Positions 1 to 64,000 are shown, counted from the stretch's first letter. The stretch: DNA of 64,000 nucleotides from Polyangiaceae bacterium (GCA_013214025.1 JABSRN010000010.1:1-64000); one strand, 5' to 3'. The notes: a model not told the origin generated them from the sequence alone. Translations and numbers: made by a program.

Positions 1-20
1 CCCCCCGATCCCCCGACGGA

Positions 21-1088
21 TCACTGCGCCTCCGGCACTGGACTGGCTGGTGATGCAGGGGCCGCCGGCACCGCCACAGCCGGGCTCGGGGGCCCTGCCG
101 CAGCCGGAGTCACCCGCGGCGCCGAAGCGCCTGCCGCTCCGTTCGCCGAAAAGCTCTTCACGAAATTTTGCACGACCTGTTGCATCAAGCCGTAATATTT
201 TTGGTCCTCCCGGTTGCCGGCCCGGGCCGCCAGAGACGCCGACTCATGCTGCTGCGGGCCGCCCTCGGCCCCCGGCGACCTGGGGTAAATGACATGGCGC
301 TTCTCCCAGCCCCGTTTGCCCTTGACAGCTTGCACTTCCACGGTACGGGTCTCATCGACGGGCTCAAACATCGTCCACCGGTAGAACCACAGGGCTTCGC
401 CACTATCAGCAGTCATCGCCACAGCATCCAGGGCGGCGCCCAAGCGAGTAGCACGGCCCATTTCGATTTCATGAGGACTGATCATGCTGATCAGGTCGGC
501 GCCTTCTTGCTCGCTGAGCAACACCCCTTCACCGTTTAGTCGGCGGCCATGTTTATCCATACCGAGAAACTGACGGTCCCAGCGGTACTGCACGCGCGGC
601 TGCACCTTCACTTTTTGCAGGCTGTTGATCTGAAAAAGGATCTCCGCGCCTAGCTTCTGCGCTGCCACGCTCGGGGTTACCTGGGTGGAATCCACCATGC
701 TGCGCAAAGCCCGCCAAGAAATCACGCGATAACCTGCTTTGACAAACGCGCGCTCCAATTCGCCCATCGCCACACCGCAGTTTGTACTGAGTACTGTGCC
801 CGCACTCCGAGCCGCTCCGGTGGAGGCAACCGCCGATCGATTGGCGCAATAGTCCGGCGCTTGCACTGCGATGCTTCGGATTCGCGGCAATAGCTCAAGG
901 TAGCGCGGCGTCTCGGTTACCTCGGGGGATGACTGCTCAGAGGTGTGGCTCGCCTGAGAGCGCACTAACAACCACGGGGAGCGAGGGGCGCAGGCAGTAC
1001 CAGCCAGCGCTACGCTCAGAGCCACCAACGATCGAAACATGCGCATTCGGAAAAACGGTATCTTACGGGGCGCCGATGTAGTCGTCAT
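21..1088 (-). CDS. Lipoprotein with CsgG/TolB-N-like region
   Basis: Unrecognised envelope lipoprotein of about 355 residues. A hydrophobic stretch ends in a lipobox (LAGTAC), so lipidation and export are expected. The middle part (an amphipathic segment followed by AAQKLGAEILFQINSL) resembles the pattern of CsgG/FlgO-type lipoproteins, in which a Rossmann-like domain names a short-lived ligand or pore subunit; this is a weak resemblance, not an assignment. The C-terminus is a Pro/Ala-rich tail. Start is uncertain: ATG codons at 1115, 1088 and 1046 and a TTG at 1121 all precede the signal peptide and none has a clear Shine-Dalgarno; 1088 gives a signal peptide of ordinary length. It follows the barrel-like gene by about 30 bases and is probably cotranscribed with it. 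Confidence 0.6.
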   Translation of the reverse strand: MTTTSAPRKIPFFRMRMFRSLVALSVALAGTACAPRSPWLLVRSQASHTSEQSSPEVTETPRYLELLPRIRSIAVQAPDYCANRSAVASTGAARSAGTVLSTNCGVAMGELERAFVKAGYRVISWRALRSMVDSTQVTPSVAAQKLGAEILFQINSLQKVKVQPRVQYRWDRQFLGMDKHGRRLNGEGVLLSEQEGADLISMISPHEIEMGRATRLGAALDAVAMTADSGEALWFYRWTMFEPVDETRTVEVQAVKGKRGWEKRHVIYPRSPGAEGGPQQHESASLAARAGNREDQKYYGLMQQVVQNFVKSFSANGAAGASAPRVTPAAAGPPSPAVAVPAAPASPASPVPEAQ

Positions 1089-1117
1089 TCTATTTTCTAG
1101 CGCAACCAAGACCATGA

Positions 1118-1990
1118 TCAAAATTCAACGCCCGTCATCAGCCAGATGCGACTGCCGCTGAACACGTTGACAATATCCATCTCGTCCCTGTCGGTTCCCG
1201 GGCCCCGCCACCAATAGCCTTGCCAAAGAACATCGACACGCACGCCCATGTTCCCGTCATCGCCATCGAGGTCATAAACCCCACCGACACCCAATCCGTA
1301 GTTGACGCCAACGTACGGCGCCTCTCGTACCGAGCAGGTCAAGTCCAGGGATGTATCGCACTGCGCATCATAGCTGGCTTCCATATCCTCCAGGCCATCG
1401 CCACCCAGATAAACACCTATCCCCATAAATCCACGAATCGGGATCTGCAGCTCAGGGGTGGCGCTAATCCGCGGCTCAATGATAAGATTAACTTCGAACT
1501 CACCCCCAAGGTCCACCTCGCCATTGCCGTTTTCGACGCCGTTCCAAAAAATATATTGAAAGCCGGCTCCGGCATACAGCACGCCGTTCTTTGACCCGAG
1601 TGCCTCCAGTCCGATGGCGAATCCACCGAGATCGTCGTAGTCGATTTCTGGCTCCGCACCGTCCGGACAGCCGCTGCCATCGCAGTCCCTCTCCAAAACC
1701 CCGCTGCCGCCCACGATAACTCCGACTCGCAGAGCCGTTACGCCCTTGGACTTGCTTCGCGGCGGCGGTGGCGCACGGTAAGGATCCGTCCTTCCCTGGC
1801 GGGGCCGTTCTGTAGGCCCTCTTACGCTGTCTCCCGGGTAAACGGGATCCGCAGGGGGACGACGAGTTTCGTCAGCAGGCGGGGTGCCTTGCCCGTCCCC
1901 CGGATACTGCGCGGCGCTGGCCGTGCTCCCAAGCAAAACCGCCGCTCCGACGAGAACCGAAACCAACTGCCCCAGCGATTGTGCACCCAT
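1118..1990 (-). CDS. Secreted outer-membrane beta-barrel candidate
   Basis: Protein of 290 residues with a clear Sec signal peptide (hydrophobic core then STASA-A cleavage site), followed by a Pro/Arg/Asp-rich linker of about 60 residues and then a Gly/Asp/Tyr-rich region with alternating hydrophobic residues. It ends in Phe (LMTGVEF), the usual terminal residue of outer-membrane barrels recognised by BamA. No family is recognised. A segment with two cysteines (CDGSGC) and another with CDTSLDLTC may form disulfides, as expected for a periplasmic or surface protein. It lies between the PAP2 gene and a lipoprotein gene on the same strand, so the three look like one envelope operon. Confidence 0.6.
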   Translation of the reverse strand: MGAQSLGQLVSVLVGAAVLLGSTASAAQYPGDGQGTPPADETRRPPADPVYPGDSVRGPTERPRQGRTDPYRAPPPPRSKSKGVTALRVGVIVGGSGVLERDCDGSGCPDGAEPEIDYDDLGGFAIGLEALGSKNGVLYAGAGFQYIFWNGVENGNGEVDLGGEFEVNLIIEPRISATPELQIPIRGFMGIGVYLGGDGLEDMEASYDAQCDTSLDLTCSVREAPYVGVNYGLGVGGVYDLDGDDGNMGVRVDVLWQGYWWRGPGTDRDEMDIVNVFSGSRIWLMTGVEF

Positions 1991-2052
1991 AACCGTGCGA
2001 AATTACCAGCCGGTCTGTCGCCAATCAAGCAGCGAGGCTATCTCTCGCGGCA

Positions 2053-2943
2053 TTACCAATTTCTCGCCCACTGCAGCTCTCCCCCGCCTGATCCGGGCAG
2101 AAAAATCAACTGAGCCTGCCGGGTCCCGCGGTCGTTGAACCCAGAACCGTTGAACCCTGTGCCTACACTACTGCCCACGGCCTCACCCAAGGCCGCGCCG
2201 GACACGATGTCTGACGCCCAGTGATGGTCCCCATGCCACATGCCGAACGCCACCGCGGCGCCAAACACATATCCCGACCAGCGCCAGGGGCCGAGCTCGG
2301 GTGCGGCAGAGCGCAGGGTCGCGGCGAAGGCGACGCTCACGGCCGTGTGTCCGCTGGGCCACGCCCGCAGTACCACACCAAACGGCTCGTACTCAGTGGC
2401 CCGCTCCGGGTGCTCCAGGCGATCGCTCGCGTGAGGGTCCGCCCCTCCCGCCGGGAATTCGCGACCCACCGTCCACTTGAGCAGGCCTGTGACGCCGGCA
2501 GTCAGGGTCGCGCCCTGAATCACCGCCGCACCGATTTGCCGCCACCGACACGGCCCCCAGACGGAGCTAACGCTGTAGCTGAAGCCCGTCCCTGCCGCCA
2601 AAACAAACGGAGCCCAGACGCTAATGGGCTCTTGGTTGTAGCGCCCTCCCAAGGAACGCTGCGCGACCAGACGCAGCTCATGATCGGCTCCGCTCGGCGC
2701 CATGAGCCATGGTGCCGCCACAGCGCTTCCCAACAGTACTAACGGAGCGGGCTCAAGGAGATCCGCGCCACTGGGCGACAAACCCTGCCAAGGGAAGGCT
2801 CGCTCACAGGAAGCGGCCGCAGACTGGCTCGTCCCCGACAGGGCAGGCCACACGCCAAGGGCGATCCCGGCAACGCACCATCGCTGTGGGACGGAGCATT
2901 GACGATTCGTAGAAAGCCCAGGGCGACAAACACTCACCGCCAC
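2053..2943 (-). CDS. PAP2-superfamily membrane phosphatase
   Basis: Likely a type-2 phosphatidic acid phosphatase family enzyme, a membrane protein that removes phosphate from lipid phosphates (undecaprenyl pyrophosphate, phosphatidate or similar). The family signature is visible: a first motif KWTVGREFP, the second motif WPSGHT with the conserved PSGH, and the third motif GDHHWASDIVSG supplying the catalytic His and Asp. Motif 1 is slightly short compared with the classic KX6RP, so the exact substrate cannot be read. Several hydrophobic segments flank the motifs. GTG start. It is the first gene of a three-gene minus-strand group with a 62-base gap to the next gene. Confidence 0.8.
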   Translation of the reverse strand: MAVSVCRPGLSTNRQCSVPQRWCVAGIALGVWPALSGTSQSAAASCERAFPWQGLSPSGADLLEPAPLVLLGSAVAAPWLMAPSGADHELRLVAQRSLGGRYNQEPISVWAPFVLAAGTGFSYSVSSVWGPCRWRQIGAAVIQGATLTAGVTGLLKWTVGREFPAGGADPHASDRLEHPERATEYEPFGVVLRAWPSGHTAVSVAFAATLRSAAPELGPWRWSGYVFGAAVAFGMWHGDHHWASDIVSGAALGEAVGSSVGTGFNGSGFNDRGTRQAQLIFLPGSGGGELQWARNW

Positions 2944-3023
2944 CGGTGTAGCCGATGTCAGTGAGTACGCGCGAGCTAATCGGGTCAGCGCCAGCTAATC
3001 GCCGACTGGATCAGCCCAGCGGA

Positions 3024-3809
3024 TCAGCCCAGGGTCGGCAGACAGACAGAGCCGGTCGTACCGTCTTCCGAGAATGTAACGTCGTCGGTGCATCCCGCGC
3101 TCACTGCCTGATCTCGACACAGACCGCAGTCAGACTCACGCGTGCATTGCTTCAGGCAAAAGTTGCCGCCGGGACGAACCACACACGATGAATCAGTCGC
3201 GCAATCGGAGTTGGTAACGCAATCACGACTGCCGCAGTAGCCGCCCACAAAGTTGTCCAGACACACGGTGCCGCCCAAGCAGTCGTCATCAATGGCACAG
3301 GTCGCGCCCTGACCGCAGGCGCCCGGAACACAAATCTTGCGGTTCGCGCTGCCTCCACCAGATGAACGGCAGCTGAAGTCGGCACTGACTTCAGTCTGAC
3401 AAAACGCCATATCGTCCTCGGCGCCGGATCGCTCCACATCCTCCACCTCACAACTCAGGAAACACATCTCGTCGCCGGTGGATTGAAACGGCGAACACAC
3501 CTGGGGAAAGTCCGTGTCGCATTCACGCGGAGCCGCACAGCAATCGTCGTCGCTCTGGCAAGTGTGAGTGCAATAGCCGGCGCGTACTTCCTCTAGGCAA
3601 AGAGGCTCTCCTTGCAGACCTCCGTCGGGTCCTGAGAAATCGACGAAACACTCATCCGAGGAGGAGCAGACACTCCCCACTTCTTCGGGACTGTAGCGAC
3701 CCGCGTCAGCAGGGGTGCTTTGGCCACCACTGTCGTCGTCAGAACACGACGTCACCACCAGCAAAGAACCTACGAGACCCAAACCCAGCGTGCGAAGGAG
3801 CATTTTCAT
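3024..3809 (-). CDS. Cysteine-rich lipoprotein
   Basis: Protein of 261 residues with a lipoprotein signal peptide (lipobox VVTSC right after a hydrophobic core) and a short Asp/Ser linker. The mature part has many cysteines in repeating short spacings, such as CSSSDEC, CQSDDDCC and CAIDDDC, each followed by acidic residues. This arrangement is common in surface lipoproteins of Myxococcota and suggests several small disulfide-stabilised modules; no function is recognised. An AGG about 8 bases before the ATG supports the start. It is separated from the PAP2 gene by about 80 bases and could be its own unit. Confidence 0.7.
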   Translation of the reverse strand: MKMLLRTLGLGLVGSLLVVTSCSDDDSGGQSTPADAGRYSPEEVGSVCSSSDECFVDFSGPDGGLQGEPLCLEEVRAGYCTHTCQSDDDCCAAPRECDTDFPQVCSPFQSTGDEMCFLSCEVEDVERSGAEDDMAFCQTEVSADFSCRSSGGGSANRKICVPGACGQGATCAIDDDCLGGTVCLDNFVGGYCGSRDCVTNSDCATDSSCVVRPGGNFCLKQCTRESDCGLCRDQAVSAGCTDDVTFSEDGTTGSVCLPTLG

Positions 3810-4187
3810 GCCGCGAACCTAGTCCGGCGGGCTCAACTAAACGAACAGAACCGACTATTTACCTACAAATTCATCCATTGATGTCCGGGATTGATAATGC
3901 CGAGCCCGCTCCGCCACCTAGCAGTATTCACGCCCCAACCCTCCCCATCGGATGACAAACAGGTCCGCTTCAACCTTCGGAAAGCTCACCCCGAGACTGG
4001 CCGCTAAGGCGCGCCAGCCACACCGTCGCGTTCGGAATTCCGGGTTTTCCTAGCAACTGGAATAGACCAAATCAACACACCACTTTTTAAGTCACCGGAA
4101 ACAATCCAAAGCATCTCTGCCCCCTATACAATGCGAGACCGCGTGATAGCTTCGCGCCGATGCAAGCGGCACGAGTAGATTGATTTT
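3810..4187. other. Intergenic region between divergent genes
   Basis: About 380 bases without a convincing gene. It separates the minus-strand lipoprotein from the plus-strand Crp-like pseudogene and must hold promoters for at least the lipoprotein. The part from about 4040 to 4130 is poorer in GC than its surroundings. I see no clear promoter pair, repeat or RNA gene. Confidence 0.5.
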
Positions 4188-4821
4188 TTGCTCTTGGACG
4201 CGTCTCAGCAGCAGTTGCTCAACGAGACGGCGCTGCGTCGAAAAGTGAAGGCGGGCACAACGGTGGTCAGGCGCGGCGATCGCGCCAATGCGCTCTTCGT
4301 CGTGCTTTGCGAAAAGCTTAAAGTCATCAACACCACCCGCGCCGGCCGCGACAACACCTTCGACATTCTTGAGGCGGCCAATGTGTTCGGCGAAGTCGGG
4401 CTGTTCTCCAACGGGCTACGCACAGCCGATGTCATAGCTCTTGAGGACTGCGAGCTCTCGGTACTTCGGCGACCAGAACTATTGTTCGCCATTCGCCGCG
4501 ACCCGACCATCGCAACCGTATTGCTCGAAGTGATGGCCGGCAGAATCAGCGCGATCACAACCGATCTTGAAGAACGCTTGGCGCTGGACGCGATTACTCG
4601 TTTCGCGCTCTGTTCTCCTCAAGCTAGCAGAAGGCTTCGGTGGGGAGCCCGTGCCCAACAACGTTCAGGTACCGATCAAGATGTCCCAACAGGACCTCGC
4701 CGATCTAGTCGGGGTCGCCCGGGTGCTCGCCAACGGCAAGCTCAAGGCGTGGGAACACGACGGCATCTTGTCCCATCGCTCCGGCCAGCTCACCCTGCAC
4801 GGCGTTCGAACTCTACGTTGA
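4188..4821 (+). pseudogene. Crp/Fnr-family regulator broken by a frameshift
   Basis: Remnant or mis-sequenced gene for a cyclic-nucleotide-binding-type transcription regulator. The first frame gives the sensor beta-roll (VVRRGDRANALFVVLCEKLKV, then FGEVGLFSNGLRTADV). The frame then runs into unrelated sequence, while the +1 frame picks up the C-terminal helix-turn-helix (KMSQQDLADLVGVARVLANG followed by KLKAWEHDGILS) and stops at 4821. The switch lies around 4600-4615, and skipping one base there joins ITRFAL to VLLKLAEGFGG. The start is also damaged or unusual: the frame opens at a TTG beside a T6 run, while an ATG at 4160 lies in another frame. Either two indels or sequencing errors. The family call is firm; inactivation is inferred. 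Confidence 0.75.
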
Positions 4822-5053
4822 ATCGCCGATTTGGACGACGAACACCGCACCACCAGTTAACGCCACGGCCCGCGCGCCTGAGCACGACTCCGGGCCCAAT
4901 CCGCGCTGGCGACGGCACCGCGCCGCCGCCAGCCCCGCCTCCGTGCGGCCACCCGGCTCACAGAACTGGGCCCGTTCCGCTTCGAGTCACGACACATCGA
5001 CCTCTCGCTTTTCCCTGTTAAAAACAGCGTCAAAACAAACTATCCGGAAGGGC

Positions 5054-5081
5054 TTGAATGCCAGCAAAACACAACTAGTAT
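5054..5081 (+). promoter_or_regulatory. Sigma70-type promoter for tRNA-Lys
   Basis: TTGAAT at 5054-5059 and TAGTAT at 5076-5081 are separated by 16 bases and would start transcription a few bases before the tRNA at 5093. The short leader and GC-rich discriminator are typical of stable-RNA promoters. Read by eye only. Confidence 0.45.
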
Positions 5082-5092
5082 TCCGGCCCCTC

Positions 5093-5165
5093 GGGTCATT
5101 AGCTCAATTGGTAGAGCAGTGGACTCTTAATCCATTGGCTGAAGGTTCAAGTCCTTCATGACCCA
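5093..5165 (+). tRNA. tRNA-Lys (anticodon CTT)
   Basis: A complete 73-base cloverleaf. The acceptor stem GGGTCAT (5093-5099) pairs perfectly with ATGACCC (5158-5164), followed by discriminator A. The D-arm contains AGCTCAATTGGTAGAGC, the anticodon loop is CTCTTAA with anticodon CTT, and the T-arm is GAAGG-TTCAAGT-CCTTC. It reads AAG lysine codons. The 3' CCA is not encoded (the genome has CAA), so CCA-adding enzyme is needed. It is transcribed as a single gene with its own promoter and terminator. Confidence 0.95.
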
Positions 5166-5181
5166 CAATCCGACAGAGAAC

Positions 5182-5207
5182 GGGACCGAAAGGTCCCCTT
5201 TTCTTTT
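5182..5207 (+). terminator. Rho-independent terminator after tRNA-Lys
   Basis: GGGACC (5182-5187) pairs with GGTCCC (5192-5197) around a GAAA tetraloop, followed directly by CTTTTCTTTT. It lies 16 bases downstream of the tRNA and is the clearest intrinsic terminator in the window. Confidence 0.9.
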
Positions 5208-5379
5208 GTGCGGGCGGCACTGCGCTACACACGAACATACAGCTACCCTACGAATATGAAGCTGCAGGCGGGAACAGATCTCCACCCATCTGTCCTTCAC
5301 AATCCGATTCTCTGGTCTTGAGCCCGTCCGGACAAAATGGCAGCCCACTTCTATCGAACGAGCCGCGACGTCGACGCAC

Positions 5380-5958
5380 CTAAAACGACGATCCCGGTTC
5401 CTTAAGGAACTCGATTTCCTCGGGGCTCGATTCGCGATCCAACAATTCGTTTCGATGGGGGAAGCGCCCGAAACGGGCAACGATATCCCGATGCTGGTGA
5501 GCGTACTTGACCACAGCGGCGAAATGCGGCGCTTCCCCAGCAAGCTTCGTGAAGCATTCGATGCCGCGATCTTGAGAAGCGATATCTTCGGCGTGCATGA
5601 GCGGCATGTACAAGAAGTAGCGTTCTCCGAATGCCAAGGCAGCGTCTTGGTCAGCGTCCAAGGCATGCACCGCGATACGGTGCGCGCGCATGTCGAACTC
5701 GTACATGAGCCCCGTGCCCCGACGTGTATTTCGAGTGAACTGATCGAGCACAATCACCATGCCGAGAGCCCCGCGAGCATCGCCGCTCCAGTCGATCTCT
5801 CCGGCTCCCACTTTAGAAATGGTGCCGCCGAAGCGCTGCTGGATCTCGGCGTCAAAGCTGTCGGACTTTTTCCACCAGCGCCCCTGCACCGAGCCTGTCG
5901 GCTGTCCACGTTCAGAACTCGGTCCTAGCCAAAACTCGAGCACTTCGTCGCTTGTCAT
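5380..5958 (-). CDS. DUF924 family protein
   Basis: Protein of 192 residues matching the DUF924 family, an all-helical TPR-like fold of unknown biochemical role found widely in Proteobacteria. Family landmarks are seen: an N-terminal VLEFWLG, then RWWKKSDSFDAEI, the central GMVIVLDQFTRNTRRGT, the segment ERYFLYMPLMHAED, and a C-terminal RFPHRNELLDRESSPEE. Length fits the family. No signal peptide or membrane segment, so cytoplasmic. It begins 12 bases after the stop of the large membrane protein gene on the same strand and is probably cotranscribed with it. Confidence 0.85.
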   Translation of the reverse strand: MTSDEVLEFWLGPSSERGQPTGSVQGRWWKKSDSFDAEIQQRFGGTISKVGAGEIDWSGDARGALGMVIVLDQFTRNTRRGTGLMYEFDMRAHRIAVHALDADQDAALAFGERYFLYMPLMHAEDIASQDRGIECFTKLAGEAPHFAAVVKYAHQHRDIVARFGRFPHRNELLDRESSPEEIEFLKEPGSSF

Positions 5959-5970
5959 CGCCCGAGCCTA

Positions 5971-7791
5971 TCACGGCAAGAGGCCGCGAATGTCGACTCG
6001 GCCCCGGGCCTTCTCGTCCATGCGTTGTCCCAGCGCGAGCAAGAAGGGGTCGTCGGGATCGATACGCTCGAGATCCGCCATCACATGGCGGGCGTTTTCA
6101 CGGTCCCCGAGAGCGGCGAGAGCCAGCGCTTGCTCCCGAGCTCGCGCGCCGAGTACTGCCAAGGTCGCCGAATCATGTCCTGCATCGTCCAGCGCCGCCG
6201 CCAGGATGTTGTGAAAGGAGGCACGCCCGCTTTCGAGTAACACGTTGCGATCGGAGCGCCCCAGTGCGTGCGGGGAGAATCCCAGCCACAAGGGGCGGGG
6301 GCTGAGATGATCGAACAAGCGACGATCCCAAGCTGGATTCAACTCCACAAATAGTGGGCGCTGGTCCGCCAAGCTGGACAAAGAAAATTCACTTGGCGTG
6401 CCGTTGACGGAGATCTCGCGGACCAAAGCTGCCAGCGCAGGTTCCACCACCAGCAGCCGCGTCGACACCGAGCCGCTTCCCAGCAGGGGCAGAGGCACGA
6501 CCACAATATCCGGACGCGCCGCTCGCGTACTCGCCGCCGCCCGGAGGCGCCAGGCTACCGCCTGGGACCGCACAAGCAATAGACTTCTTGGCGGGAGCTT
6601 GCCGAGGGCTTCTTCCGTCCATACTTCAGCGCCGTATCGAGGCTCGGCCCCCGCAGCGTAGGACGAACTCTCCGCCACCACTAACACCAGCGTGAAGTGG
6701 AATACGACAATCAACACGGTCGCAGGGTAGGCGAAGGGAATGCGGACGCGATGAATGGCGAGAGTGAGACTCTGCACAGCAATCGCGGCTCCCAGAGCCA
6801 AACCCACGACCGCCATCAGTCGAACCGGCGCAAGCGGATCCTGCGTGACCACTCCTCCGCTACCGCGGGAGATCAGAAGGTCCGCGACACAAAACGCGAC
6901 CCAAGGTGCCATGGACCAGCGCGTCGCCAACCGGAAACAAGCCCAGAGTCCACCCGCCAGGGCGAGGCCCACGCTGACCATTCCCACATCTTTGAACCAC
7001 TGAGAAAACGCATCCTGTGGACCCTGCGCTAACTGACCCGCCAGGGAGGCTTGGGTCAACTGGGTTCCGACACCGATCCACTCGAAGCCCAGCAGCGGTC
7101 GCGCCAGGGTGGGCACCAAACATACGATCAGAGTCACGGCACTCGCCGCAGCGCCCATGGCCAGATGCCGCAAACTCGGCAAATCACCCAGCGCCACAAC
7201 CTGCACTGTCAATGCAAGTACCAGCGCAACGGCGGCAAAGTGGCTTTCAGCGGCTGTGAGGCCCAGCAGGATCGACAACCCTAGCCAGAGTCTGGGATCC
7301 CGGGGGTGGTCGTGACGACGCCAAGACAAACCGCCCAAGAGAAGCGCGGCGGCCACCGTGGCGCCGCCGGCGATAGTGCCCGCCTCTTGCCAGGGAGACG
7401 AGAGGGTCGTCGACAAAGCGGCGGCCAAACTGAGTGCCGGTGTTAGCCGAGGTGACCACGCGTTCCGAGTCAGCAGGCTGCGAGCCAGCAAGTAGACGAG
7501 CCACGATCCGAGAGCCGCCGCGGCGGCGCTCAGCAGACCGATCCTGAATAATCGAGTTCCGACGGGAATCAGCAATAGGAGCTGACCCAGCGCCGTTGAA
7601 ACAACCCCCTCAATACCCACCGGGACGAGACCCAGGGAGCGAACGGCGGCCAGATCATCCCGCCACTGAGAGGTGGGACTCACCCGAACAACGGTGACCA
7701 GCAGGGGAATGGCGAAGGCCAGAGCCTGAAACGGCACATCGAGCCGGGAGCGCTGGGTCGCTCGGCGAGAAAAATCGGCGTTGGGGGCCAC
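5971..7791 (-). CDS. Polytopic membrane protein, DUF2723/glycosyltransferase-like
   Basis: Protein of 606 residues with about ten hydrophobic membrane segments in the first two thirds and a soluble C-terminal part of about 200 residues. An early loop (QWRDDLAAVRSLGL) between the first and second membrane segments resembles the arrangement in lipid-linked-sugar glycosyltransferases and DUF2723 proteins, where an acidic loop residue is catalytic. This assignment is tentative. The C-terminal part contains WLGFSPHALG and ends with a short helical repeat region (ALAALGDRENARHVMADLERI) like a single TPR. GTG start. It lies divergent from aspS and is followed by the DUF924 gene. Confidence 0.55.
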   Translation of the reverse strand: MAPNADFSRRATQRSRLDVPFQALAFAIPLLVTVVRVSPTSQWRDDLAAVRSLGLVPVGIEGVVSTALGQLLLLIPVGTRLFRIGLLSAAAAALGSWLVYLLARSLLTRNAWSPRLTPALSLAAALSTTLSSPWQEAGTIAGGATVAAALLLGGLSWRRHDHPRDPRLWLGLSILLGLTAAESHFAAVALVLALTVQVVALGDLPSLRHLAMGAAASAVTLIVCLVPTLARPLLGFEWIGVGTQLTQASLAGQLAQGPQDAFSQWFKDVGMVSVGLALAGGLWACFRLATRWSMAPWVAFCVADLLISRGSGGVVTQDPLAPVRLMAVVGLALGAAIAVQSLTLAIHRVRIPFAYPATVLIVVFHFTLVLVVAESSSYAAGAEPRYGAEVWTEEALGKLPPRSLLLVRSQAVAWRLRAAASTRAARPDIVVVPLPLLGSGSVSTRLLVVEPALAALVREISVNGTPSEFSLSSLADQRPLFVELNPAWDRRLFDHLSPRPLWLGFSPHALGRSDRNVLLESGRASFHNILAAALDDAGHDSATLAVLGARAREQALALAALGDRENARHVMADLERIDPDDPFLLALGQRMDEKARGRVDIRGLLP

Positions 7792-7976
7792 CTACCGGGG
7801 TTGCCATACATTCGTGAATTCGGCCCAGATTTCGGGCACTCCCGGGAGATCTCGGAACCTGCTGGCCGGCTTTTGTCCCGCGATAGCCGATACCCTTGGG
7901 GATCTGTCCGTCGCGCGCTAAATGCCGTGCCTCCCGCCAGATCCGCTGTGGACGGCGCGAACCCAGGAAAAAACCC

Positions 7977-9866
7977 GTGGCCCGATTTATCGACGAACTG
8001 AAACGAACTCACGATTGTAACGCCGTACGGGTCGATGACATCGATAACGAGGTCGTGCTCTTCGGATGGGTGGCCCGCCGCCGGGACCACGGCTCGCTCA
8101 TCTTCGTCGACCTGCGAGATCGCGAAGGTTGCACGCAAATCGTTTTTGATCCCGAGGTGAACAAAGAGGCCCATGCCCAAGCCGAGGCCTTACGCCCCGA
8201 GTGGGTCATCGGCATCCGGGGCAAAGTGCGGAGCCGCGGCGAGCAGTTCAGCAAGAAGCACGACAAGATGGTGAGCGCCGCCAACCCCAATATGGATACC
8301 GGGGAAGTGGAAATCGCCATCGAAGAAATTACCGTCTTCAACCAGGCCAAGACTCCAGCCTTCGAAATCGAAGACAAGATCGACACCAAAGAAGACGTGC
8401 GGCTACAGTACCGCTTTCTCGATCTACGGCGCAAACCGCTACAGGACGCGCTCAAGACTCGGCACAAACTCAACCACGCGACGCGCAACTACTTGACCGA
8501 TCAGGGTTGCCTCGAAATCGAGACCCCATTTCTTGTGAAATACACCCCCGGTGGCGCCCGAAACTTTTTGGTGCCATCCCGCTCGGGTGCTGGAAAGTTC
8601 TACGCCCTCGCCGAGAGCCCGCAGCTCTTCAAGCAATTATTCATGGTGGCGGGCTACGAACGTTATTTTCAGATCGTTCGTTGTTTCCGCGACGAAGACC
8701 TACGTGTCGATCGTCAGCCAGAATTCACCCAAATCGACATCGAGCTGAGCTTCGTCAATCAGGACGACATCTTCACGCTGGTCGAAGGGTTGATCTTCAA
8801 AATCTGGAAAGCAGCGCTCGATATCGATCTCACAGAGCTGTTTCCGGACGGCAAATTCCCGCGCATGAAGTTCGACGACTCCATGCGCGACTACGGCAAC
8901 GACAAGCCCGACACCCGCTTCGAAATGAAGCACTTCGACATCACGGAAATGGTCACGGAGCACGATGGCGGCGGCATTCCGTTCTTCGCTCCCATCGCCG
9001 AGAAGTTCAAGAGCGGCGCCTACCGCAAGGATCTCCCGGAAGAGATCGTCAAGGCCATGGTGATTCCGGCAAGCGCAGGGTTCTCCCGAGCGGATGGCAA
9101 CAACCTTGAAAAGTACGCCAAGGGCATGGGCGCCGGCGGACTCGCACGAGCCAAACTAGCTCCCGACGGCAGCTGGGTTCAATCGCCCCTGTCCAAGAGC
9201 GTAACGGACAAATTCCGCACAGCCTTGAACGAGCACCTCGGCGCAAAAGAGGGCGACATCATCATATTCCAGTTCGGCAAGACCTCGATGGTGCACACCG
9301 TGATGGCGAACCTCCGAGTCCACGTGGCCAAAAAGATGGGGCTCATTCCCGAGACCGGTCACGACAACAAGTGGAACTTTCTCTGGGTCGTCGAACCTCC
9401 GCTCTTCGAATACGACGACGACCACAAGACCTGGGCAGCGGCGCACCACGCCTTCACGCGTCCCCACGACGAGAGCCTCAAGCTGTTGGAAAAAGATCCC
9501 GGCAAAGTGCTCTGTTATCGCTACGACATCGTGCTGAACGGTTTCGAAATCGGCGGCGGCTCGATTCGCCTTCACAACCGCGACGTACAGAAGCGGGTCT
9601 TCCAGACTCTCGGTATCGGCGAAGAAGAGGCCCAAGAGAAGTTCGGCTTCCTGTTAAGCGGTTTGGAGCACGGTGCGCCCCCCCATGGCGGCATCGCCCT
9701 CGGCATGGATCGCATCGCCATGCTGCTGGCCGGCTCTGACAGCATCCGCGACGTCATCGCCTTCCCAAAAACCCAAAAGGGTACTGATCTGATGACCAAC
9801 GCTCCCGGAACCGTAAGTCCGGAGCAATTGGCTGAACTGAATATCAGAAGTATCCAGGAATCCTAG
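7977..9866 (+). CDS. aspS: Aspartyl-tRNA synthetase
   Basis: Charges tRNA-Asp with aspartate in the cytoplasm. At 629 residues it has the bacterial AspRS layout: N-terminal anticodon-binding OB-fold (FGWVARRRDHGSLIFVDLRD), class II catalytic core with motif 2 (FQIVRCFRDEDLRVDRQPEF), the bacterial GAD insertion in the middle, and motif 3 (HGGIALGMDRIAMLLAG followed by SDSIRDVIAFPK). The open frame extends upstream to 7896, but the GTG at 7977 is chosen because AGGA at 7965-7968 lies 8 bases before it and the product then begins ARFIDELKRTHDCN like the family. Whether it is discriminating or also charges tRNA-Asn cannot be told from the sequence here. Confidence 0.95.
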   Translation: MARFIDELKRTHDCNAVRVDDIDNEVVLFGWVARRRDHGSLIFVDLRDREGCTQIVFDPEVNKEAHAQAEALRPEWVIGIRGKVRSRGEQFSKKHDKMVSAANPNMDTGEVEIAIEEITVFNQAKTPAFEIEDKIDTKEDVRLQYRFLDLRRKPLQDALKTRHKLNHATRNYLTDQGCLEIETPFLVKYTPGGARNFLVPSRSGAGKFYALAESPQLFKQLFMVAGYERYFQIVRCFRDEDLRVDRQPEFTQIDIELSFVNQDDIFTLVEGLIFKIWKAALDIDLTELFPDGKFPRMKFDDSMRDYGNDKPDTRFEMKHFDITEMVTEHDGGGIPFFAPIAEKFKSGAYRKDLPEEIVKAMVIPASAGFSRADGNNLEKYAKGMGAGGLARAKLAPDGSWVQSPLSKSVTDKFRTALNEHLGAKEGDIIIFQFGKTSMVHTVMANLRVHVAKKMGLIPETGHDNKWNFLWVVEPPLFEYDDDHKTWAAAHHAFTRPHDESLKLLEKDPGKVLCYRYDIVLNGFEIGGGSIRLHNRDVQKRVFQTLGIGEEEAQEKFGFLLSGLEHGAPPHGGIALGMDRIAMLLAGSDSIRDVIAFPKTQKGTDLMTNAPGTVSPEQLAELNIRSIQES

Positions 9867-10007
9867 GCTCACCTCACCTGGAGCGGCCCAGCCGCCGAGC
9901 AGCCAATATCGGTCGGCCGCGGAAAATTCTCCTGTTTCGGTTCGAGCTGCTGTCATGCGTCATCTTTTGGGGCGGCTCCGCAGTACCCAGCGTCCCGAGG
10001 TCTCGCT

Positions 10008-11411
10008 ATGTTCCCGGCAAGCATGCGCGAGCACATCCTCGTTGTGGACGACAGTCCGACCATCCGCCGTGTGGTGTGCTCCATCCTCGAAGACGCCGAG
10101 TTCGAATGCTCCCAGGCTGCCGACGGCGAACAAGCGCTCGCTAAACTGCGTAACGGCACGCGAGCCGATCTCGTGTTGGTCGATTTCGTAATGCCCGTCA
10201 TGAACGGTTTCCAATTCTGCCGAGAGCTGCGCGAAGACGAAAGCCTCGCCGAGCTCCCCGTGGTGTTGATGAGCGCCATGGGCGAGAAGATGCGCGGCCA
10301 ATTTGCGGACAACACGGGCGCGGTGGACGCCATCACCAAACCCTTCGACCCTCTCGCTCTGGTAGCGGTGATCGAGGGCGCGTTTGCCAAATACAAGAGG
10401 GCCAGGGAATCCTCCCATGACGAACTCGCACCGGACGAGACAACCGGTACCGGAGACGATGAAACGCTCAGCCTCGGCGATCTAGTGCTCAGCGATGATC
10501 CGGGATTGCGCCGGAGTCAAATCACCCACGCCTACTGTCACGCCCTAAGCAAAATGATAGCCCCCGCCATCGCGGAGCTATCCGGCGCGCCGTCGTCCGA
10601 CACCGGCGAAGAGGCTCGCAAGATCATCGAAGCCTCATTGACCACTCAAAAGCTTGGCGCTCTCGCTGGGCTGGTTGGCATGTTGGAGCACGGCTCGGAA
10701 GCGAACCCCGCCGCTCTGTCCGGCGAACTCGCGTTCATTTCCCTCGCCGAAGCGCTCCAGATGCTGAACCTGCAGCGTCAATCGGGAGTGCTGGAAATTC
10801 TGACCCCCGAGGTGATGGTCAGTCTGTATCTTCAGCAAGGCCGCATCGATCTGGCCCTGGGCCGCGGATTGCCCGTTAGCTATCGATTGGGTCGATACCT
10901 CGTGCAAGAGGGGGCTTTGAGCCGAGAAGATCTCGACCAGTACCTGACCAACAAAGGAAAGTCGAAACGACTGATTGGCGATGCGCTCGTCTTGCAAGGC
11001 TACATCACACCCGATCAAGTCCAAACCGCCCTTCGCCTTCAGACCAGTGAATTCTTGTACGAAGCCGTCCGTTTCAAGACCGGCAAGTTTCGTTTCATGG
11101 GCGGCGGCTCATGCCCCGAAGCCGCCATGGCCGAGCTGGCCCTCGACCCCACCTCCCTCATCATGGAGGGTTTCCGGCGCGTCGACGAATGGCACATGAT
11201 CGAAGATTCCTTCGACTTTGACGACGTACTCGCGCGGGACCCCGCAGCGGCCGAGCCCACCGCCATTACCGGGGCCGAGCTCACTGTGCTCGAACTCATC
11301 GACGGCGAGCGCACCGTGCGAAAAATCATTGATTTGCTGGATATGAACACCTTCGATGCCTGCAAGGCGCTGTACCAGTTCATCAACTCGCGCTTGGTGC
11401 GCAAACCCTAG
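10008..11411 (+). CDS. Response regulator with C-terminal DUF4388 (PATAN) domain
   Basis: Protein of 467 residues. Residues about 5-130 form a receiver domain: ILVVDDSPTIRR with the acidic pair, LVLVDFVMPVMNG with the phosphorylatable Asp, and the Lys in ITKPFDPL. After a variable linker of about 100 residues comes a DUF4388 domain (ELAFISLAEALQMLNLQRQ, then SGVLEI and IDLALG), and the last 45 residues form a winged-helix-like segment (VLELIDGERTVRKIIDLLDM). This architecture is frequent in Myxococcota and other delta-lineages and is thought to transmit phosphorylation through protein contacts; it has no recognised DNA-binding domain. No histidine kinase is adjacent. GAGG at 9997-10000 supports the ATG at 10008. 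Confidence 0.85.
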   Translation: MFPASMREHILVVDDSPTIRRVVCSILEDAEFECSQAADGEQALAKLRNGTRADLVLVDFVMPVMNGFQFCRELREDESLAELPVVLMSAMGEKMRGQFADNTGAVDAITKPFDPLALVAVIEGAFAKYKRARESSHDELAPDETTGTGDDETLSLGDLVLSDDPGLRRSQITHAYCHALSKMIAPAIAELSGAPSSDTGEEARKIIEASLTTQKLGALAGLVGMLEHGSEANPAALSGELAFISLAEALQMLNLQRQSGVLEILTPEVMVSLYLQQGRIDLALGRGLPVSYRLGRYLVQEGALSREDLDQYLTNKGKSKRLIGDALVLQGYITPDQVQTALRLQTSEFLYEAVRFKTGKFRFMGGGSCPEAAMAELALDPTSLIMEGFRRVDEWHMIEDSFDFDDVLARDPAAAEPTAITGAELTVLELIDGERTVRKIIDLLDMNTFDACKALYQFINSRLVRKP

Positions 11412-11462
11412 CTCCACGGCATTGCCAGCCATCGGGGCGTCACGACCCGGCTCCCCCTTATC

Positions 11463-11957
11463 ATGCCGACGCCACTCCCAGCTCCAGCGCTCCTCCGCCG
11501 GCTCGACAACGGCCCGGTCTCCGCCGATTTGTCGGCTGGGCTGCGAGCCCTCGCCAAGGACTGTGGGCTCAAGCTGGATCCAGACGCCGAGCTGGCCAAG
11601 TCTTGGTGCCTTTTTTGGGTCGCTGAACTCGCCCCCTCACTCCCGCTAGCCGGCTTTTGTCTGGCCTGGGCTGTGGCGGACGAAATTGAACTGATCAGTA
11701 TCGGAACACCACCCCAAGCCCGACGGCAGGGAATCGCCCGGAGGCTGATGGAAACGCTGATCGCCGAGGGCAAACGGAGCGGGGCCCGGGCGATATTCCT
11801 CGAGGTCAGAAGCAGGAACACAGCGGCCCTCAAGCTGTATCGCGCTTTCGGCTTCACTGCGCTAGAAGAGCGGCGCGCCTACTATCCGGATGGCGAGGAT
11901 GCGACGCTGATGTCGCTGAATCTGCCACCTGCCACCGCGTCGCCCCTCCAACCATGA
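11463..11957 (+). CDS. rimI: RimI-type ribosomal protein alanine N-acetyltransferase
   Basis: GNAT acetyltransferase of 164 residues. The acetyl-CoA loop QARRQGIARRLMETLI and the RimI-type block FLEVRSRNTAALKLYRAFGF followed by RRAYYPDGEDATLMSL are plain. RimI acetylates the N-terminal alanine of ribosomal protein S18 in E. coli; relatives can have broader targets. The stop overlaps the start of pyrK by 4 bases (ATGA), so the two are translationally coupled. No Shine-Dalgarno is seen before the ATG. Confidence 0.85.
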   Translation: MPTPLPAPALLRRLDNGPVSADLSAGLRALAKDCGLKLDPDAELAKSWCLFWVAELAPSLPLAGFCLAWAVADEIELISIGTPPQARRQGIARRLMETLIAEGKRSGARAIFLEVRSRNTAALKLYRAFGFTALEERRAYYPDGEDATLMSLNLPPATASPLQP

Positions 11958-12724
11958 AAAAACTCATCACCGCGCCCCTGCTCGACCGCGAAGAAATCGG
12001 CGCCGGCTACCACGTACTCACATTCGACGCTCCAGACTCCCCGGCAGCGGCGCCCGGTCAATTCTTGATGATGCGCGCCACCAGCTGGGGCGATGCGCCG
12101 TTGCTCCCACGCCCCATGAGTTACCTCAGCGGCGGAGACAAACCCCAGGTGCTGATCAAGGTCATCGGCGAAGGCACCGCACGTATGGCCACCGCCCAAC
12201 CGGGAGAAGAGTACAGCTTGCTGGGACCCCTCGGAAAAACCTGGCCCGAAAGCACACTGGGGAAGACCCCCATCTTGGTCGCTGGCGGGGTGGGAGTCGC
12301 TCCCCTGGTATTTCTAGCCCGACGTTTTCAAGCCCAGGGCGTCCAGCCCGTGGTGCTCTACGGCGGACGCACCGACCAAGATCTGCCGCTGAGCGATCTG
12401 CTCGACAGCATCGCCGATCTACACGTGACCACCGAAGACGGATCCCGCGGCGACAAGGGACGAGTGACGGGGCCATTGATGAGCATGCTGAACGACAGCG
12501 TCGAAATCTTTACCTGTGGGCCCGACCGCATGATGGCCGCCGTCGCCACCATCGCTCAAGAGCGCCAGGTCCCGTGTCAGGCATCCCTGGAAGCGCCGAT
12601 GGCGTGCGGCTTCGGCGTCTGCCTGGGTTGCCCGGTGATGAAAACCTCAGGCGAGTACCTCTACACATGCGTGGACGGCCCCTGTGTAAACGCGGCAGAC
12701 ATCGACTGGAACGCCGACCAATGA
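11954..12724 (+). CDS. pyrK: Dihydroorotate dehydrogenase B, electron-transfer subunit
   Basis: Flavin/iron-sulfur subunit of the class 1B dihydroorotate dehydrogenase, passing electrons from PyrD to NAD in pyrimidine synthesis. Residues 1-100 form the FAD-binding barrel (LPRPMSYLSG), the middle is the NAD-binding fold (LVAGGVGVAPLVFLARRF, then LYGG and FTCGPDRMM), and the C-terminus holds the 2Fe-2S motif C-x4-C-x2-C-x12-C (CGFGVCLGC, then YTC). All four cysteines are present. Overlaps rimI upstream and pyrD downstream by 4 bases each, matching the known need for a PyrK/PyrD complex. Confidence 0.93.
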   Translation: MKKLITAPLLDREEIGAGYHVLTFDAPDSPAAAPGQFLMMRATSWGDAPLLPRPMSYLSGGDKPQVLIKVIGEGTARMATAQPGEEYSLLGPLGKTWPESTLGKTPILVAGGVGVAPLVFLARRFQAQGVQPVVLYGGRTDQDLPLSDLLDSIADLHVTTEDGSRGDKGRVTGPLMSMLNDSVEIFTCGPDRMMAAVATIAQERQVPCQASLEAPMACGFGVCLGCPVMKTSGEYLYTCVDGPCVNAADIDWNADQ

Positions 12725-13635
12725 AACAGAGCATCACGATCGGCTCAGCCGAGCTGTCCAACCCCGTTCTCACAGCATCAGGTACCTTCGGTTACGGCCT
12801 GGAATTTCAGGAGTTTTTTGACGTCGGCCGTCTTGGCGCCATTTGCACCAAGGGCCTCAGTCTCGAACCTCGCTTGGGCAACCGGCCCACGCGAATCGCG
12901 GAAACTCCCGCGGGCATGTTGAACGCCATTGGGCTCGCCAACGTAGGCGTAGAAGCATTCTGCACCGAGAAACTACCGAAGCTCCAGGATCAGGGCGTCA
13001 CTGTCGTTGCGAACATTTTCGCCAGCACCACCAAAGACTTTGTGGCGATCGCCGAGCGTCTCGCTCGTGAATCCGGCGTGCTCGCCCTTGAGCTCAACGT
13101 TTCCTGCCCCAACGTGTCCGAGGGCGGCATTGAGTTTGGCAAAAACCCTAACATGTGCGCCGAGCTAACCGCAGCCACCAAGGCTGCTACGGACACACCC
13201 ATCTGGGTCAAAATGAGCCCCGAGGCCCCCAGTATCATCGCGGTAGCCCAGGCCTGCGAGGATGCGGGAGCCGAAGCCATCACTGCGATCAACACCATCC
13301 GCGGCATGCGCATCGACATCGCCAAGCGCCAACCGGTATTGGCAAGAGGCATGGGCGGATTCAGCGGCCCCAGCCTCAAGCCCGTGGCCCTCCGCATCGT
13401 GTACGAATTGGCCGCTAGCATCGGCATCCCGATCATCGCGATAGGAGGCATCTCGACCACCGAAGACGCCCTCGAGTTCCTGTTCGCTGGCGCCAGCGCC
13501 ATTCAGGTCGGCACCGCCAGCTTTATCGACCCCTTGGCGGCACACCACGTCAGGGTGGGGATCGAAAACTATTGCGAAGCCCACCAGCTGAACGCATCCG
13601 ATCTGATTGGCCTCGCGCAAGCTGCCAAGAAGTGA
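12721..13635 (+). CDS. pyrD: Dihydroorotate dehydrogenase B, catalytic subunit
   Basis: FMN-containing enzyme of 304 residues oxidising dihydroorotate to orotate in the cytoplasm. The FMN barrel is recognisable from NPVLTASGTFGYG, KGLSLEPRLGN with its conserved Lys, ELNVSCPNV with the catalytic Cys of the class 1 family, and the C-terminal phosphate-binding IIAIGGISTTEDA and ASAIQVGTA. The ATG at 12721 overlaps the pyrK stop by 4 bases and gives the family's normal N-terminus; the longer open frame upstream is only pyrK read in another frame. With PyrK next to it this is the NAD-linked class 1B form, not the quinone-linked class 2 enzyme usual in gammaproteobacteria. Confidence 0.95.
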   Translation: MKQSITIGSAELSNPVLTASGTFGYGLEFQEFFDVGRLGAICTKGLSLEPRLGNRPTRIAETPAGMLNAIGLANVGVEAFCTEKLPKLQDQGVTVVANIFASTTKDFVAIAERLARESGVLALELNVSCPNVSEGGIEFGKNPNMCAELTAATKAATDTPIWVKMSPEAPSIIAVAQACEDAGAEAITAINTIRGMRIDIAKRQPVLARGMGGFSGPSLKPVALRIVYELAASIGIPIIAIGGISTTEDALEFLFAGASAIQVGTASFIDPLAAHHVRVGIENYCEAHQLNASDLIGLAQAAKK

Positions 13636-14981
13636 GAGCATCGGCAGTCGTGGTGACACGATTGCATAGAATCCGTTCCCTCGCGCTGAGCTGCGCGATC
13701 GGCGGCGCGTTCTCTCTGGGCTGCGACGACCAGGCACCAGTCGCCAAGACCGCCCACAGCGGCATCGCGAGTCCGAACGCCAGCGGCGTGCCCGCCCCCC
13801 TCGAACCTGCGGACAAGCTCCTCGAACTACCGGCGACCCGCGCCGCTACCTCCGTCGAACCAGGCGTGCCTGCCCACTCCGCCGCTCGCATGCTACGGCC
13901 CGTGCCAGAGCTTCCCCCCCCCGAGGCTTTCCGGTCCCGAACCGCCTTGCCCCCGGACACGCTAACCCCTACCGAGGCCATCGGCGCCCGGCTACGCGCA
14001 GAATTTATCTGGCAGTCCCTACCCGATGGGGGCGCTCAGGCAGCGACCAACCAAGAGGCGGCGAAAGCCGCCCGAGCGTCCCTCGCCCTGGACGTCGAGA
14101 TCGATATCGTCGCAGACAAGCGTCTGCGCCTGGCACTCAAGTCTCCCGCGTTCCCTCTGCCTATGAACACCGAATTCCGCGCACGGGCGAACCGATATGG
14201 GCACGTTTTAGTGTGGCCGAAGGGCAACAAGTATCGAGTGCTGTTGCCCGGCGCCGCTCGCACGCTCTTCCTCGAACAACGCCCGGACGTCACCCCGCTC
14301 GCTCCGACAACGGCACTCTCACTGCCGGAGGGCGATCATTCCGGTCGCCCCCTGCACCGCGTCCGACTGGAGAGCCACAATGGGACGATGGAGATGGGCA
14401 GCGCGATGCTGGAGGGCGCTAGCGGTCAACTGTTGTGTCGCTTCCTACTGGAACTGCTCACCTTGTCCCCGACGTCGGATCACTGCCAACACGCCGCCGT
14501 GCCGTTGAACGCGAGATACAGTTGGAATGACGGAGGCCGCCTCGAATTTCGAGTGACCCACGTCTCAGTCCAACAGGAAATCGGCTTGGCGGCAGCGCTG
14601 GTGCCGCCCGAGCTAGCCACTTTTAGAGGGGACGGCTTGCCGCTCGCCGCCAACGGGGTGCTGCTCCCCCGCGGAATGCTCGCCGGCCTCCGCGACGAAG
14701 CGCAGCCCCGCAAAACACCGCTGCCCGCCGGCAGTCCGAAACGAGGTTTGATCGCTCAGAACGACACAGACCGGCTGATGTATCTGTTCCTCGACGGGGT
14801 TCCAGTGAGTTGGGTGCGCCCACACTCCAAACAAACCATCCTGGGACCCAAAGCGGGGATCTACAACGTCGCCTGGCGCGACTTCACGGGGAACGTAATC
14901 ACCACGCCTCGCTCCGAACAGCTCCCGGCACTTGTGCCCACCGAAGCCATTCCGGACCCGGAAGATGCCGGCGCGCCCTAG
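13632..14981 (+). CDS. Proline-rich lipoprotein of unknown function
   Basis: About 449 residues. A hydrophobic segment ends in a lipobox (FSLGC), so a lipidated envelope protein. A Pro/Ala-rich linker of about 80 residues follows, then a region rich in short beta-strand-like segments, and a C-terminal portion (LMYLFLDGVPVSWVRPHSKQ then GPKAGIYNVAWRDFTGNVI) that resembles a small beta-sandwich found in several Myxococcota secreted proteins. No family name can be given. The GTG at 13632 overlaps the pyrD stop (GTGA); GTG codons at 13650 and 13653 are alternatives. Its coupling to pyrimidine genes has no obvious functional reason. Confidence 0.6.
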   Translation: MRASAVVVTRLHRIRSLALSCAIGGAFSLGCDDQAPVAKTAHSGIASPNASGVPAPLEPADKLLELPATRAATSVEPGVPAHSAARMLRPVPELPPPEAFRSRTALPPDTLTPTEAIGARLRAEFIWQSLPDGGAQAATNQEAAKAARASLALDVEIDIVADKRLRLALKSPAFPLPMNTEFRARANRYGHVLVWPKGNKYRVLLPGAARTLFLEQRPDVTPLAPTTALSLPEGDHSGRPLHRVRLESHNGTMEMGSAMLEGASGQLLCRFLLELLTLSPTSDHCQHAAVPLNARYSWNDGGRLEFRVTHVSVQQEIGLAAALVPPELATFRGDGLPLAANGVLLPRGMLAGLRDEAQPRKTPLPAGSPKRGLIAQNDTDRLMYLFLDGVPVSWVRPHSKQTILGPKAGIYNVAWRDFTGNVITTPRSEQLPALVPTEAIPDPEDAGAP

Positions 14982-15022
14982 GACTACCAGGTGACCGAGC
15001 ACTCACCCTCAAGCACTCACAC

Positions 15023-15655
15023 TCAGTTGCTGGGTTCGATGTAATCGTCGGCCTCGAAGGTGACCTCACCGTCTGCGCCATCCCGGTCTCGCAAGGCACC
15101 AATGGCGATTTCGATGACTTCGAAGCGGACGCTGAGGCGGTGATAGTCCGCCTCATTCACGTCCGGCAAGGCTTCGAGTCGAGCGTTGACGAACTGTTCG
15201 TCGGGCTTGTCGAGATGGAGGGCCGATGGCGGACCATCGTGCTCTTTTCCGTCATAGAGCGCGTCGTAGGCCGCGCCCAAGGGATTTACCGAGAGAAATG
15301 CCCGAGACGAGCAGACCCGCCAAAGGTGAGCATCCTCGTTGGGCACAATCCAAAACCCCTCGATGTGGCGACGCACGACCTCACCAAAATACGCCCCGAC
15401 CGACCGCAAAATCAGCGGAGCCGCCTCGTGTCGCTCGTCGAGATCCGCGCGCACAGTGGCCAAGTAGTGGTCCACCAACGGCAACGTGTCCGAGCTGAAA
15501 TCCAAATCGATACCTACCGTATCCTTAACGAAGCGCACGCATGCGGCGACCAGCTCCAGAATGGCGTACGGGACCTCGTCTGTATCGAAGACGGGGTCCG
15601 GCGTTGGAGCCGACCCGTTGGCCTCAGGTTCTGAATCGCCGTCCGAGTCCTGCAC
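15023..15655 (-). CDS. Conserved hypothetical protein
   Basis: About 210 acidic residues, cytoplasmic. After an Asp/Glu/Pro-rich start it has the segment DEVPYAILELVAACVRFVKD then GIDLDFSSDTLPLVDHYL, a central GAYFGEVVRRHIEGFW, and a C-terminal LPDVNEADYHRLSVRFEVIE. I recall similar unnamed proteins in Myxococcota, but no function is known to me. The frame stays open to 15796, yet the residues before the GTG at 15655 are hydrophobic and unlike the rest, so the shorter form is chosen; no Shine-Dalgarno decides it. Convergent with the lipoprotein gene that ends at 14981. Confidence 0.6.
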   Translation of the reverse strand: MQDSDGDSEPEANGSAPTPDPVFDTDEVPYAILELVAACVRFVKDTVGIDLDFSSDTLPLVDHYLATVRADLDERHEAAPLILRSVGAYFGEVVRRHIEGFWIVPNEDAHLWRVCSSRAFLSVNPLGAAYDALYDGKEHDGPPSALHLDKPDEQFVNARLEALPDVNEADYHRLSVRFEVIEIAIGALRDRDGADGEVTFEADDYIEPSN

Positions 15656-15951
15656 AAACGCGATGTAGTCTGCCGGTCCCAGTACGTCAAAGCCGACGAC
15701 CCAAAACCAAAAAAACCCCAAGATCCTTAGGCTCGCGATCTCGAAACCGAGCAACCACGGTCTGCAAACAGCGACTACCGGGCTAAATCGGACCAATCTC
15801 CCACGACCCGCGAGCCTCGGTAGCCACTGTGTTGCCAGCTGACATCGGTCGCCCCCACCGCCCAGAACGCCGGCAGCGTCGGCCTCAATATCAGAATCCT
15901 GCTCCCACGAGCCCCGACGTCAGTAACTCGTGTTACGCTGCAAAATCGACC

Positions 15952-16689
15952 ATGAAATTCGGGATCCTCAGCGACATTCACGCGAACTACGAAGCCCTCA
16001 GCGCTACGTTGGAAGCCTACAAAAGCGAGAACATCGACCGCTTTTATTGCTTGGGCGACACGGTGGGCTACGGAGGCTCTCCTAACGAATGCACGGAGAT
16101 CATCCGTGATCTGGTTGAGGCCACCATCCTCGGTAACCACGACGCCGCCGTCGCGGGCCGCATGGACTACTCGTACTACTACGAGGCCGCACGCAACGCC
16201 CTCGACACCCACGCCAACCTGCTCACCGAAGACAGCATGGAGTGGTTGAAGAACCTGCCCTACTCGATCGAACTCAACGAGTTCGGCTTGCACCTCTGCC
16301 ACGGCTCGCCCGTGCGTCTTGAGGAATTCGAGTACATCTTCGCCCCCGAACAAGCCCGGGAGTGCCTGCCCATCTACGACCGGCTCGGCCACATCACGCT
16401 GATCGGCCACTCGCATTTGTGCAAAGTCTTCGCTCTGACTCCCACCACGGTGGAAGAGCTACCCCCGGTCGACTTCGTCTTGGAACCGGATCGGAAATAC
16501 ATCGTGAGCGTAGGCTCTGTGGGTCAACCTCGGGACTACGACAACCGCGCCAGTTTCACAGTGTTTGACACCGACAAGAAGCGCTTCGAATTCAAGCGCG
16601 TCGAATACGATATCGAAACCGCCGCGGACAAAGTGCTCAAAGCCAAGCTCGAAAGAAATTTCGCGCACCGACTCTTCATCGGCGTCTAA
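15952..16689 (+). CDS. Metallophosphoesterase of the YfcE/calcineurin-like family
   Basis: Cytoplasmic phosphoesterase of 245 residues. All metal-binding motifs of the calcineurin-like fold are present in order: GILSDIHANYEAL, CLGDTVGYG, ILGNHDAAV, LCHGSP and LIGHSHLCK. Proteins with this exact layout act on small phosphodiesters or phosphoproteins; the substrate is not evident here. The ATG at 15952 gives the family N-terminus (MKFGILSDIH), so the open frame back to 15829 is not coding. It stands alone and is convergent with cysS. Confidence 0.85.
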   Translation: MKFGILSDIHANYEALSATLEAYKSENIDRFYCLGDTVGYGGSPNECTEIIRDLVEATILGNHDAAVAGRMDYSYYYEAARNALDTHANLLTEDSMEWLKNLPYSIELNEFGLHLCHGSPVRLEEFEYIFAPEQARECLPIYDRLGHITLIGHSHLCKVFALTPTTVEELPPVDFVLEPDRKYIVSVGSVGQPRDYDNRASFTVFDTDKKRFEFKRVEYDIETAADKVLKAKLERNFAHRLFIGV

Positions 16690-16774
16690 TAGCCGCGATG
16701 GCTCCTCGCACGGTGGCTCGCCCGCAGCCGATAGCAACGTCGCGCGTAGTAGCCACGTCCCGCCTAATCGCGCT

Positions 16775-18319
16775 TCATACTTCGATCGACCAGACGGTAC
16801 CTTCGGGAGCATCCTTGAGCGAAACGCCTAGGGCCGCTAGCTCATCGCGGATCTCATCGGACCGTGCGAAGTCCTTGTCGGCCCGCGCCTGATTACGAGC
16901 CGCCACCTTGGCATCCATATCGCTCGATTGGAGACCCCGCAAAGCAAGTCGCTTAGCCTGAGAACGCTGCTTGAATTCATCGTGGGGCGTCCACATCAAG
17001 CCAATATGCCCGCAAATTTCGCTGATCGCCGCCTGGGTTGTCGCCGCCTGCATAGAAGCCGCACCACAAAAAGCAGCATCCTTGCGGCGCTTCTTGGCGA
17101 GATCGCACAGGTCATTGCCGAGTTTGGCCAGCTCGCCCAGCTCCGCCAAACACACGGCGGTATTCAGATCATCGTTGAGCGCGGCGATGGCATTCTTGAG
17201 AGCCGTGGCCGAACCCTGGCGAGCCCGAACGATCTCCGGCGGCTCCTTCTTGGGCGCGTCGCCGCCTAAAGCGACCAGCTCTGCCAAGCGCGACTGTACC
17301 GAATACAGGTAGTCCACACGACCCTCCGCCTCATCCACACCGGGAAACACCACGCGACCATCATCCAATTTCTCAGAATCGAACTGCAGCGGTCCGCGGT
17401 AGTGCACCGTTAATAAGAACCAACGGAAGCCCTCCGGATCGTTGCGCGCCAGCACGTCGCGCACCGTCACAAAATTCCCAAGCGACTTGCTCATCTTCTC
17501 TTTGTCGATGTTCACGAAGCCGTTGTGCATCCAGTAGCGCGCCATGGGTCGGTCGCCATCCGTAGAGGCTTCGCTCTGCGCGATTTCGTTTTCGTGGTGC
17601 GGAAAAATCAAATCCATTCCGCCGGCATGCACGTCGAAATCGTGACCGAGGTAACAACAGCTCATGGCCGAACACTCAATGTGCCAGCCCGGGCGTCCGG
17701 GACCCCACGGGCTCTCCCAGCCCCAATCTTCCAAGGTTGTGCCTTTCCACAAGGCAAAGTCTAGCGGATCTCTTTTTGCCTGATCGGCTTCCACACGGGC
17801 ACCGGATCGCAGGTCGTCGATCTTGCGTCGCGACAATCCGCCGTAGGTCTTGAACTTACGGACGGCGAAATAGACATCCCGCTTGCCGTCATCACGGTCC
17901 AAAACATAGGCGGCATCATTCGCGATCAGGCGCTCGATCATTTCGTAGATCTGCGGCAAGTGATCACTCACCTTCGGCTGTTGGTTAGGCGCCTCACAAC
18001 CGATCGCCGCCATATCGTCCTGGTACACCACCGTCATGCGCTGAGATAAGGCCAGGGGCTCCTCGCAGCTTTCCTTGGCGCGATTGAGGATCTTGTCCTC
18101 CACATCCGTGATATTGCGCACATAGTTCACGTCGACTCCGGATTGCCGAACGTGTCGAACGAACACATCGAAGGCCACAGCAGAGCGCGCGTGTCCCGCA
18201 TGCGGCACGTCATAGACGGTGGGACCGCAACAATAGACACCGAGTTTCCCGGGCTCCTTCGGCTCCAGAGTTTCGAGCTGTCGAGAGAGGGTGTTGTAGA
18301 TCTTCAAGGCAAGGGGCAT
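16775..18319 (-). CDS. cysS: Cysteinyl-tRNA synthetase
   Basis: Charges tRNA-Cys with cysteine. At about 514 residues it shows the class I signatures: CCGPTVYDVPHAGHARSAVA with the zinc Cys and the HxGH-like PHAGHAR, zinc ligands further on (HIECSAMSCCYLG, HHENEIAQSE), and KMSKSLGNF. A C-terminal helical domain ends near FARSDEIRDELAALGVSLKD. The ATG at 18319 starts PLALKIYNTLSRQLE, as in other CysRS; the frame is open to an ATG-like start at 18352. It follows the rhomboid gene by 73 bases on the same strand. Confidence 0.95.
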   Translation of the reverse strand: MPLALKIYNTLSRQLETLEPKEPGKLGVYCCGPTVYDVPHAGHARSAVAFDVFVRHVRQSGVDVNYVRNITDVEDKILNRAKESCEEPLALSQRMTVVYQDDMAAIGCEAPNQQPKVSDHLPQIYEMIERLIANDAAYVLDRDDGKRDVYFAVRKFKTYGGLSRRKIDDLRSGARVEADQAKRDPLDFALWKGTTLEDWGWESPWGPGRPGWHIECSAMSCCYLGHDFDVHAGGMDLIFPHHENEIAQSEASTDGDRPMARYWMHNGFVNIDKEKMSKSLGNFVTVRDVLARNDPEGFRWFLLTVHYRGPLQFDSEKLDDGRVVFPGVDEAEGRVDYLYSVQSRLAELVALGGDAPKKEPPEIVRARQGSATALKNAIAALNDDLNTAVCLAELGELAKLGNDLCDLAKKRRKDAAFCGAASMQAATTQAAISEICGHIGLMWTPHDEFKQRSQAKRLALRGLQSSDMDAKVAARNQARADKDFARSDEIRDELAALGVSLKDAPEGTVWSIEV

Positions 18320-18392
18320 GGCGATGCCCGGAGTCTTAGCAGCATGCTCCAACCGGGCGCCAGCCTTGGCCCCGTGACCTCAGCCGACGGCG

Positions 18393-19187
18393 CTAAAGCC
18401 ACGGATCGGGACGCCGTCCGACGGGTGAGTTTCGACGGTGCTGCGCCGAGAGCGCCCGCCGACGGGCAGGCTGGGGGCCGGTGCGCCACGAATCCCACTG
18501 CTGTCGGGGCCGACGTTTCGCCTCAGCCAGCACAGGCCGTATCAACCAGAGCCCCGCGACAAAGCCACCGAGATGAGCGAAAAACGCCGTGCCTCCGCCT
18601 TGGCCCGCAGACGCGCTCGCGACCATTGCAACCCCGCTCACCAAGTTCGCGACGAAGAACCAGCCCGCCACCATCCAAGCTGGTAGCGTGAGCAGGGGCC
18701 CTAGAAAAAACCAGAGCAAGAAAATTGGGTTCAGAACCTGGATGGGCGCCATCGGGTACAGCAGAAGGTACGCGCCGATCACCCCAGCGATCGCACCCGA
18801 CGCTCCCACCATGGGGATCACGCTGGATGTGTTCACCATCACCTGAGCGATGGCCGCGCAGAGCCCCGCGACTAGGTAAAAACCAAGGTAGCGGCGATGT
18901 CCCAGAACGTCCTCTACGTTATCGCCAAACACGTAAAGGAACATCATATTGCCGCCCAAATGCGCCCAGCCTCCATGCATGAACATAGACGACACCACGG
19001 TAAATGCCTCATCCACCGGACTGTCCACGACGCGCGCAGGCACCAGCCCAAAGGCGAATACCAGCCGGTCATAGATCTCAGCCGGGGCACTGAGCTGCCA
19101 AAAGAACACCAAGATGTTCGCCACAATCAGTCCGTAGGTAACGAACGGGACTGTGCGAGTGGGGTTGATGTCTCGGATGGGAATCAT
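18393..19187 (-). CDS. Rhomboid-family intramembrane serine protease
   Basis: Polytopic protein of about 264 residues with six hydrophobic segments. The family's features are visible: a W/H-containing loop (FMHGGWAHLGGNMMFL), the catalytic serine in GASGAIAGVIGAY (about residue 130) and the catalytic histidine in AFFAHLGGFVAG (about residue 205). It cleaves membrane-spanning substrates within the bilayer. The C-terminal 45 residues are Arg/Pro-rich and cytosolic. The ATG at 19187 (MIPIRDINPTRT) is preferred to a TTG at 19199 because it matches the usual rhomboid N-terminus. Probably cotranscribed with cysS. Confidence 0.9.
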   Translation of the reverse strand: MIPIRDINPTRTVPFVTYGLIVANILVFFWQLSAPAEIYDRLVFAFGLVPARVVDSPVDEAFTVVSSMFMHGGWAHLGGNMMFLYVFGDNVEDVLGHRRYLGFYLVAGLCAAIAQVMVNTSSVIPMVGASGAIAGVIGAYLLLYPMAPIQVLNPIFLLWFFLGPLLTLPAWMVAGWFFVANLVSGVAMVASASAGQGGGTAFFAHLGGFVAGLWLIRPVLAEAKRRPRQQWDSWRTGPQPARRRALSAQHRRNSPVGRRPDPWL

Positions 19188-19331
19188 CGACAACTTCAAC
19201 CTAATGACGCCACCGAGCCATCGCTAGGGCGAAACGTCTAACTACTGATTATTACGCCGGTTATTGTTCGCCCCACATTCCTCCTCGCTCGCCTTGCGCT
19301 GGCGGACGATAGTCCGCCCCCGGACTACAAT

Positions 19332-20015
19332 ATGATCAAGGTCGTTCTCACTGGCGCCAGCCGAGGCATTGGCAAAGCCACAGCCCTTCGACTGGCCAAA
19401 CTCGGAGCTCAGCTCGCCCTGGTTGGGCAGCATTCGGAGTCCCTAAAAGATACCCTCGATGCTCTAGAGAGTACGGCACCCAAGCCCCTCTGCATCGAGT
19501 GTGATCTTAGGGATCATCAATCCTGCATCGATGCGGCAACTGCAGCCCTCGACCAGATGGGAACACCCGACGCCATCATCCACAACGCCGGAGCGATCTT
19601 TCGCCAGAGTGTCGAGGACACCACCCTCGAACACTGGGAAGCTCAGATGGCTATCAACGCTCGGGCCCCCTTCCTGATCACACGCGAAATGCTACCGGCC
19701 CTCCGAGAAGCGGGAACCGGGCGCATCGTTCACGTAGCCAGCATCTCCGCCACCCTAGGCACGGCCGGCTCCGCCGCGTACAACGCCTCAAAATGGGCCG
19801 TCGTGGGCTGGATGAAAAGCCTCGCTGAAGAGCTGCGGGATTCCGGCCTCATGACATGTGCGATCCTGCCAGGTTCCGTCAGCACGCGAATGCTCGAAGG
19901 CAGCGGCTTTGAGGCTCGCATGACACCTGACGAAGTCGCCCAATCCATCCTACACTACGCCCTGGATGCCCCCATCGCCCATAACGGGGGAGTTATTGAG
20001 ATGTTCGGCGTATGA
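19332..20015 (+). CDS. SDR-family oxidoreductase
   Basis: Short-chain dehydrogenase/reductase of 227 residues. The nucleotide-binding loop is TGASRGIGKATALRL, with NAG at HNAGAIFRQS, the catalytic Ser in HVASISATLG and the YxxxK pair in YNASKWAVVG. The substrate cannot be read; similar proteins range from 3-ketoacyl reductases to sugar dehydrogenases. Its stop overlaps the next start by 4 bases, pointing to coupling with the LON-domain gene. Confidence 0.87.
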   Translation: MIKVVLTGASRGIGKATALRLAKLGAQLALVGQHSESLKDTLDALESTAPKPLCIECDLRDHQSCIDAATAALDQMGTPDAIIHNAGAIFRQSVEDTTLEHWEAQMAINARAPFLITREMLPALREAGTGRIVHVASISATLGTAGSAAYNASKWAVVGWMKSLAEELRDSGLMTCAILPGSVSTRMLEGSGFEARMTPDEVAQSILHYALDAPIAHNGGVIEMFGV

Positions 20016-20665
20016 CAGCAAGCAACCTCCCAGAAAATAGCGTGCTCGATCAGGTGCCGCTGTTCCCGCTGCCGAAGATCGTCCACTTCCCCGGCACCCT
20101 GCTGCCGCTGCATGTTTTCGAGCCGCGTTACCAACAGATGACGAAGGACGCCCTCGCCGGAGACAAACACATTAGCGTGGTGCTGATCCCCAACGCTGCC
20201 GCGGAGAACAAACTAGGACAATCGAAGATCGCGAAAGTGGCCGGGCTCGGGGAAATTGTTCGCCACGAGGAGCTCGAAGACGGAAAGTTCAATCTTCTGC
20301 TCCTCTGTCGTGGCCGCGCAAAGATTGAAGAACATCCCTTCATTCTGCCCTATCGGCAGGGCCGGCTAACGTTACTTGGCGACACCGACGTCCCGGCGGA
20401 CCGCACCAATTTGCGCGGGCTGATCGCGCTCGCTGGCGAGCGCGCCGCAAAAATCCGGGCGGAGTATCCCCAGTTTCAATTCGAAATTTCCGACGACGAG
20501 CCCCCTTCGAGGATTGTCGACCTGTGCGCTCACCACCTGATCTCACATGCCATTAACCGCCAGGAGCTGCTCGAAACCCAAAGTGTGACGAAACGCCTCG
20601 ATCTGTGTCTGGAGCTGTTGATGCGCCAGGAGCCACCACCCAACGCCGATCAGAGGCTTAACTAA
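20012..20665 (+). CDS. LON peptidase N-terminal-domain protein
   Basis: Protein of 217 residues consisting only of a LON substrate-binding (PUA-like) domain: DQVPLFPLPKIVHFPGTLLP then HVFEPRYQQM, VAGLGEIVRHEELEDGKFNL and a helical C-terminus (RLDLCLELLM). The AAA and protease parts of Lon are absent, as is normal for this stand-alone family, whose role is not established (possibly substrate adaptor). Coupled to the SDR gene by an ATGA overlap. Confidence 0.85.
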   Translation: MTASNLPENSVLDQVPLFPLPKIVHFPGTLLPLHVFEPRYQQMTKDALAGDKHISVVLIPNAAAENKLGQSKIAKVAGLGEIVRHEELEDGKFNLLLLCRGRAKIEEHPFILPYRQGRLTLLGDTDVPADRTNLRGLIALAGERAAKIRAEYPQFQFEISDDEPPSRIVDLCAHHLISHAINRQELLETQSVTKRLDLCLELLMRQEPPPNADQRLN

Positions 20666-20773
20666 ATGGCTTCGACGGCTGAGCCACCAACCCGACCTCG
20701 CGCCGAGCGTCCGGGCACCGCTCGGCCGGACTCCCAAACCCAGCCGAAAAGCCGGGAATATGCAACTGGAATC

Positions 20774-20872
20774 CGAAGGGAAGGGCCCGCCACACCCGCT
20801 TTCCTCTACCGTTGCTCCCTTCCGGGCCTGGCGGAGTTCAAGACGCGCTGTTGGCAGGCCCATAAGGACCTT
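20774..20872 (-). ncRNA. ffs: 4.5S signal recognition particle RNA
   Basis: On the minus strand the sequence GCCAGGCCCGGAAGGGAGCA is the conserved apical loop and symmetric loop of bacterial SRP RNA, which binds Ffh and targets membrane proteins. The outer arms close the hairpin: GGGCCTGCC (20861 down to 20853) pairs with GGCGGGCCC (20791 down to 20783), and GAAGG/CCTTC can extend it. The estimated length of about 99 bases fits the small bacterial type lacking the Alu domain. Ends are approximate. It sits alone between two plus-strand genes, so it needs its own promoter, which I could not fix. Confidence 0.85.
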
Positions 20873-20965
20873 CGACCAATACTCTGACAGAGCTGGGGCC
20901 GGCTGTAAACCCCAGCGGAAGGGGCTTTCGACACCCCTCAACGCGCGCTAGACTAACGCCCCTCT

Positions 20966-22540
20966 ATGGCTGACGGCGACGACGCATTTCCCGATCTCAG
21001 CGCCGGTGACCCCCAGATCGCCGACTCCGACGACAGCGACGAGTTCTTCAGCGAGGAGGGATTCGAGGGCTACTCGGGCGAAGCACAAAGCCTGCCGCCC
21101 GACACCCCCGAGGTGCTCGGCGCCGGCGCCGCTGCTGCCGAGGCGGTCTTCGCCGGCGATATCGATTTTTCCAACTCGCCGGCGAGCAACGCGACGCCTT
21201 CGAGCGCGAAGCCTTCCAGCGACCAGGGTTCCTCCGGCAACGACGCGCCGCCCTCCAGCGGTAATGACGACAGCGACCACACAATGGATCCGAACGACAT
21301 GTTCGGTGGCGGCACCTTCGGCACAGATGACTTCGGCGATGATCTGGACGACAGCGGGCCGGACCCCATCATTGAGACAGTCAACGACGGCGGCGGCAGA
21401 GGCGCCAAACCGAAGTGGCCAACCGGGAAATCCCCGGACCCTGACACGATCGTTATCGACAACGTGGAAATCAAACTCACCGGCGACTTCGGCGAGCTAC
21501 CCAACAGCCCGTTTCTAGCACCCATCTACACCGGGCGCGTCCTCAGTCGAAAAAAATCACTCAAGGCTGAGCTGGACGAATCCCTCGAACTACTGGAACT
21601 GGCCGAACGAGATCGCGACGACAAACTAAAGTCACTCGTCGAAGAATATGGAAAATACGTCGAAGGGCACAAGACCCTCAAGCCCTTGTTCACCGCCATC
21701 GCCCAACTGGAGGGCACCATCGTTGAGCGCAGCTCGGCTCTCGAAGGCACGGCGGCGGAACACGATGCGGACAACACGGCGATGGATACGGCCCGCGAAG
21801 ATCTGCTCGACGAACAACTAGGAAAAGAAAAATTCGTCGAAGAATTGGCAGCCGTATCCGAACAGCGTTGGGCCCAATTCAAACGCGTTGAGGTGCGTTA
21901 CAAGCGAACTCAAATCGAGATGCGATCCGCCAAGCAGGTCGCGGATCGGGTAGCCGCCGAACACGGCGGAGTGGTGCCCAAGGGAAACCAAAGGCAAATG
22001 CAGGAGCTTCAGGCAGAGGCCACCAAACAAAAAGTCGAAACGGATAAACACAAGGCCCTGGCAGCTCAGGCGGAGGCACAAACCAACGCTGCTCGTAAAG
22101 AACTGAGTGCGCTCCAGTCGAAGCTACGCGAACTCAACAGCAAACAAAAGTCTCAGGACTCGAAGTTCGAGAAACAAGCCAGTGTCCGCAGCGACGGCAT
22201 CACGGAAATCAAAGAGCAGAAACGCGCCGCGCTGAGCGACGCGGGCCGTGCCTTGCTCGCCACCAAAGGCGCTGTTGAAATTGACAGCGATACCCTCGAC
22301 AGTTTGCGCGACTCTGACAAATCGGTCGCCACCACCATGCGCGATCATCAGAAGTTATTGCGAGCGATCGGTTGCTACGACGACGCCACCTTCAAGCAGG
22401 GAGCCAGCATGATCGCCGGGCTCGTGGCAGTGTTAGTAATCGTCATCGGGCTACTTGTGTCATCGGGCGGTGACCCCAGTTCGGCTCAGCCAGAACAAGA
22501 CTCCAACGGCGAGCACACCGACGACGCAGAAAAAGACTGA
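20966..22540 (+). CDS. Acidic coiled-coil protein with C-terminal membrane anchor
   Basis: Protein of 524 residues with no recognised family. Residues 1-150 are extremely acidic, Gly/Ser/Asp-rich and probably disordered. A long helical region follows (about 200-450), with charged heptad-like repeats such as LDESLELLELAERDRDDKL and KHKALAAQAEAQTNAARKE, typical of an extended coiled coil. Near the C-terminus is one hydrophobic segment (MIAGLVAVLVIVIGLLVSS) followed by a short acidic tail, so it looks tail-anchored with the coiled coil in the cytoplasm. It may be a scaffold or spacer; this is inference. ATG start at 20966, monocistronic. Confidence 0.65.
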   Translation: MADGDDAFPDLSAGDPQIADSDDSDEFFSEEGFEGYSGEAQSLPPDTPEVLGAGAAAAEAVFAGDIDFSNSPASNATPSSAKPSSDQGSSGNDAPPSSGNDDSDHTMDPNDMFGGGTFGTDDFGDDLDDSGPDPIIETVNDGGGRGAKPKWPTGKSPDPDTIVIDNVEIKLTGDFGELPNSPFLAPIYTGRVLSRKKSLKAELDESLELLELAERDRDDKLKSLVEEYGKYVEGHKTLKPLFTAIAQLEGTIVERSSALEGTAAEHDADNTAMDTAREDLLDEQLGKEKFVEELAAVSEQRWAQFKRVEVRYKRTQIEMRSAKQVADRVAAEHGGVVPKGNQRQMQELQAEATKQKVETDKHKALAAQAEAQTNAARKELSALQSKLRELNSKQKSQDSKFEKQASVRSDGITEIKEQKRAALSDAGRALLATKGAVEIDSDTLDSLRDSDKSVATTMRDHQKLLRAIGCYDDATFKQGASMIAGLVAVLVIVIGLLVSSGGDPSSAQPEQDSNGEHTDDAEKD

Positions 22541-22618
22541 GCCGGCGGAAGCTCTGATCGACACCGACGCGCAGTCCGAATCATCCGCGCAGCTCGGAAC
22601 ACAGAGCTCAAGACCGGG

Positions 22619-23752
22619 TCAGCCTCCGAGATCGATGGGCGGATCGACATAATCCACCTCAATGCCCCGAGGGCTACGAAAACGCGTCCGCCCGGGCGAT
22701 CGCGACACCACATAGCTGGGGCCCGCGGGTACCTTGCCGAAGCCACCGGGGGTATCCACGATGAACTTCGGCAGCGCGATGCCACTGAGCTTGCCCTGCA
22801 ATGCGTCAATCAACTCGACACCCACTGAAAGCGGAGTGCGCAGATGGGCGGTCCCGCCCACGGGATCGGCCTGCAGCAAATAGTAGGGGCGCACTCGCTC
22901 GCGCACCAAGCCTCGAAACAGCTGCTCTAGCACCGCCGGAACATCATTGATGCCAGCTAGCAGCACAGATTGATTCATCACCGGGAAGCCATAGTCCGCC
23001 AGAAGGTTCAAAGCCCTTCGGGACTCCACTGTGAGCTCTTTCGGATGGTTGAAATGAGTCATCACCCAGAGAGGGTGGAGCGGGCGCAACGCTTCCAGCA
23101 GCTCGGTGTCGATTCGTTGAGGCAAGGTGGCGGGCACGCGGGTCGCCAGTCGGATAGTCTCAACACTGGGAATGTCCCGTACAGCTTGGAGAATGCGCAC
23201 CAATCGATCGGTGCTCATGACCAGCGGATCCCCGCCACTCACGATGACATCGCGTATCGCAGGATGCTCCCGTAGATACGCCAAGGCAGGCGCCAAACGA
23301 TCCAGAGAACGGGGACCGCCTCCGTCGCCAACCATACGTGACCGCGTACAAAAGCGGCAATACACCGAGCAGCGGTCGCTCACGAGCAAGAGCGCCCGGT
23401 CCGGGTAGCGCTGGATCAAGTCCGGTGCCGGCTCGTGTGCCTCCTCCCCCAAGGGATCGACGAGATCTCCGTCGACCCGTTCGGCTTCGAGGGCCACCGG
23501 TACCACCTGACGGCGCACCGGACAGCGAGCATCGGTGGGATCACAGAGCTTCAAATAGTGTGGCGTGATGGAGAGCGGAAAGCCCTGAGCCTGGGCCCGA
23601 CGCGCGCCCTCCCGTTCGGAATCGGTGAGGCTCAAATGTTTTTCGAGCCCGTCGAGCGTCGTCACGGCGTTCTGTAACTGCCATTTCCAGGAAGATTCCT
23701 GGCACTCATCCGACCTGGCGCCCCGTCCATTCAAGGTGAGCAGGTCGCTCAA
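22619..23752 (-). CDS. kamA: Lysine 2,3-aminomutase (KamA family radical SAM)
   Basis: Radical SAM/PLP enzyme of 377 residues converting L-lysine to L-beta-lysine. The cluster motif is Cys128, Cys132 and Cys135 in DRCSVYCRFCTR, with SGGDPL following. In the C-terminal half Asp296 (LLQADPVGG), Asp333 and Lys340 (FIVDTPGGFGKVP) occupy the spacings of Asp293, Asp330 and PLP-binding Lys337 of the clostridial enzyme, which contact the lysine side chain and PLP. That separates it from EpmB, which acts on EF-P-related lysine. It lacks the C-terminal tetramer extension of the longer KamA. TTG start overlapping the stop of the parvulin gene. Confidence 0.82.
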   Translation of the reverse strand: MSDLLTLNGRGARSDECQESSWKWQLQNAVTTLDGLEKHLSLTDSEREGARRAQAQGFPLSITPHYLKLCDPTDARCPVRRQVVPVALEAERVDGDLVDPLGEEAHEPAPDLIQRYPDRALLLVSDRCSVYCRFCTRSRMVGDGGGPRSLDRLAPALAYLREHPAIRDVIVSGGDPLVMSTDRLVRILQAVRDIPSVETIRLATRVPATLPQRIDTELLEALRPLHPLWVMTHFNHPKELTVESRRALNLLADYGFPVMNQSVLLAGINDVPAVLEQLFRGLVRERVRPYYLLQADPVGGTAHLRTPLSVGVELIDALQGKLSGIALPKFIVDTPGGFGKVPAGPSYVVSRSPGRTRFRSPRGIEVDYVDPPIDLGG

Positions 23753-24852
23753 TGTCCGGCCTGGTTTTCCTCGGCGGGTGGCTCTTGCTCAAGCTTTTTC
23801 AGCGCGGCTTCGTTGATCGTCACTTTCACCGTACGGCGAAGTTCCGTCTCAAGCTTTTCCCGAGCCGTGCGCAGCTTCCTCTGGAGCACTCGGACTCGGA
23901 TGCTCTGCATCGCATCCTGAAAGGAGCGCTGAGTTTTCACGTTGATAGCGACCAAGCGGACGATGTAGCTATCAGCGCCCACCTTGACGATGGCACCGGC
24001 GACTCCGCCGACCTGCTTTATCCCAAAGGCCGCGGCCCTCACTGCCTCAGGAATATCGGGATTGCTACCTCGACTCTCCGAGGGGGCAGTCACAAAGCCG
24101 AGGTCACCGGCCAGCTCAAGCGGGGGGCGCGCTTCGCCCGGCTTCGGTTTCTCCGGCGAACGCACCCGAGAATGTTTCGCAACGAGCTGCCCCCACTCAT
24201 CAGCGCTAGCGGCCTGGGCCTCGCGAAGCACGTCAGCGCCCGTACTCGGATCGCTCAACAAGATCACAGACACTCGGCGCCGGGCTGGGTCAGCAAATTC
24301 GTTTTTGTTGGCGTCGTAGTACTCACGAACTTCGCCCAGAGGAATCTCTTCCAGAAGCGGCAGCTCTTCCCTCATCTGACGCAGCAACTCATCTCGCATC
24401 AGCAAGCGTTTCCGCTCTATTGCTTGCGTGGTCTTGTGCAAGCCGCGCCGCTCCGCCTCCCGCGCCAACAATTCGGCATCGATGATTTGATCGAGCAGCA
24501 CCTTGTGGCGAGCTTCGGTCTGGTAACGCAGCCTCTCGAACTGATCCATGCGAGCGAGCGTCGCGACGTATTCGCCGAAAGTGATTTCGCGATCGCCAAC
24601 TTTGGCGAGAACTCGGACACTCAGTTCCGGCGGCATCGGCTCGCCAGGAATTACGGAGCCGACCCCAGCTGTGCCGCCACCCTCCGGGCCATCACAAGCA
24701 ACTAGCGCGAGCGCCCCGCACGCCACCGCCATCGCGGCCCATGCTCCCCGGTTGACGCGCGAGCGCAGCCTCCCTGAACCGGCCACGACGGCTGCACACC
24801 GTTCCGTCAGCCCCTGACTTTTCGCCGCTATTACGGACATACGCTGGGTCAT
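23749..24852 (-). CDS. Parvulin-type peptidyl-prolyl isomerase lipoprotein
   Basis: About 367 residues. An N-terminal hydrophobic stretch ends in ALVAC, so a periplasm-facing lipoprotein. The SurA/PrsA-like N-terminal helical part (LLDQIIDAELLAREAERRGL) is followed by a parvulin-like segment: the RVSVILLSDPSTGADVLREA start, then GDLGFV, EAVRAAAFGIKQVG and a C-terminal YIVRLVAI. The usual parvulin order is kept, though the loop after the first strand is divergent. Likely chaperone for outer-membrane or secreted proteins. Start uncertain: ATG at 24852, ATG at 24840 and later starts all precede the lipobox. It overlaps kamA by 4 bases, so the two are coupled. Confidence 0.7.
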   Translation of the reverse strand: MTQRMSVIAAKSQGLTERCAAVVAGSGRLRSRVNRGAWAAMAVACGALALVACDGPEGGGTAGVGSVIPGEPMPPELSVRVLAKVGDREITFGEYVATLARMDQFERLRYQTEARHKVLLDQIIDAELLAREAERRGLHKTTQAIERKRLLMRDELLRQMREELPLLEEIPLGEVREYYDANKNEFADPARRRVSVILLSDPSTGADVLREAQAASADEWGQLVAKHSRVRSPEKPKPGEARPPLELAGDLGFVTAPSESRGSNPDIPEAVRAAAFGIKQVGGVAGAIVKVGADSYIVRLVAINVKTQRSFQDAMQSIRVRVLQRKLRTAREKLETELRRTVKVTINEAALKKLEQEPPAEENQAGH

Positions 24853-25036
24853 CTCAGGCAAATACTACGAACTATCCGCCCTAGGAAGAAGGGCCTTCGA
24901 CTCGGACATTTTCTGCCGCCGCTTCAGCCCTGCCCGCGGCCCCCTCCAGACCCACTGAAGACGCAATTAGTTGAGGTTTTTTCAGCCCCGCGAAGACCGT
25001 TTGCGGTCTAGCCCGCCCGGGTCTAAGAGCCCAAAC

Positions 25037-25774
25037 GTGAGTTCTGAAAGCACCAAGACCGATCTGCGGTATCGTCGGGTCATCATTAAACTGAGCGGGG
25101 AAGCCCTCTGCGGAAAAGAAGGCGGCTTCGGAATCGATACCGCCACGCTAAAAGCCACCGCCCAGGATCTGCTCGCCCTGCACCGGATGGGGGTCCAAAT
25201 CGGTGTGGTGGTCGGAGGCGGCAACATCTTCCGCGGCCTGCGCGGCGCCAGCGAAGGCATGGACCGCGCCCAAAGCGACTACATGGGCATGCTCGCCACG
25301 GTCATCAACGCCCTGGCGCTCCAGGACGCGCTGGAACGCGCCGGAGTCGTCACCCGAGTCATGACGGCGCTGGAGATCAAAGGCGTGGCCGAGCCATATA
25401 TTCGGCGCCGCGCCGTACGGCACTTAAAACGCGGCCATATCGTCATATTCGCAGCGGGTACCGGCAACCCATACTTCTCCACAGATACTGCAGCGGCTCT
25501 CCGAGGCATGGAAATTCGCGCCGATGCCCTCCTAAAGGCCACCAAGGTCGACGGCATCTACGACAAGGATCCGGTCAAGAATGCCGACGCGAAGATGTAC
25601 GACACTCTGAGCTACGAGCGCTTTATTGCCGAAGATCTCCGAGTCATGGACACCACCGCCGTTACTCTGTGTCGCGAAAACGGACTCCCCATCCGAGTCT
25701 TCAAGATGACCCCAGGGGCCATCAGCAAGGTGTGCGCCGGCGCCAAGGTCGGAACCACCGTCGGCAGCAGCTAA
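25037..25774 (+). CDS. pyrH: Uridylate kinase
   Basis: Phosphorylates UMP to UDP. At 245 residues it shows the bacterial UMP kinase blocks: [52 protein letters not shown], the ATP/UMP contacts in [19 protein letters not shown] and [11 protein letters not shown], and the Asp in RVMDTTAV. The GTG at 25037 is chosen, as its product ([15 protein letters not shown]) runs directly into the family start; the frame is open to 24971. It is not next to rpsB-tsf-frr, the usual partners, and stands alone, divergent from the parvulin gene. Confidence 0.95.
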
Positions 25775-25803
25775 GACCCCCCCGTCTGTTCCCTCATCCA
25801 GGC

Positions 25804-25862
25804 GGGCCATCATCCCGGGCGGCTCCGTCATTCAAACGGGCCATCACGGACTGTTCCGTCAT
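25804..25862. repeat. Two imperfect direct repeats after pyrH
   Basis: GGGCCATCA occurs at 25804 and again at 25838, and TCCGTCAT occurs at 25824 and again at 25855, so the region reads as two related blocks of about 28 bases. No function is apparent. The blocks lie between pyrH and ccmF. Confidence 0.4.
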
Positions 25863-25922
25863 CAGAGTCACGCTCGCCATGAAGCTCTCCGACGGCGGTC
25901 AGCCCTCCACCAGATACACCTG

Positions 25923-25956
25923 CTTAGGTTTGCGAATGGGGTCCCCGGAGCCTAAG
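25923..25956 (+). promoter_or_regulatory. Stem-loop in ccmF leader
   Basis: CTTAGG (25923-25928) can pair with CCTAAG (25951-25956), with an inner GGGG/CCCC pairing (25938-25946). The 3' arm ends 14 bases before the ccmF ATG, close enough to affect ribosome access if it folds. Function is inference. Confidence 0.3.
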
Positions 25957-25970
25957 GTGTCGCCATTATC

Positions 25971-28154
25971 ATGTGGCAATCCCTCCCGGAGTTCGGCACT
26001 GCGCTTCTGTATAGCATCTTGGTCTGCGCGGCCTACACCTTCGCGGTCGCACTCACCGCCGGAGGGGGCAAACCTCGATTGCTCCGGGCAGCTCGCCTAG
26101 GGACCTACGGCACCTGCGCCCTCGTCATGCTGGCGGTGCTCGTGCTCGCCTACGCATTCGTCACCCACGATTTCCGAATCCGTTATGTCGCCCGCTACAG
26201 CGAGCGCAGCATGACCAACACCTATTTGCTGACAGCCCTCTGGGGCGGTCAGGACGGCTCACTGCTCTGGTGGACCTTCTTGCTGAGCGGCTACACCACC
26301 GCCGTCACGATTTGGTTGAAGGGAAAATACCGCAGCCTGCAGCCCTACGTGATCGCCACCTTGATGGTGATCATGAGTTTCTTTGCAGTGTTGATGCTGT
26401 TTGCGGCCAATCCTTTTGAGACCAGTTTTGCTGGTGCCCGTCTGGACGGTGAGGGCCTCAACCCACTGCTGCGAAACTTCTACATGATCATTCATCCGCC
26501 CAGCCTCTACATGGGGTTCGTCGGATGTTCGGTACCCTTCGCCTTTGCCATCGCCGCCTTGGCGACGGGGCGACTCGACAACGAGTGGATCGCAGCCACT
26601 CGCAAATGGATGCTCTTTGCCTGGCTATTTCTGTCTATCGGAAACTGCTTGGGCATGCTGTGGGCCTACGAAGAGCTGGGCTGGGGCGGCTATTGGGCCT
26701 GGGATCCAGTAGAAAACGCCGCCTGTCTACCGTGGTTCACGGCCACCGCCTACGTGCATTCCACGATGATTCAGGAACGCCGAAACATGCTCAAGGTGTG
26801 GAACCTCGTGCTCATTTGCACGACGTTTTTCCTGACAATTTTTGGCACATTTCTGACTCGAGCCGGCCTCATCGCCAGTGTTCACGCCTTCGCCAAGAGC
26901 GATATTGGCATCTACTTCGTCTACTTCATGGCGCTGATAATCGCCGTTCCCGCAGGCCTCATCGTGTGGCGATTGCCCCTGCTGCGCAGTCGAGGGCGTA
27001 TCGAATCAGTGGTCAGCCGCGAGGGCGCATTTGTCGTCAACAACTGGGTCCTGCTCGGTGCCTGCACCTTCATTGGAGTCGCCACCATCTTCCCACGCAT
27101 TAGCGAATGGCTTTGGGACGAAACCGTTACGGTGGGTCCGCCATTCTTCAACCGCTGGATGGTCCCCATCGGACTTTCGCTACTCGCGCTGATGGGCGTC
27201 GCGCCCTTGCTTGCCTGGCGAAAAAGCAGCACGGCGAACCTCGCCGCCGCCGCTCGTTTCCCGTTGATCAGCGCCACCGTGGCAGCGGTGCTGCACCTCA
27301 GCTTGGGTTCCCGATTCGGCTTTCCGGGCGTCGTGCCCAACGACGCCTTCTACGACGGTGTGCTCGGCATCGTTCTTCAAAAGCTGGGTTCGGTAGCGCC
27401 GGTAGTGACAGTGGGTCTGGTCGCCTTCAACTTCGCTGTGGTCGGCCAAGAGTTTTACCGAGGCGCGGTCGCCCGACGCCGACAACACGCCGAGCCCTGG
27501 GGTTCCGCTCTGTTGCGCCTGGTGCAGAAGAGCCGTCGCCGTTACGGCGGCTACATCGTGCACATCGGTATTTCGTTGATGTTCCTCGGCTTCGCTGGCC
27601 GCGCTTGGACCCTAGAAACCGAAGCCAATATGAGCCCCGGCGACAAGATCGAAATCGGCGACTACAGCTTGACCTACGCCGGCCCGCGCATGGAGCTCGA
27701 CGCAGAAAAACGCATGGTTTTCGCCGATGTGGACGTCTCCCAGGACGGGGTCGCTGTCGGTCGTATCTCGCCGGCACGATTCATCTACAAGTCTTCCCGC
27801 AGTAGCCCGACCACTGAAGTCGCCCTGCATCGCACGCTCAAGAACGATCTTTACGCTGTCGTGGCGATCGTCAATCCGACCACCAAACGGGCCACCTTCC
27901 GCTTCCACGTCAACCCGCTGGTATCGTGGCTATGGATAGGTGTTTCGATTCTGATCTGCGGTTGTCTGTTGTCCCTCTGGCCCGAAGTCAGCCTGCAAGA
28001 GATGGGAGTGTGGGCCACGGTCCGAATGACCGCCGGTGTCTTGAGTGGCGTCATGTTCGGCATTCTGCTGGCCTCGATGGCAGCTGGCAGCGGAGCCGCT
28101 CGCGGTGCGGACCCACCGCCGCGGGCACCCCTGGCGGCGGTGGTCGCCCAGTGA
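25971..28154 (+). CDS. ccmF: Cytochrome c heme lyase subunit CcmF
   Basis: Large inner-membrane protein of 727 residues with about 15 hydrophobic segments, a member of the heme-handling WWD family in the system I cytochrome c maturation route. The WWD signature is visible as WGGYWAWDPVENA, with further family blocks ALWGGQDGSLLWWTFLLSGY and IIHPPSLYMGFVG. A periplasmic region near the C-terminus (SYSLTYAG equivalent: GDYSLTYAGPRM) and the last membrane segments complete the CcmF layout. It starts an operon whose next genes are ccm-linked membrane proteins; ccmABCDE and ccmH are not in this window. Confidence 0.92.
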   Translation: MWQSLPEFGTALLYSILVCAAYTFAVALTAGGGKPRLLRAARLGTYGTCALVMLAVLVLAYAFVTHDFRIRYVARYSERSMTNTYLLTALWGGQDGSLLWWTFLLSGYTTAVTIWLKGKYRSLQPYVIATLMVIMSFFAVLMLFAANPFETSFAGARLDGEGLNPLLRNFYMIIHPPSLYMGFVGCSVPFAFAIAALATGRLDNEWIAATRKWMLFAWLFLSIGNCLGMLWAYEELGWGGYWAWDPVENAACLPWFTATAYVHSTMIQERRNMLKVWNLVLICTTFFLTIFGTFLTRAGLIASVHAFAKSDIGIYFVYFMALIIAVPAGLIVWRLPLLRSRGRIESVVSREGAFVVNNWVLLGACTFIGVATIFPRISEWLWDETVTVGPPFFNRWMVPIGLSLLALMGVAPLLAWRKSSTANLAAAARFPLISATVAAVLHLSLGSRFGFPGVVPNDAFYDGVLGIVLQKLGSVAPVVTVGLVAFNFAVVGQEFYRGAVARRRQHAEPWGSALLRLVQKSRRRYGGYIVHIGISLMFLGFAGRAWTLETEANMSPGDKIEIGDYSLTYAGPRMELDAEKRMVFADVDVSQDGVAVGRISPARFIYKSSRSSPTTEVALHRTLKNDLYAVVAIVNPTTKRATFRFHVNPLVSWLWIGVSILICGCLLSLWPEVSLQEMGVWATVRMTAGVLSGVMFGILLASMAAGSGAARGADPPPRAPLAAVVAQ

Positions 28155-28248
28155 CCTCGTTGCTCTTGTTTATGCCGTTCTTATTTCGCCCAGTACAAAC
28201 GGCTACGCCCGCCTTCTCAGGACCGTCCACCGGGTTCCGGAACCCAGT

Positions 28249-29028
28249 GTGAATCAGCTACCCAAACAGCTTCAGCTAGCCACCATCGTGCTGGCACCGC
28301 TCAGTATCGTCCTCTGCTGGCTCAGCCTCGGCTTCGCCCAAGGGCTGCTCGCGTCGGCCGCTTGGGTGCTGGTGCTCATCATCAGTCTGTTTTGGACCAG
28401 TCTCCAAAGTCTCACGGGTGATACCGCGCTGAACCTGGAGGAAGCCATCGGACTCGGCGGACCCAGCCCGGAAGAGGAACAGAAGCGCGCGGTCCTGCGG
28501 GCCCTCAAGGATCTGGAATTCGAGCGCAGCGTGGGCAAGATCAACGAGACGGACTACCATCAGTTGTCAGCCAACTACCGCAGAGAGGCCAAGCGCCTGC
28601 TGAAGGCACTCGATCACTCCCTGGAAGATCTTCGCAGCAAAGCCGAGGAGCTACTCACCGAAGAATTGAGTCGGCAGGCGGATCGCTCCCCTCGCGACTC
28701 AGACGATGGGCGATCCGCTGGCAGCGATTCGGCGGGCGATCTTACGCATCCGCAGGAGCTCAGCGGTGATGCACCAGCGCCGGCAGACTCAGCCCCGGTC
28801 GCTACGGATGATTCCGCTGAGGGCCAAGAGTCCCCCAGCCCGGCTGAGGCCGTAACGGGCCCGTCTCGACAGTGCGACCACTGCGACGCCCGAAGCCCGC
28901 TAGCACTAGACGAATGCGAGTCCTGCGGCGCCCAGCTCGCTATTGACGGGCAGATCCTCTGCCGCTCTTGTCCGAGCCGCTACAACGACGACCACGCGGT
29001 GTGTCCGGTGTGCGGGGTCGGTCGATGA
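28249..29028 (+). CDS. CcmI-like membrane protein with zinc ribbon
   Basis: Protein of about 259 residues. Two N-terminal hydrophobic segments (IVLAPLSIVLCWLSLGF, LLASAAWVLVLIISLFW) are followed by the helical stretch RAVLRALKDLEFERSVGKIN then ETDYHQLSANYRREAKRLL, which is the pattern of CcmI/CycH N-terminal regions and of ccm-linked proteins in delta-lineages. After an acidic Ser/Asp/Pro linker it ends with a zinc-ribbon pattern CDHCDARS...CESCG, CRSC and CPVCGVGR. The GTG at 28249 is the first start after ccmF in this frame. Its role in cytochrome c maturation is inferred from position and the helical motif. Confidence 0.7.
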   Translation: MNQLPKQLQLATIVLAPLSIVLCWLSLGFAQGLLASAAWVLVLIISLFWTSLQSLTGDTALNLEEAIGLGGPSPEEEQKRAVLRALKDLEFERSVGKINETDYHQLSANYRREAKRLLKALDHSLEDLRSKAEELLTEELSRQADRSPRDSDDGRSAGSDSAGDLTHPQELSGDAPAPADSAPVATDDSAEGQESPSPAEAVTGPSRQCDHCDARSPLALDECESCGAQLAIDGQILCRSCPSRYNDDHAVCPVCGVGR

Positions 29029-30446
29029 AGCCATTCGTACCGCGAGGCAGCGCTCACGGCGCGGTGTTGATGGCGATGTGCCTAAGCAGCGCCGCACTGG
29101 CGCAGACTCCAATGGTGGCTACTGCACCCCAAGTCAACAAGCTGCCGGGCCAAGCCGCACGCCCCGCTCCCGTAGCGGATGCCGTACCAACAAAACCAAA
29201 AACGTCCCCCGCGCCGCAAGCCAACAACAATCCGACGGCTCCGACGGAATCAACAGCGCCCGCAGGCTCTCCTCACGGCACGGTCACATCCCCCCACGGC
29301 GGCAGCAATGCAGCGGGCATGCGACGCCCCCAAGCGCCTATGGATCGGTCCAGCGTCGACCCCACAGTCCCGGCAGGAAGCGTTTTTGTCCAGCTGCGAG
29401 ATGTAACTGGGGCACCCCTGGCCGCACGAACTGTCGTGCTCAACGTGACACGCCAAACCATCGCCGAGGGCACTTCGCGCTCTATCCAACAGCTGCGCAC
29501 CGATCAGAGCGGCTTCGCGCGCTTCCAACGGCTCAGCAGCAATACCGATTTTAGCTACCGAATTCGCACCGAGCAGGGCGAGGCCACCTATGCTTCGCCG
29601 ATTTTTCGTCTGAGTCCAGCAGCTGGCCAATCGCTACTGCTACATGTGTTGCCTGTCACCCGGCAGTTGTCGACTGCCATGGTGGGCATGACAGGCTTTG
29701 TGAGCGTGCAGCCTCGGGACGATGTCTTCTCGATGGAGGTCTCGTATACGGTGTTCAACGTAGGCGCCAACACCTGGGTTCCCAGTAGCGTCTCGATTCA
29801 ATTGCCCGAAGGGGCCACAGCAGTGACCGCAGAAGAAGGCATGGCAGACACTCGCTTTGTACCCGTCGGGGAAGACCGCGTGAAGCTAGTGGGCACCTAC
29901 GGCCCCGGCAAACATGCAGTGAGTTATCGCTACAACTTACCGAACGAACACAAGGAAACCCAGAGCTTCGATTTCGAGCTACTGCCTCGAGTGTTCGAAG
30001 TTCGCATCGCCAGCGAAGCCGGGCCCCACATGAAACTCGCGGTCGATGATTTTCCCCCAGCTCAGGAAGTTCGTTCTGAGACCGGACAGCGTGTTCTACT
30101 TGCCCGGCGCCAGCAAAACGCGGAACAAAGCCCACTGGAAACCGTTCGGATCTTCCTCAGCGGGATGCCAACTCCAGGCCCCGGTCGTTGGGTGGCGGTG
30201 GCTCTGGCGGCCCTGTTGGCGTTGCTGGGGCTAATCTCTCGCTGGCGAAGTGCACCCGCCTCTAGGATCCGAGTGCCAAAAAGTGATGTCACAGCGGCCA
30301 GAAATCTGCTCTTGGAGGAGCTGGTCTTCCTCGAAAAGGCCAATGACAGAAAAAAGATTGGCCCGAGAACTTATCGAAGTGCGCGCAAAGAATTGCTCGA
30401 TGCCCTCGCCCGCCTTGAGGCAATCAGGGCCGTTTCAGCTGGATAG
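29025..30446 (+). CDS. Secreted membrane-anchored protein with carboxypeptidase-regulatory-like domain
   Basis: Protein of 473 residues with a Sec signal peptide (cleavage near ALAQT), a Pro/Ala/Thr-rich linker of about 100 residues and a domain starting GSVFVQLRDVTGAPLAARTV, typical of carboxypeptidase regulatory-like (CarboxypepD_reg) beta-sandwiches. Further beta-rich segments follow (VSYTVFNVGANTWVP). One membrane segment near residue 405 (WVAVALAALLALLGLIS) and a cytosolic helical tail (LLLEELVFLEKANDRKKIG) complete it; the tail resembles the CcmI-like helix of the preceding gene. ATG overlaps the preceding stop (ATGA), so it belongs to the ccmF operon. Function unknown. Confidence 0.65.
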   Translation: MKPFVPRGSAHGAVLMAMCLSSAALAQTPMVATAPQVNKLPGQAARPAPVADAVPTKPKTSPAPQANNNPTAPTESTAPAGSPHGTVTSPHGGSNAAGMRRPQAPMDRSSVDPTVPAGSVFVQLRDVTGAPLAARTVVLNVTRQTIAEGTSRSIQQLRTDQSGFARFQRLSSNTDFSYRIRTEQGEATYASPIFRLSPAAGQSLLLHVLPVTRQLSTAMVGMTGFVSVQPRDDVFSMEVSYTVFNVGANTWVPSSVSIQLPEGATAVTAEEGMADTRFVPVGEDRVKLVGTYGPGKHAVSYRYNLPNEHKETQSFDFELLPRVFEVRIASEAGPHMKLAVDDFPPAQEVRSETGQRVLLARRQQNAEQSPLETVRIFLSGMPTPGPGRWVAVALAALLALLGLISRWRSAPASRIRVPKSDVTAARNLLLEELVFLEKANDRKKIGPRTYRSARKELLDALARLEAIRAVSAG

Positions 30447-30451
30447 CGCGA

Positions 30452-30799
30452 TAAATCAGCTTGATTTACGTTCAGCTCATGGCAGCAGCCCCCATTATCC
30501 CCAACTGGGGATAACATCGGGATAACGCTGAGGACTGGATCGGGGAAGTAGGGGGAGAAAGCCACCCCCCCAAGTTCATCACCAAGTCACCTACAACTCA
30601 GCACCCGGGTCTACCCACACCCAGAAGAACGATAAACCCTTTGGTTACCGTCGCTTGCGGAGTTTTCCCCAGTATCCACACCCCCTACTAAGACTACCCT
30701 TTTAATTAAAAATCTCTTCAAGATCGTTCTTAAGAAAGCGCGCCAACTCCCGTGCTTGGGTGACTAGCGGAGAGGGCAACTCAGGGTTAGAGAAACACC
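30452..30799. other. Candidate replication origin segment before dnaN
   Basis: About 350 bases without a gene. An inverted repeat TAAATCA/TGATTTA lies at 30452-30468. TTATCCCCA and TGGGGATAA (30495-30514) are facing near-DnaA-boxes (one mismatch to TTATCCACA). A third near-match, GTATCCACA, is at 30672-30680. An AT-rich stretch (30699-30737) could be the unwinding element. It directly precedes dnaN. No dnaA gene is adjacent. Read by eye; other box-like sequences may be missed. Confidence 0.45.
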
Positions 30800-31924
30800 A
30801 TGCACGTTGTTGTCAGCAAGAAGGAACTGCTGAAAATCCTAGCCCATTGTCAGGGAGTCGCAGACAAGAAGAGCACCATGCCGGTGCTGGGAAATGTCCT
30901 GCTCACGGCTGGAAAGGACAGTCTCAAGCTGTCCGCCACCGATCTCTATCTTGCCGTATTGGGGGATGTTCCCGCCAAGGTGGAGGAATCCGGATCTGTT
31001 GCGGTGGGCGCCAAGGATCTCTTCGATCGAGTCAAGATGATGCCGGACGCGATGCTGTCCATTTCGACTGATGGCGCCCAGACGACCATCAGAGCTCAGG
31101 GCTCGGCTCGTCGCTATACGCTCAACGGTTTGTTCGGCGAAGAGTTTCCTGCCCTTCCCAAAGCTGACGAAGGGGCGCCCAAGATGTCTCTCGAGATATC
31201 GGCGCTGCGCGACTTAATCAACTCGACCCACTTTTCGATATCGACAGACGAGACGCGCCTGCATCTCAATAGCGCTCTCTTCGAGTGGGAAGGTTCCCAC
31301 GTTCGCATGGTCACGACCGATGGTCATCGCCTCAGCAAGCGCGAGACGTCGGTGTCGGGCGATGGCAACGCGAAGATGCTGATTCCGCTCAAAGGTGTTC
31401 TCGAACTGCGAAGGCTCTGTGACGAAGCCCGGGCTGACGGCGACGATGCTTTGGTTACGATTCAACAGAGCGGTCCCAACGCCTTCTTCGCGATGAGCGG
31501 CTTTCAGTTCAGCGTCAAACTCGTCGATGCTCAGTTTCCGCCTTACGACCAGGTGATCCCGAGCACCACGGCTCGATCCATTCGTGCTCCCAGGGCTGCT
31601 GTCGCCGATGCACTACGCGCTGTGTCCATCGCAGCCAGTGACCGAACCGGTGGCGTGAAACTCACGCTGAGCAACAACACCATGCGTTTTAGCAGCGAGA
31701 GCCCGGAGAGCGGGGACGGCTTCGACGAAGTTCCGGTCGAGTACGACGAGGAAGAGCTGACCATTGGCTTCAATGCTCGATACTTTCTGGACGTTCTCAG
31801 TGCCTTCACGGACGAACACTTGGTCCTCGGTGTAAGCGGTGAGCTAGATCCCGCGACCATCACTCCTGGCAACAACACCGACGCGGAAAACTACCTTGCG
31901 GTGATCATGCCCATGCGCATCTGA
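30800..31924 (+). CDS. dnaN: DNA polymerase III beta sliding clamp
   Basis: Ring-forming clamp of 374 residues tethering DNA polymerase III to DNA. It begins MHVVVSKKELLKILAHCQGV, has the three-domain repeat layout of the clamp (KSTMPVLGNVLL at the start, HLNSALFEWEGSHVRMVTTD in domain 2) and ends at the classic EIPGNNxxxxYLAVIMPMRI-type C-terminus (ENYLAVIMPMRI), which is the conserved family ending. Head of the dnaN-recF-gyrB cluster; 7 bases before recF. Confidence 0.96.
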   Translation: MHVVVSKKELLKILAHCQGVADKKSTMPVLGNVLLTAGKDSLKLSATDLYLAVLGDVPAKVEESGSVAVGAKDLFDRVKMMPDAMLSISTDGAQTTIRAQGSARRYTLNGLFGEEFPALPKADEGAPKMSLEISALRDLINSTHFSISTDETRLHLNSALFEWEGSHVRMVTTDGHRLSKRETSVSGDGNAKMLIPLKGVLELRRLCDEARADGDDALVTIQQSGPNAFFAMSGFQFSVKLVDAQFPPYDQVIPSTTARSIRAPRAAVADALRAVSIAASDRTGGVKLTLSNNTMRFSSESPESGDGFDEVPVEYDEEELTIGFNARYFLDVLSAFTDEHLVLGVSGELDPATITPGNNTDAENYLAVIMPMRI

Positions 31925-31931
31925 GACGCTG

Positions 31932-33035
31932 GTGACCACCAAGCTGAGCTTCGTGGATCTACAGATCCGCAGCTTCCGCAATATCAACGAACTGTCCCTG
32001 ACAGAGCTCGGCCGCATCAACGTCATTTCCGGCAACAACGGACACGGCAAAACCAGTGCGCTCGAAGCGATCTATTTCGTTTCTACCAGCCGAAGTTTTC
32101 GAGCTGAAAAGCTCCGGGATTTGGTCGCCGAAGGATCCGAACACTGCCATGTCCGGGCGCACATCTCTGAGGGTGGCTATGTGCGGGAGCAACAGGCAGC
32201 CCTGGGTCCCCGTTCGCGCAAGCTTCAAATCGACGGAGCGAAGACCACAAAAATTGCGGAATTTGCGACCAAGACGCCAGTGGTCGTGTTTCACCCGGGA
32301 GATCTGCTGCTCGCTAGCGGTCCGGCGTCCTTACGCCGTACCCTGCTGGACCGCGTAGCGCTGTTTATTGAGCCCCCGAGCGCGGCTCATCGCCGGGCGT
32401 ACCAAAAGGCGGTACGTGAGCGACAACGCGTACTTGAGGAGCGGGGAGTCCGGGCATCCGAGTTATTCGCCTACGAGGAGTTGATGGCCAAACACGGGTC
32501 GGCACTGTCCCGGGCCCGGGCCCGAGCGGCTGAGCGACTTTCAGAAGCGCTGTCTCGGGCCTTTTGCCGCATGGCAGCCCCCAATCTCAAGCTTAGGGTC
32601 GAATACGAGCCCGGTGGCACCGAGGATCCCGAACTATTTCTCAAGACGTTGGCTGAACGAAGGGTTTCCGATCAGCAACGCCGGGGTGCCGGCTTTGGGC
32701 CTCAGAAAGACGAGTTGGCTCTTTCCATCGACGGCCGCTCGGCCCGGCGTCATGCATCCCAGGGTCAACAACGAATCCTCGCATTGGCGATTAAGACCGC
32801 TGAGCTGCATTGTGTGCGGGAAGCACGGGGCACTCATCCCGTGTTGTTGCTGGATGATGTTTCCAGCGAGCTCGATCCCACCCGCATCGGCGCTGTGTAC
32901 GACTTTTTGCGGGACACCCCTGGTCAGGTGTTTGTCACCACCACCCGGCCGAACCTGTTTCAGACACCAGGAATTGACTCGTCTTTACGCAGGGATTTCC
33001 GACTGGATTGCGGTGCCCTAGTCGACGCTGATTGA
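31932..33035 (+). CDS. recF: DNA repair and recombination ATPase RecF
   Basis: SMC-like ATPase of 367 residues that loads RecA at gaps with RecO and RecR. Walker A is SGNNGHGKTSALEAIYF, the signature segment is GQQRILALAIKTAEL, and the Walker B is PVLLLDDVSSELD, all in the RecF order. GTG start 7 bases after dnaN. Its place between dnaN and gyrB is the usual bacterial arrangement around the origin. Confidence 0.95.
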   Translation: MTTKLSFVDLQIRSFRNINELSLTELGRINVISGNNGHGKTSALEAIYFVSTSRSFRAEKLRDLVAEGSEHCHVRAHISEGGYVREQQAALGPRSRKLQIDGAKTTKIAEFATKTPVVVFHPGDLLLASGPASLRRTLLDRVALFIEPPSAAHRRAYQKAVRERQRVLEERGVRASELFAYEELMAKHGSALSRARARAAERLSEALSRAFCRMAAPNLKLRVEYEPGGTEDPELFLKTLAERRVSDQQRRGAGFGPQKDELALSIDGRSARRHASQGQQRILALAIKTAELHCVREARGTHPVLLLDDVSSELDPTRIGAVYDFLRDTPGQVFVTTTRPNLFQTPGIDSSLRRDFRLDCGALVDAD

Positions 33036-35959
<2,924 letters not shown>

Positions 35960-36277
35960 AGGGATCGCCGCATATCTAGCGCTAGCAGGAGCGTAGCAGC
36001 TGGATTCGTAGCCAGGCGTCCTGAGAGAGGCTGCGAACAGAGAGTCCGCCCATGGCGGCATGAGTGGGTGGTCACTGGTGGCTAGCCGCCTCGTCGGGGG
36101 TATCAGCCGGTCAAGGGTTGTCCGCTCGGCGGGCCTTGCAGTGGGAATAATCTTTGCTCTCCGGGCTGCCGTCATGTTTTGCTCTAGCTGCAGATCAGCG
36201 AAGCGCTTGCAACCGGGGGGTTTAGGCCCGGTTCCGACTTATCGACACGGACTTATCCACTCAGAGGTTAACTAGAT
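35960..36277. other. Intergenic region after gyrB with DnaA-box-like sites
   Basis: About 320 bases. An inverted repeat AACCGGG/CCCGGTT lies at 36211-36233. Immediately after it, two same-direction sites TTATCGACA (36239-36247) and TTATCCACT (36253-36261) each differ by one base from TTATCCACA and are spaced 14 bases apart. They lie about 20 bases before the next gene. Rest of the region shows nothing I can name. Confidence 0.45.
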
Positions 36278-36997
36278 ATGGCTTTGAAAACTTTCTCCTT
36301 AGGATTCGGAAGCTTGGCGCTGGTGGCGCTAATCATTAGCGGTTGTAGCGATGACACCAAGCCCGGCGGCGGCACAGACGCAGGCACTGATAGCTCGGCC
36401 ACCAATGATTCTGCTGGTGGCACAGATGCGGTGGCTGCAATCGTGGAGCCCGATCCAGCTCCCTGCGGAGATCTGAGTTGCCCGGCGGTGGATATCGGCT
36501 TTGGCATGCCATGGCTGCCCGGCTGTTGTCCCGAGAACGCGAGCGCCTCGTCTTGCGGGGTAGACACCACCTCCATCAACTCCATGATGCCGCTGGGTGC
36601 GGGCTGTCAGCCTACGGAGCAGCCCGGCATTGTGGAGGGCAGTGGCTGTCCTGACGTGATTTTGGATCCCCAGACGGTGCCGCTACCGGATATGCTCGGT
36701 TGCTGTCGCCCAGACAACACCTGTGGCGCCGTGCTGGGCACTATCGATCTCGGCGGCACCCTCAGCGTGACTATCGGCCTAGGCTGCATAGACAAGGGCC
36801 CCGTAACCGCACTTGGCACCCCCATCGAGAGCTGCGTGTACGTGCCCCCGGTAGTGGACTCGGGAGCTCCCGAGACGGGAAGCGATAGCGGAGCCGCTGA
36901 TACCGGCGCGAGCGACAGCGCCCCCAGCGACAGCGCCCCCAGTGACAGTGGTGGCGACAGTGGCGATTCAGGAGCCGACGCCGCGGACGCTGGCTGA
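36278..36997 (+). CDS. Cysteine-rich lipoprotein with Asp/Ser/Gly tail
   Basis: Protein of 239 residues with a lipobox (LIISGC) after a hydrophobic core. The mature part has cysteines in short clusters (CGDLSCP, CCPEN, GCCRPDNTCG) and hydrophobic beta-like stretches, then a low-complexity C-terminal tail of repeated SDSAP and DSG units that is coded by a short imperfect tandem repeat (36911-36950). The type is frequent in Myxococcota surfaces; function unknown. ATG start. Its 3' end overlaps, in another frame, the open frame holding the ClpB fragment. Confidence 0.7.
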   Translation: MALKTFSLGFGSLALVALIISGCSDDTKPGGGTDAGTDSSATNDSAGGTDAVAAIVEPDPAPCGDLSCPAVDIGFGMPWLPGCCPENASASSCGVDTTSINSMMPLGAGCQPTEQPGIVEGSGCPDVILDPQTVPLPDMLGCCRPDNTCGAVLGTIDLGGTLSVTIGLGCIDKGPVTALGTPIESCVYVPPVVDSGAPETGSDSGAADTGASDSAPSDSAPSDSGGDSGDSGADAADAG

Positions 36998-37610
36998 ACA
37001 CGTTTTACCAGTAGAGAAACAAGACAGCGCCTTGGTTGGCGCTGCGGCACTCAGTCTCCGCTACATTTCCGACCGCTTTCTGCCGGACAAGGCCTTGGAC
37101 TTGGTGGACGAAGTCGCGGCGAAGATCAAGATGGAGATCGACAGCGTGCCGTTCGAGATCAATCAGCTCCAGCGGAATATCCAAGAGCTGAAGATCGAAG
37201 AACAAGCGCTCAAGCGAGAGCGGGATCCGGCGTCCAAGAAGCGCCTCGGAACCCTGCGCGAAGAAGTAGACGAACTGGCCGAGCTGTTAGCGGTGGGCCG
37301 TTCCCGTTGGCTAAAGGAGAAAGATGTCATCTTTCAGATCCGCGCCAAGCAAAAGACCATCGAGGAGCTGCGGGCCGATGAGGAGCAGGCGCGGCGCGAC
37401 GGAAATCTCGGTCGCGCCGCTGAGGTGCAGTACGGCACCATTCCAGCGGCGGAACTCGCCATCGAGGAGCTTCGTGCGGCTCTCGCTAAGGTCCAAGGCG
37501 ATCAGGCCTACCTAAAAGAGGAGGTCTGGGCAATGTACGAACTACGCGCTCCAGGTCCGGGGATCGAAATCTTCCCGTGGGTGCCCGCTGATCAAGATTT
37601 GACGCAATAG
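36942..37610 (+). pseudogene. ClpB middle-domain fragment
   Basis: From about 37023 to 37526 this frame encodes the end of the first ATPase domain of ClpB (DSALVGAAALSLRYISDRFL, PDKALDLVDEVAAKIKMEID) and then the coiled-coil middle domain (IQELKIEEQALKRERDPASK, AAEVQYGTIPAAELAIEELR). The chaperone's N-domain, both Walker motifs and second ATPase domain are absent before and after. The frame starts with an ATG at 36942 inside the preceding lipoprotein gene and ends with an unrelated tail that overlaps the 3' end of cinA. It is most simply a remnant of a deleted or rearranged clpB; a small coiled-coil protein made from it cannot be excluded. Confidence 0.75.
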
Positions 37611-38807
37611 GTTGAGCGCATTGTACGCGGCCAGGCGTCGATTCTGAGTGCGGGTGCCGGGGAAGCGCATCTTCGCGACTGTCACGCCGTCATCGGTGGC
37701 GACAGCATAGTGAATTGTACCGACGGGTTTTTCCTCGGTGCCGCCGCTCGGTCCGGCAATACCGGAAATGCTCACCCCAACGCTTACCCCCAGTTGGCTC
37801 ATCGCGCCGAGGGCCATCGCCTTGACCACGGGTGCACTCACCGCACCGTGTTGCTCGAGAGTCTCGGCGGGCACACCCAGTAGCTCGGTCTTGAGCTGAT
37901 TGGTGTAGGCGATCACGCCGCCGCTGAAGAACTGGGTGGCGGAGCGCTCTGTGCACAGCTCCCCCAGCAGACCTCCGGTGCAAGACTCGGCGACACCCAG
38001 CGTGAGTTTTCGGGAGCTGAGCAATACACCGACAGCTTCGGCCAGCTCGATGTCGCCCTCGCCAAAGATGATGTTCTTTAGCCTGTGGCGGGTTTCAGTA
38101 GCAGCAGTCTCGGCGGCTTTGAGCGCCTCGCCCTGGTTGCTGCGGCGGGCGAGCAACTTGACTTCAATTTCCGGAAAATGAGCCCGATAGCCCACTGTGA
38201 CATCGTACTCTTCCTCCAGACCTCGGAGTTTTTCGTTCACTCGGGACTCCGGTAAGCCAAAGCTACGCAGACGCACTTGGGCGATGCCGGCGTCGCTGTT
38301 CTTGATCTTCGGGGCGACGTGTTCGTGAAACATCGGGCGCATTTCCATCGGCACCCCAGGCATGAAATAGGCGCGGGCTGTTCCGATGCTCACGCTAAAT
38401 CCGGGAGCTGTGCCGTGGTCGTTGCTCATCACGCTTGCCCCCTCGGGAAAGTCAGCTTGTTTCGAGTTGGACTCGTTGAGTTCCCTGCCTCGGATCACGA
38501 AGCGTTGGTTCATCGCCTCGATGCTGGCGTCGTCTCGGACAGTCTTCACACCCAATAGCTTGGCCACGGTGTTGCTGGTGATGTCGTCCGTGGTGGGTCC
38601 GAGCCCGCCGGTGCAGACGATCACGTCGCTGTGGTTGGCCAGGCGTTTCAGTGCCGCGATGATTCTGCCTTCGTTGTCATCCACGGTGTCGGCGGCGAGC
38701 ACTTCGAGGCCCAGCTGCGTCAGCTGTTCTCCCAACCACGAGGCATTGGTGTTGACGATCTCGCCGCGGGTGAGTTCGGTTCCGATACTGAGCACTGCTG
38801 CGATCAT
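37542..38807 (-). CDS. cinA: CinA family protein (nicotinamide-nucleotide amidohydrolase)
   Basis: Two-domain protein of 421 residues. The N-terminal MoaB/MogA-like (COG1058) domain begins MIAAVLSIGTELTRGEIVNT and includes CTGGLGPTTDDIT; the C-terminal domain carries the NMN-deamidase (PncC) pattern LGVAESCTGGLLGEL and SGGVIAYTNQLKTELLGVP, then GIAGPSGGTEEKPVGTIH. It recycles nicotinamide mononucleotide and is competence/damage-linked in some species. The ATG at 38807 is chosen, as the residues before it are not family-like; a GAAGG sits just before it. Confidence 0.92.
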   Translation of the reverse strand: MIAAVLSIGTELTRGEIVNTNASWLGEQLTQLGLEVLAADTVDDNEGRIIAALKRLANHSDVIVCTGGLGPTTDDITSNTVAKLLGVKTVRDDASIEAMNQRFVIRGRELNESNSKQADFPEGASVMSNDHGTAPGFSVSIGTARAYFMPGVPMEMRPMFHEHVAPKIKNSDAGIAQVRLRSFGLPESRVNEKLRGLEEEYDVTVGYRAHFPEIEVKLLARRSNQGEALKAAETAATETRHRLKNIIFGEGDIELAEAVGVLLSSRKLTLGVAESCTGGLLGELCTERSATQFFSGGVIAYTNQLKTELLGVPAETLEQHGAVSAPVVKAMALGAMSQLGVSVGVSISGIAGPSGGTEEKPVGTIHYAVATDDGVTVAKMRFPGTRTQNRRLAAYNALNLLRQILISGHPREDFDPRTWSA

Positions 38808-38966
38808 GCCTTCACCATAACCGTTGTCGTGCCGGAGGCGAGAGAGCCAATGCACTCTCTGCAATTTGGATCTTTCCGGCGTCACCACGGATCTATTCGA
38901 CACCACGTGAGAGGCGCTCACCAATCGCGGCGAGGGAGGCGCCTAATAGACACCGCGCGGGAGCGC

Positions 38967-39836
38967 TCAGTAAACACAGCGAAACCCAATATCGTCGGCC
39001 TTTTCGCGCGCGCTGTGTCCCGACCAAGACTTCAGCTGAGAGGCGACTCGAGATCGGAAGGAACCCCCGCGTGCCGAATATCCTCCCTCAGCCCGCGTTG
39101 TCCACTCCGCGACATTGCCGGATAAATCGAACACACCTTCGGGAGTATTGCCGCTGGCATGGGTGCCGGCCAGATCGGGAGCGTCTTGGTGGTGACGACA
39201 TGGCCCTTGCTCGAGACCGAATGCGCTGCGGCGGCAGACCAGCCCGCTGGGTCCCCACGGGAATTTTCGCCCTTCGGATCCCGCAGCAGCGAAGATCCAT
39301 TCGTCGTCGCTGGGCAGACGGCCGCCAGCAAATCGGCAGAACTGGGCAGCCGCTTCCGGGGAGACGCCGCGCACGCTTTGCCCGGGGGGCACATGCCCGA
39401 GGGCAGGAGCAGTCAGAGGCTGGCACTGGCCATCGGTTACGCAACGACCCCAACGAAGCGAAGTGACTTCCGCCGAATCAATCCGAAAGTCTTTTAGCTG
39501 CAGCTTCCGCGGCAACACCTGCTGTCCGTCCCAGTCCTGGGAGCTCAACTCTAAGCTCCCTCCGCTAATGCTGACGGGACGATTGCTGAGCACGCAGGCG
39601 GGCACGGGTTTGCTCACCAGCTGAAGGGGAACGGGACAGCTTGTAGGTTGCCCGACGCAACCACCGCCGGCCCAGCGTTGCCCGGGGGGACAGCAAGCGT
39701 GCGAGCTGGGAACCAGGCCGGTGGGGCAGATCTGCGCCAGTGCAAGTCTGCGGTTCATGCTCGCATACATCAACGCCAGTACCGCCAGCACGCCCAACGC
39801 ACCCAGTGCAATACTGTACCGGCGATCCTGACTCAT
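38967..39836 (-). CDS. Membrane-anchored FGE-sulfatase (SUMF1)-domain protein
   Basis: About 289 residues. One N-terminal membrane segment (IALGALGVLAVLALMYASM), a Cys/Pro-rich linker, then a formylglycine-generating-enzyme-like domain from about residue 120: KDFRIDSAEVTSLRWGRCV, GRLPSDDEWIFAAAGSEGRK, GVFDLSGNVAEW and the terminal RGGSFRSRVASQLKSW then DDIGFRCVY. The domain fold is clear, but most family members are not true sulfatase activators; no sulfatase is encoded nearby. It follows the inositol monophosphatase gene by 31 bases. The ATG at 39836 is chosen, as the N-terminal part before it is Arg/His-rich and not signal-like. Confidence 0.8.
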   Translation of the reverse strand: MSQDRRYSIALGALGVLAVLALMYASMNRRLALAQICPTGLVPSSHACCPPGQRWAGGGCVGQPTSCPVPLQLVSKPVPACVLSNRPVSISGGSLELSSQDWDGQQVLPRKLQLKDFRIDSAEVTSLRWGRCVTDGQCQPLTAPALGHVPPGQSVRGVSPEAAAQFCRFAGGRLPSDDEWIFAAAGSEGRKFPWGPSGLVCRRSAFGLEQGPCRHHQDAPDLAGTHASGNTPEGVFDLSGNVAEWTTRAEGGYSARGGSFRSRVASQLKSWSGHSAREKADDIGFRCVY

Positions 39837-39867
39837 TTGAGGGGCTGCCTCATGACGACGGGCTGAC

Positions 39868-40671
39868 TCATGAGGACGACGGTGAGTCGGATTCGAGGGA
39901 TTGCTCCAACAGCTGCACCATTTCTTCGTGCACCAAGCCATTGCTGGCCAGAATGTGACCCTGGCTTATGTCTAGCGGTCCTCCGCTGCGGTGACTCACC
40001 TTGCCGCCCGCGGCTTCCACCAGAGCGATTCCGCCCGCCACGTCCCAGGCTGCCAGTTTTCGCTCCCAATAGGCATCGTAGGTCCCGTCGGAAACCAAGC
40101 ACAGATCGAGGGCGGCGGAACCACACCGCCGGACCCCATGACAGCGTTTGAGCATATATTCGAAGGTCGCCAAGTTGTTGGAGGGGGCGACACTGCGATC
40201 GGCAGGAAATCCAGTGGCGAGCAGCGACTCCTTCACGCTGGATATTTGGCTCACTGAGCAGGCTTCGCCGTTTCGTGTCGTCGGCGATCCGGCGCCGCCG
40301 GCGTATTCTAACGCCAAGGCGGGAGCGACGACGATGCCAAGCTCCGGCACTCCCGCGTTCAACAGCCCGACGCTGACGCAAAAAAACGGATGACCGTGTA
40401 CGAAGTTCATCGTGCCGTCCAAGGGGTCGCAGCACCAACTCAACTCGGGCCCGAGTTCTCCGCCCTCTTCCTCGGCCAGGATGGGAATGTCAGGGGTGAG
40501 TTGCCCGAGGCGTTCCCTGAGCAGGGTCTCGCTTGCCAAATCGAATTCGGTCACCAAGTCGTTGCGGCCCTTTTCGGAGGATTCGGGGCGGGTACGAAAG
40601 CCGTGCAGCAAGCTGGCGGCGGCCTCCCGAGCGATTTGCAGGGCGGGAACGAGTAGGGGATGGGCAGTCAT
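39868..40671 (-). CDS. Inositol monophosphatase family protein
   Basis: Mg-dependent phosphatase of 267 residues. The family motifs are present: EEEGG with the metal Glu, DPLDGTMNFVHGHPFF, and the C-terminal WDVAGGIALVEAAGG. It could act on inositol phosphates, 3'-phosphoadenosine phosphate or similar; SuhB-like proteins of Proteobacteria also help ribosome assembly. No membrane segment. The frame is open to a GTG at 40677; the ATG at 40671 is used. Cotranscribed with the FGE-like gene that follows. Confidence 0.88.
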   Translation of the reverse strand: MTAHPLLVPALQIAREAAASLLHGFRTRPESSEKGRNDLVTEFDLASETLLRERLGQLTPDIPILAEEEGGELGPELSWCCDPLDGTMNFVHGHPFFCVSVGLLNAGVPELGIVVAPALALEYAGGAGSPTTRNGEACSVSQISSVKESLLATGFPADRSVAPSNNLATFEYMLKRCHGVRRCGSAALDLCLVSDGTYDAYWERKLAAWDVAGGIALVEAAGGKVSHRSGGPLDISQGHILASNGLVHEEMVQLLEQSLESDSPSSS

Positions 40672-40855
40672 GGTCACATGGGTCGCTGGGACGGGGTCGT
40701 GTCGTTTGGAGACGATAGGGATACCGGAGTGGCGTCAGGACGGCCGCCCCGGGCGCCGCCCCCTATTCCGTAGCCTCGGATCGCGTATTTGTTGCGGAGC
40801 GGACGTGATACTGGCCTGCTTTTAGAAGTTGGGATAGGTCAGATGCGCGTTCCCC

Positions 40856-41836
40856 ATGTCCGAATCCGTAGCGACCGATCCGCCCCCCAGTTCCGGTTCT
40901 CGGGCATTGGTGACGAGCTCACCGCCGCCACCAACAGGATCTGGCCCCAGGTGGCGACTCGGCGGCTTGTTGCGGACAGCTCGTCCCCATCAATGGGTAA
41001 AAAACGTATTTGTTCTCGCCCCGGTGGTGTTCGCTAAATCAGTCTTCGATCCTGCTGTGTGGGTGGGCGCGACCCTCGCTTTCGTCAGCTTTTGCCTACT
41101 GGCCGCGGCGGTTTACACCATCAACGATCTGGCAGACGTAGAGGACGACCGTCGGCACCCCGTGAAGCGATATCGTCCGATCGCGGCGGGCCGAGTCTCC
41201 GAGAGCGCTGCGAAGGCATTGCTGGTGGGGCTGGTGGTGACGGGTCTCGGTCTGGCCTGTCTGGGCCCGCTGTCCTTCGTTTTGACGGTGGCGGGGTATT
41301 TCGTGATGAACCTCGCCTACAGCTTCAAGCTGAAGGACATCGCTTACCTGGACGTCAGCATCATCTCGGCCGGCTTTGTGTTGCGTGTATTGGCCGGAGG
41401 TTTCGCGACGGGCATTGTCGTTTCCAATTACTTGTTCGTGTGTACGGCGCTGTTGGCATTATTTCTCGGATTTGGCAAACGCCGTCACGAGCTCGCCGTC
41501 GCTAGCGCCAGCGGAAAAACGCGAGCGTCGCTCAAGAAGTACTCCGAGCGGGGTCTCGATGTTTCTCTGCGCGTCACGGCGTTTCTGACCATCGCGGTGT
41601 ATTTGGCTTACACGTTGGATTCGAACACGATCGCGTTCTTTCAGTCCGACCGCTTGTGGTTGACCACAGCCTTCGTCGGCCTGGGCGTTTGGCGCTTTCT
41701 GTATCTGGTGCAGAGCCGCCCGAAGGCGGAAAGCCCCACCCAGGAGATGGTGGGTGACGGCGCCTTCGTCGCGATCATGCTCGGCTGGATCGTGGTCGTG
41801 ATGTGGATCGTCTACAACCTGGCGCCTAGGACGTGA
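40856..41836 (+). CDS. UbiA-family prenyl-phosphate phosphoribosyl/aryl transferase
   Basis: Membrane protein of 326 residues with about nine hydrophobic segments. The first conserved Asp-rich motif is YTINDLADVEDDRRHPVKRY with RPIA, and LRTARPHQWVKNVFVLAPVV precedes it; both fit the decaprenyl-phosphate phosphoribosyltransferase subgroup of UbiA proteins better than the quinone or heme branch. The second motif is not obvious. The first 35 residues are Pro/Ser-rich, so a later start is possible. It overlaps the CPBP gene by 4 bases. Confidence 0.75.
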   Translation: MSESVATDPPPSSGSRALVTSSPPPPTGSGPRWRLGGLLRTARPHQWVKNVFVLAPVVFAKSVFDPAVWVGATLAFVSFCLLAAAVYTINDLADVEDDRRHPVKRYRPIAAGRVSESAAKALLVGLVVTGLGLACLGPLSFVLTVAGYFVMNLAYSFKLKDIAYLDVSIISAGFVLRVLAGGFATGIVVSNYLFVCTALLALFLGFGKRRHELAVASASGKTRASLKKYSERGLDVSLRVTAFLTIAVYLAYTLDSNTIAFFQSDRLWLTTAFVGLGVWRFLYLVQSRPKAESPTQEMVGDGAFVAIMLGWIVVVMWIVYNLAPRT

Positions 41837-42570
41837 AAACGGCTGTCGTCGCGGAAGAGCCCGAGACCGGGCAATTCGAGAAAATCGCCAAGCGCGGTCA
41901 GAGCGGACCCTGGACGGATCTCGGTCTGACCTTCCCTGTGTTTGTTGGCTACCACCTAGGCGTCGTAGGCCTTCCCGTACGCAACGCGGCCGACGTTGTC
42001 ACCCGCGAGTTAGTCGCCCTCGCCGATCGCAATCTGCTCAACTACAGCGCGCTGACTATCGCTATCGGCCTCGGCTACGTTGGTTTCTTCGTTCTCGCTG
42101 GTAAGGGGCATGCCTTCCGTGCGTCGCGGTTTGTGGCGTGTGCTGCCGAGGGCGTCTTGTACGCCGTGGCCATGCGACTGCTCGCTGGCTACGTGGTGGG
42201 TCGCGTCTTCCTCGGCGCCATCGATATGGATGCCTACACCGGCTTCGTGATGAGTCTGGGTGCGGGTTTCTATGAAGAGATCGCCTTCCGCGTGATCCTG
42301 TACGGCCTGGGAGCGAAACTGCTGGCACCGTTCTTCTCTTCGGCGGGAACGGTGCGTCGTGGTTTGTTCAAGTTCGCTTGGGCGGTGGTGGCAGCCAGTG
42401 TGTTTAGCGGCTGGCACTACATCGGGGCGATGGGGGATCCCTTCGACGCTCGCTCATTCCTATTTCGCGCCGTGTGCGGCTTGGTCTTTACGGCGATCTA
42501 CACCTTCCGCGGATTTGCGCCCGCCGTCTGGACGCACACGCTCTACGATATTTGGGTGCTGGTTCTCTAG
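41833..42570 (+). CDS. CPBP-family intramembrane metalloprotease
   Basis: Membrane protein of 245 residues with about seven hydrophobic segments. The CPBP/ABI motifs are readable: FYEEIAFRVILYGL (EExxxR type), SGWHYIGAMGD (motif 2) and the C-terminal PAVWTHTLYDIWVLVL (H...D pair). Related proteins cleave prenylated or membrane-anchored substrates. GTG start overlapping the preceding gene, so it is translationally coupled to the UbiA-type transferase. Confidence 0.85.
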   Translation: MKTAVVAEEPETGQFEKIAKRGQSGPWTDLGLTFPVFVGYHLGVVGLPVRNAADVVTRELVALADRNLLNYSALTIAIGLGYVGFFVLAGKGHAFRASRFVACAAEGVLYAVAMRLLAGYVVGRVFLGAIDMDAYTGFVMSLGAGFYEEIAFRVILYGLGAKLLAPFFSSAGTVRRGLFKFAWAVVAASVFSGWHYIGAMGDPFDARSFLFRAVCGLVFTAIYTFRGFAPAVWTHTLYDIWVLVL

Positions 42571-42682
42571 GCTGTCCCGGGCTGTCCTAGGGCGCGGGGC
42601 CGGAACCGTCGGGGGGCACAACCGGCCGCCTGCTCATAAGCCTCCGATATTACTTGAATAAACGGCAGACCGCCGGCGGCTT

Positions 42683-42710
42683 TTGCACGAATCAAAAGAC
42701 GTCCTATATT
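42683..42710 (+). promoter_or_regulatory. Possible promoter of the Bax-inhibitor gene
   Basis: TTGCAC (42683-42688) and TATATT (42705-42710) are spaced 16 bases apart. The -10 matches 5 of 6 consensus bases, the -35 only its first three. Placing the start near 42717, it would give a leader of about 80 bases. Confidence 0.35.
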
Positions 42711-42747
42711 TCTCTTCCGCGGTGGCTGCCAGGGGTGGCCTTGCCGG

Positions 42748-42763
42748 GCCCCAAAAATGGGGC
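42748..42763 (+). promoter_or_regulatory. Leader stem-loop before Bax-inhibitor gene
   Basis: GCCCCA (42748-42753) and TGGGGC (42758-42763) pair around an AAAA loop, 33 bases before the ATG at 42796. No T-run follows, so it is not a terminator. Role unknown. Confidence 0.35.
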
Positions 42764-42795
42764 ACCCGAAGCCCAGCCGTGAGATTGAGGACTTT

Positions 42796-43497
42796 ATGAA
42801 CAATCCGTATCAGCAAGGGGCTTTTGCCCGACCCGCGGCAACTCTCGCCGTCGACGCGCGCGCGCGCTTCATCATGCGCACCTACACGCATCTGATCGGT
42901 GCGATTTTTGCGTTCGCTGCCCTTGAGGTCGCCATCTTCCAGAGCGGTCTGGCTCTGCCGATCGCCCAGGCCCTATCCGGCAACTGGATGCTGGTGTTTG
43001 GCGCGATGATGCTGACTGGATGGGGGGCAACTCATTTCGCCCAGAGCGCCAAGAGCGTCGTGGCCCAGTACTTCGGACTTGGCATGTACGTCCTGATGCA
43101 AGTCATCATCTTTGTGCCGCTGCTCTACATAGCCAACGCCTCTGCGCCGGGAGCTATCGAGAGCGCCGCCATGGTCACGACCCTAGGCTTTGCGGGCCTA
43201 ACGGCGGTGGCCTTTGTAACGCGCAAGGACTTTTCCTTCCTCAAGGGCATCATGTTCTGGGGGTTCATCATGGCCATGGTCGCCATTGTCGCTTCGATGA
43301 TCTTCGGCTTTCACCTAGGAACGTTCTTTTCCGTAGCCATGGTGGGTTTGGCAGGCGCTGCGATCCTCTACGACACGTCCAACGTCCTGCGCCATTACCC
43401 AGAGAACGCTCATGTGGCGGCGGCTCTCGCTCTCTTCGCGAGTGTGGCGATGATGTTCTACTACGTGTTGCGCATCTTCATCAGTAGCCGCGATTAA
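42796..43497 (+). CDS. Bax inhibitor-1/YccA family membrane protein
   Basis: Seven-pass inner-membrane protein of 233 residues. Landmarks of the family are RTYTHLIGAIFAFAALEVAI, the GWGATHF loop, LGFAGLTAVAFVTRKDFSFL and the C-terminal AILYDTSNVLRHYPENAHVA with the conserved Asp that senses pH or binds Ca2+. Bacterial relatives are proton-sensitive Ca2+ leak channels (BsYetJ) or FtsH partners (YccA). The ATG at 42796 is chosen because TTGAGGA lies just before it and family proteins begin near here. Confidence 0.9.
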   Translation: MNNPYQQGAFARPAATLAVDARARFIMRTYTHLIGAIFAFAALEVAIFQSGLALPIAQALSGNWMLVFGAMMLTGWGATHFAQSAKSVVAQYFGLGMYVLMQVIIFVPLLYIANASAPGAIESAAMVTTLGFAGLTAVAFVTRKDFSFLKGIMFWGFIMAMVAIVASMIFGFHLGTFFSVAMVGLAGAAILYDTSNVLRHYPENAHVAAALALFASVAMMFYYVLRIFISSRD

Positions 43498-43520
43498 GCG
43501 GCGTTAGACGGACTCCCTTC

Positions 43521-44759
43521 ATGCCGCTCATTGAGGGAGATCCCGCACCCAGCAAACCGCTCAGCCCGAGCGAACGCCGCGTTACCTACTGGTTCGCAGC
43601 GTTCTTCGGGCTGTGTTGTTTGGGGGAGCTACTGAGCGGCTACGAGCCGGCGAAGCTCACGGTGTTGTTCATTCTGCTCTGGTGGGTACCGCTGCTCTTT
43701 GTGCATGAGCTCGGTCACGCCGGCATGGCCAAGCTGTTGGGCTGGAGCGTGAGCGATATCGTCATTGGATTCGGTCGTGATCTCTGGCGCTTCCGCATCG
43801 GCAATACTCAAGTGCGCATCAAGTGGGTCTTGATGGAAGGCTACGTACGACCCGTGCCCACGGAATTGGCCTGGGGTCGCCTCAAGATGGCACTGATATT
43901 CGGTGCCGGCCCGGCTGCGGAAGCGGGAGTCCTGGCGGTCCTGTTCGGGATCTACGGCTCGTCTGTACTACTCAGCTCTTCGGCTGATATCGCGGTTCTC
44001 GCGGCGCAGAGTTTGGCGGTGGCCATCGCCATCAGCCTGATCTCGAATCTGTTCCCCCGCGGCGCCCCCGGTGGCGGAGTGAGCGACGGCCTCGGTATGT
44101 TGCTGAGCTGGCGTATCTCCACCGAGGCCCTCGAGCAAATGCGTCTGCGCCCGCGTCTCGTCGAAATCGCGCGACTGATGGACGAAGACCACGGCGACCA
44201 AGCCCTCCAGCTCGCCGAAGAGACACGCCTCGCCTTCCCCGACCAATTCGCGGTGGAGCTGGAGTACGGCATCGCTCTGGGCGCAGCGGGCCAGCTGACG
44301 GAGGGTATGGTTCAGCTTGAAGCGATCGGTCCGCCGGAGGCTCATCCGCCGGCAACCCAGGCGGTGTTGTTAGAGGCCGCAGCCTTGCTAGTACTGGCGG
44401 CGGATGCCGATGAGTTGTTGCCCGATGCCTGCGATGCTGCCAGCCAGGCGGTTGCTCTCATGCCCGAGGATCGCTTCCTGGCGTTGACCTACGGTCGTGT
44501 GCTCTTCGAGAGCGAACGTTATCCTCAGGCTCTGCGCGCTCTGCAGGGGGCTCTGGGGCACCTGGGCGACACGGAAGTGGAGGGTCGCTGCCTGGCCTTC
44601 TTGGCGATGACCTGCCAGCACCTCGGCCAAAAGGACGAAGCGGAGGCGTATCGGCAAACACTACCTGGTCGCCTGCAGAGCCCGAGTTTGCAGCGTCGGG
44701 TCGATGACTTGATGGCTGCGGACGTGCCTGCCGAGCCACCGACTGAGCAGGCTGGCTAA
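43521..44759 (+). CDS. M50 site-2 protease-like protein with TPR-like C-terminus
   Basis: Protein of 412 residues. The N-terminal half is an M50 membrane metalloprotease: HELGHAGMAKLLGW gives the HExxH zinc ligands, and a GAGPAAEAGVLA membrane segment with a later NLFPRGAPGGGVSDG supplies the third ligand Asp in the NxxP...DG pattern. Residues about 210-400 are helical repeat-like (IARLMDEDHGDQALQLAEET), resembling TPR units. It could process a membrane-anchored regulator. Starts 24 bases after the Bax-inhibitor gene on the same strand. Confidence 0.8.
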   Translation: MPLIEGDPAPSKPLSPSERRVTYWFAAFFGLCCLGELLSGYEPAKLTVLFILLWWVPLLFVHELGHAGMAKLLGWSVSDIVIGFGRDLWRFRIGNTQVRIKWVLMEGYVRPVPTELAWGRLKMALIFGAGPAAEAGVLAVLFGIYGSSVLLSSSADIAVLAAQSLAVAIAISLISNLFPRGAPGGGVSDGLGMLLSWRISTEALEQMRLRPRLVEIARLMDEDHGDQALQLAEETRLAFPDQFAVELEYGIALGAAGQLTEGMVQLEAIGPPEAHPPATQAVLLEAAALLVLAADADELLPDACDAASQAVALMPEDRFLALTYGRVLFESERYPQALRALQGALGHLGDTEVEGRCLAFLAMTCQHLGQKDEAEAYRQTLPGRLQSPSLQRRVDDLMAADVPAEPPTEQAG

Positions 44760-44762
44760 CAG

Positions 44763-44780
44763 AACCCGGTGCGGGTTTTT
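44763..44780 (+). terminator. Intrinsic terminator after the M50 gene
   Basis: AACCCG (44763-44768) pairs with CGGGTT (44772-44777), followed by TTT; it begins 4 bases after the stop codon. The stem is short and the T-run brief, so termination may be partial. Confidence 0.55.
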
Positions 44781-44972
44781 AGCATCGATTCTAGGGGCCG
44801 CGGGTAGCCGCTCGCATCCGGCGGGCCGATCTCCGAATCGTTATTCGCTCTCGTCAATACCCATTGTTCCACTCTTCGCGTAACCCGGGGATCGGGGGAA
44901 ATTGCGTCTATCCCCAGATAGTGAACAAGCTGGGGACAGTTTTTCACGAAATAGCGAATAAGCAGGCGATTG

Positions 44973-45701
44973 CTAACGTCGGCAGTGCATGAAACGTTCG
45001 ACGTTGCCCTTGGGGCCGGCAATCTTTGAGTCCGCCTCGGCGATGATCTCGAAACCGGCTTTGCTGAACAATTCACGCGTGTTCGCCAGGATTTCGTCCC
45101 GTACGGGACCTACGGGAATCACCCCTTTGTATCGGCTCGCGATCTCGCGGCCGGCTTCGAACTGGGGTTTCACCATGGCGAGCAGCTGCCCATCGGGCTC
45201 GATGAAACTCGCGATGGGCCCCAGCAATTTGTCGAGACTGATGAATGACGCGTCCACCACCACCCAGTCGATGGGGTAGTCGAAATGATCGGCCTCCAAC
45301 AACCGGGCGTTCGTTCCGTCCATCACCACGACGCGCTCATCTTGGGAAATCTTCGGGTTCAACTGACCGCGCCCGACATCGACGGCGTAAACTTTGCTGG
45401 CGCCGTGTTGCAGCAAACAGTCCGTAAAGCCCCCAGTAGAAGCCCCTACGTCCACGCAGATCTTGCCGCTGGGGTCGAGCCCCATGGTTTCGATAGCGCT
45501 CAGCAACTTGTCGCCGCCGCGGGAGACAAAGCGCTGCACGCCTATCAGCCGCAGTTTCATATCGCTGGGCAAAGACTGTCCGGCTTTCTCCAAGCGTTGA
45601 TCCCCGGCGTAGGCCTGCCCCGCCATAATCATTGCTTGGGCTTTGGCGCGCGAGGGAGCCAGGCCTTGATCGACGAGCAGTTGGTCAGCGCGAATCTTCA
45701 C
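44973..45701 (-). CDS. tlyA: TlyA-family rRNA methyltransferase
   Basis: Protein of 242 residues with an N-terminal S4-type RNA-binding domain (MKIRADQLLVDQGLAPSRAK) and a C-terminal Rossmann-type methyltransferase (CVDVGASTGGFTDCLLQHGA), VVDASFISLDKLL and a catalytic Lys in MVKPQFEAGR. TlyA methylates 2'-OH groups in 16S and 23S rRNA and affects capreomycin susceptibility in Mycobacterium. ATG start; convergent with the M50 gene. Confidence 0.92.
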   Translation of the reverse strand: MKIRADQLLVDQGLAPSRAKAQAMIMAGQAYAGDQRLEKAGQSLPSDMKLRLIGVQRFVSRGGDKLLSAIETMGLDPSGKICVDVGASTGGFTDCLLQHGASKVYAVDVGRGQLNPKISQDERVVVMDGTNARLLEADHFDYPIDWVVVDASFISLDKLLGPIASFIEPDGQLLAMVKPQFEAGREIASRYKGVIPVGPVRDEILANTRELFSKAGFEIIAEADSKIAGPKGNVERFMHCRR

Positions 45702-45736
45702 GACCGCATCGCAGCATGTTCAGAGGCGGGGCGCTA

Positions 45737-45901
45737 ATGGCGTCACCGCGCTTAGCGAACAACCGACAATTCCCGCAAACTTCGCGCTTGCTGCGCCGCG
45801 TTGTCCAGATACTTGCGGATCTCGTATTAGGTGCGGCAGCATTGGTTTCGAGATTGCCGGCGCGTGTGGTTTCCACCGGAATGCGCCTTTCAGGAGAATA
45901 G
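45737..45901 (+). CDS. Possible small membrane-associated peptide
   Basis: ATG at 45737 opens 54 codons whose product has one hydrophobic stretch (ILADLVLGAAALVSRL) and basic ends. Its stop overlaps the AGGAG Shine-Dalgarno (45893-45897) of the next gene. No Shine-Dalgarno precedes it and an equally long frame runs on the other strand, so it may not be real. Confidence 0.2.
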   Translation: MASPRLANNRQFPQTSRLLRRVVQILADLVLGAAALVSRLPARVVSTGMRLSGE

Positions 45902-45905
45902 AATA

Positions 45906-46787
45906 ATGAAGTTAAATTTCCCCCGCGTATCAGCAGCTCTGGCGAGTGCCATTTCCCTATTTGTTTTTGTCGGCGTTGCTAACGCTCAGGACGAAGACGG
46001 CATGGAGGCCGAAGGCTCAGCCTCCGCAGAATTCGGTGGTGATACCGAAGCTGAAGCCGACGTGGAAGAAGAAGTAGCCGAGCCCCCGGCAGCGGCGGTC
46101 GGCATGTCCCTACCCAGCGGCGGCGGCGGCGGCGGCGGAGGCGGCGATGCCCCCTCCGGCGATTCGGACCACTCCCAGGTAGTCGGAAGTTTTGGTGTCG
46201 GTTACCTCGGCCGCCGTACGGTCGGCACCGGCACTGGCTTGCTCACTCCGGCTGGAGACGTCCCGGTTGAGGCCCTGCAAGCGCCTGTCATCGGTGTCAG
46301 GTACTGGATGGATGACGGGATGGGAATCGATGTTGGTATCGGTATCTTGATGAGTGGTGGCACTACTGAGCAAACGACTGCTGGCGTCTCGATCCCTGAT
46401 GCGGAGCAGCCCGCAAGGTCGGGATTCCTCCTCCACGGTGGCGTTCCCCTCAACCTGTCGGAGTACGAGCACTTTAACTTTCAGCTCGTGCCCGAGCTCA
46501 ACGTAGGTTTTGCGAGCTATGACGCTGACGGCGCCGGTGATGGCAGCGGAATGCATTTCGACGTGGGTGCCCGGGTCGGTGCAGAAGTCCACTTCGGATT
46601 CATCGAAGGCCTTGAGCGCCTGTCTCTCCAAGCCGGTGTGGGTATGGCCATGAACTACGACACGACCACGTGGGAGGCCGACGGCGGTGACGAGATCACC
46701 AGCAGTGCATGGAACTTGGGTACCAATTCCGGGACTAACCCCTGGAATATATTCACGAGCAACGTCGCTGCCCTTTATTACTTCTAG
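45906..46787 (+). CDS. Outer-membrane beta-barrel protein with Gly9 linker
   Basis: Protein of 293 residues with a Sec signal peptide (cleavage after VANAQ), an acidic Glu/Ala-rich segment, then nine consecutive Gly codons (46119-46145) and a barrel-like region with alternating Gly/aromatic strands ending in ALYYF. AGGAG at 45893-45897 fixes the ATG at 45906. No family is recognised; it fits an OmpA/OmpW-size barrel. The next gene, a lipoprotein, starts 42 bases after its stop. Confidence 0.7.
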   Translation: MKLNFPRVSAALASAISLFVFVGVANAQDEDGMEAEGSASAEFGGDTEAEADVEEEVAEPPAAAVGMSLPSGGGGGGGGGDAPSGDSDHSQVVGSFGVGYLGRRTVGTGTGLLTPAGDVPVEALQAPVIGVRYWMDDGMGIDVGIGILMSGGTTEQTTAGVSIPDAEQPARSGFLLHGGVPLNLSEYEHFNFQLVPELNVGFASYDADGAGDGSGMHFDVGARVGAEVHFGFIEGLERLSLQAGVGMAMNYDTTTWEADGGDEITSSAWNLGTNSGTNPWNIFTSNVAALYYF

Positions 46788-46828
46788 GCACCTTGTCAAA
46801 ACGGAATAGCGGATTCAGACTGGGAACC

Positions 46829-47485
46829 ATGCTTATGCGACAAAATGTACTCGGGCTTGGGTCCGCTAAACTGTTGGGCGGTCTTGCGCTGCTGGGTAGC
46901 TGCGCGCTGCTCACGGGCTGCGAAGGCGGTTCGGGGGCGGGCACTGCTGGCACCTCGGCGAACGAACAGGCCGTCATCGGCGGCGACCAGCAGGCAGAGA
47001 CCAATTCGGAAACCCCGCCCCTTCCGGGCGCGACATCCCAGAGCGCTGATCAGTCTGGCGATGGGCCCGGCAACAACGGAAACGGGAACGGGAACGGCAA
47101 CAACGGTAGCGACGATGGCTACGTCGGGGATCTCGGTCAGACCGGCGCCGATGGCACCGTAGAGGAAGCCAGAATCGATCTTGAAGAGCAGCCATTGCCG
47201 GATAGCGAATCTCTGGCTGCCAGCTCGGACTGCGCTCTGTTCTGTGAGTTGGATTGCTTCGAGATGGAAGGCTTCAGCTGCATGGAAATCTGTGGTCCTT
47301 GCGGCGAATTCTTGGCGCCAGCACGACACTGCGTAGCTGGTGGCTGTCAGACAGGTGAAGACTGCGTAAGTGCTGACGAGGATGTGACCCGCTCCTTCAA
47401 TCAGGCAATGGAATGCATGGGAAGCCGCATGATGATGGCGATGGGGATTCCGGACGCTGAAATATACGATGAGTACAGCGACTAG
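46829..47485 (+). CDS. Cysteine-containing lipoprotein
   Basis: About 218 residues. The lipobox is LLTGC after a hydrophobic core. The mature protein has a Gly/Asn-rich linker of alternating Gly and Asn, an acidic region, and a C-terminal part with closely spaced cysteines (CALFCELDC, CMEICGPC, CVAGGC, GEDCVS). No family recognised. GGGAA before the ATG at 46829 favours it; the frame is open from a TTG at 46793. Likely cotranscribed with the barrel-type gene. Confidence 0.65.
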   Translation: MLMRQNVLGLGSAKLLGGLALLGSCALLTGCEGGSGAGTAGTSANEQAVIGGDQQAETNSETPPLPGATSQSADQSGDGPGNNGNGNGNGNNGSDDGYVGDLGQTGADGTVEEARIDLEEQPLPDSESLAASSDCALFCELDCFEMEGFSCMEICGPCGEFLAPARHCVAGGCQTGEDCVSADEDVTRSFNQAMECMGSRMMMAMGIPDAEIYDEYSD

Positions 47486-47552
47486 AGCAACGGCGGGCCC
47501 CAGTAGCCCAAAGCGGACATAGAAGCTCGGCACCCACGGTTCCGAGCGGCGA

Positions 47553-47576
47553 GATGGCCGCCGGTTGGCGGCCATC
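47553..47576 (+). terminator. Strong stem-loop between lipoprotein and comEC
   Basis: GATGGCCGCC (47553-47562) and GGCGGCCATC (47567-47576) pair perfectly around a GGTT loop. Only a weak T-rich stretch (GTTTGTTC) follows, so it may terminate, attenuate or stabilise transcripts. It lies 67 bases after the lipoprotein stop and 50 bases before comEC. Confidence 0.45.
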
Positions 47577-47626
47577 GCCCGTTTGTTCGTCGTATAGCCG
47601 GCGCAATCTGAGCTGCGCGGGGTGGC

Positions 47627-50119
47627 GTGGCGGTTGCACTAGCAGCTGGCATGGGCACTTCGCGTCTGTGGGTCGATCCCTTGCTGCTGGTGGCCATCGC
47701 CGGTGCTCTCGGCTCCCTCACGGTTACGGCCCCGCTAGCCGCCACAATCACGGCGGGGCTCGCGGCCTGCTGGTTGGGTCGGCGCACGTCCACGGTCGTG
47801 CTGGTCTTGGGTTTGCTTTGTTTTGTCGTCACAGCCTGGCGCGCCCAGTCTCGTGTTGACGACTTTCAAGACAGCTGGATGGCGGTGCGAGAAATTCTCG
47901 GCGAACCCCGGCGTTGTGCGGCCCGGGCCACGATTCTGCGCTCCCCGGTATTGCGCGGTGGCAGCATGGTGTTGCAGGCGAGTCTGACGGATATCGACTG
48001 CGAGGGTCGTGTGCTTCCCGACGGACTGCGGGCGCGGCTCTACGGTGGCTCGCCGGATCTGCATCGAGGAGACGTGCTCGACATCGTCGCCCAGCTCGGC
48101 CCGCTGCGCCTATTTCGTAATGTAGATTTGCTCAGTCCGATGCCCGGGGCCGCTCGTCGCGCCGCGGCTCTCAGTGGCGGCATGTTGAGTGCCACGGTGT
48201 TGTCCCGGGGCACGTCCTTTCGCTCGAGCATCGATCGGGCACGCCATCATGTTCGGCGCCGCATCCAAAAGACGTTTTCTCCCCCGGCCATACCGCTGGC
48301 TCGGGCATTGGTTCTCGGTGAGGAGGATCTAGATCCGTCGGACGCAGAGGCATTTCGAAAAAGCGGCTTGGCACATCTATTGGCGGTAAGCGGCACCCAC
48401 CTGGTCTTCGCGGTCGTCGCTCTGGTGACGGCGCTCAATGCGTTGCTTGTGCGGATCGAGTTCTTAGCGTCGCGCGTTCTGGTCTTGCAGCTCACAGCGC
48501 CGTTCGGAGCGGCCCTCGCGTTGCTGTACGCGGACTTCGCGGGGGGCAGCGGCTCAGCATGGCGCGCCGCCTGGATGCTCGCCTTCGGGTATGGCTTGCG
48601 GGCCTTGGGTCGTGAGGCGCGTCCGGGGCATTGTCTCGGTGCCTCGATCGCTCTGGGACTGATCGTCGATCCGCTGTTGGGGTTCGATATTTCTTTCGCC
48701 CTGTCTATGGCGGCAACCATCGGCTTGGTGGTGGTCGGCCGTCCCTTGGCGGCTCGTTGCGCCGGTATCGAAAATCCCAGCCTAAAGTTCTTGAGTACGG
48801 CGGCGATCGCGACGGTCAGTTCCATGCTGCTGTGCGCGCCGCTGCTGGCGGTGATGTCGACGGATCTGACACTGGTGGGCGTGGTCGCGAACGTGATCGC
48901 CGGGCCCTTCGGCGAGGTCGTAGCGCTCCCGCTGTGTCTCTTGCACATGGGCCTGCAGTGGTGCCCGAGCCTGGAGCGTGGGGTTGCGCTGGTCGCCTCC
49001 GGAGCCTTGGTTGTCGTAGGGCAATTGGCGGAGCAGTGCGCCAGTTACGACTTTGCGAACATTCCTGTCCCCGCTCCCTCTCGTTGGCACCTGAGTCTGC
49101 TGTTCTTGGGCGGTCTGTTGCAGCTACTGCCGTCCCTAGGCTGCGCGAGGGGCACTGGGCTGGTGAGGACCACTGGGCAAGTAGGGGGTCTTGGGCGAGT
49201 ACGGGAAGCCGCACGCGTTTGTCCACCGCGCATGTTTCGGTCCGTGGCGGCGGCGGTGACGTGCTTGGCGCTGCTCGGGGTAGAGCAGACCCAGCGCTCG
49301 TACGGGCGGGGCGTACCGGGGCAATTGCGTATTAGTGTGTTGGACATCGGACAGGGCGACAGCACTCTCATCGACTTGCCCGACGGGCGCTTGATGCTGA
49401 TTGACGGTGGGGGCTTCGTTGGCAGTCCGGTAGATCCCGGAAAATCGGTCCTGTTGCCGGTGCTGCGCGCCAGGCGTCGTCGTCGGGTGGATATCGTCGT
49501 GCTCTCCCATCCTCATCCGGATCACTTCACTGGGCTCGCGTCCGCTGTCCCCAAGATCGAGGTCGGCGAGTTTTGGGACACCGGGCAAGGGGCGGCCGAA
49601 GGCGCCGGCCCCATCTATGCGTCGCTTCTGGCAGGCCTCCGCGCGCGTGCCGTGCCCATCCGGGGCCCCGCCGAGCTGTGTGGAAACAGCCAACTCGGCG
49701 GGGGCATCACGGTTCTGGGGCCGTGCCCAGGCTTTGAGCCCCACATCAACGCCAACGACAATTCATTCGTGCTGCAACTGACGGACGGCACCCAACGAGC
49801 CTTGCTTACCGGTGATGCAGAAGCGGAACAGGAGGCTGAGCTGCTCAAGCGATACGGCAGCGGCCTTCGGTCTACGTTTCTCAAGGTCGGTCACCACGGC
49901 AGCCGTACGTCAACGTCGCCGGAGTTTCTGGCTGCGGTGGCCCCAACCCTGGCCACCGTGTCGTCAGGCGTGCGAAATCGTTACGGCCATCCGCACCCGA
50001 ATACGCTGGCCACATTGGAGGCGGGGCGAGTGAGTGTGCTTCGTACCGACCAGCTCGGGGGTATTGCCTGGTCTTCGGCAGAAAGGACCACCCATGTGGC
50101 TAGCTGGGCAGGCCTCTAG
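47627..50119 (+). CDS. comEC: ComEC/Rec2 competence DNA channel
   Basis: Protein of 830 residues forming the inner-membrane pore for single-stranded DNA uptake. The N-terminal part holds membrane segments and an OB-like region; the Competence domain begins near [34 protein letters not shown]. The C-terminal metallo-beta-lactamase domain has [31 protein letters not shown] with HxHx[17 protein letters not shown] and [17 protein letters not shown]. The active-site residues are intact, so the domain is probably a nuclease. GTG start. No other com genes are adjacent. Confidence 0.92.
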
Positions 50120-50250
50120 ACTTGCAGGGGGCATGGAATCTTCGGTCACAGCACGCGCCGTCAGCACATCAACGAGGCCCTGGGTGCGGGTCTGGGCGTC
50201 CGGGGAACAGCTGGGGCGATCCAAGGTCTAGACCGCGCTATGCTCCCCCC

Positions 50251-50925
50251 ATGAACGAACGCCCGTCTGACCGCCCCGGGGTTTCTTCCGGCGATGTTTC
50301 CTCAGACGACGCTGCCGCTAGCGATGGGGCCGGGGTCGCTGGGGCCAGGGTGAGCCCCAGCGGCAGACCCAGCGATCCGGTGGCACCGTTGCCCTCCCTG
50401 GAGGTCCTGCTGGGGCGCGATCAAATCTCCGCGAAGGTGGCCGAGCTGGGTCGGCGGATCGCGGACGATTACGACGGCAAGCCGTTGGTGCTGCTCTGTG
50501 TGTTGAAGGGCAGCTTCATTTTCGCCGCCGACTTGGCGCGCTGCATCCCTCTGCCGCTGCGCGTCGAGTTCCTAGGCGTGAAGAGCTACGGCAATGATTC
50601 GGCGAGTAGTGGAGCCGTGCAAATAACCCAGGATCTGACCCGCCCCATTGAGAACGACCACGTGTTGTTAGTCGAGGACATCATCGACACGGGACTCACC
50701 GCTCACTTCTTGCTTGAGCTGGTAAGTGCGCGGCGACCCAAGAGCGTTCGATTGTGTTCCTTGCTGCACAAACCCAGCCGCCAGGAGAAGAGCGTGTTCA
50801 TCGACTATCTGGGCTTCACCATCGACGACTATTTCGTTGTGGGTTACGGATTGGACTACGCGCAGACCTATCGCAATCTGCCGGACATCTGCATCCTGCC
50901 GCCGTCATTGATCAACGACGAGTAG
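50251..50925 (+). CDS. hpt: Hypoxanthine phosphoribosyltransferase
   Basis: Purine salvage enzyme of 224 residues using PRPP. The PRPP-binding signature is [20 protein letters not shown], with [15 protein letters not shown] and a C-terminal [20 protein letters not shown]. The catalytic domain starts at about residue 48; the first 45 residues are Pro/Ser/Asp-rich and lack family similarity. A GTG at about 50381 would remove most of them, so the true start is open. Confidence 0.92.
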
Positions 50926-50997
50926 TCGCCAGTAGCGTCGATCGCGCTCTCGTTTGACCTGTGCGGTCTTGTCCGGGGCCGTCTATTTCTGGACCGT

Positions 50998-52500
50998 CTA
51001 GTCGTGCCTCGCCGGTTCCACGCTTCCGGCGTCTTCCGCGTTGCCTAACTCGGTCGCGTTGCCTGACTCAACCGCGCCGTCTGCTCCTGAACTGGTCAGC
51101 TCTGTGGCAGAGTTAGCGGTCGGTATCTGTCCCGAGCGTACTGGAACATCCCCCCGTAGCCGTGCCAGACGCTCTCCAATAGCCGCCTCTAAGCCCTGCT
51201 TCGACGGAGTGTAAAATCGTGAACCCACCAAATCGTCCGGCAAGTAGGTTTCGCCTCGCACGTGATTGCCGGGCTGATCATGGGGGTACTGGTAACCCTG
51301 CCCGTAGCCTTCGTTTTTCATTAGCGCGGTAGGCGCATTGCGCAGTTTCTTCGGCACGGGCAGCGCCCCGTGCTCTGCGATGGCGGCTCGGGCGGCGGTG
51401 AAGGCCTTCCCCACCGCGCCGGATTTTGGGCAGGCCGCCAAGTAAAGGCAGGCATTGGCGATAGGATATAGGCCTTCTGGCATGCCCAATCGTCGGAAGG
51501 CGGCGTCGGCGTTGACGGCTACATCGAGGGCGCGGGGATCCGCACAGCCGACGTCTTCGCTGGCAAAAATAATCAAGCGTCGCAGCAGGAACATCGGATC
51601 GTCGCCGGCGTCGATCATGCGCATGAGCCAGTAGATGGCGGCGTCAGGATCGCTTCCGCGCATGGATTTGATCAGCGCGCTCACCACATTGTAGTGCTCG
51701 TCGCCGCTCTTGTCGTAGAGCAACGTTCGCTCCTCGGCCGCTCGTTCCAGCAGAGTCTTGCTGAGGGCGACCCCGTCTCGGCGGGCTAGATCGGCTGAGG
51801 CTTCGAACACACCGAGAGCTCGGCGGGCATCTCCGTTGGCGCTGAGAGCGATCTGTTCAAGCACCGAGTCGTCCAGCTTCACCCCCATGGCGTCCAGGCC
51901 GTGTGTCGGATCACTCGCGGCGCGCTGGAGCAACTGGACCAATGTATTCTCGCTCAACGGCTCCAGGCGAAACACCTTACATCGCGAGAGCACCGCCGCA
52001 TTGACGGCGAAGGAGGGGTTCTCCGTGGTAGCGCCAATGAGCGTGACCGTGCCGCGCTCTACATGGGGCAAGAAGGCGTCCTGCTGGGCCTTGTTGAAGC
52101 GATGAATTTCGTCGACAAAAAGAATAGTGCCGACGCCTTGGTAGTTGCGCCGCTCTTCCGCTCGTTTCAGGATGGCCCGGAGATCAGCCACCCCTCCGAG
52201 CACAGCACTGAAGGCCTCGTACTCAGACTTGGTCGCCTCGCTGATCACGGCGGCGAGGGTTGTCTTACCGGAACCCGGCGGCCCCCACAGAATCATCGAC
52301 GGCACGCGATCGTCTTCGATGGCTCGTTGGAGCAGGCGACCCGGACCGAGCAGTTGCGCTTGACCGAGCACGTCAATCAGTTGTTTTGGCCGCATGCGTT
52401 CGGCCAAAGGCGCGGGCGGTCCCCCCAGGCGGCCTGCGCGGTTGGCGGCCCCTAGCAGCGTGCCTTGTTGGCTCGGATCGGGATCTTTGTGACGGGCCAT
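50998..52500 (-). CDS. rarA: Replication-associated recombination protein A
   Basis: AAA+ ATPase of 500 residues of the RarA/MgsA/WHIP family that acts at stalled forks. Key blocks: PLAERMRPKQLIDVLGQAQL, Walker A WGPPGSGKTTLAAVISE, Walker B LFVDEIHRFNKAQQDAFLP, sensor 1 GATTENPSFAVN, and a tetramer-type C-terminal part (FVGCADPRALDVA, ASVDAVHFIGVP equivalents). The last 60 residues are an acidic Ser/Gly/Glu-rich tail. The ATG at 52500 follows the yggS stop by 4 bases. Confidence 0.93.
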   Translation of the reverse strand: MARHKDPDPSQQGTLLGAANRAGRLGGPPAPLAERMRPKQLIDVLGQAQLLGPGRLLQRAIEDDRVPSMILWGPPGSGKTTLAAVISEATKSEYEAFSAVLGGVADLRAILKRAEERRNYQGVGTILFVDEIHRFNKAQQDAFLPHVERGTVTLIGATTENPSFAVNAAVLSRCKVFRLEPLSENTLVQLLQRAASDPTHGLDAMGVKLDDSVLEQIALSANGDARRALGVFEASADLARRDGVALSKTLLERAAEERTLLYDKSGDEHYNVVSALIKSMRGSDPDAAIYWLMRMIDAGDDPMFLLRRLIIFASEDVGCADPRALDVAVNADAAFRRLGMPEGLYPIANACLYLAACPKSGAVGKAFTAARAAIAEHGALPVPKKLRNAPTALMKNEGYGQGYQYPHDQPGNHVRGETYLPDDLVGSRFYTPSKQGLEAAIGERLARLRGDVPVRSGQIPTANSATELTSSGADGAVESGNATELGNAEDAGSVEPARHD

Positions 52501-52504
52501 TCGC

Positions 52505-53188
52505 TCAGCGCTCCCCAAATATCGCGCTACCGATCCTGACCCAGGTGGCGCCAGCGGCGATAGCGACTTCGAGATCTCGACTCATGCCGATGCTCAGTTC
52601 CGGCAAAGTCTCCACGCCGCCGTGCTCGTCTCGCAAATCACGAAGCCGGTCGAACTGCGGTCGGGCCGCCTGTGGATCCTCAGCGCGTGGGGGTACCGTC
52701 ATCAGCCCACACAGGGATAGCTGCGACGAATTCTCGGCCGCGCGCAAGATAGCTCCGAGTTCGTCGGGGCGGCAGCCGCTCTTGGAGTCTTCTCCGCTCA
52801 CGTTGACTTCCACCATGGCGCGCAGCAGGCGGTCGCGCGGACTCGTCTCCAGGCGTTGCAACAGAGTTTCGGTCAGGCGCAGCGAATCGACCGTGTGCAG
52901 CGAATCGATCCAGCCGCTGATGTACTTGATCTTGTTTCGCTGCAGCTGGCCGATCATGTGCCACCGCAGATCCTTTAGATCCTCCAGTGCTTCCTGTTTT
53001 TCACGGAGCTCTTGAACGTAGTTCTCGCCGAAATCTCGCTGGCCCGCCTCATAGGCTGCGCGAATATCACCGGCCGGTTTTCGCTTGGAGACGGCGAGCA
53101 ATTTCACGCAGCCTTCCGGGCGCCCGGCAGTCTCCGTGGCATCGCTGATTCGTTTCCGGACGCTGGAGAGTCGTTCGGAGAGGTTCAT
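52505..53188 (-). CDS. yggS: YggS-family PLP-binding protein
   Basis: PLP homeostasis protein of 227 residues. The PLP lysine is in LLAVSKRKPAGDIRAAYEAG with GQRDFGENYVQEL, WHMIGQLQRNKIKYI, GLMTVPP and LSIGMSRDLEVAIAAGATWV. The ATG at 53188 overlaps the lipoprotein stop by 4 bases and gives the family's normal start (NLSERLSSVRKRI); the longer frame upstream reads through the lipoprotein. Confidence 0.93.
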   Translation of the reverse strand: MNLSERLSSVRKRISDATETAGRPEGCVKLLAVSKRKPAGDIRAAYEAGQRDFGENYVQELREKQEALEDLKDLRWHMIGQLQRNKIKYISGWIDSLHTVDSLRLTETLLQRLETSPRDRLLRAMVEVNVSGEDSKSGCRPDELGAILRAAENSSQLSLCGLMTVPPRAEDPQAARPQFDRLRDLRDEHGGVETLPELSIGMSRDLEVAIAAGATWVRIGSAIFGER

Positions 53189-53760
53189 GGCGAGACCACG
53201 CGCTCCAGCAGCAAACGACTGCGACGAAGCTGTCCAGACTTCGAATGGCTCACTCGCAAGTCGCCGCTCAAGGCGGAGTCCTTCGCCGTCAACAGCAACC
53301 ACCCGGCGAATCCGTCGTCGCCGGGTGCCGGGGACAGCCGGGCCCGTAGACTGGTGTCGTCCGCCTCGCCCTGCAACCGCAGTGCGCCAAGGGCTCCCGT
53401 GACGGCACCACTCAGCTCGCCTGAGGCGGAGACGCTCAGTTCGATCTCTCCCTTGCCGATGCCGTCGTCACTTTTACGCCACGCCCTTTGAGCGTGAGGT
53501 TTTGGCACCTCGGTCGTTTCTTGTTCGGACTCGAAGTGCCCGCGCCACTTGCCAGCGGTATCGACAGACGGAGGGTTCGGCGCGACGGCTGCGCTGGCGG
53601 AACCGGACGCAGCACTCGGCGTGACAGCATTCGCATTTTCTTTTTGTTTGGGGGCGTCGTTACAACCCGTGGGGACGACGAGCAAAGCAATTAGACAAAA
53701 CAGAGAGATCGGCGTCGGGAACGGTCCGTAGGCGGCTAACACATTAGCTGTGCATGGCAT
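53185..53760 (-). CDS. Small lipoprotein of unknown function
   Basis: Protein of 191 residues with a lipobox (VPTGC), an Ala/Ser/Pro-rich linker and a beta-rich domain (GKWRGHFESEQETTEVPKPH; GEIELSVSASGELSGAVTGA; LRLQGEADD; FAGWLLLTAKDSALSGDLRV) that resembles lipocalin-like or calycin folds. No family assigned. Between the SpoA-type gene (7-base gap) and yggS (4-base overlap). Confidence 0.65.
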   Translation of the reverse strand: MPCTANVLAAYGPFPTPISLFCLIALLVVPTGCNDAPKQKENANAVTPSAASGSASAAVAPNPPSVDTAGKWRGHFESEQETTEVPKPHAQRAWRKSDDGIGKGEIELSVSASGELSGAVTGALGALRLQGEADDTSLRARLSPAPGDDGFAGWLLLTAKDSALSGDLRVSHSKSGQLRRSRLLLERVVSP

Positions 53761-53767
53761 GCGCCGT

Positions 53768-54838
53768 TCAGTCCGGCTCGCTGGAAAGTTCGGTGATGCG
53801 CACGCCGATTTCTCCGTCGACGTTCACTAGTTCTCCTCGCGCGACGCTGACGCCGGACACGCTCAAGTTGACGGCGGAGCCCACGGGCTGTCCGCTTTTC
53901 ACGACGTCTCCGGGCGCCAATCGGGACCACTCGGCTGCCGTCATGCTGACCGCCCCGAGTTCCAGCCGAACCACCACAGGTGCGTTCTGTATTACCGTAT
54001 CGAGTGATTCGCTTTTCATGGGGGAGCTGCCATCCAGGGCTAGGGCTACAGTCTGTGTTCCTAACACGAGGCCGGTGCTCGCAAAATCGAGCTGGAACCC
54101 GCGCTCTTCGTCGGGGCTCCCGAGGGCACAAATGCCGCTGATCGGAGCGAGTTGAGTGATTCGGCACGCAGCCTCGGGATCGAGAAAAAGGCAGTCGCCT
54201 GTCCGCAGCGTGGAGAGTTCCGCCAGACTGGTGGTGGCGAGCCCGGCGATCAACTGAAGTTGAATCGGGAGGCTGCTGCGGGACCAGGTAGAAGGTGCAA
54301 CCGTGGGGAGAGGGCTGGCCGTGTTTTGTCTGTAGTCGATCAGCGGCAGCTGCAGTGCTGCCCAATAGCTTTGCTTCCCTGTGCGCACGTGGACTTCTAA
54401 CCAGAGGGGAGACACCAGCCGGGGCACATCGAGGGCCAGTCGCAGGCCGCAGCTCCGGGCGAGGCAGATCAGGATGCCTGCCCACGCGCCGCTGAGATTC
54501 GGCTCCAAGGCGGCTCCAGGCAGGGGCGGTGGGAGCGGGCGTTTGAGCAGAAGGGAGCTAGCGGCTGCCACCAAATCGGGCTCGGCTAACAATCGAATTT
54601 GTGCGTCGCCCTGGCCGCCCGTGAAGCCGAGCTCAATGGCGCGACCGGCTTGGTGGGGGGCGGGTCCCATCACACGTTCAGTGCTCAGGCTGATGTGGCT
54701 GCCTAGGAGCTCTTTGGCGGCGCTCTCGATCCGCTCAAGGGTCGGCGACTGAAAGTGCCTGGCGAGATCTCCCCAGGCAGTAGCCGCGGCCCGGGATACG
54801 GGGGGTAGTCGGTCCCAGGGAAACTGCTCCGTCGCCAT
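53768..54838 (-). CDS. SpoA (FliN/HrcQ-like) C-ring-type protein
   Basis: Protein of 356 residues. The C-terminal part has two SpoA modules: a first around LIAGLATTSLAELSTLRTGD and a second around APVVVRLELGAVSMTAAEW, RLAPGDVVKSGQPVGSAVNL and ELVNVDGEIGVRITEL. This matches the FliM/FliN and HrcQ/SctQ proteins that form the cytoplasmic ring of flagella and type III secretion. The N-terminal 150 residues are unlike standard FliM and lack the EIDALL motif. No other flagellar or secretion genes are in the window, so it is an orphan. ATG 54838 is used. Confidence 0.7.
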   Translation of the reverse strand: MATEQFPWDRLPPVSRAAATAWGDLARHFQSPTLERIESAAKELLGSHISLSTERVMGPAPHQAGRAIELGFTGGQGDAQIRLLAEPDLVAAASSLLLKRPLPPPLPGAALEPNLSGAWAGILICLARSCGLRLALDVPRLVSPLWLEVHVRTGKQSYWAALQLPLIDYRQNTASPLPTVAPSTWSRSSLPIQLQLIAGLATTSLAELSTLRTGDCLFLDPEAACRITQLAPISGICALGSPDEERGFQLDFASTGLVLGTQTVALALDGSSPMKSESLDTVIQNAPVVVRLELGAVSMTAAEWSRLAPGDVVKSGQPVGSAVNLSVSGVSVARGELVNVDGEIGVRITELSSEPD

Positions 54839-54925
54839 ACCGCCGCAAACTAGCAGGCGGCGGGCTCCCGAAGAAGGGCTGGATTTCGCGGAAATCCGGG
54901 GGATCGTGGGCAATTCTCAGGGCCC

Positions 54926-55579
54926 GTGGTAGGTTCAGCGTCCCGGAGGATTCGATTCTTGTTGTCACTGAAGAACTTTCTGAGCTGTAACACTCTTGCT
55001 GTCACGTTAGTCGCGTCGACAGTGTGCACGTCCACCCTGGCATCGGCCGCCGATGGTGAAGCCAAAGCCAAAGCCGACGACGGTCCCCGCAAGGATCCCG
55101 ATGGCGTACGCGGCATCAGCCCGTTTTGGGAAGCCATCAACAAGGGCGACAGCTCCTACATCGCTCGAGACTTCGACACTGCGATCCTGCGTTTCCGTGA
55201 GGCCATCTCCGTTTCGCCGCAGGATTCCATGGGTCACTATCGAATGGCTGAGGCCCACATCGCCAAGAATCAACTGAGCGACGCGAGCAATGCTCTCGAC
55301 TCGGCCATGCGATTCGCCGTTGACGAGACACTCAAGGCAAAGCTGCTGTTCTTGCAGGCCGATCTGAAAGAGCGCGAGCGCAACTATGCTGGTGCCACAG
55401 AGAAGTGGACGGCCTACGAGACTTTCTCCAAAGCCAAACCAGATGCGACCACGTATCCTGCGACTGCGCCCGATCGTAAGAAGAAAATCGAAGAGTGGAA
55501 GGCGCTCCAGAAAGCCTACGGCGAAGTAAAACAGCGAGTTGAGAAACGCGCTGCAGAAGCCGCCAAGGCGCTCTCCTAG
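54926..55579 (+). CDS. Secreted TPR-repeat protein
   Basis: About 217 residues. A Sec-type signal peptide (hydrophobic stretch then TLASAADG) is followed by three or so TPR-like helix pairs (DTAILRFREAISVSPQDSMG, HYRMAEAHIAKNQLSDASNA, ERERNYAGATEKW) and a basic C-terminal coiled coil. Probably periplasmic and protein-binding. The start (GTG 54926) lacks a clear Shine-Dalgarno; TTG codons around 54961 are alternatives. Divergent from the SpoA gene. Confidence 0.7.
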   Translation: MVGSASRRIRFLLSLKNFLSCNTLAVTLVASTVCTSTLASAADGEAKAKADDGPRKDPDGVRGISPFWEAINKGDSSYIARDFDTAILRFREAISVSPQDSMGHYRMAEAHIAKNQLSDASNALDSAMRFAVDETLKAKLLFLQADLKERERNYAGATEKWTAYETFSKAKPDATTYPATAPDRKKKIEEWKALQKAYGEVKQRVEKRAAEAAKALS

Positions 55580-55658
55580 CGCTCTCGTAGCGCTTTAGGA
55601 TTCATGGATGCGGGTCCGATTCATGGATGCGGGGCCACGGTTGTGGCTAGATTAGCGC

Positions 55659-56489
55659 CTAGTTTTGGGCCTGGGCTTTTGCCTTTGCTTGCCGGCGTTT
55701 GGCCATTTTCGCGACCATGCTGGTGATGGGTATGGCGAGGGACGGCACGCTATTGACGAGTTTGGCCATGAAGGCTTCGCCGGAAAACGGCACCGCGGCG
55801 ATGACCTCTATAGGTCGGGTTTTCAGACTGGCGATGATGCTGTCCGCGACTTCTTCGGGCTCCAGCGCGCGGCGACCGGCAAAGGTGAGGGACGCCTCTT
55901 CCATGTGCAGTTGCATGTCCATCATCGGGGTGGCGACCAGGCCGGGACACACGACGGTGACGGCGACGCCGTGTTTGTGTAGCTCTTGGGCGACGGCTAG
56001 GGAGTAGCCTCGAACGGCGTACTTGGATGCGCTGTAGAGTGAGATCCCCGGCACGGGCATGACGCCCGCCAGGGATGCGACGTTGACGATGTGTCCGTGG
56101 CCCTGGGCTACCATGATCTTGGCTGCCGCATTGGTGCCGAACATGACGCCCTTGACGTTCACGTCGATGGTCCGATGAACCGCAGCGGGCTCAGCCTCGT
56201 GGGCGTAACAAGCTGTCAGGAAGGCGGCGACGTTCAGCAACACATCCAAGGGGCCTGAGCGAGCCACGGCTCCACTCAAGACTTCCGTGAAGGCGTCGGG
56301 ATCCGTGATGTCGAGCTTCTCGATGTGGACTCGAGCACTGTTGGCGATGCCAAGGTCGGCGACTGCGGCTTTGAGTCCCGGCTCGTTGATATCTACCAGG
56401 GTGAGGTGATGGCCCTGGGCGTGCAATTTGCCGGCGAGACACTTGGCGATGCCGCTGGCGCATCCGGTGATGACGATGTTTTGGCTCAT
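55659..56489 (-). CDS. SDR-family oxidoreductase
   Basis: Short-chain dehydrogenase of 276 residues. The nucleotide loop is ITGCASGIAKCLAGKLHAQG, with NVAAFLTACY, the catalytic Ser in VASLAGVMPV and the YxxxK pair in YSASKYAVRG. The C-terminal 25 residues are Lys/Ala/Gln-rich. Substrate unknown. It begins 18 bases after the stop of the second DUF3857 gene and is likely the last gene of that operon. Confidence 0.85.
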   Translation of the reverse strand: MSQNIVITGCASGIAKCLAGKLHAQGHHLTLVDINEPGLKAAVADLGIANSARVHIEKLDITDPDAFTEVLSGAVARSGPLDVLLNVAAFLTACYAHEAEPAAVHRTIDVNVKGVMFGTNAAAKIMVAQGHGHIVNVASLAGVMPVPGISLYSASKYAVRGYSLAVAQELHKHGVAVTVVCPGLVATPMMDMQLHMEEASLTFAGRRALEPEEVADSIIASLKTRPIEVIAAVPFSGEAFMAKLVNSVPSLAIPITSMVAKMAKRRQAKAKAQAQN

Positions 56490-56507
56490 GGGAGTCAGAG
56501 AAGAGGC

Positions 56508-59500
56508 TCAGCTTCCCGAGGCGTCAAGCTCGATGGTGAATTCGTGGGCCAGGGCGTCGTCGGCGGATCGGGTAAACTCGAGAAACTTTTGATATTCATC
56601 GGGCTGGATGCGTCCGGCGGGTAGGTGAATTTCACGCTCCAATATCAGGCTTTTGCCCTCTACCCGGTCTCGGATGAGGACTCGTCTCGGGCCATTGTAG
56701 AATTCCCGGGGCGCTGGCACCTTGACCCGAGACTGACTGGGCAGTTTCAAAACCAAACGGAGCGTCTGGTGTGTCGATTGGCCAATCAGGATCGGCGTTT
56801 CCCGGTGAGGGAGTTTGGCGAGCCTGGCCAGATTCAGTCGAAAGGGTGGGCGCAGCAGTAACAGCGAGCCTCGTCGGTTGGCGAACTGGCCCACCTTGGA
56901 TTCGGTGCGGACCTCGATGGGCACGTCGTGGTCGTCGAGCTTGGCTAGCTCGTGGCTCAGCAACTGCGCGCCTCGTAGGCTCGGCCCCAAGAGACGAGAT
57001 TCGATCACATCGTGGTGTTGGGCTTCGCTTAGTTTGGTCAGTCCCGTGCGCAGCTGCATGCCGTGTTTGCCCGCAAATCGCTGTACCAAGGAGAGCTCGG
57101 CGCTGCCCTGGGTATTGATAGTGCCGCTTCCGTCGACAGCGATGCCGTCGGCTGTGCCCGCCGTCGGGAGGATCTGTTTGACGGGGCTGTTTCCCAGCAA
57201 CATCATGGCGGGCATGCCGCGCACTTCTGCGGGCAAGTATCCGAAGGGTGCGTGTTTGCTCCCGATGGTGAGCCAGCGGGCCTTCTTGCCGCGTCCGACC
57301 TTCAGCACAGCATGCTGATAGCGGTGCATCTCAGAGATGGGGCCTTGGGGGGGAGCGGCCAGTCGGTTCTCCGCGATGCCGTAGTTGACGGGGATGCCAA
57401 GGGTTCGGCAAAGGTGCACATAGGCGAGCCAGCGGTTGCCGCTCTTGCCCACGATGACGCGTCGAGCATCGCTTTCGCCGCCCTCTTCGATGTTGGAAAC
57501 CACCCAGCGATACAGAGTCCGGGCTCGCTGAATGACGGCGCTTTCGGGATGAGCCTTGGTGATTTGTTGAGCGATGCGTGCGATGCGCGGATCCAGCGGC
57601 AGATGCTGACGCACCTTGTCCGAGAACACTTGGGCTCGGAGATCGGCATCCAAGCCCCAGCCAATCTGCAAGTTGGGCAAAAACTCTTCGGCGGGGGGGC
57701 TCAGCTCCTCGGTAGGAGCTGCCGGGCTGAAATCCATCCGGTAGCGTTTCACAGTGAGCGGCCCCTCGGTGTGCACGACGGGCGCCGGCACATCCCCGTG
57801 GACCTCGACCACCAGCGCTTTGATGGTCGGGCTGATGATGACAAACTCGCTACGAGCGTAGGCGATATTCGCTTCACGGAAATACCAAAGGGGGCCGAGA
57901 TAGTGATCGGGCCCTGTGCCGTTTTCCCGAACGATTTGTTCGGTCTCGACGTAATCGCCCACCTCCAGATGCGGCAAGGTGACCGTTCGTTTTTGGGAGA
58001 TCGATTCCGGTTCGAGACTGCGCCCATCGGCCTTGATGACGCGCATCTTCAAGATTTGTCCGCGCAGGCGCGGATGTTCGGCAAAACGATCGATGCCCTC
58101 GGGGCTTTGAATGCGGATGATTTCGTGTTCGAGCATGGAACTCGAACCATCGGCGTGCACCCAAACAGCGGCGTAGTCCAACACCCGAGCCGCCGTACCG
58201 GACATGTGCCGTCCTGCCTTTTCGTAGGCAGCTATGATTTTTTTCCCGTCCAAACGGTAAGCGGCGAGCTCGGAGGTGGCTTCGATGAGATCGATGGCGC
58301 GACGTAGGGCGTCGGGCACAGCGCCAGCTTCGATGGCGGCGGCCAGAGCCTGGGCGAGCGCGTCCGGACGACCCGCGGCATATTGAGCGTCCGCTAGTCG
58401 CAGGCGTGCCCGACTGTCGGTGGGCTGTTCTCTCACTGCCGCCTCCAGCCGATTCCATAGCTGCTCGGTGTTGCCGGAGCGGCTCAAAACGTCGCTGATG
58501 CGGGCTTTGAGGCGATCGCGCTCCGGCCACAGCTTTTCGAGCGCCCGTAGCTGGACCAGCGCGCTGGCGTAATCCTTCCGCGCTAGGGCACGGCTCAGTT
58601 CGATTTCGGCCTCCGGGTTGCGTTCCCTGAGCCGTTTGGCCATCTCATCGCTGCGTGCGAGATCGCCGGTACGCTCAAACAGCGCCATCGCGTTGTGCAA
58701 CGTGCTCTCGTCGGTTGGAAAGCGGCGGAGCATCCCCAGGGTGGCTGCGTCGCGCTCCGTGGGCCAACCCAGCACGTCGTAGGTGTCGCGCAGCTCGTGC
58801 CAGATCGGCGCCACATTGGGCAGATCAGCAGTCAAGATACGGAGCTGTTCGATCATCTCCAAGGGCCGGCGCTGGCGCAACTGGGTGGCGACCGCCAAGC
58901 GAGCGAGCCAGAGGCCTTCATCCTTGGCAGCGGCTCTCTTGTAGAGCTGATGCATCAAATCTTCGGTCTGGCTCTTGTCGAAGATCGGATCTCCCCGAGT
59001 GATGGCGGCCGCGAGCTGTAGGCTCAGCCCCGTCGCGTTGTCGAAATCGGCTATGAGCGGCTCCAGCACGACCTGGGCGACATCATCCTGAAGCTCTTGG
59101 TGCGCGAGGGCGGCAACCAAGAAACGAGTGACGGAGTCTTTCGGGTGGTGGACCGCACCCGGCACGCTGGCTTCTCCGGTGGCGATGAATGGGCTGAGCA
59201 CGTTGGGGTCCGAGAGCCGCGTCGCGGGTCGGGAGCCGTAGCCGGGGGCCGGATCGCTGGAGTAGGCGAGATCGAGAGGGCTGCCATCGTTGTTCATCAA
59301 CCGAAAAGCGGTGGAGCCGCTCGGCAGTCTCGCCAGGATGCGATGGCGCCCGGGGGTTAGCTCGAAGCGCACACCGAATTGTGGCCATACGCCCCACTTT
59401 CGCGCGTCTCGATCGAGCACCAGCTCGTCGTCCACCCAAACCGCCAAAGCGCCTTGGGCCGTGAACAACACTTCTCGGGTCTCCGCTGTCTCCACATAGG

Positions 59501-60290
59501 TTTCCGCGTAAAAGACGCCGGCACCTGCGGTTTCGTCCAGGCCGAAACCGCAGCCGTCCATTTGGCTCTTCAGGATTCGAGGACGTTCGTTTCGCCCTGC
59601 CGCCGCGATCCAGGTCGTCGGCCAGGGGCCGGGTTCTTCGGCGCCGAATTGTCTGTGCAGATCGACCGGCAAGTTACGGCCAAAGGGACCTGCGAAACGT
59701 AACTCAGTGGCGCAGCCTCCGCGGACCGCCATTTTCCGATCTTGGGCGGGGCTCGCCTTCTGTTCCGAGTTCCAGAACCGCAACAGAGCACCGCGTGCTC
59801 GCCAACCGATAGCTCCCGGCTGATCGAGAGTGGCTTCGACGAACCCCTGCCACTTTTTCCATAAGCCCGCATGGCTGTTGGCGAGCGCGAGGGCTTGGCT
59901 GGCGGAGTACCAGGCGATCAGCTGTGTGCGGGCATCCGTGGACTCTCGGCTTGCGGCGACAGCTTCCATGAAGTGGTCGGCGGCGCTGGCAAGATCCCCG
60001 TGCGCCTTGTCGTCGAGCGCTCTGGCGAAGCTGGGGAGCAAGCTAGTTGTCTTGTGGCTATCGAGGGCGAGTCGCACCTTCTTGGCCCGCACAGCGTCCC
60101 CACCGGCAGCGGCGAGTTCGTGCAGCAGCAGTAACGCCAGGCCGTCAGGATCCTGCGAGGTCTCTTGAAGGCGCAGGGTGGCGAGATCGGGGGGGCCTGC
60201 GGCGGGTCCGCTAGAGCAGGCGACGTTGGCGCCGGCTGTGGCGATCAGCAGCATCGGCACGGTCAACCAACGACGGGTTCCACGTCTCAT
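56508..60290 (-). CDS. DUF3857 lipoprotein with inactive transglutaminase-like domain
   Basis: Very large envelope lipoprotein of 1260 residues (lipobox NVACS). After an N-terminal helical region and a domain with TELRFAGPFGRNLPVDLHRQ, it has TPR-like helices (about 420-680), a DUF3857 domain (about 700-860; VLDYAAVWVHADGSSSMLEH, EVGDYVETEQIV) and a transglutaminase-like domain. There, GKSGNRWLAYVHLCRTLGI aligns with the GDCKDKA block of the preceding paralogue, so Ser950 stands in place of the catalytic Cys; His993 (YQHAVLKV) is kept and Ile1009 replaces the Asp. A beta-rich C-terminal region follows. The ATG overlaps the stop of the preceding gene by 4 bases, so the two are coupled. Confidence 0.8.
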   Translation of the reverse strand: MRRGTRRWLTVPMLLIATAGANVACSSGPAAGPPDLATLRLQETSQDPDGLALLLLHELAAAGGDAVRAKKVRLALDSHKTTSLLPSFARALDDKAHGDLASAADHFMEAVAASRESTDARTQLIAWYSASQALALANSHAGLWKKWQGFVEATLDQPGAIGWRARGALLRFWNSEQKASPAQDRKMAVRGGCATELRFAGPFGRNLPVDLHRQFGAEEPGPWPTTWIAAAGRNERPRILKSQMDGCGFGLDETAGAGVFYAETYVETAETREVLFTAQGALAVWVDDELVLDRDARKWGVWPQFGVRFELTPGRHRILARLPSGSTAFRLMNNDGSPLDLAYSSDPAPGYGSRPATRLSDPNVLSPFIATGEASVPGAVHHPKDSVTRFLVAALAHQELQDDVAQVVLEPLIADFDNATGLSLQLAAAITRGDPIFDKSQTEDLMHQLYKRAAAKDEGLWLARLAVATQLRQRRPLEMIEQLRILTADLPNVAPIWHELRDTYDVLGWPTERDAATLGMLRRFPTDESTLHNAMALFERTGDLARSDEMAKRLRERNPEAEIELSRALARKDYASALVQLRALEKLWPERDRLKARISDVLSRSGNTEQLWNRLEAAVREQPTDSRARLRLADAQYAAGRPDALAQALAAAIEAGAVPDALRRAIDLIEATSELAAYRLDGKKIIAAYEKAGRHMSGTAARVLDYAAVWVHADGSSSMLEHEIIRIQSPEGIDRFAEHPRLRGQILKMRVIKADGRSLEPESISQKRTVTLPHLEVGDYVETEQIVRENGTGPDHYLGPLWYFREANIAYARSEFVIISPTIKALVVEVHGDVPAPVVHTEGPLTVKRYRMDFSPAAPTEELSPPAEEFLPNLQIGWGLDADLRAQVFSDKVRQHLPLDPRIARIAQQITKAHPESAVIQRARTLYRWVVSNIEEGGESDARRVIVGKSGNRWLAYVHLCRTLGIPVNYGIAENRLAAPPQGPISEMHRYQHAVLKVGRGKKARWLTIGSKHAPFGYLPAEVRGMPAMMLLGNSPVKQILPTAGTADGIAVDGSGTINTQGSAELSLVQRFAGKHGMQLRTGLTKLSEAQHHDVIESRLLGPSLRGAQLLSHELAKLDDHDVPIEVRTESKVGQFANRRGSLLLLRPPFRLNLARLAKLPHRETPILIGQSTHQTLRLVLKLPSQSRVKVPAPREFYNGPRRVLIRDRVEGKSLILEREIHLPAGRIQPDEYQKFLEFTRSADDALAHEFTIELDASGS

Positions 60291-63200
60291 TGTTGAATCC
60301 TCACGCGCTGGTCGACGGCGCTATCGAAGGTCGCGCAAAACTGGCGCCACGCGGCGTATTGCTCGGGGGCGATGCGGTCCACAGTGAGCTGCAAGCTTGT
60401 GCTCACCGTAACGCTCTTTTCGGACTGGCGGACCACCATTTCGTAGTTGCCGAACGGCGACGTCTTGGCGCTCGCCGCGGGAACGGACAGGAATTTCATG
60501 CCAGGGGGCAACTCCAACTCGCTTTCGGTCGCCTGGGTCCCGGGGGTGGGGAGAGCGACCGGGAGTTTTCGTTTCGAGAGCGAGGCAAAGCGCGGGGTCA
60601 GTCGCAGGGAAGGAGTGAGGCTGAGGCTGAGCACTCCGCTCCCTTCGGATCGTGCAAATCGATTGAGTCGCCCGCGTAGCTTCACGGATACGGAGCGGTC
60701 GATGTCGTTCAGACCCTGGGTGCGCGGCGTTCCTCTCACTTCGAAGCCAGGAAATTCCCCGGTGACATACTCGGCGAGGCGTTGCTTTTTACTCGACGAG
60801 GCGCTGTAGCGTCGTCGCCACCAGGAGGCGTGAGTCCCGGTCACGGCGTATTCGATGTCGAGGGCGGCGCTTCGGTCCGCTCGCAGTCGAAGCCTCAGCT
60901 TTCGGCGTACTTCGTCTGGGGTCGACGTGATCTTCGGCAAATGCGTGAGCTTTGAGTTTCCGCCGTTCACCAGGAGCGCCAGGGCGCCTCGGTCCATCGC
61001 AGGCAATTCGCTCATCCCGGTGTATTCAGCGGTTCCGTCCAAGTAGAGATCTAACTCGGGCACGTAGGCGATGGCATGATTGAAGGCTGCCAAGCTGCTC
61101 ACTTTGGATCGGAAATCGCCGCCTTGGTTGGCTCGTAGGATCACGATGGTGGAGTCGATGCCGAGCGCACGCAGTAAGGAGACAATCACCGTCGCCTTGT
61201 CTTTGCAGTCTCCCCAGCCTCGCGCCACAGTTTGGACGCAACGGCGTGGTTTGAAGCCGTGAATGCCAAACTCAAGGGCGACATAACGCGTGTTCTGGAC
61301 GACCCAATTGTAGACGGCACGTACTTTCTCGGTTGTCGTCGTTTTGCCGACGCCCAATGACGTCGCGAGCTTCCGGGTGTCCTCGTCGAGATCAAACTGA
61401 TCCTTCGCCAACCCCCAGTACCAGTGTCCCATCTCTTGATAGTTGGCGAAGGTGGAGATGTGCACGAAGCCGAGCACTTCGGGCCATGGCGGCATGGCGG
61501 GCTCGGGCGCTTGGGCCGCGAGTCCCTTCACGACAAAGCGCTCAATGTTGAGCTTTCCGCGTTTGTCCGTGTCGCGCTTCATTTTCGGAAGGCCGACAAC
61601 GTCCACGTAGAGCTTTCGCGCGGCGGGTGTGATCAATACGTGTTCGGCGTGGCCGACGGGTTCGCTGGATCCAAAGGGCACGACCTCCCCAAAGTAGTCA
61701 CCGAATTCATTTCTCGCTGCGACATCGTCAATTCGGTACTTGAGTTCGACGACGTCGCCGGCTTCGAGGCGGGGGAAGCTGACGACGAAGGTTCGATCCG
61801 ATGTGTACATTCGAAGGGCGGGGTTGTCGGCTGCGCCCTCGCCGCTTTCAATGGCTTGGTCAATGCTCCCGTCAGCACGAAACACACGGGCTCCGCGTAA
61901 CTGAACGCGCTGCCGATCGGCTTGGTAACGAAAGGCATATTGACGGGCGACCGCGGCGGCGGATGCGCTGAGCGGCTGGAACACGACCTGCGTGAAGTTA
62001 CTCGCCAGGCCATTGGGGAAGACCTGGGTGACGCTGAGCTTGAGCAGAGTACGTTGGGACTGCCCCTCGGCTGTGGCGTTTCGGTCTTTTAGAAAACGCG
62101 CGGGCTCGTGGGCGTAGCTTTCGTCCAGGCGTGCACTTTGGGGCTCGAGGTGATCGAGGTACTGGCGAACCTCTTTGGCCTGGGGTCGCAGTTCGAGAAT
62201 ACGGCGCAAGCGTCGCAGCTGTTCATCCGGGTGAGCCAGCGAGCCCTCCAGATCCCCGAGCTTGCGTAGCGTCCCCACGTCGTCCGGCGCGAGTCGGAGG
62301 GCTTGTTCGTAGCTAGCGACGGCGCGGTCCGAGGCGCCTTGGGCACGATAGGCTCGGGCGGCGACCCCGTGGGCCCATTGGCTGTTGGGACTGATCGACA
62401 ACAGGCGAGAGACCCAGCGACTGACCTGTTCGTCGTTGCGTCGGGATAGCGCCAGATCGATGCGCGACGAGACAAAGGACAAGTCAGGCGTGTCGAAGGC
62501 ACTCCGCCGATTGGCGATTTCGAGGGCTTCGGTGTCCCGGCCGAGGGCGCTGAGTGATGAAGAGTAAAGCTCTAACAAGCGCCCGCTCTCCGGCTGGCGA
62601 TCGAGGGCGCGTTGCAGAATGGCCGTGGCACTTTGGCGGAGGCCGGCTTGTTTGAGCATTTTCGATCGTTGGGCGATCGCTACGATGTTCTCCGGATCGA
62701 TCGCCAGCACCTGCTGATACAGTCCAAAGGCGGAGTCCGGGCTCAGCCCAGAGGCGTGCCACGCGGCTTGGGCCAGCAACCATTCGACACGCTCGCGGCG
62801 CCCTTGGAGTTTCGGTTCGGCGCGGCTCAACCAGACGGAAGCGACGTTCCGATCCTCGGAGTGCTTCGCTGCCAAGAGCAGCCGCGGGCCGGTCTCCTCG
62901 AGCGCGACGGCACGCTGTGCGAGGTTGCGGGCGAGGTGGGTCGTCTCGTCGTCGCCTCGGGTCAAGGTGAGATAACGCGAGAAGGCTTCCAGATCGGCAG
63001 CCCTCGGTTTCTTGCGCTGCACTCGTCTTTCAAACTCATCGAGAGGTGCGCCGCGGGCTGCGCTCGAGGGGCGACGCGTGGTAGCGCGGCTCGAGATGGC
63101 GCTTACTAGTTTGCCCGATTCGACGCTGGCTGGGAGCTCGGTACTGAATTTTAGATCTCCGAGAACGGCGCCGTTTCGGCTACCGATGCGCACGGAGATC

Positions 63201-64000
63201 TGTGGCTTCTTGTTGGCGACACAAATCTTTAGTGTCAGGTTGTTGTAGCCGCTATGCAGGCTGACTTGGCGCGCACGCCGACCGAAGTCATGACCACGCT
63301 CGACGGGGTCTTTGAGCACGGCTTCGCCGTTCCAATAGACTTTGACGGCGCCAGCGCTGCCTACCCAGAGGCTAACCGGAATTGTCGCCTTATTTGTACC
63401 GCGCACGAAACTAGTGGCGAAGGCGCAAGCGTGGCGATAGGGGCGCAGCAGCCGCGACAAGTTCAGTTTCCCCAACTCAAAGGAGTGCGGAGCCTCGCGC
63501 CAACGCACGACTCGTCCCTTGCCCGAGAAGCCGCGTCCGGGAGTCATCGCCTCGGCAAACTGTGTTTCGGGCTCGAAGTTCAGATCGAATCCCGCTTTGC
63601 CCTCGTTGTCGAAAGGACCGACCACAAGCCAACGATTGACGTAACCCAACTCAGCGAAGCGCCGCTGCGCGCCAGCGATATCGCCCCGCCGCCGGCGTGC
63701 GAGGTTGATAAATGTTTTGCTGTAGGCCACCAGCGCCGGAGATAGGCTTGGGTTCGACGAAGCGTTCAGTAGAGCTTCTTCCACATGGTCCGGTCGGGCG
63801 GTGTCCCACTGGGCCCAAATTCGACGCAACGCCGTGTAGCGCGCGGGGCCTCGCAAACGATCGAGTTCGGCTGCGGCGTCGACAAGATCACCAGATATCC
63901 AAGTGGCACGGCTATATACGGAGCTGGAGTCCGCGCCCGCCGCGAGCGGCGCCAGGCACGCTGCGACCCCAGTAATGACCGCGCTGGCCCCCCAAAAGCG
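60287..64000 (-). CDS. DUF3857-transglutaminase protein (5' end outside the window)
   Basis: Partial gene: the frame stays open to the window edge, and the edge-proximal codons encode a signal-peptide-like core (ASAVITGVAACLAPLAAGA), so the true start lies beyond 64000. The product then has an N-terminal domain with NRWLVVGPFDNEGKAGFDLN, TPR repeats (VASYEQALRLAPDDVGTLRK), a DUF3857 domain (VFQPLSASAAAVARQYAFRY; FPRLEAGDVVELKYRIDD) and a transglutaminase domain. Its catalytic Cys is in RGWGDCKDKATVIVSLLRAL (codon 61205-61207), His in FNHAIAYV (61076-61078) and Asp in LYLDGTAEY (61037-61039): a complete triad. A C-terminal domain (LPPGMKFLSVP) follows. It is the upstream partner of the second DUF3857 gene. 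Confidence 0.85.
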   Translation of the reverse strand, partial: RFWGASAVITGVAACLAPLAAGADSSSVYSRATWISGDLVDAAAELDRLRGPARYTALRRIWAQWDTARPDHVEEALLNASSNPSLSPALVAYSKTFINLARRRRGDIAGAQRRFAELGYVNRWLVVGPFDNEGKAGFDLNFEPETQFAEAMTPGRGFSGKGRVVRWREAPHSFELGKLNLSRLLRPYRHACAFATSFVRGTNKATIPVSLWVGSAGAVKVYWNGEAVLKDPVERGHDFGRRARQVSLHSGYNNLTLKICVANKKPQISVRIGSRNGAVLGDLKFSTELPASVESGKLVSAISSRATTRRPSSAARGAPLDEFERRVQRKKPRAADLEAFSRYLTLTRGDDETTHLARNLAQRAVALEETGPRLLLAAKHSEDRNVASVWLSRAEPKLQGRRERVEWLLAQAAWHASGLSPDSAFGLYQQVLAIDPENIVAIAQRSKMLKQAGLRQSATAILQRALDRQPESGRLLELYSSSLSALGRDTEALEIANRRSAFDTPDLSFVSSRIDLALSRRNDEQVSRWVSRLLSISPNSQWAHGVAARAYRAQGASDRAVASYEQALRLAPDDVGTLRKLGDLEGSLAHPDEQLRRLRRILELRPQAKEVRQYLDHLEPQSARLDESYAHEPARFLKDRNATAEGQSQRTLLKLSVTQVFPNGLASNFTQVVFQPLSASAAAVARQYAFRYQADRQRVQLRGARVFRADGSIDQAIESGEGAADNPALRMYTSDRTFVVSFPRLEAGDVVELKYRIDDVAARNEFGDYFGEVVPFGSSEPVGHAEHVLITPAARKLYVDVVGLPKMKRDTDKRGKLNIERFVVKGLAAQAPEPAMPPWPEVLGFVHISTFANYQEMGHWYWGLAKDQFDLDEDTRKLATSLGVGKTTTTEKVRAVYNWVVQNTRYVALEFGIHGFKPRRCVQTVARGWGDCKDKATVIVSLLRALGIDSTIVILRANQGGDFRSKVSSLAAFNHAIAYVPELDLYLDGTAEYTGMSELPAMDRGALALLVNGGNSKLTHLPKITSTPDEVRRKLRLRLRADRSAALDIEYAVTGTHASWWRRRYSASSSKKQRLAEYVTGEFPGFEVRGTPRTQGLNDIDRSVSVKLRGRLNRFARSEGSGVLSLSLTPSLRLTPRFASLSKRKLPVALPTPGTQATESELELPPGMKFLSVPAASAKTSPFGNYEMVVRQSEKSVTVSTSLQLTVDRIAPEQYAAWRQFCATFDSAVDQRVRIQQ

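Follow-up and report, generated by a model that had tools for sequence, protein, structure and literature searches.

Why should a bacterium keep, directly behind the gene for a large exported enzyme, a second gene for a protein of the same build whose catalytic residues appear to be lost? The question is raised by two genes in the stretch of Polyangiaceae DNA analysed here (the window, 64,000 nucleotides), which comprises bases 1-64000 of an 88-kb contig in a 5.8-Mb draft genome. Gene B, the pseudoenzyme member, occupies positions 56508-60290 and encodes a lipoprotein-like protein of 1260 aa. Gene A, the active member, is a long minus-strand ORF for a protein of 1240 aa and runs from 60287 to 64000 and 9 bases more past the window edge, to an ATG at contig base 64009 (C2:64009, equal to L002:4010), from which the residue numbers of the full-length A protein are counted; both genes, like all features given below, lie on the minus strand. 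A sequence-only reading had given the pair an extent of 56508-64000, which is right from gene B to the end of the window, but 64000 is the edge of the window and gene A extends to its ATG at 64009. Its description of two large genes placed back to back, with a 4-base overlap and domains in the same order, holds: the junction reads CAACAATGAGACG, in which the ATGA at 60287-60290 is at once the stop codon of A and the start codon of B, an arrangement that points to translational coupling, and both proteins contain TPR and DUF3857 domains, a transglutaminase core and a DUF3858 domain. Named relatives of gene A belong to Polyangia/Polyangiaceae, Sorangium, Polyangium, Minicystis and Labilithrix, from which a myxobacterium of the Polyangiaceae type is the most likely source.

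In Pfam, protein A scores above the cut-offs of DUF3857, Transglut_core, DUF3858 and TPR families. TPR helices (residues about 413-615; 62165-62773) are followed by a DUF3857 domain (PF12969; residues 666-819; 61553-62014; 1.1e-23, 84.5 bits against a cut-off of 24.6), by a Transglut_core match (PF01841; residues 880-961; 61127-61372; 2.8e-10, 40.9 bits against a curated cut-off of 23), whose structural domain extends to about residue 1010 in the AF2 model, and by a DUF3858 domain (60323-60577; 1.2e-7). The upstream protein had been said to keep Cys, His and Asp, and it does so as Cys935 (61205-61207), the nucleophile in a GDC motif at the N-terminus of the core helix, His978 (61076-61078) and Asp991 (61037-61039). 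The triad is complete in 145/145 A sequences, which were gathered, as were the B sequences, from family, order and phylum, relatives in named genomes being found via the A profile. By its sequence and model, A is a predicted exported, TPR-scaffolded cysteine enzyme of the transglutaminase/papain fold with an intact triad; the triad alone would fit a protease, an amidase, a deamidase or a transglutaminase alike.

Whole-protein Pfam searches leave both the DUF3857 (2.5e-4) and the Transglut_core match (0.007) of B below cut-off. With the C-terminal part scanned, DUF3857 reaches 25.0 bits, against 21.6 for the whole protein and a cut-off of 24.6, and Transglut_core stays at 17 to 18.4 bits against 23; at E 0.01 DUF3857 is matched by 46/47 B orthologues and Transglut_core by just 6/47. 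The domains are a TPR match (TPR_19, 3.5e-4, below cut-off; residues 614-656; 58323-58451), DUF3857 (residues 714-858; 57717-58151), a degenerate transglutaminase core (residues 906-1006; 57273-57575) and a DUF3858-like C-terminal beta domain (residues about 1060-1256; 56523-57113), which gives, from Pfam and models, the architecture lipoprotein-TPR-DUF3857-TG-DUF3858. The claim that the downstream protein keeps the fold is borne out. Alignment by hhalign of 47 B with 49 A orthologues gave Prob 100 and E 8.8e-55 over 549 columns at 21% identity, the AF2 models of the C-terminal parts (pLDDT 94.6 for B and 92.5 for A) contain the same three C-terminal domains, and the best structural match of both models is PDB 3kd4. 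In structural comparison the B core, a transglutaminase fold by model, structural matches and hhalign alike, aligns in addition to TG2 with Z 8.8 and to protein 4.2 with Z 8.6. On these alignments and models B is a true homologue of A across the C-terminal ~550 residues.

The catalytic Cys is absent from 115/115 B sequences. In the models an '-EE-' element lies ahead of the core helix in both proteins; the helix begins at Cys935 in A and, three residues shorter, at Arg953 in B (57432-57434; R in 86/115), so that the turn carrying the nucleophile is effectively deleted, and MAFFT places a gap opposite the Cys in 115/115 B sequences. The two alignments differ, since hhalign, ungapped here, sets Ser950 (57441-57443) against Cys935 where MAFFT deletes the turn, and neither offers a thiol. 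The Ser-for-Cys exchange put forward in the sequence-only reading is therefore correct as to the missing thiol, but Ser950 stands opposite Cys935 in the ungapped alignment only, the turn being deleted in the models, and it is not conserved: the residue at this place is S, R, Q, K, N, T, A, E, H, V, D or I, while Gly951 (57438-57440) is invariant (115/115). Any Cys at all within -8 to +6 of the site is found in two of the 115 (L015 and L016), both times internal to the helix, and restoration of a triad by some other alignment is ruled out, as no Cys is in reach in the other 113. His993 (57312-57314) is present in this B, as had been noted, but is not a conserved feature (His in 10/115). The replacement of Asp by Ile1009 was off by one: profile alignment together with secondary structure and strand register in the model makes Thr1008 (57267-57269) the counterpart of Asp991, with T in 48/115 and D in 25/115 B proteins.

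The expectation that the Ser/Ile replacement would be conserved across orthologues is consequently not borne out, as both positions drift and Asp is still present in 25/115; likewise the pair recurs throughout the phylum, but with varying substitutions. Orthologues of the second gene with Cys and Asp, named beforehand as evidence against a pseudoenzyme, do not occur among the 115 B proteins. As judged from the aligned sequences, Ser950, His993 and Ile1009 drift in such a way that the loss is fixed and the replacement free, which is what a dead active site relieved of catalytic constraint should look like. With its catalytic residues lost and the protein conserved, B qualifies as a pseudoenzyme, its loss of activity being predicted from the residues.

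Mean pairwise identity was compared between A and B at the 95 loci with both genes. Identities in A and B were 0.345 and 0.366 for DUF3857 (ratio 1.06) and 0.281 and 0.263 for the C-terminal domain (ratio 0.94), whereas the transglutaminase core gave 0.531 in A and 0.277 in B, i.e., about half the conservation; core columns conserved to at least 95% number 22/141 in A and 1/120 in B. As the flanks are as constrained as those of A and the core is relaxed, B is a protein that selection maintains while it has released the active site, and a pseudogene is ruled out by this matched-locus comparison. The best-conserved residues of B (Asp705, His722, Glu738, Lys753, Lys767) sit in the DUF3857 domain and not around the dead site. 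The pattern spans the phylum and is more than chance.

The two genes are also held together. Among non-identical loci where a single A lies near a single B, A precedes B on the same strand in 101/101, and the overlap is exactly 4 bases (NTGA) in 85/101 pairs (58 ATGA, 25 GTGA, 2 TTGA). Owing to common descent, neither these loci nor the relatives counted next are independent of one another. When contig-end fragments are scored as present, 53 of 59 relatives have both genes, 6 have neither (G007, G010, G040, G043, G049, G056) and none has a single one, a table that contains roughly four loss events. From gene order, overlap and co-occurrence it is concluded that A and B are co-produced by translational coupling and are inherited or lost together. 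The linkage is broken in part of the Polyangiaceae, where A and B are apart on one contig, by about 53 to 268 kb, in G031, G018 and G013; both are retained there, B again dead, so that co-translation is not indispensable. The view of a paralogous enzyme and pseudoenzyme kept as a pair by selection, which had been proposed for this locus, is upheld by the triad in every A (145/145), by the lack of the Cys in every B (0/115) and by the conserved pairing, order and overlap.

Tandems of the same type are found elsewhere. Some relatives carry a second tandem pair, A'-B', which was not found in this genome, where there is one DUF3857 match only. At extra tandem loci the Cys is intact in the first member and missing from the downstream one in 9/9 cases (L253, L254, L255, L260, L270, L264, L266, L267, L271); since the downstream members of L267 and L271 were not classed as B by the B profile, the dead second place is not a product of the classifier. 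Among plasmid-collection records, DUF3857 tandems of Bacteroidota were found in Parabacteroides distasonis, Persicobacter sp. JZB09 and P. psychrovividus, and in 3/3 Cys and His are present in the first gene and the Cys is missing from the second; as Bacteroidota were sampled through these records only, there are few cases behind the rule beyond Myxococcota. In P. psychrovividus the first gene has Asn in the usual Asp position and the tandem also has a 4-base overlap; in the same type of record, a DUF3857 gene of Aureibacter stands alone. A tree of 43 rows places B and B' on one side and A on the other with very long branches for the Bacteroidota rows, and the dead members of that phylum may share ancestry with B or have arisen in parallel.

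The protein of PDB 3kd4, which was the single relative that a sequence search of the PDB brought up, is encoded by the second gene of the Parabacteroides tandem. The structure (BDI_1141, Parabacteroides distasonis) has the order DUF3857-transglutaminase-DUF3858 seen in A and B, matches A in Foldseek at 6.8e-34 and B at 1e-24 (VIA Z 18.1 over 461 residues), is encoded second in a tandem whose first gene is intact, and is without the Cys (GTPLE for GDCKD), the His and the Asp. It differs in being without the TPR or GPF N-terminal region, in an identity of about 10-14%, in the lack of both a visible lipobox and the 3-residue deletion of B, and in not grouping with B in the tree, where branches are long. 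Its title says 'putative protease' and is silent on its pseudoenzyme nature, and no discussion of it was found in the literature searched.

Inactive transglutaminase folds are known from other settings. RloB of Pseudomonas has an inactive transglutaminase domain facing the periplasm and is encoded with enzyme partners (PMC12239564); unlike B it is an inner-membrane 7TM fusion without DUF3857 or TPR, and its partners, an aspartic protease and an ATP-grasp protein, include no active paralogous transglutaminase. Erythrocyte protein 4.2 (EPB42) is a catalytically inactive member of the transglutaminase family (PMC10318531), but it is eukaryotic and cytoskeletal, lacks DUF3857 and TPR, and is neither encoded nor translated with an active partner. 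Both proteins demonstrate that an inactive fold of this kind can have a real function; neither is a case of dead and active paralogues encoded together. TgpA of Pseudomonas is a single inner-membrane protein, is not of the DUF3857 type and to our knowledge has no pseudoenzyme partner. What it shares with the pair is that it is a bacterial envelope protein of the Transglut_core family (PMC3507681). Pseudoenzyme partners and inactive transglutaminases are known as kinds, and no description of a DUF3857 pair, that is of coupled active and dead DUF3857 paralogues fixed over one phylum and recurring in another, was found in the literature searched.

Where the two proteins would act can be predicted in part from their N-termini. 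B has a lipobox whose Cys25 (60216-60218) is shared by 100% of the B orthologues aligned; a crude scan, in which many MAG gene starts are uncertain, found lipobox-like sequences in 73/116 B and in 7/131 A proteins, A having mostly a plain signal peptide, and in the same crude scan the +2 residue was mostly G/A/S/T and never Asp. By the Lol rule, which was established for E. coli and may not hold for myxobacteria, a lipoprotein without Asp at +2 goes to the outer membrane, and on this rule B is probably an outer-membrane lipoprotein.

The arrangement is kept across Myxococcota and recurrent in Bacteroidota, which suggests that the two halves work together, and we find it fairly likely that A and B form an enzyme/pseudoenzyme pair which acts in the envelope as a single functional unit, with a predicted contact between them. 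B probably anchors or regulates A. In this reading B, an ancient paralogue of A and a lipoprotein with the nucleophile turn lost, would hold A at a membrane, probably the outer one, through the contacts of a homologous heterodimer, and would position or gate the active site of A or present its substrate. A might then act on an amide bond of some polypeptide in the envelope, or of a peptide linked to peptidoglycan, by cutting, deamidation or cross-linking. The most serious competitor, which we nevertheless consider unlikely, is that B, as a pseudoenzyme, has a separate role, for instance as a structural or glycan- or protein-binding lipoprotein of the envelope, and that its linkage to A is left over from the duplication and reflects co-regulation and no complex. 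The position of its best-conserved residues in DUF3857, away from the dead site, would fit such a role, as would the persistence of both genes in those Polyangiaceae in which they are unlinked; the phylum-wide overlap and fixed order, the lack of any relative with a single gene and the active/dead tandems of other lineages argue against it.

Inactive paralogues commonly serve as inhibitors or decoys, and B might fill the substrate groove of A or mimic its product until an envelope signal arrives. The overlap leads one to expect similar amounts of A and B, which would suit this role, but no inhibitory segment is seen in sequence or structure and the same data fit activation equally well; we regard this reading as improbable. 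A change of chemistry in B, with a new active site elsewhere such as the Asp705/His722/Glu738/Lys set of DUF3857, appears very improbable. His722 does not vary in B, Gln being the residue in 84% of A, and Glu738 and Lys767 are conserved in 98% and 96%, but the DUF3857 fold is in structural comparison a beta-sandwich resembling the N-terminal domains of M1 aminopeptidases, which are non-catalytic. That B should be a pseudogene in decay, or an intact enzyme wrongly aligned, is hardly credible: its Pfam core scores from the single sequence do fall below cut-off, but an open frame of ~1250 aa is kept in more than 100 relatives with flanks constrained like those of A, the same fold is modelled with confidence, and no Cys that could restore a triad is seen except the two within the helix.

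The conserved active/dead tandem gives the DUF3857 family, which is widespread here yet scarcely named in the literature searched, a testable unit of function. It also accounts for the missing catalytic residues in the 'putative protease' structure 3kd4, and it offers a bacterial system for how a pseudoenzyme persists for very long beside its living paralogue. It is tempting to speculate that DUF3857-transglutaminase proteins are in general obligate enzyme/pseudoenzyme heteromers in Myxococcota and Bacteroidota, active member first, nucleophile-less twin second and translation coupled, and that 3kd4 is a dead half without its partner; we judge the chances of this wider proposal to be a little short of even. 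If it is true, a widespread uncharacterised family of envelope enzymes has been interpreted on the basis of the wrong functional unit. The tandem is also a caution against automatic labels ('DUF3857 domain-containing', 'transglutaminase domain-containing'), which are of the same kind for both halves.

The surroundings of the pair are not conserved. Flanking genes differ between families, so that the conserved unit is the pair itself and no pathway can be read from context; among 61 neighbours no recurrent family was found beyond UbiA (5 members). A link to motility was considered because A is divergent to an mglB-mglA-like gene pair in one clade of the family, and was rejected as the remaining families of the order and phylum do not preserve this neighbourhood. 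At three loci where B has moved away (L094, L097, L098), A stays beside the mglB-mglA-like pair.

A distinct second tandem pair, A'-B', is present in relatives at five loci (L253, L254, L255, L260, and L270), and was not found in the genome of the window. The first member carries GDCDDK, while the second lacks the Cys and retains the His and the Asp. At a further locus, the downstream tandem member (L271:5121-9101) is of an S-H-D type, i.e., Ser replaces Cys and both His and Asp are retained; this member may have been caught early in the process of loss, or it may be a serine variant.

The gene encoding 3kd4, the best structural match of A and B, itself occupies the second position in an active/dead tandem of Parabacteroides distasonis (L273:8694-10277). 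This solved DUF3857 structure is annotated as a "putative protease", and all three transglutaminase triad residues (Cys, His, and Asp) are missing from it. The 375-kb record holding the locus, NZ_OY725779.1, is labelled a Parabacteroides plasmid; as menaquinone genes and nth are present on it, it may be a mislabelled chromosomal fragment.

Cys193 (window 59712-59714) and Cys247 (window 59550-59552), both in B's N-terminal GPF region, are conserved at about 100% in the order, and the two could form a disulfide. Close to B lie a 381-aa FliM/FliN C-terminal domain protein (window 53768-54913, minus strand) and a divergent TPR protein (window 54926-55579, plus strand), both of which again adjoin B in several relatives. 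Divergent to gene A, just past the window end, is a pair encoding a roadblock (MglB-like) protein and a small GTPase (MglA-like) (4353-5431 on L002, which also holds the start of A, corresponding to 64352-65430 of contig JABSRN010000010.1). Among the relatives' loci compared, this A-mglBA neighbourhood is not retained in other families and is retained in one Polyangiaceae clade, also where B sits elsewhere.
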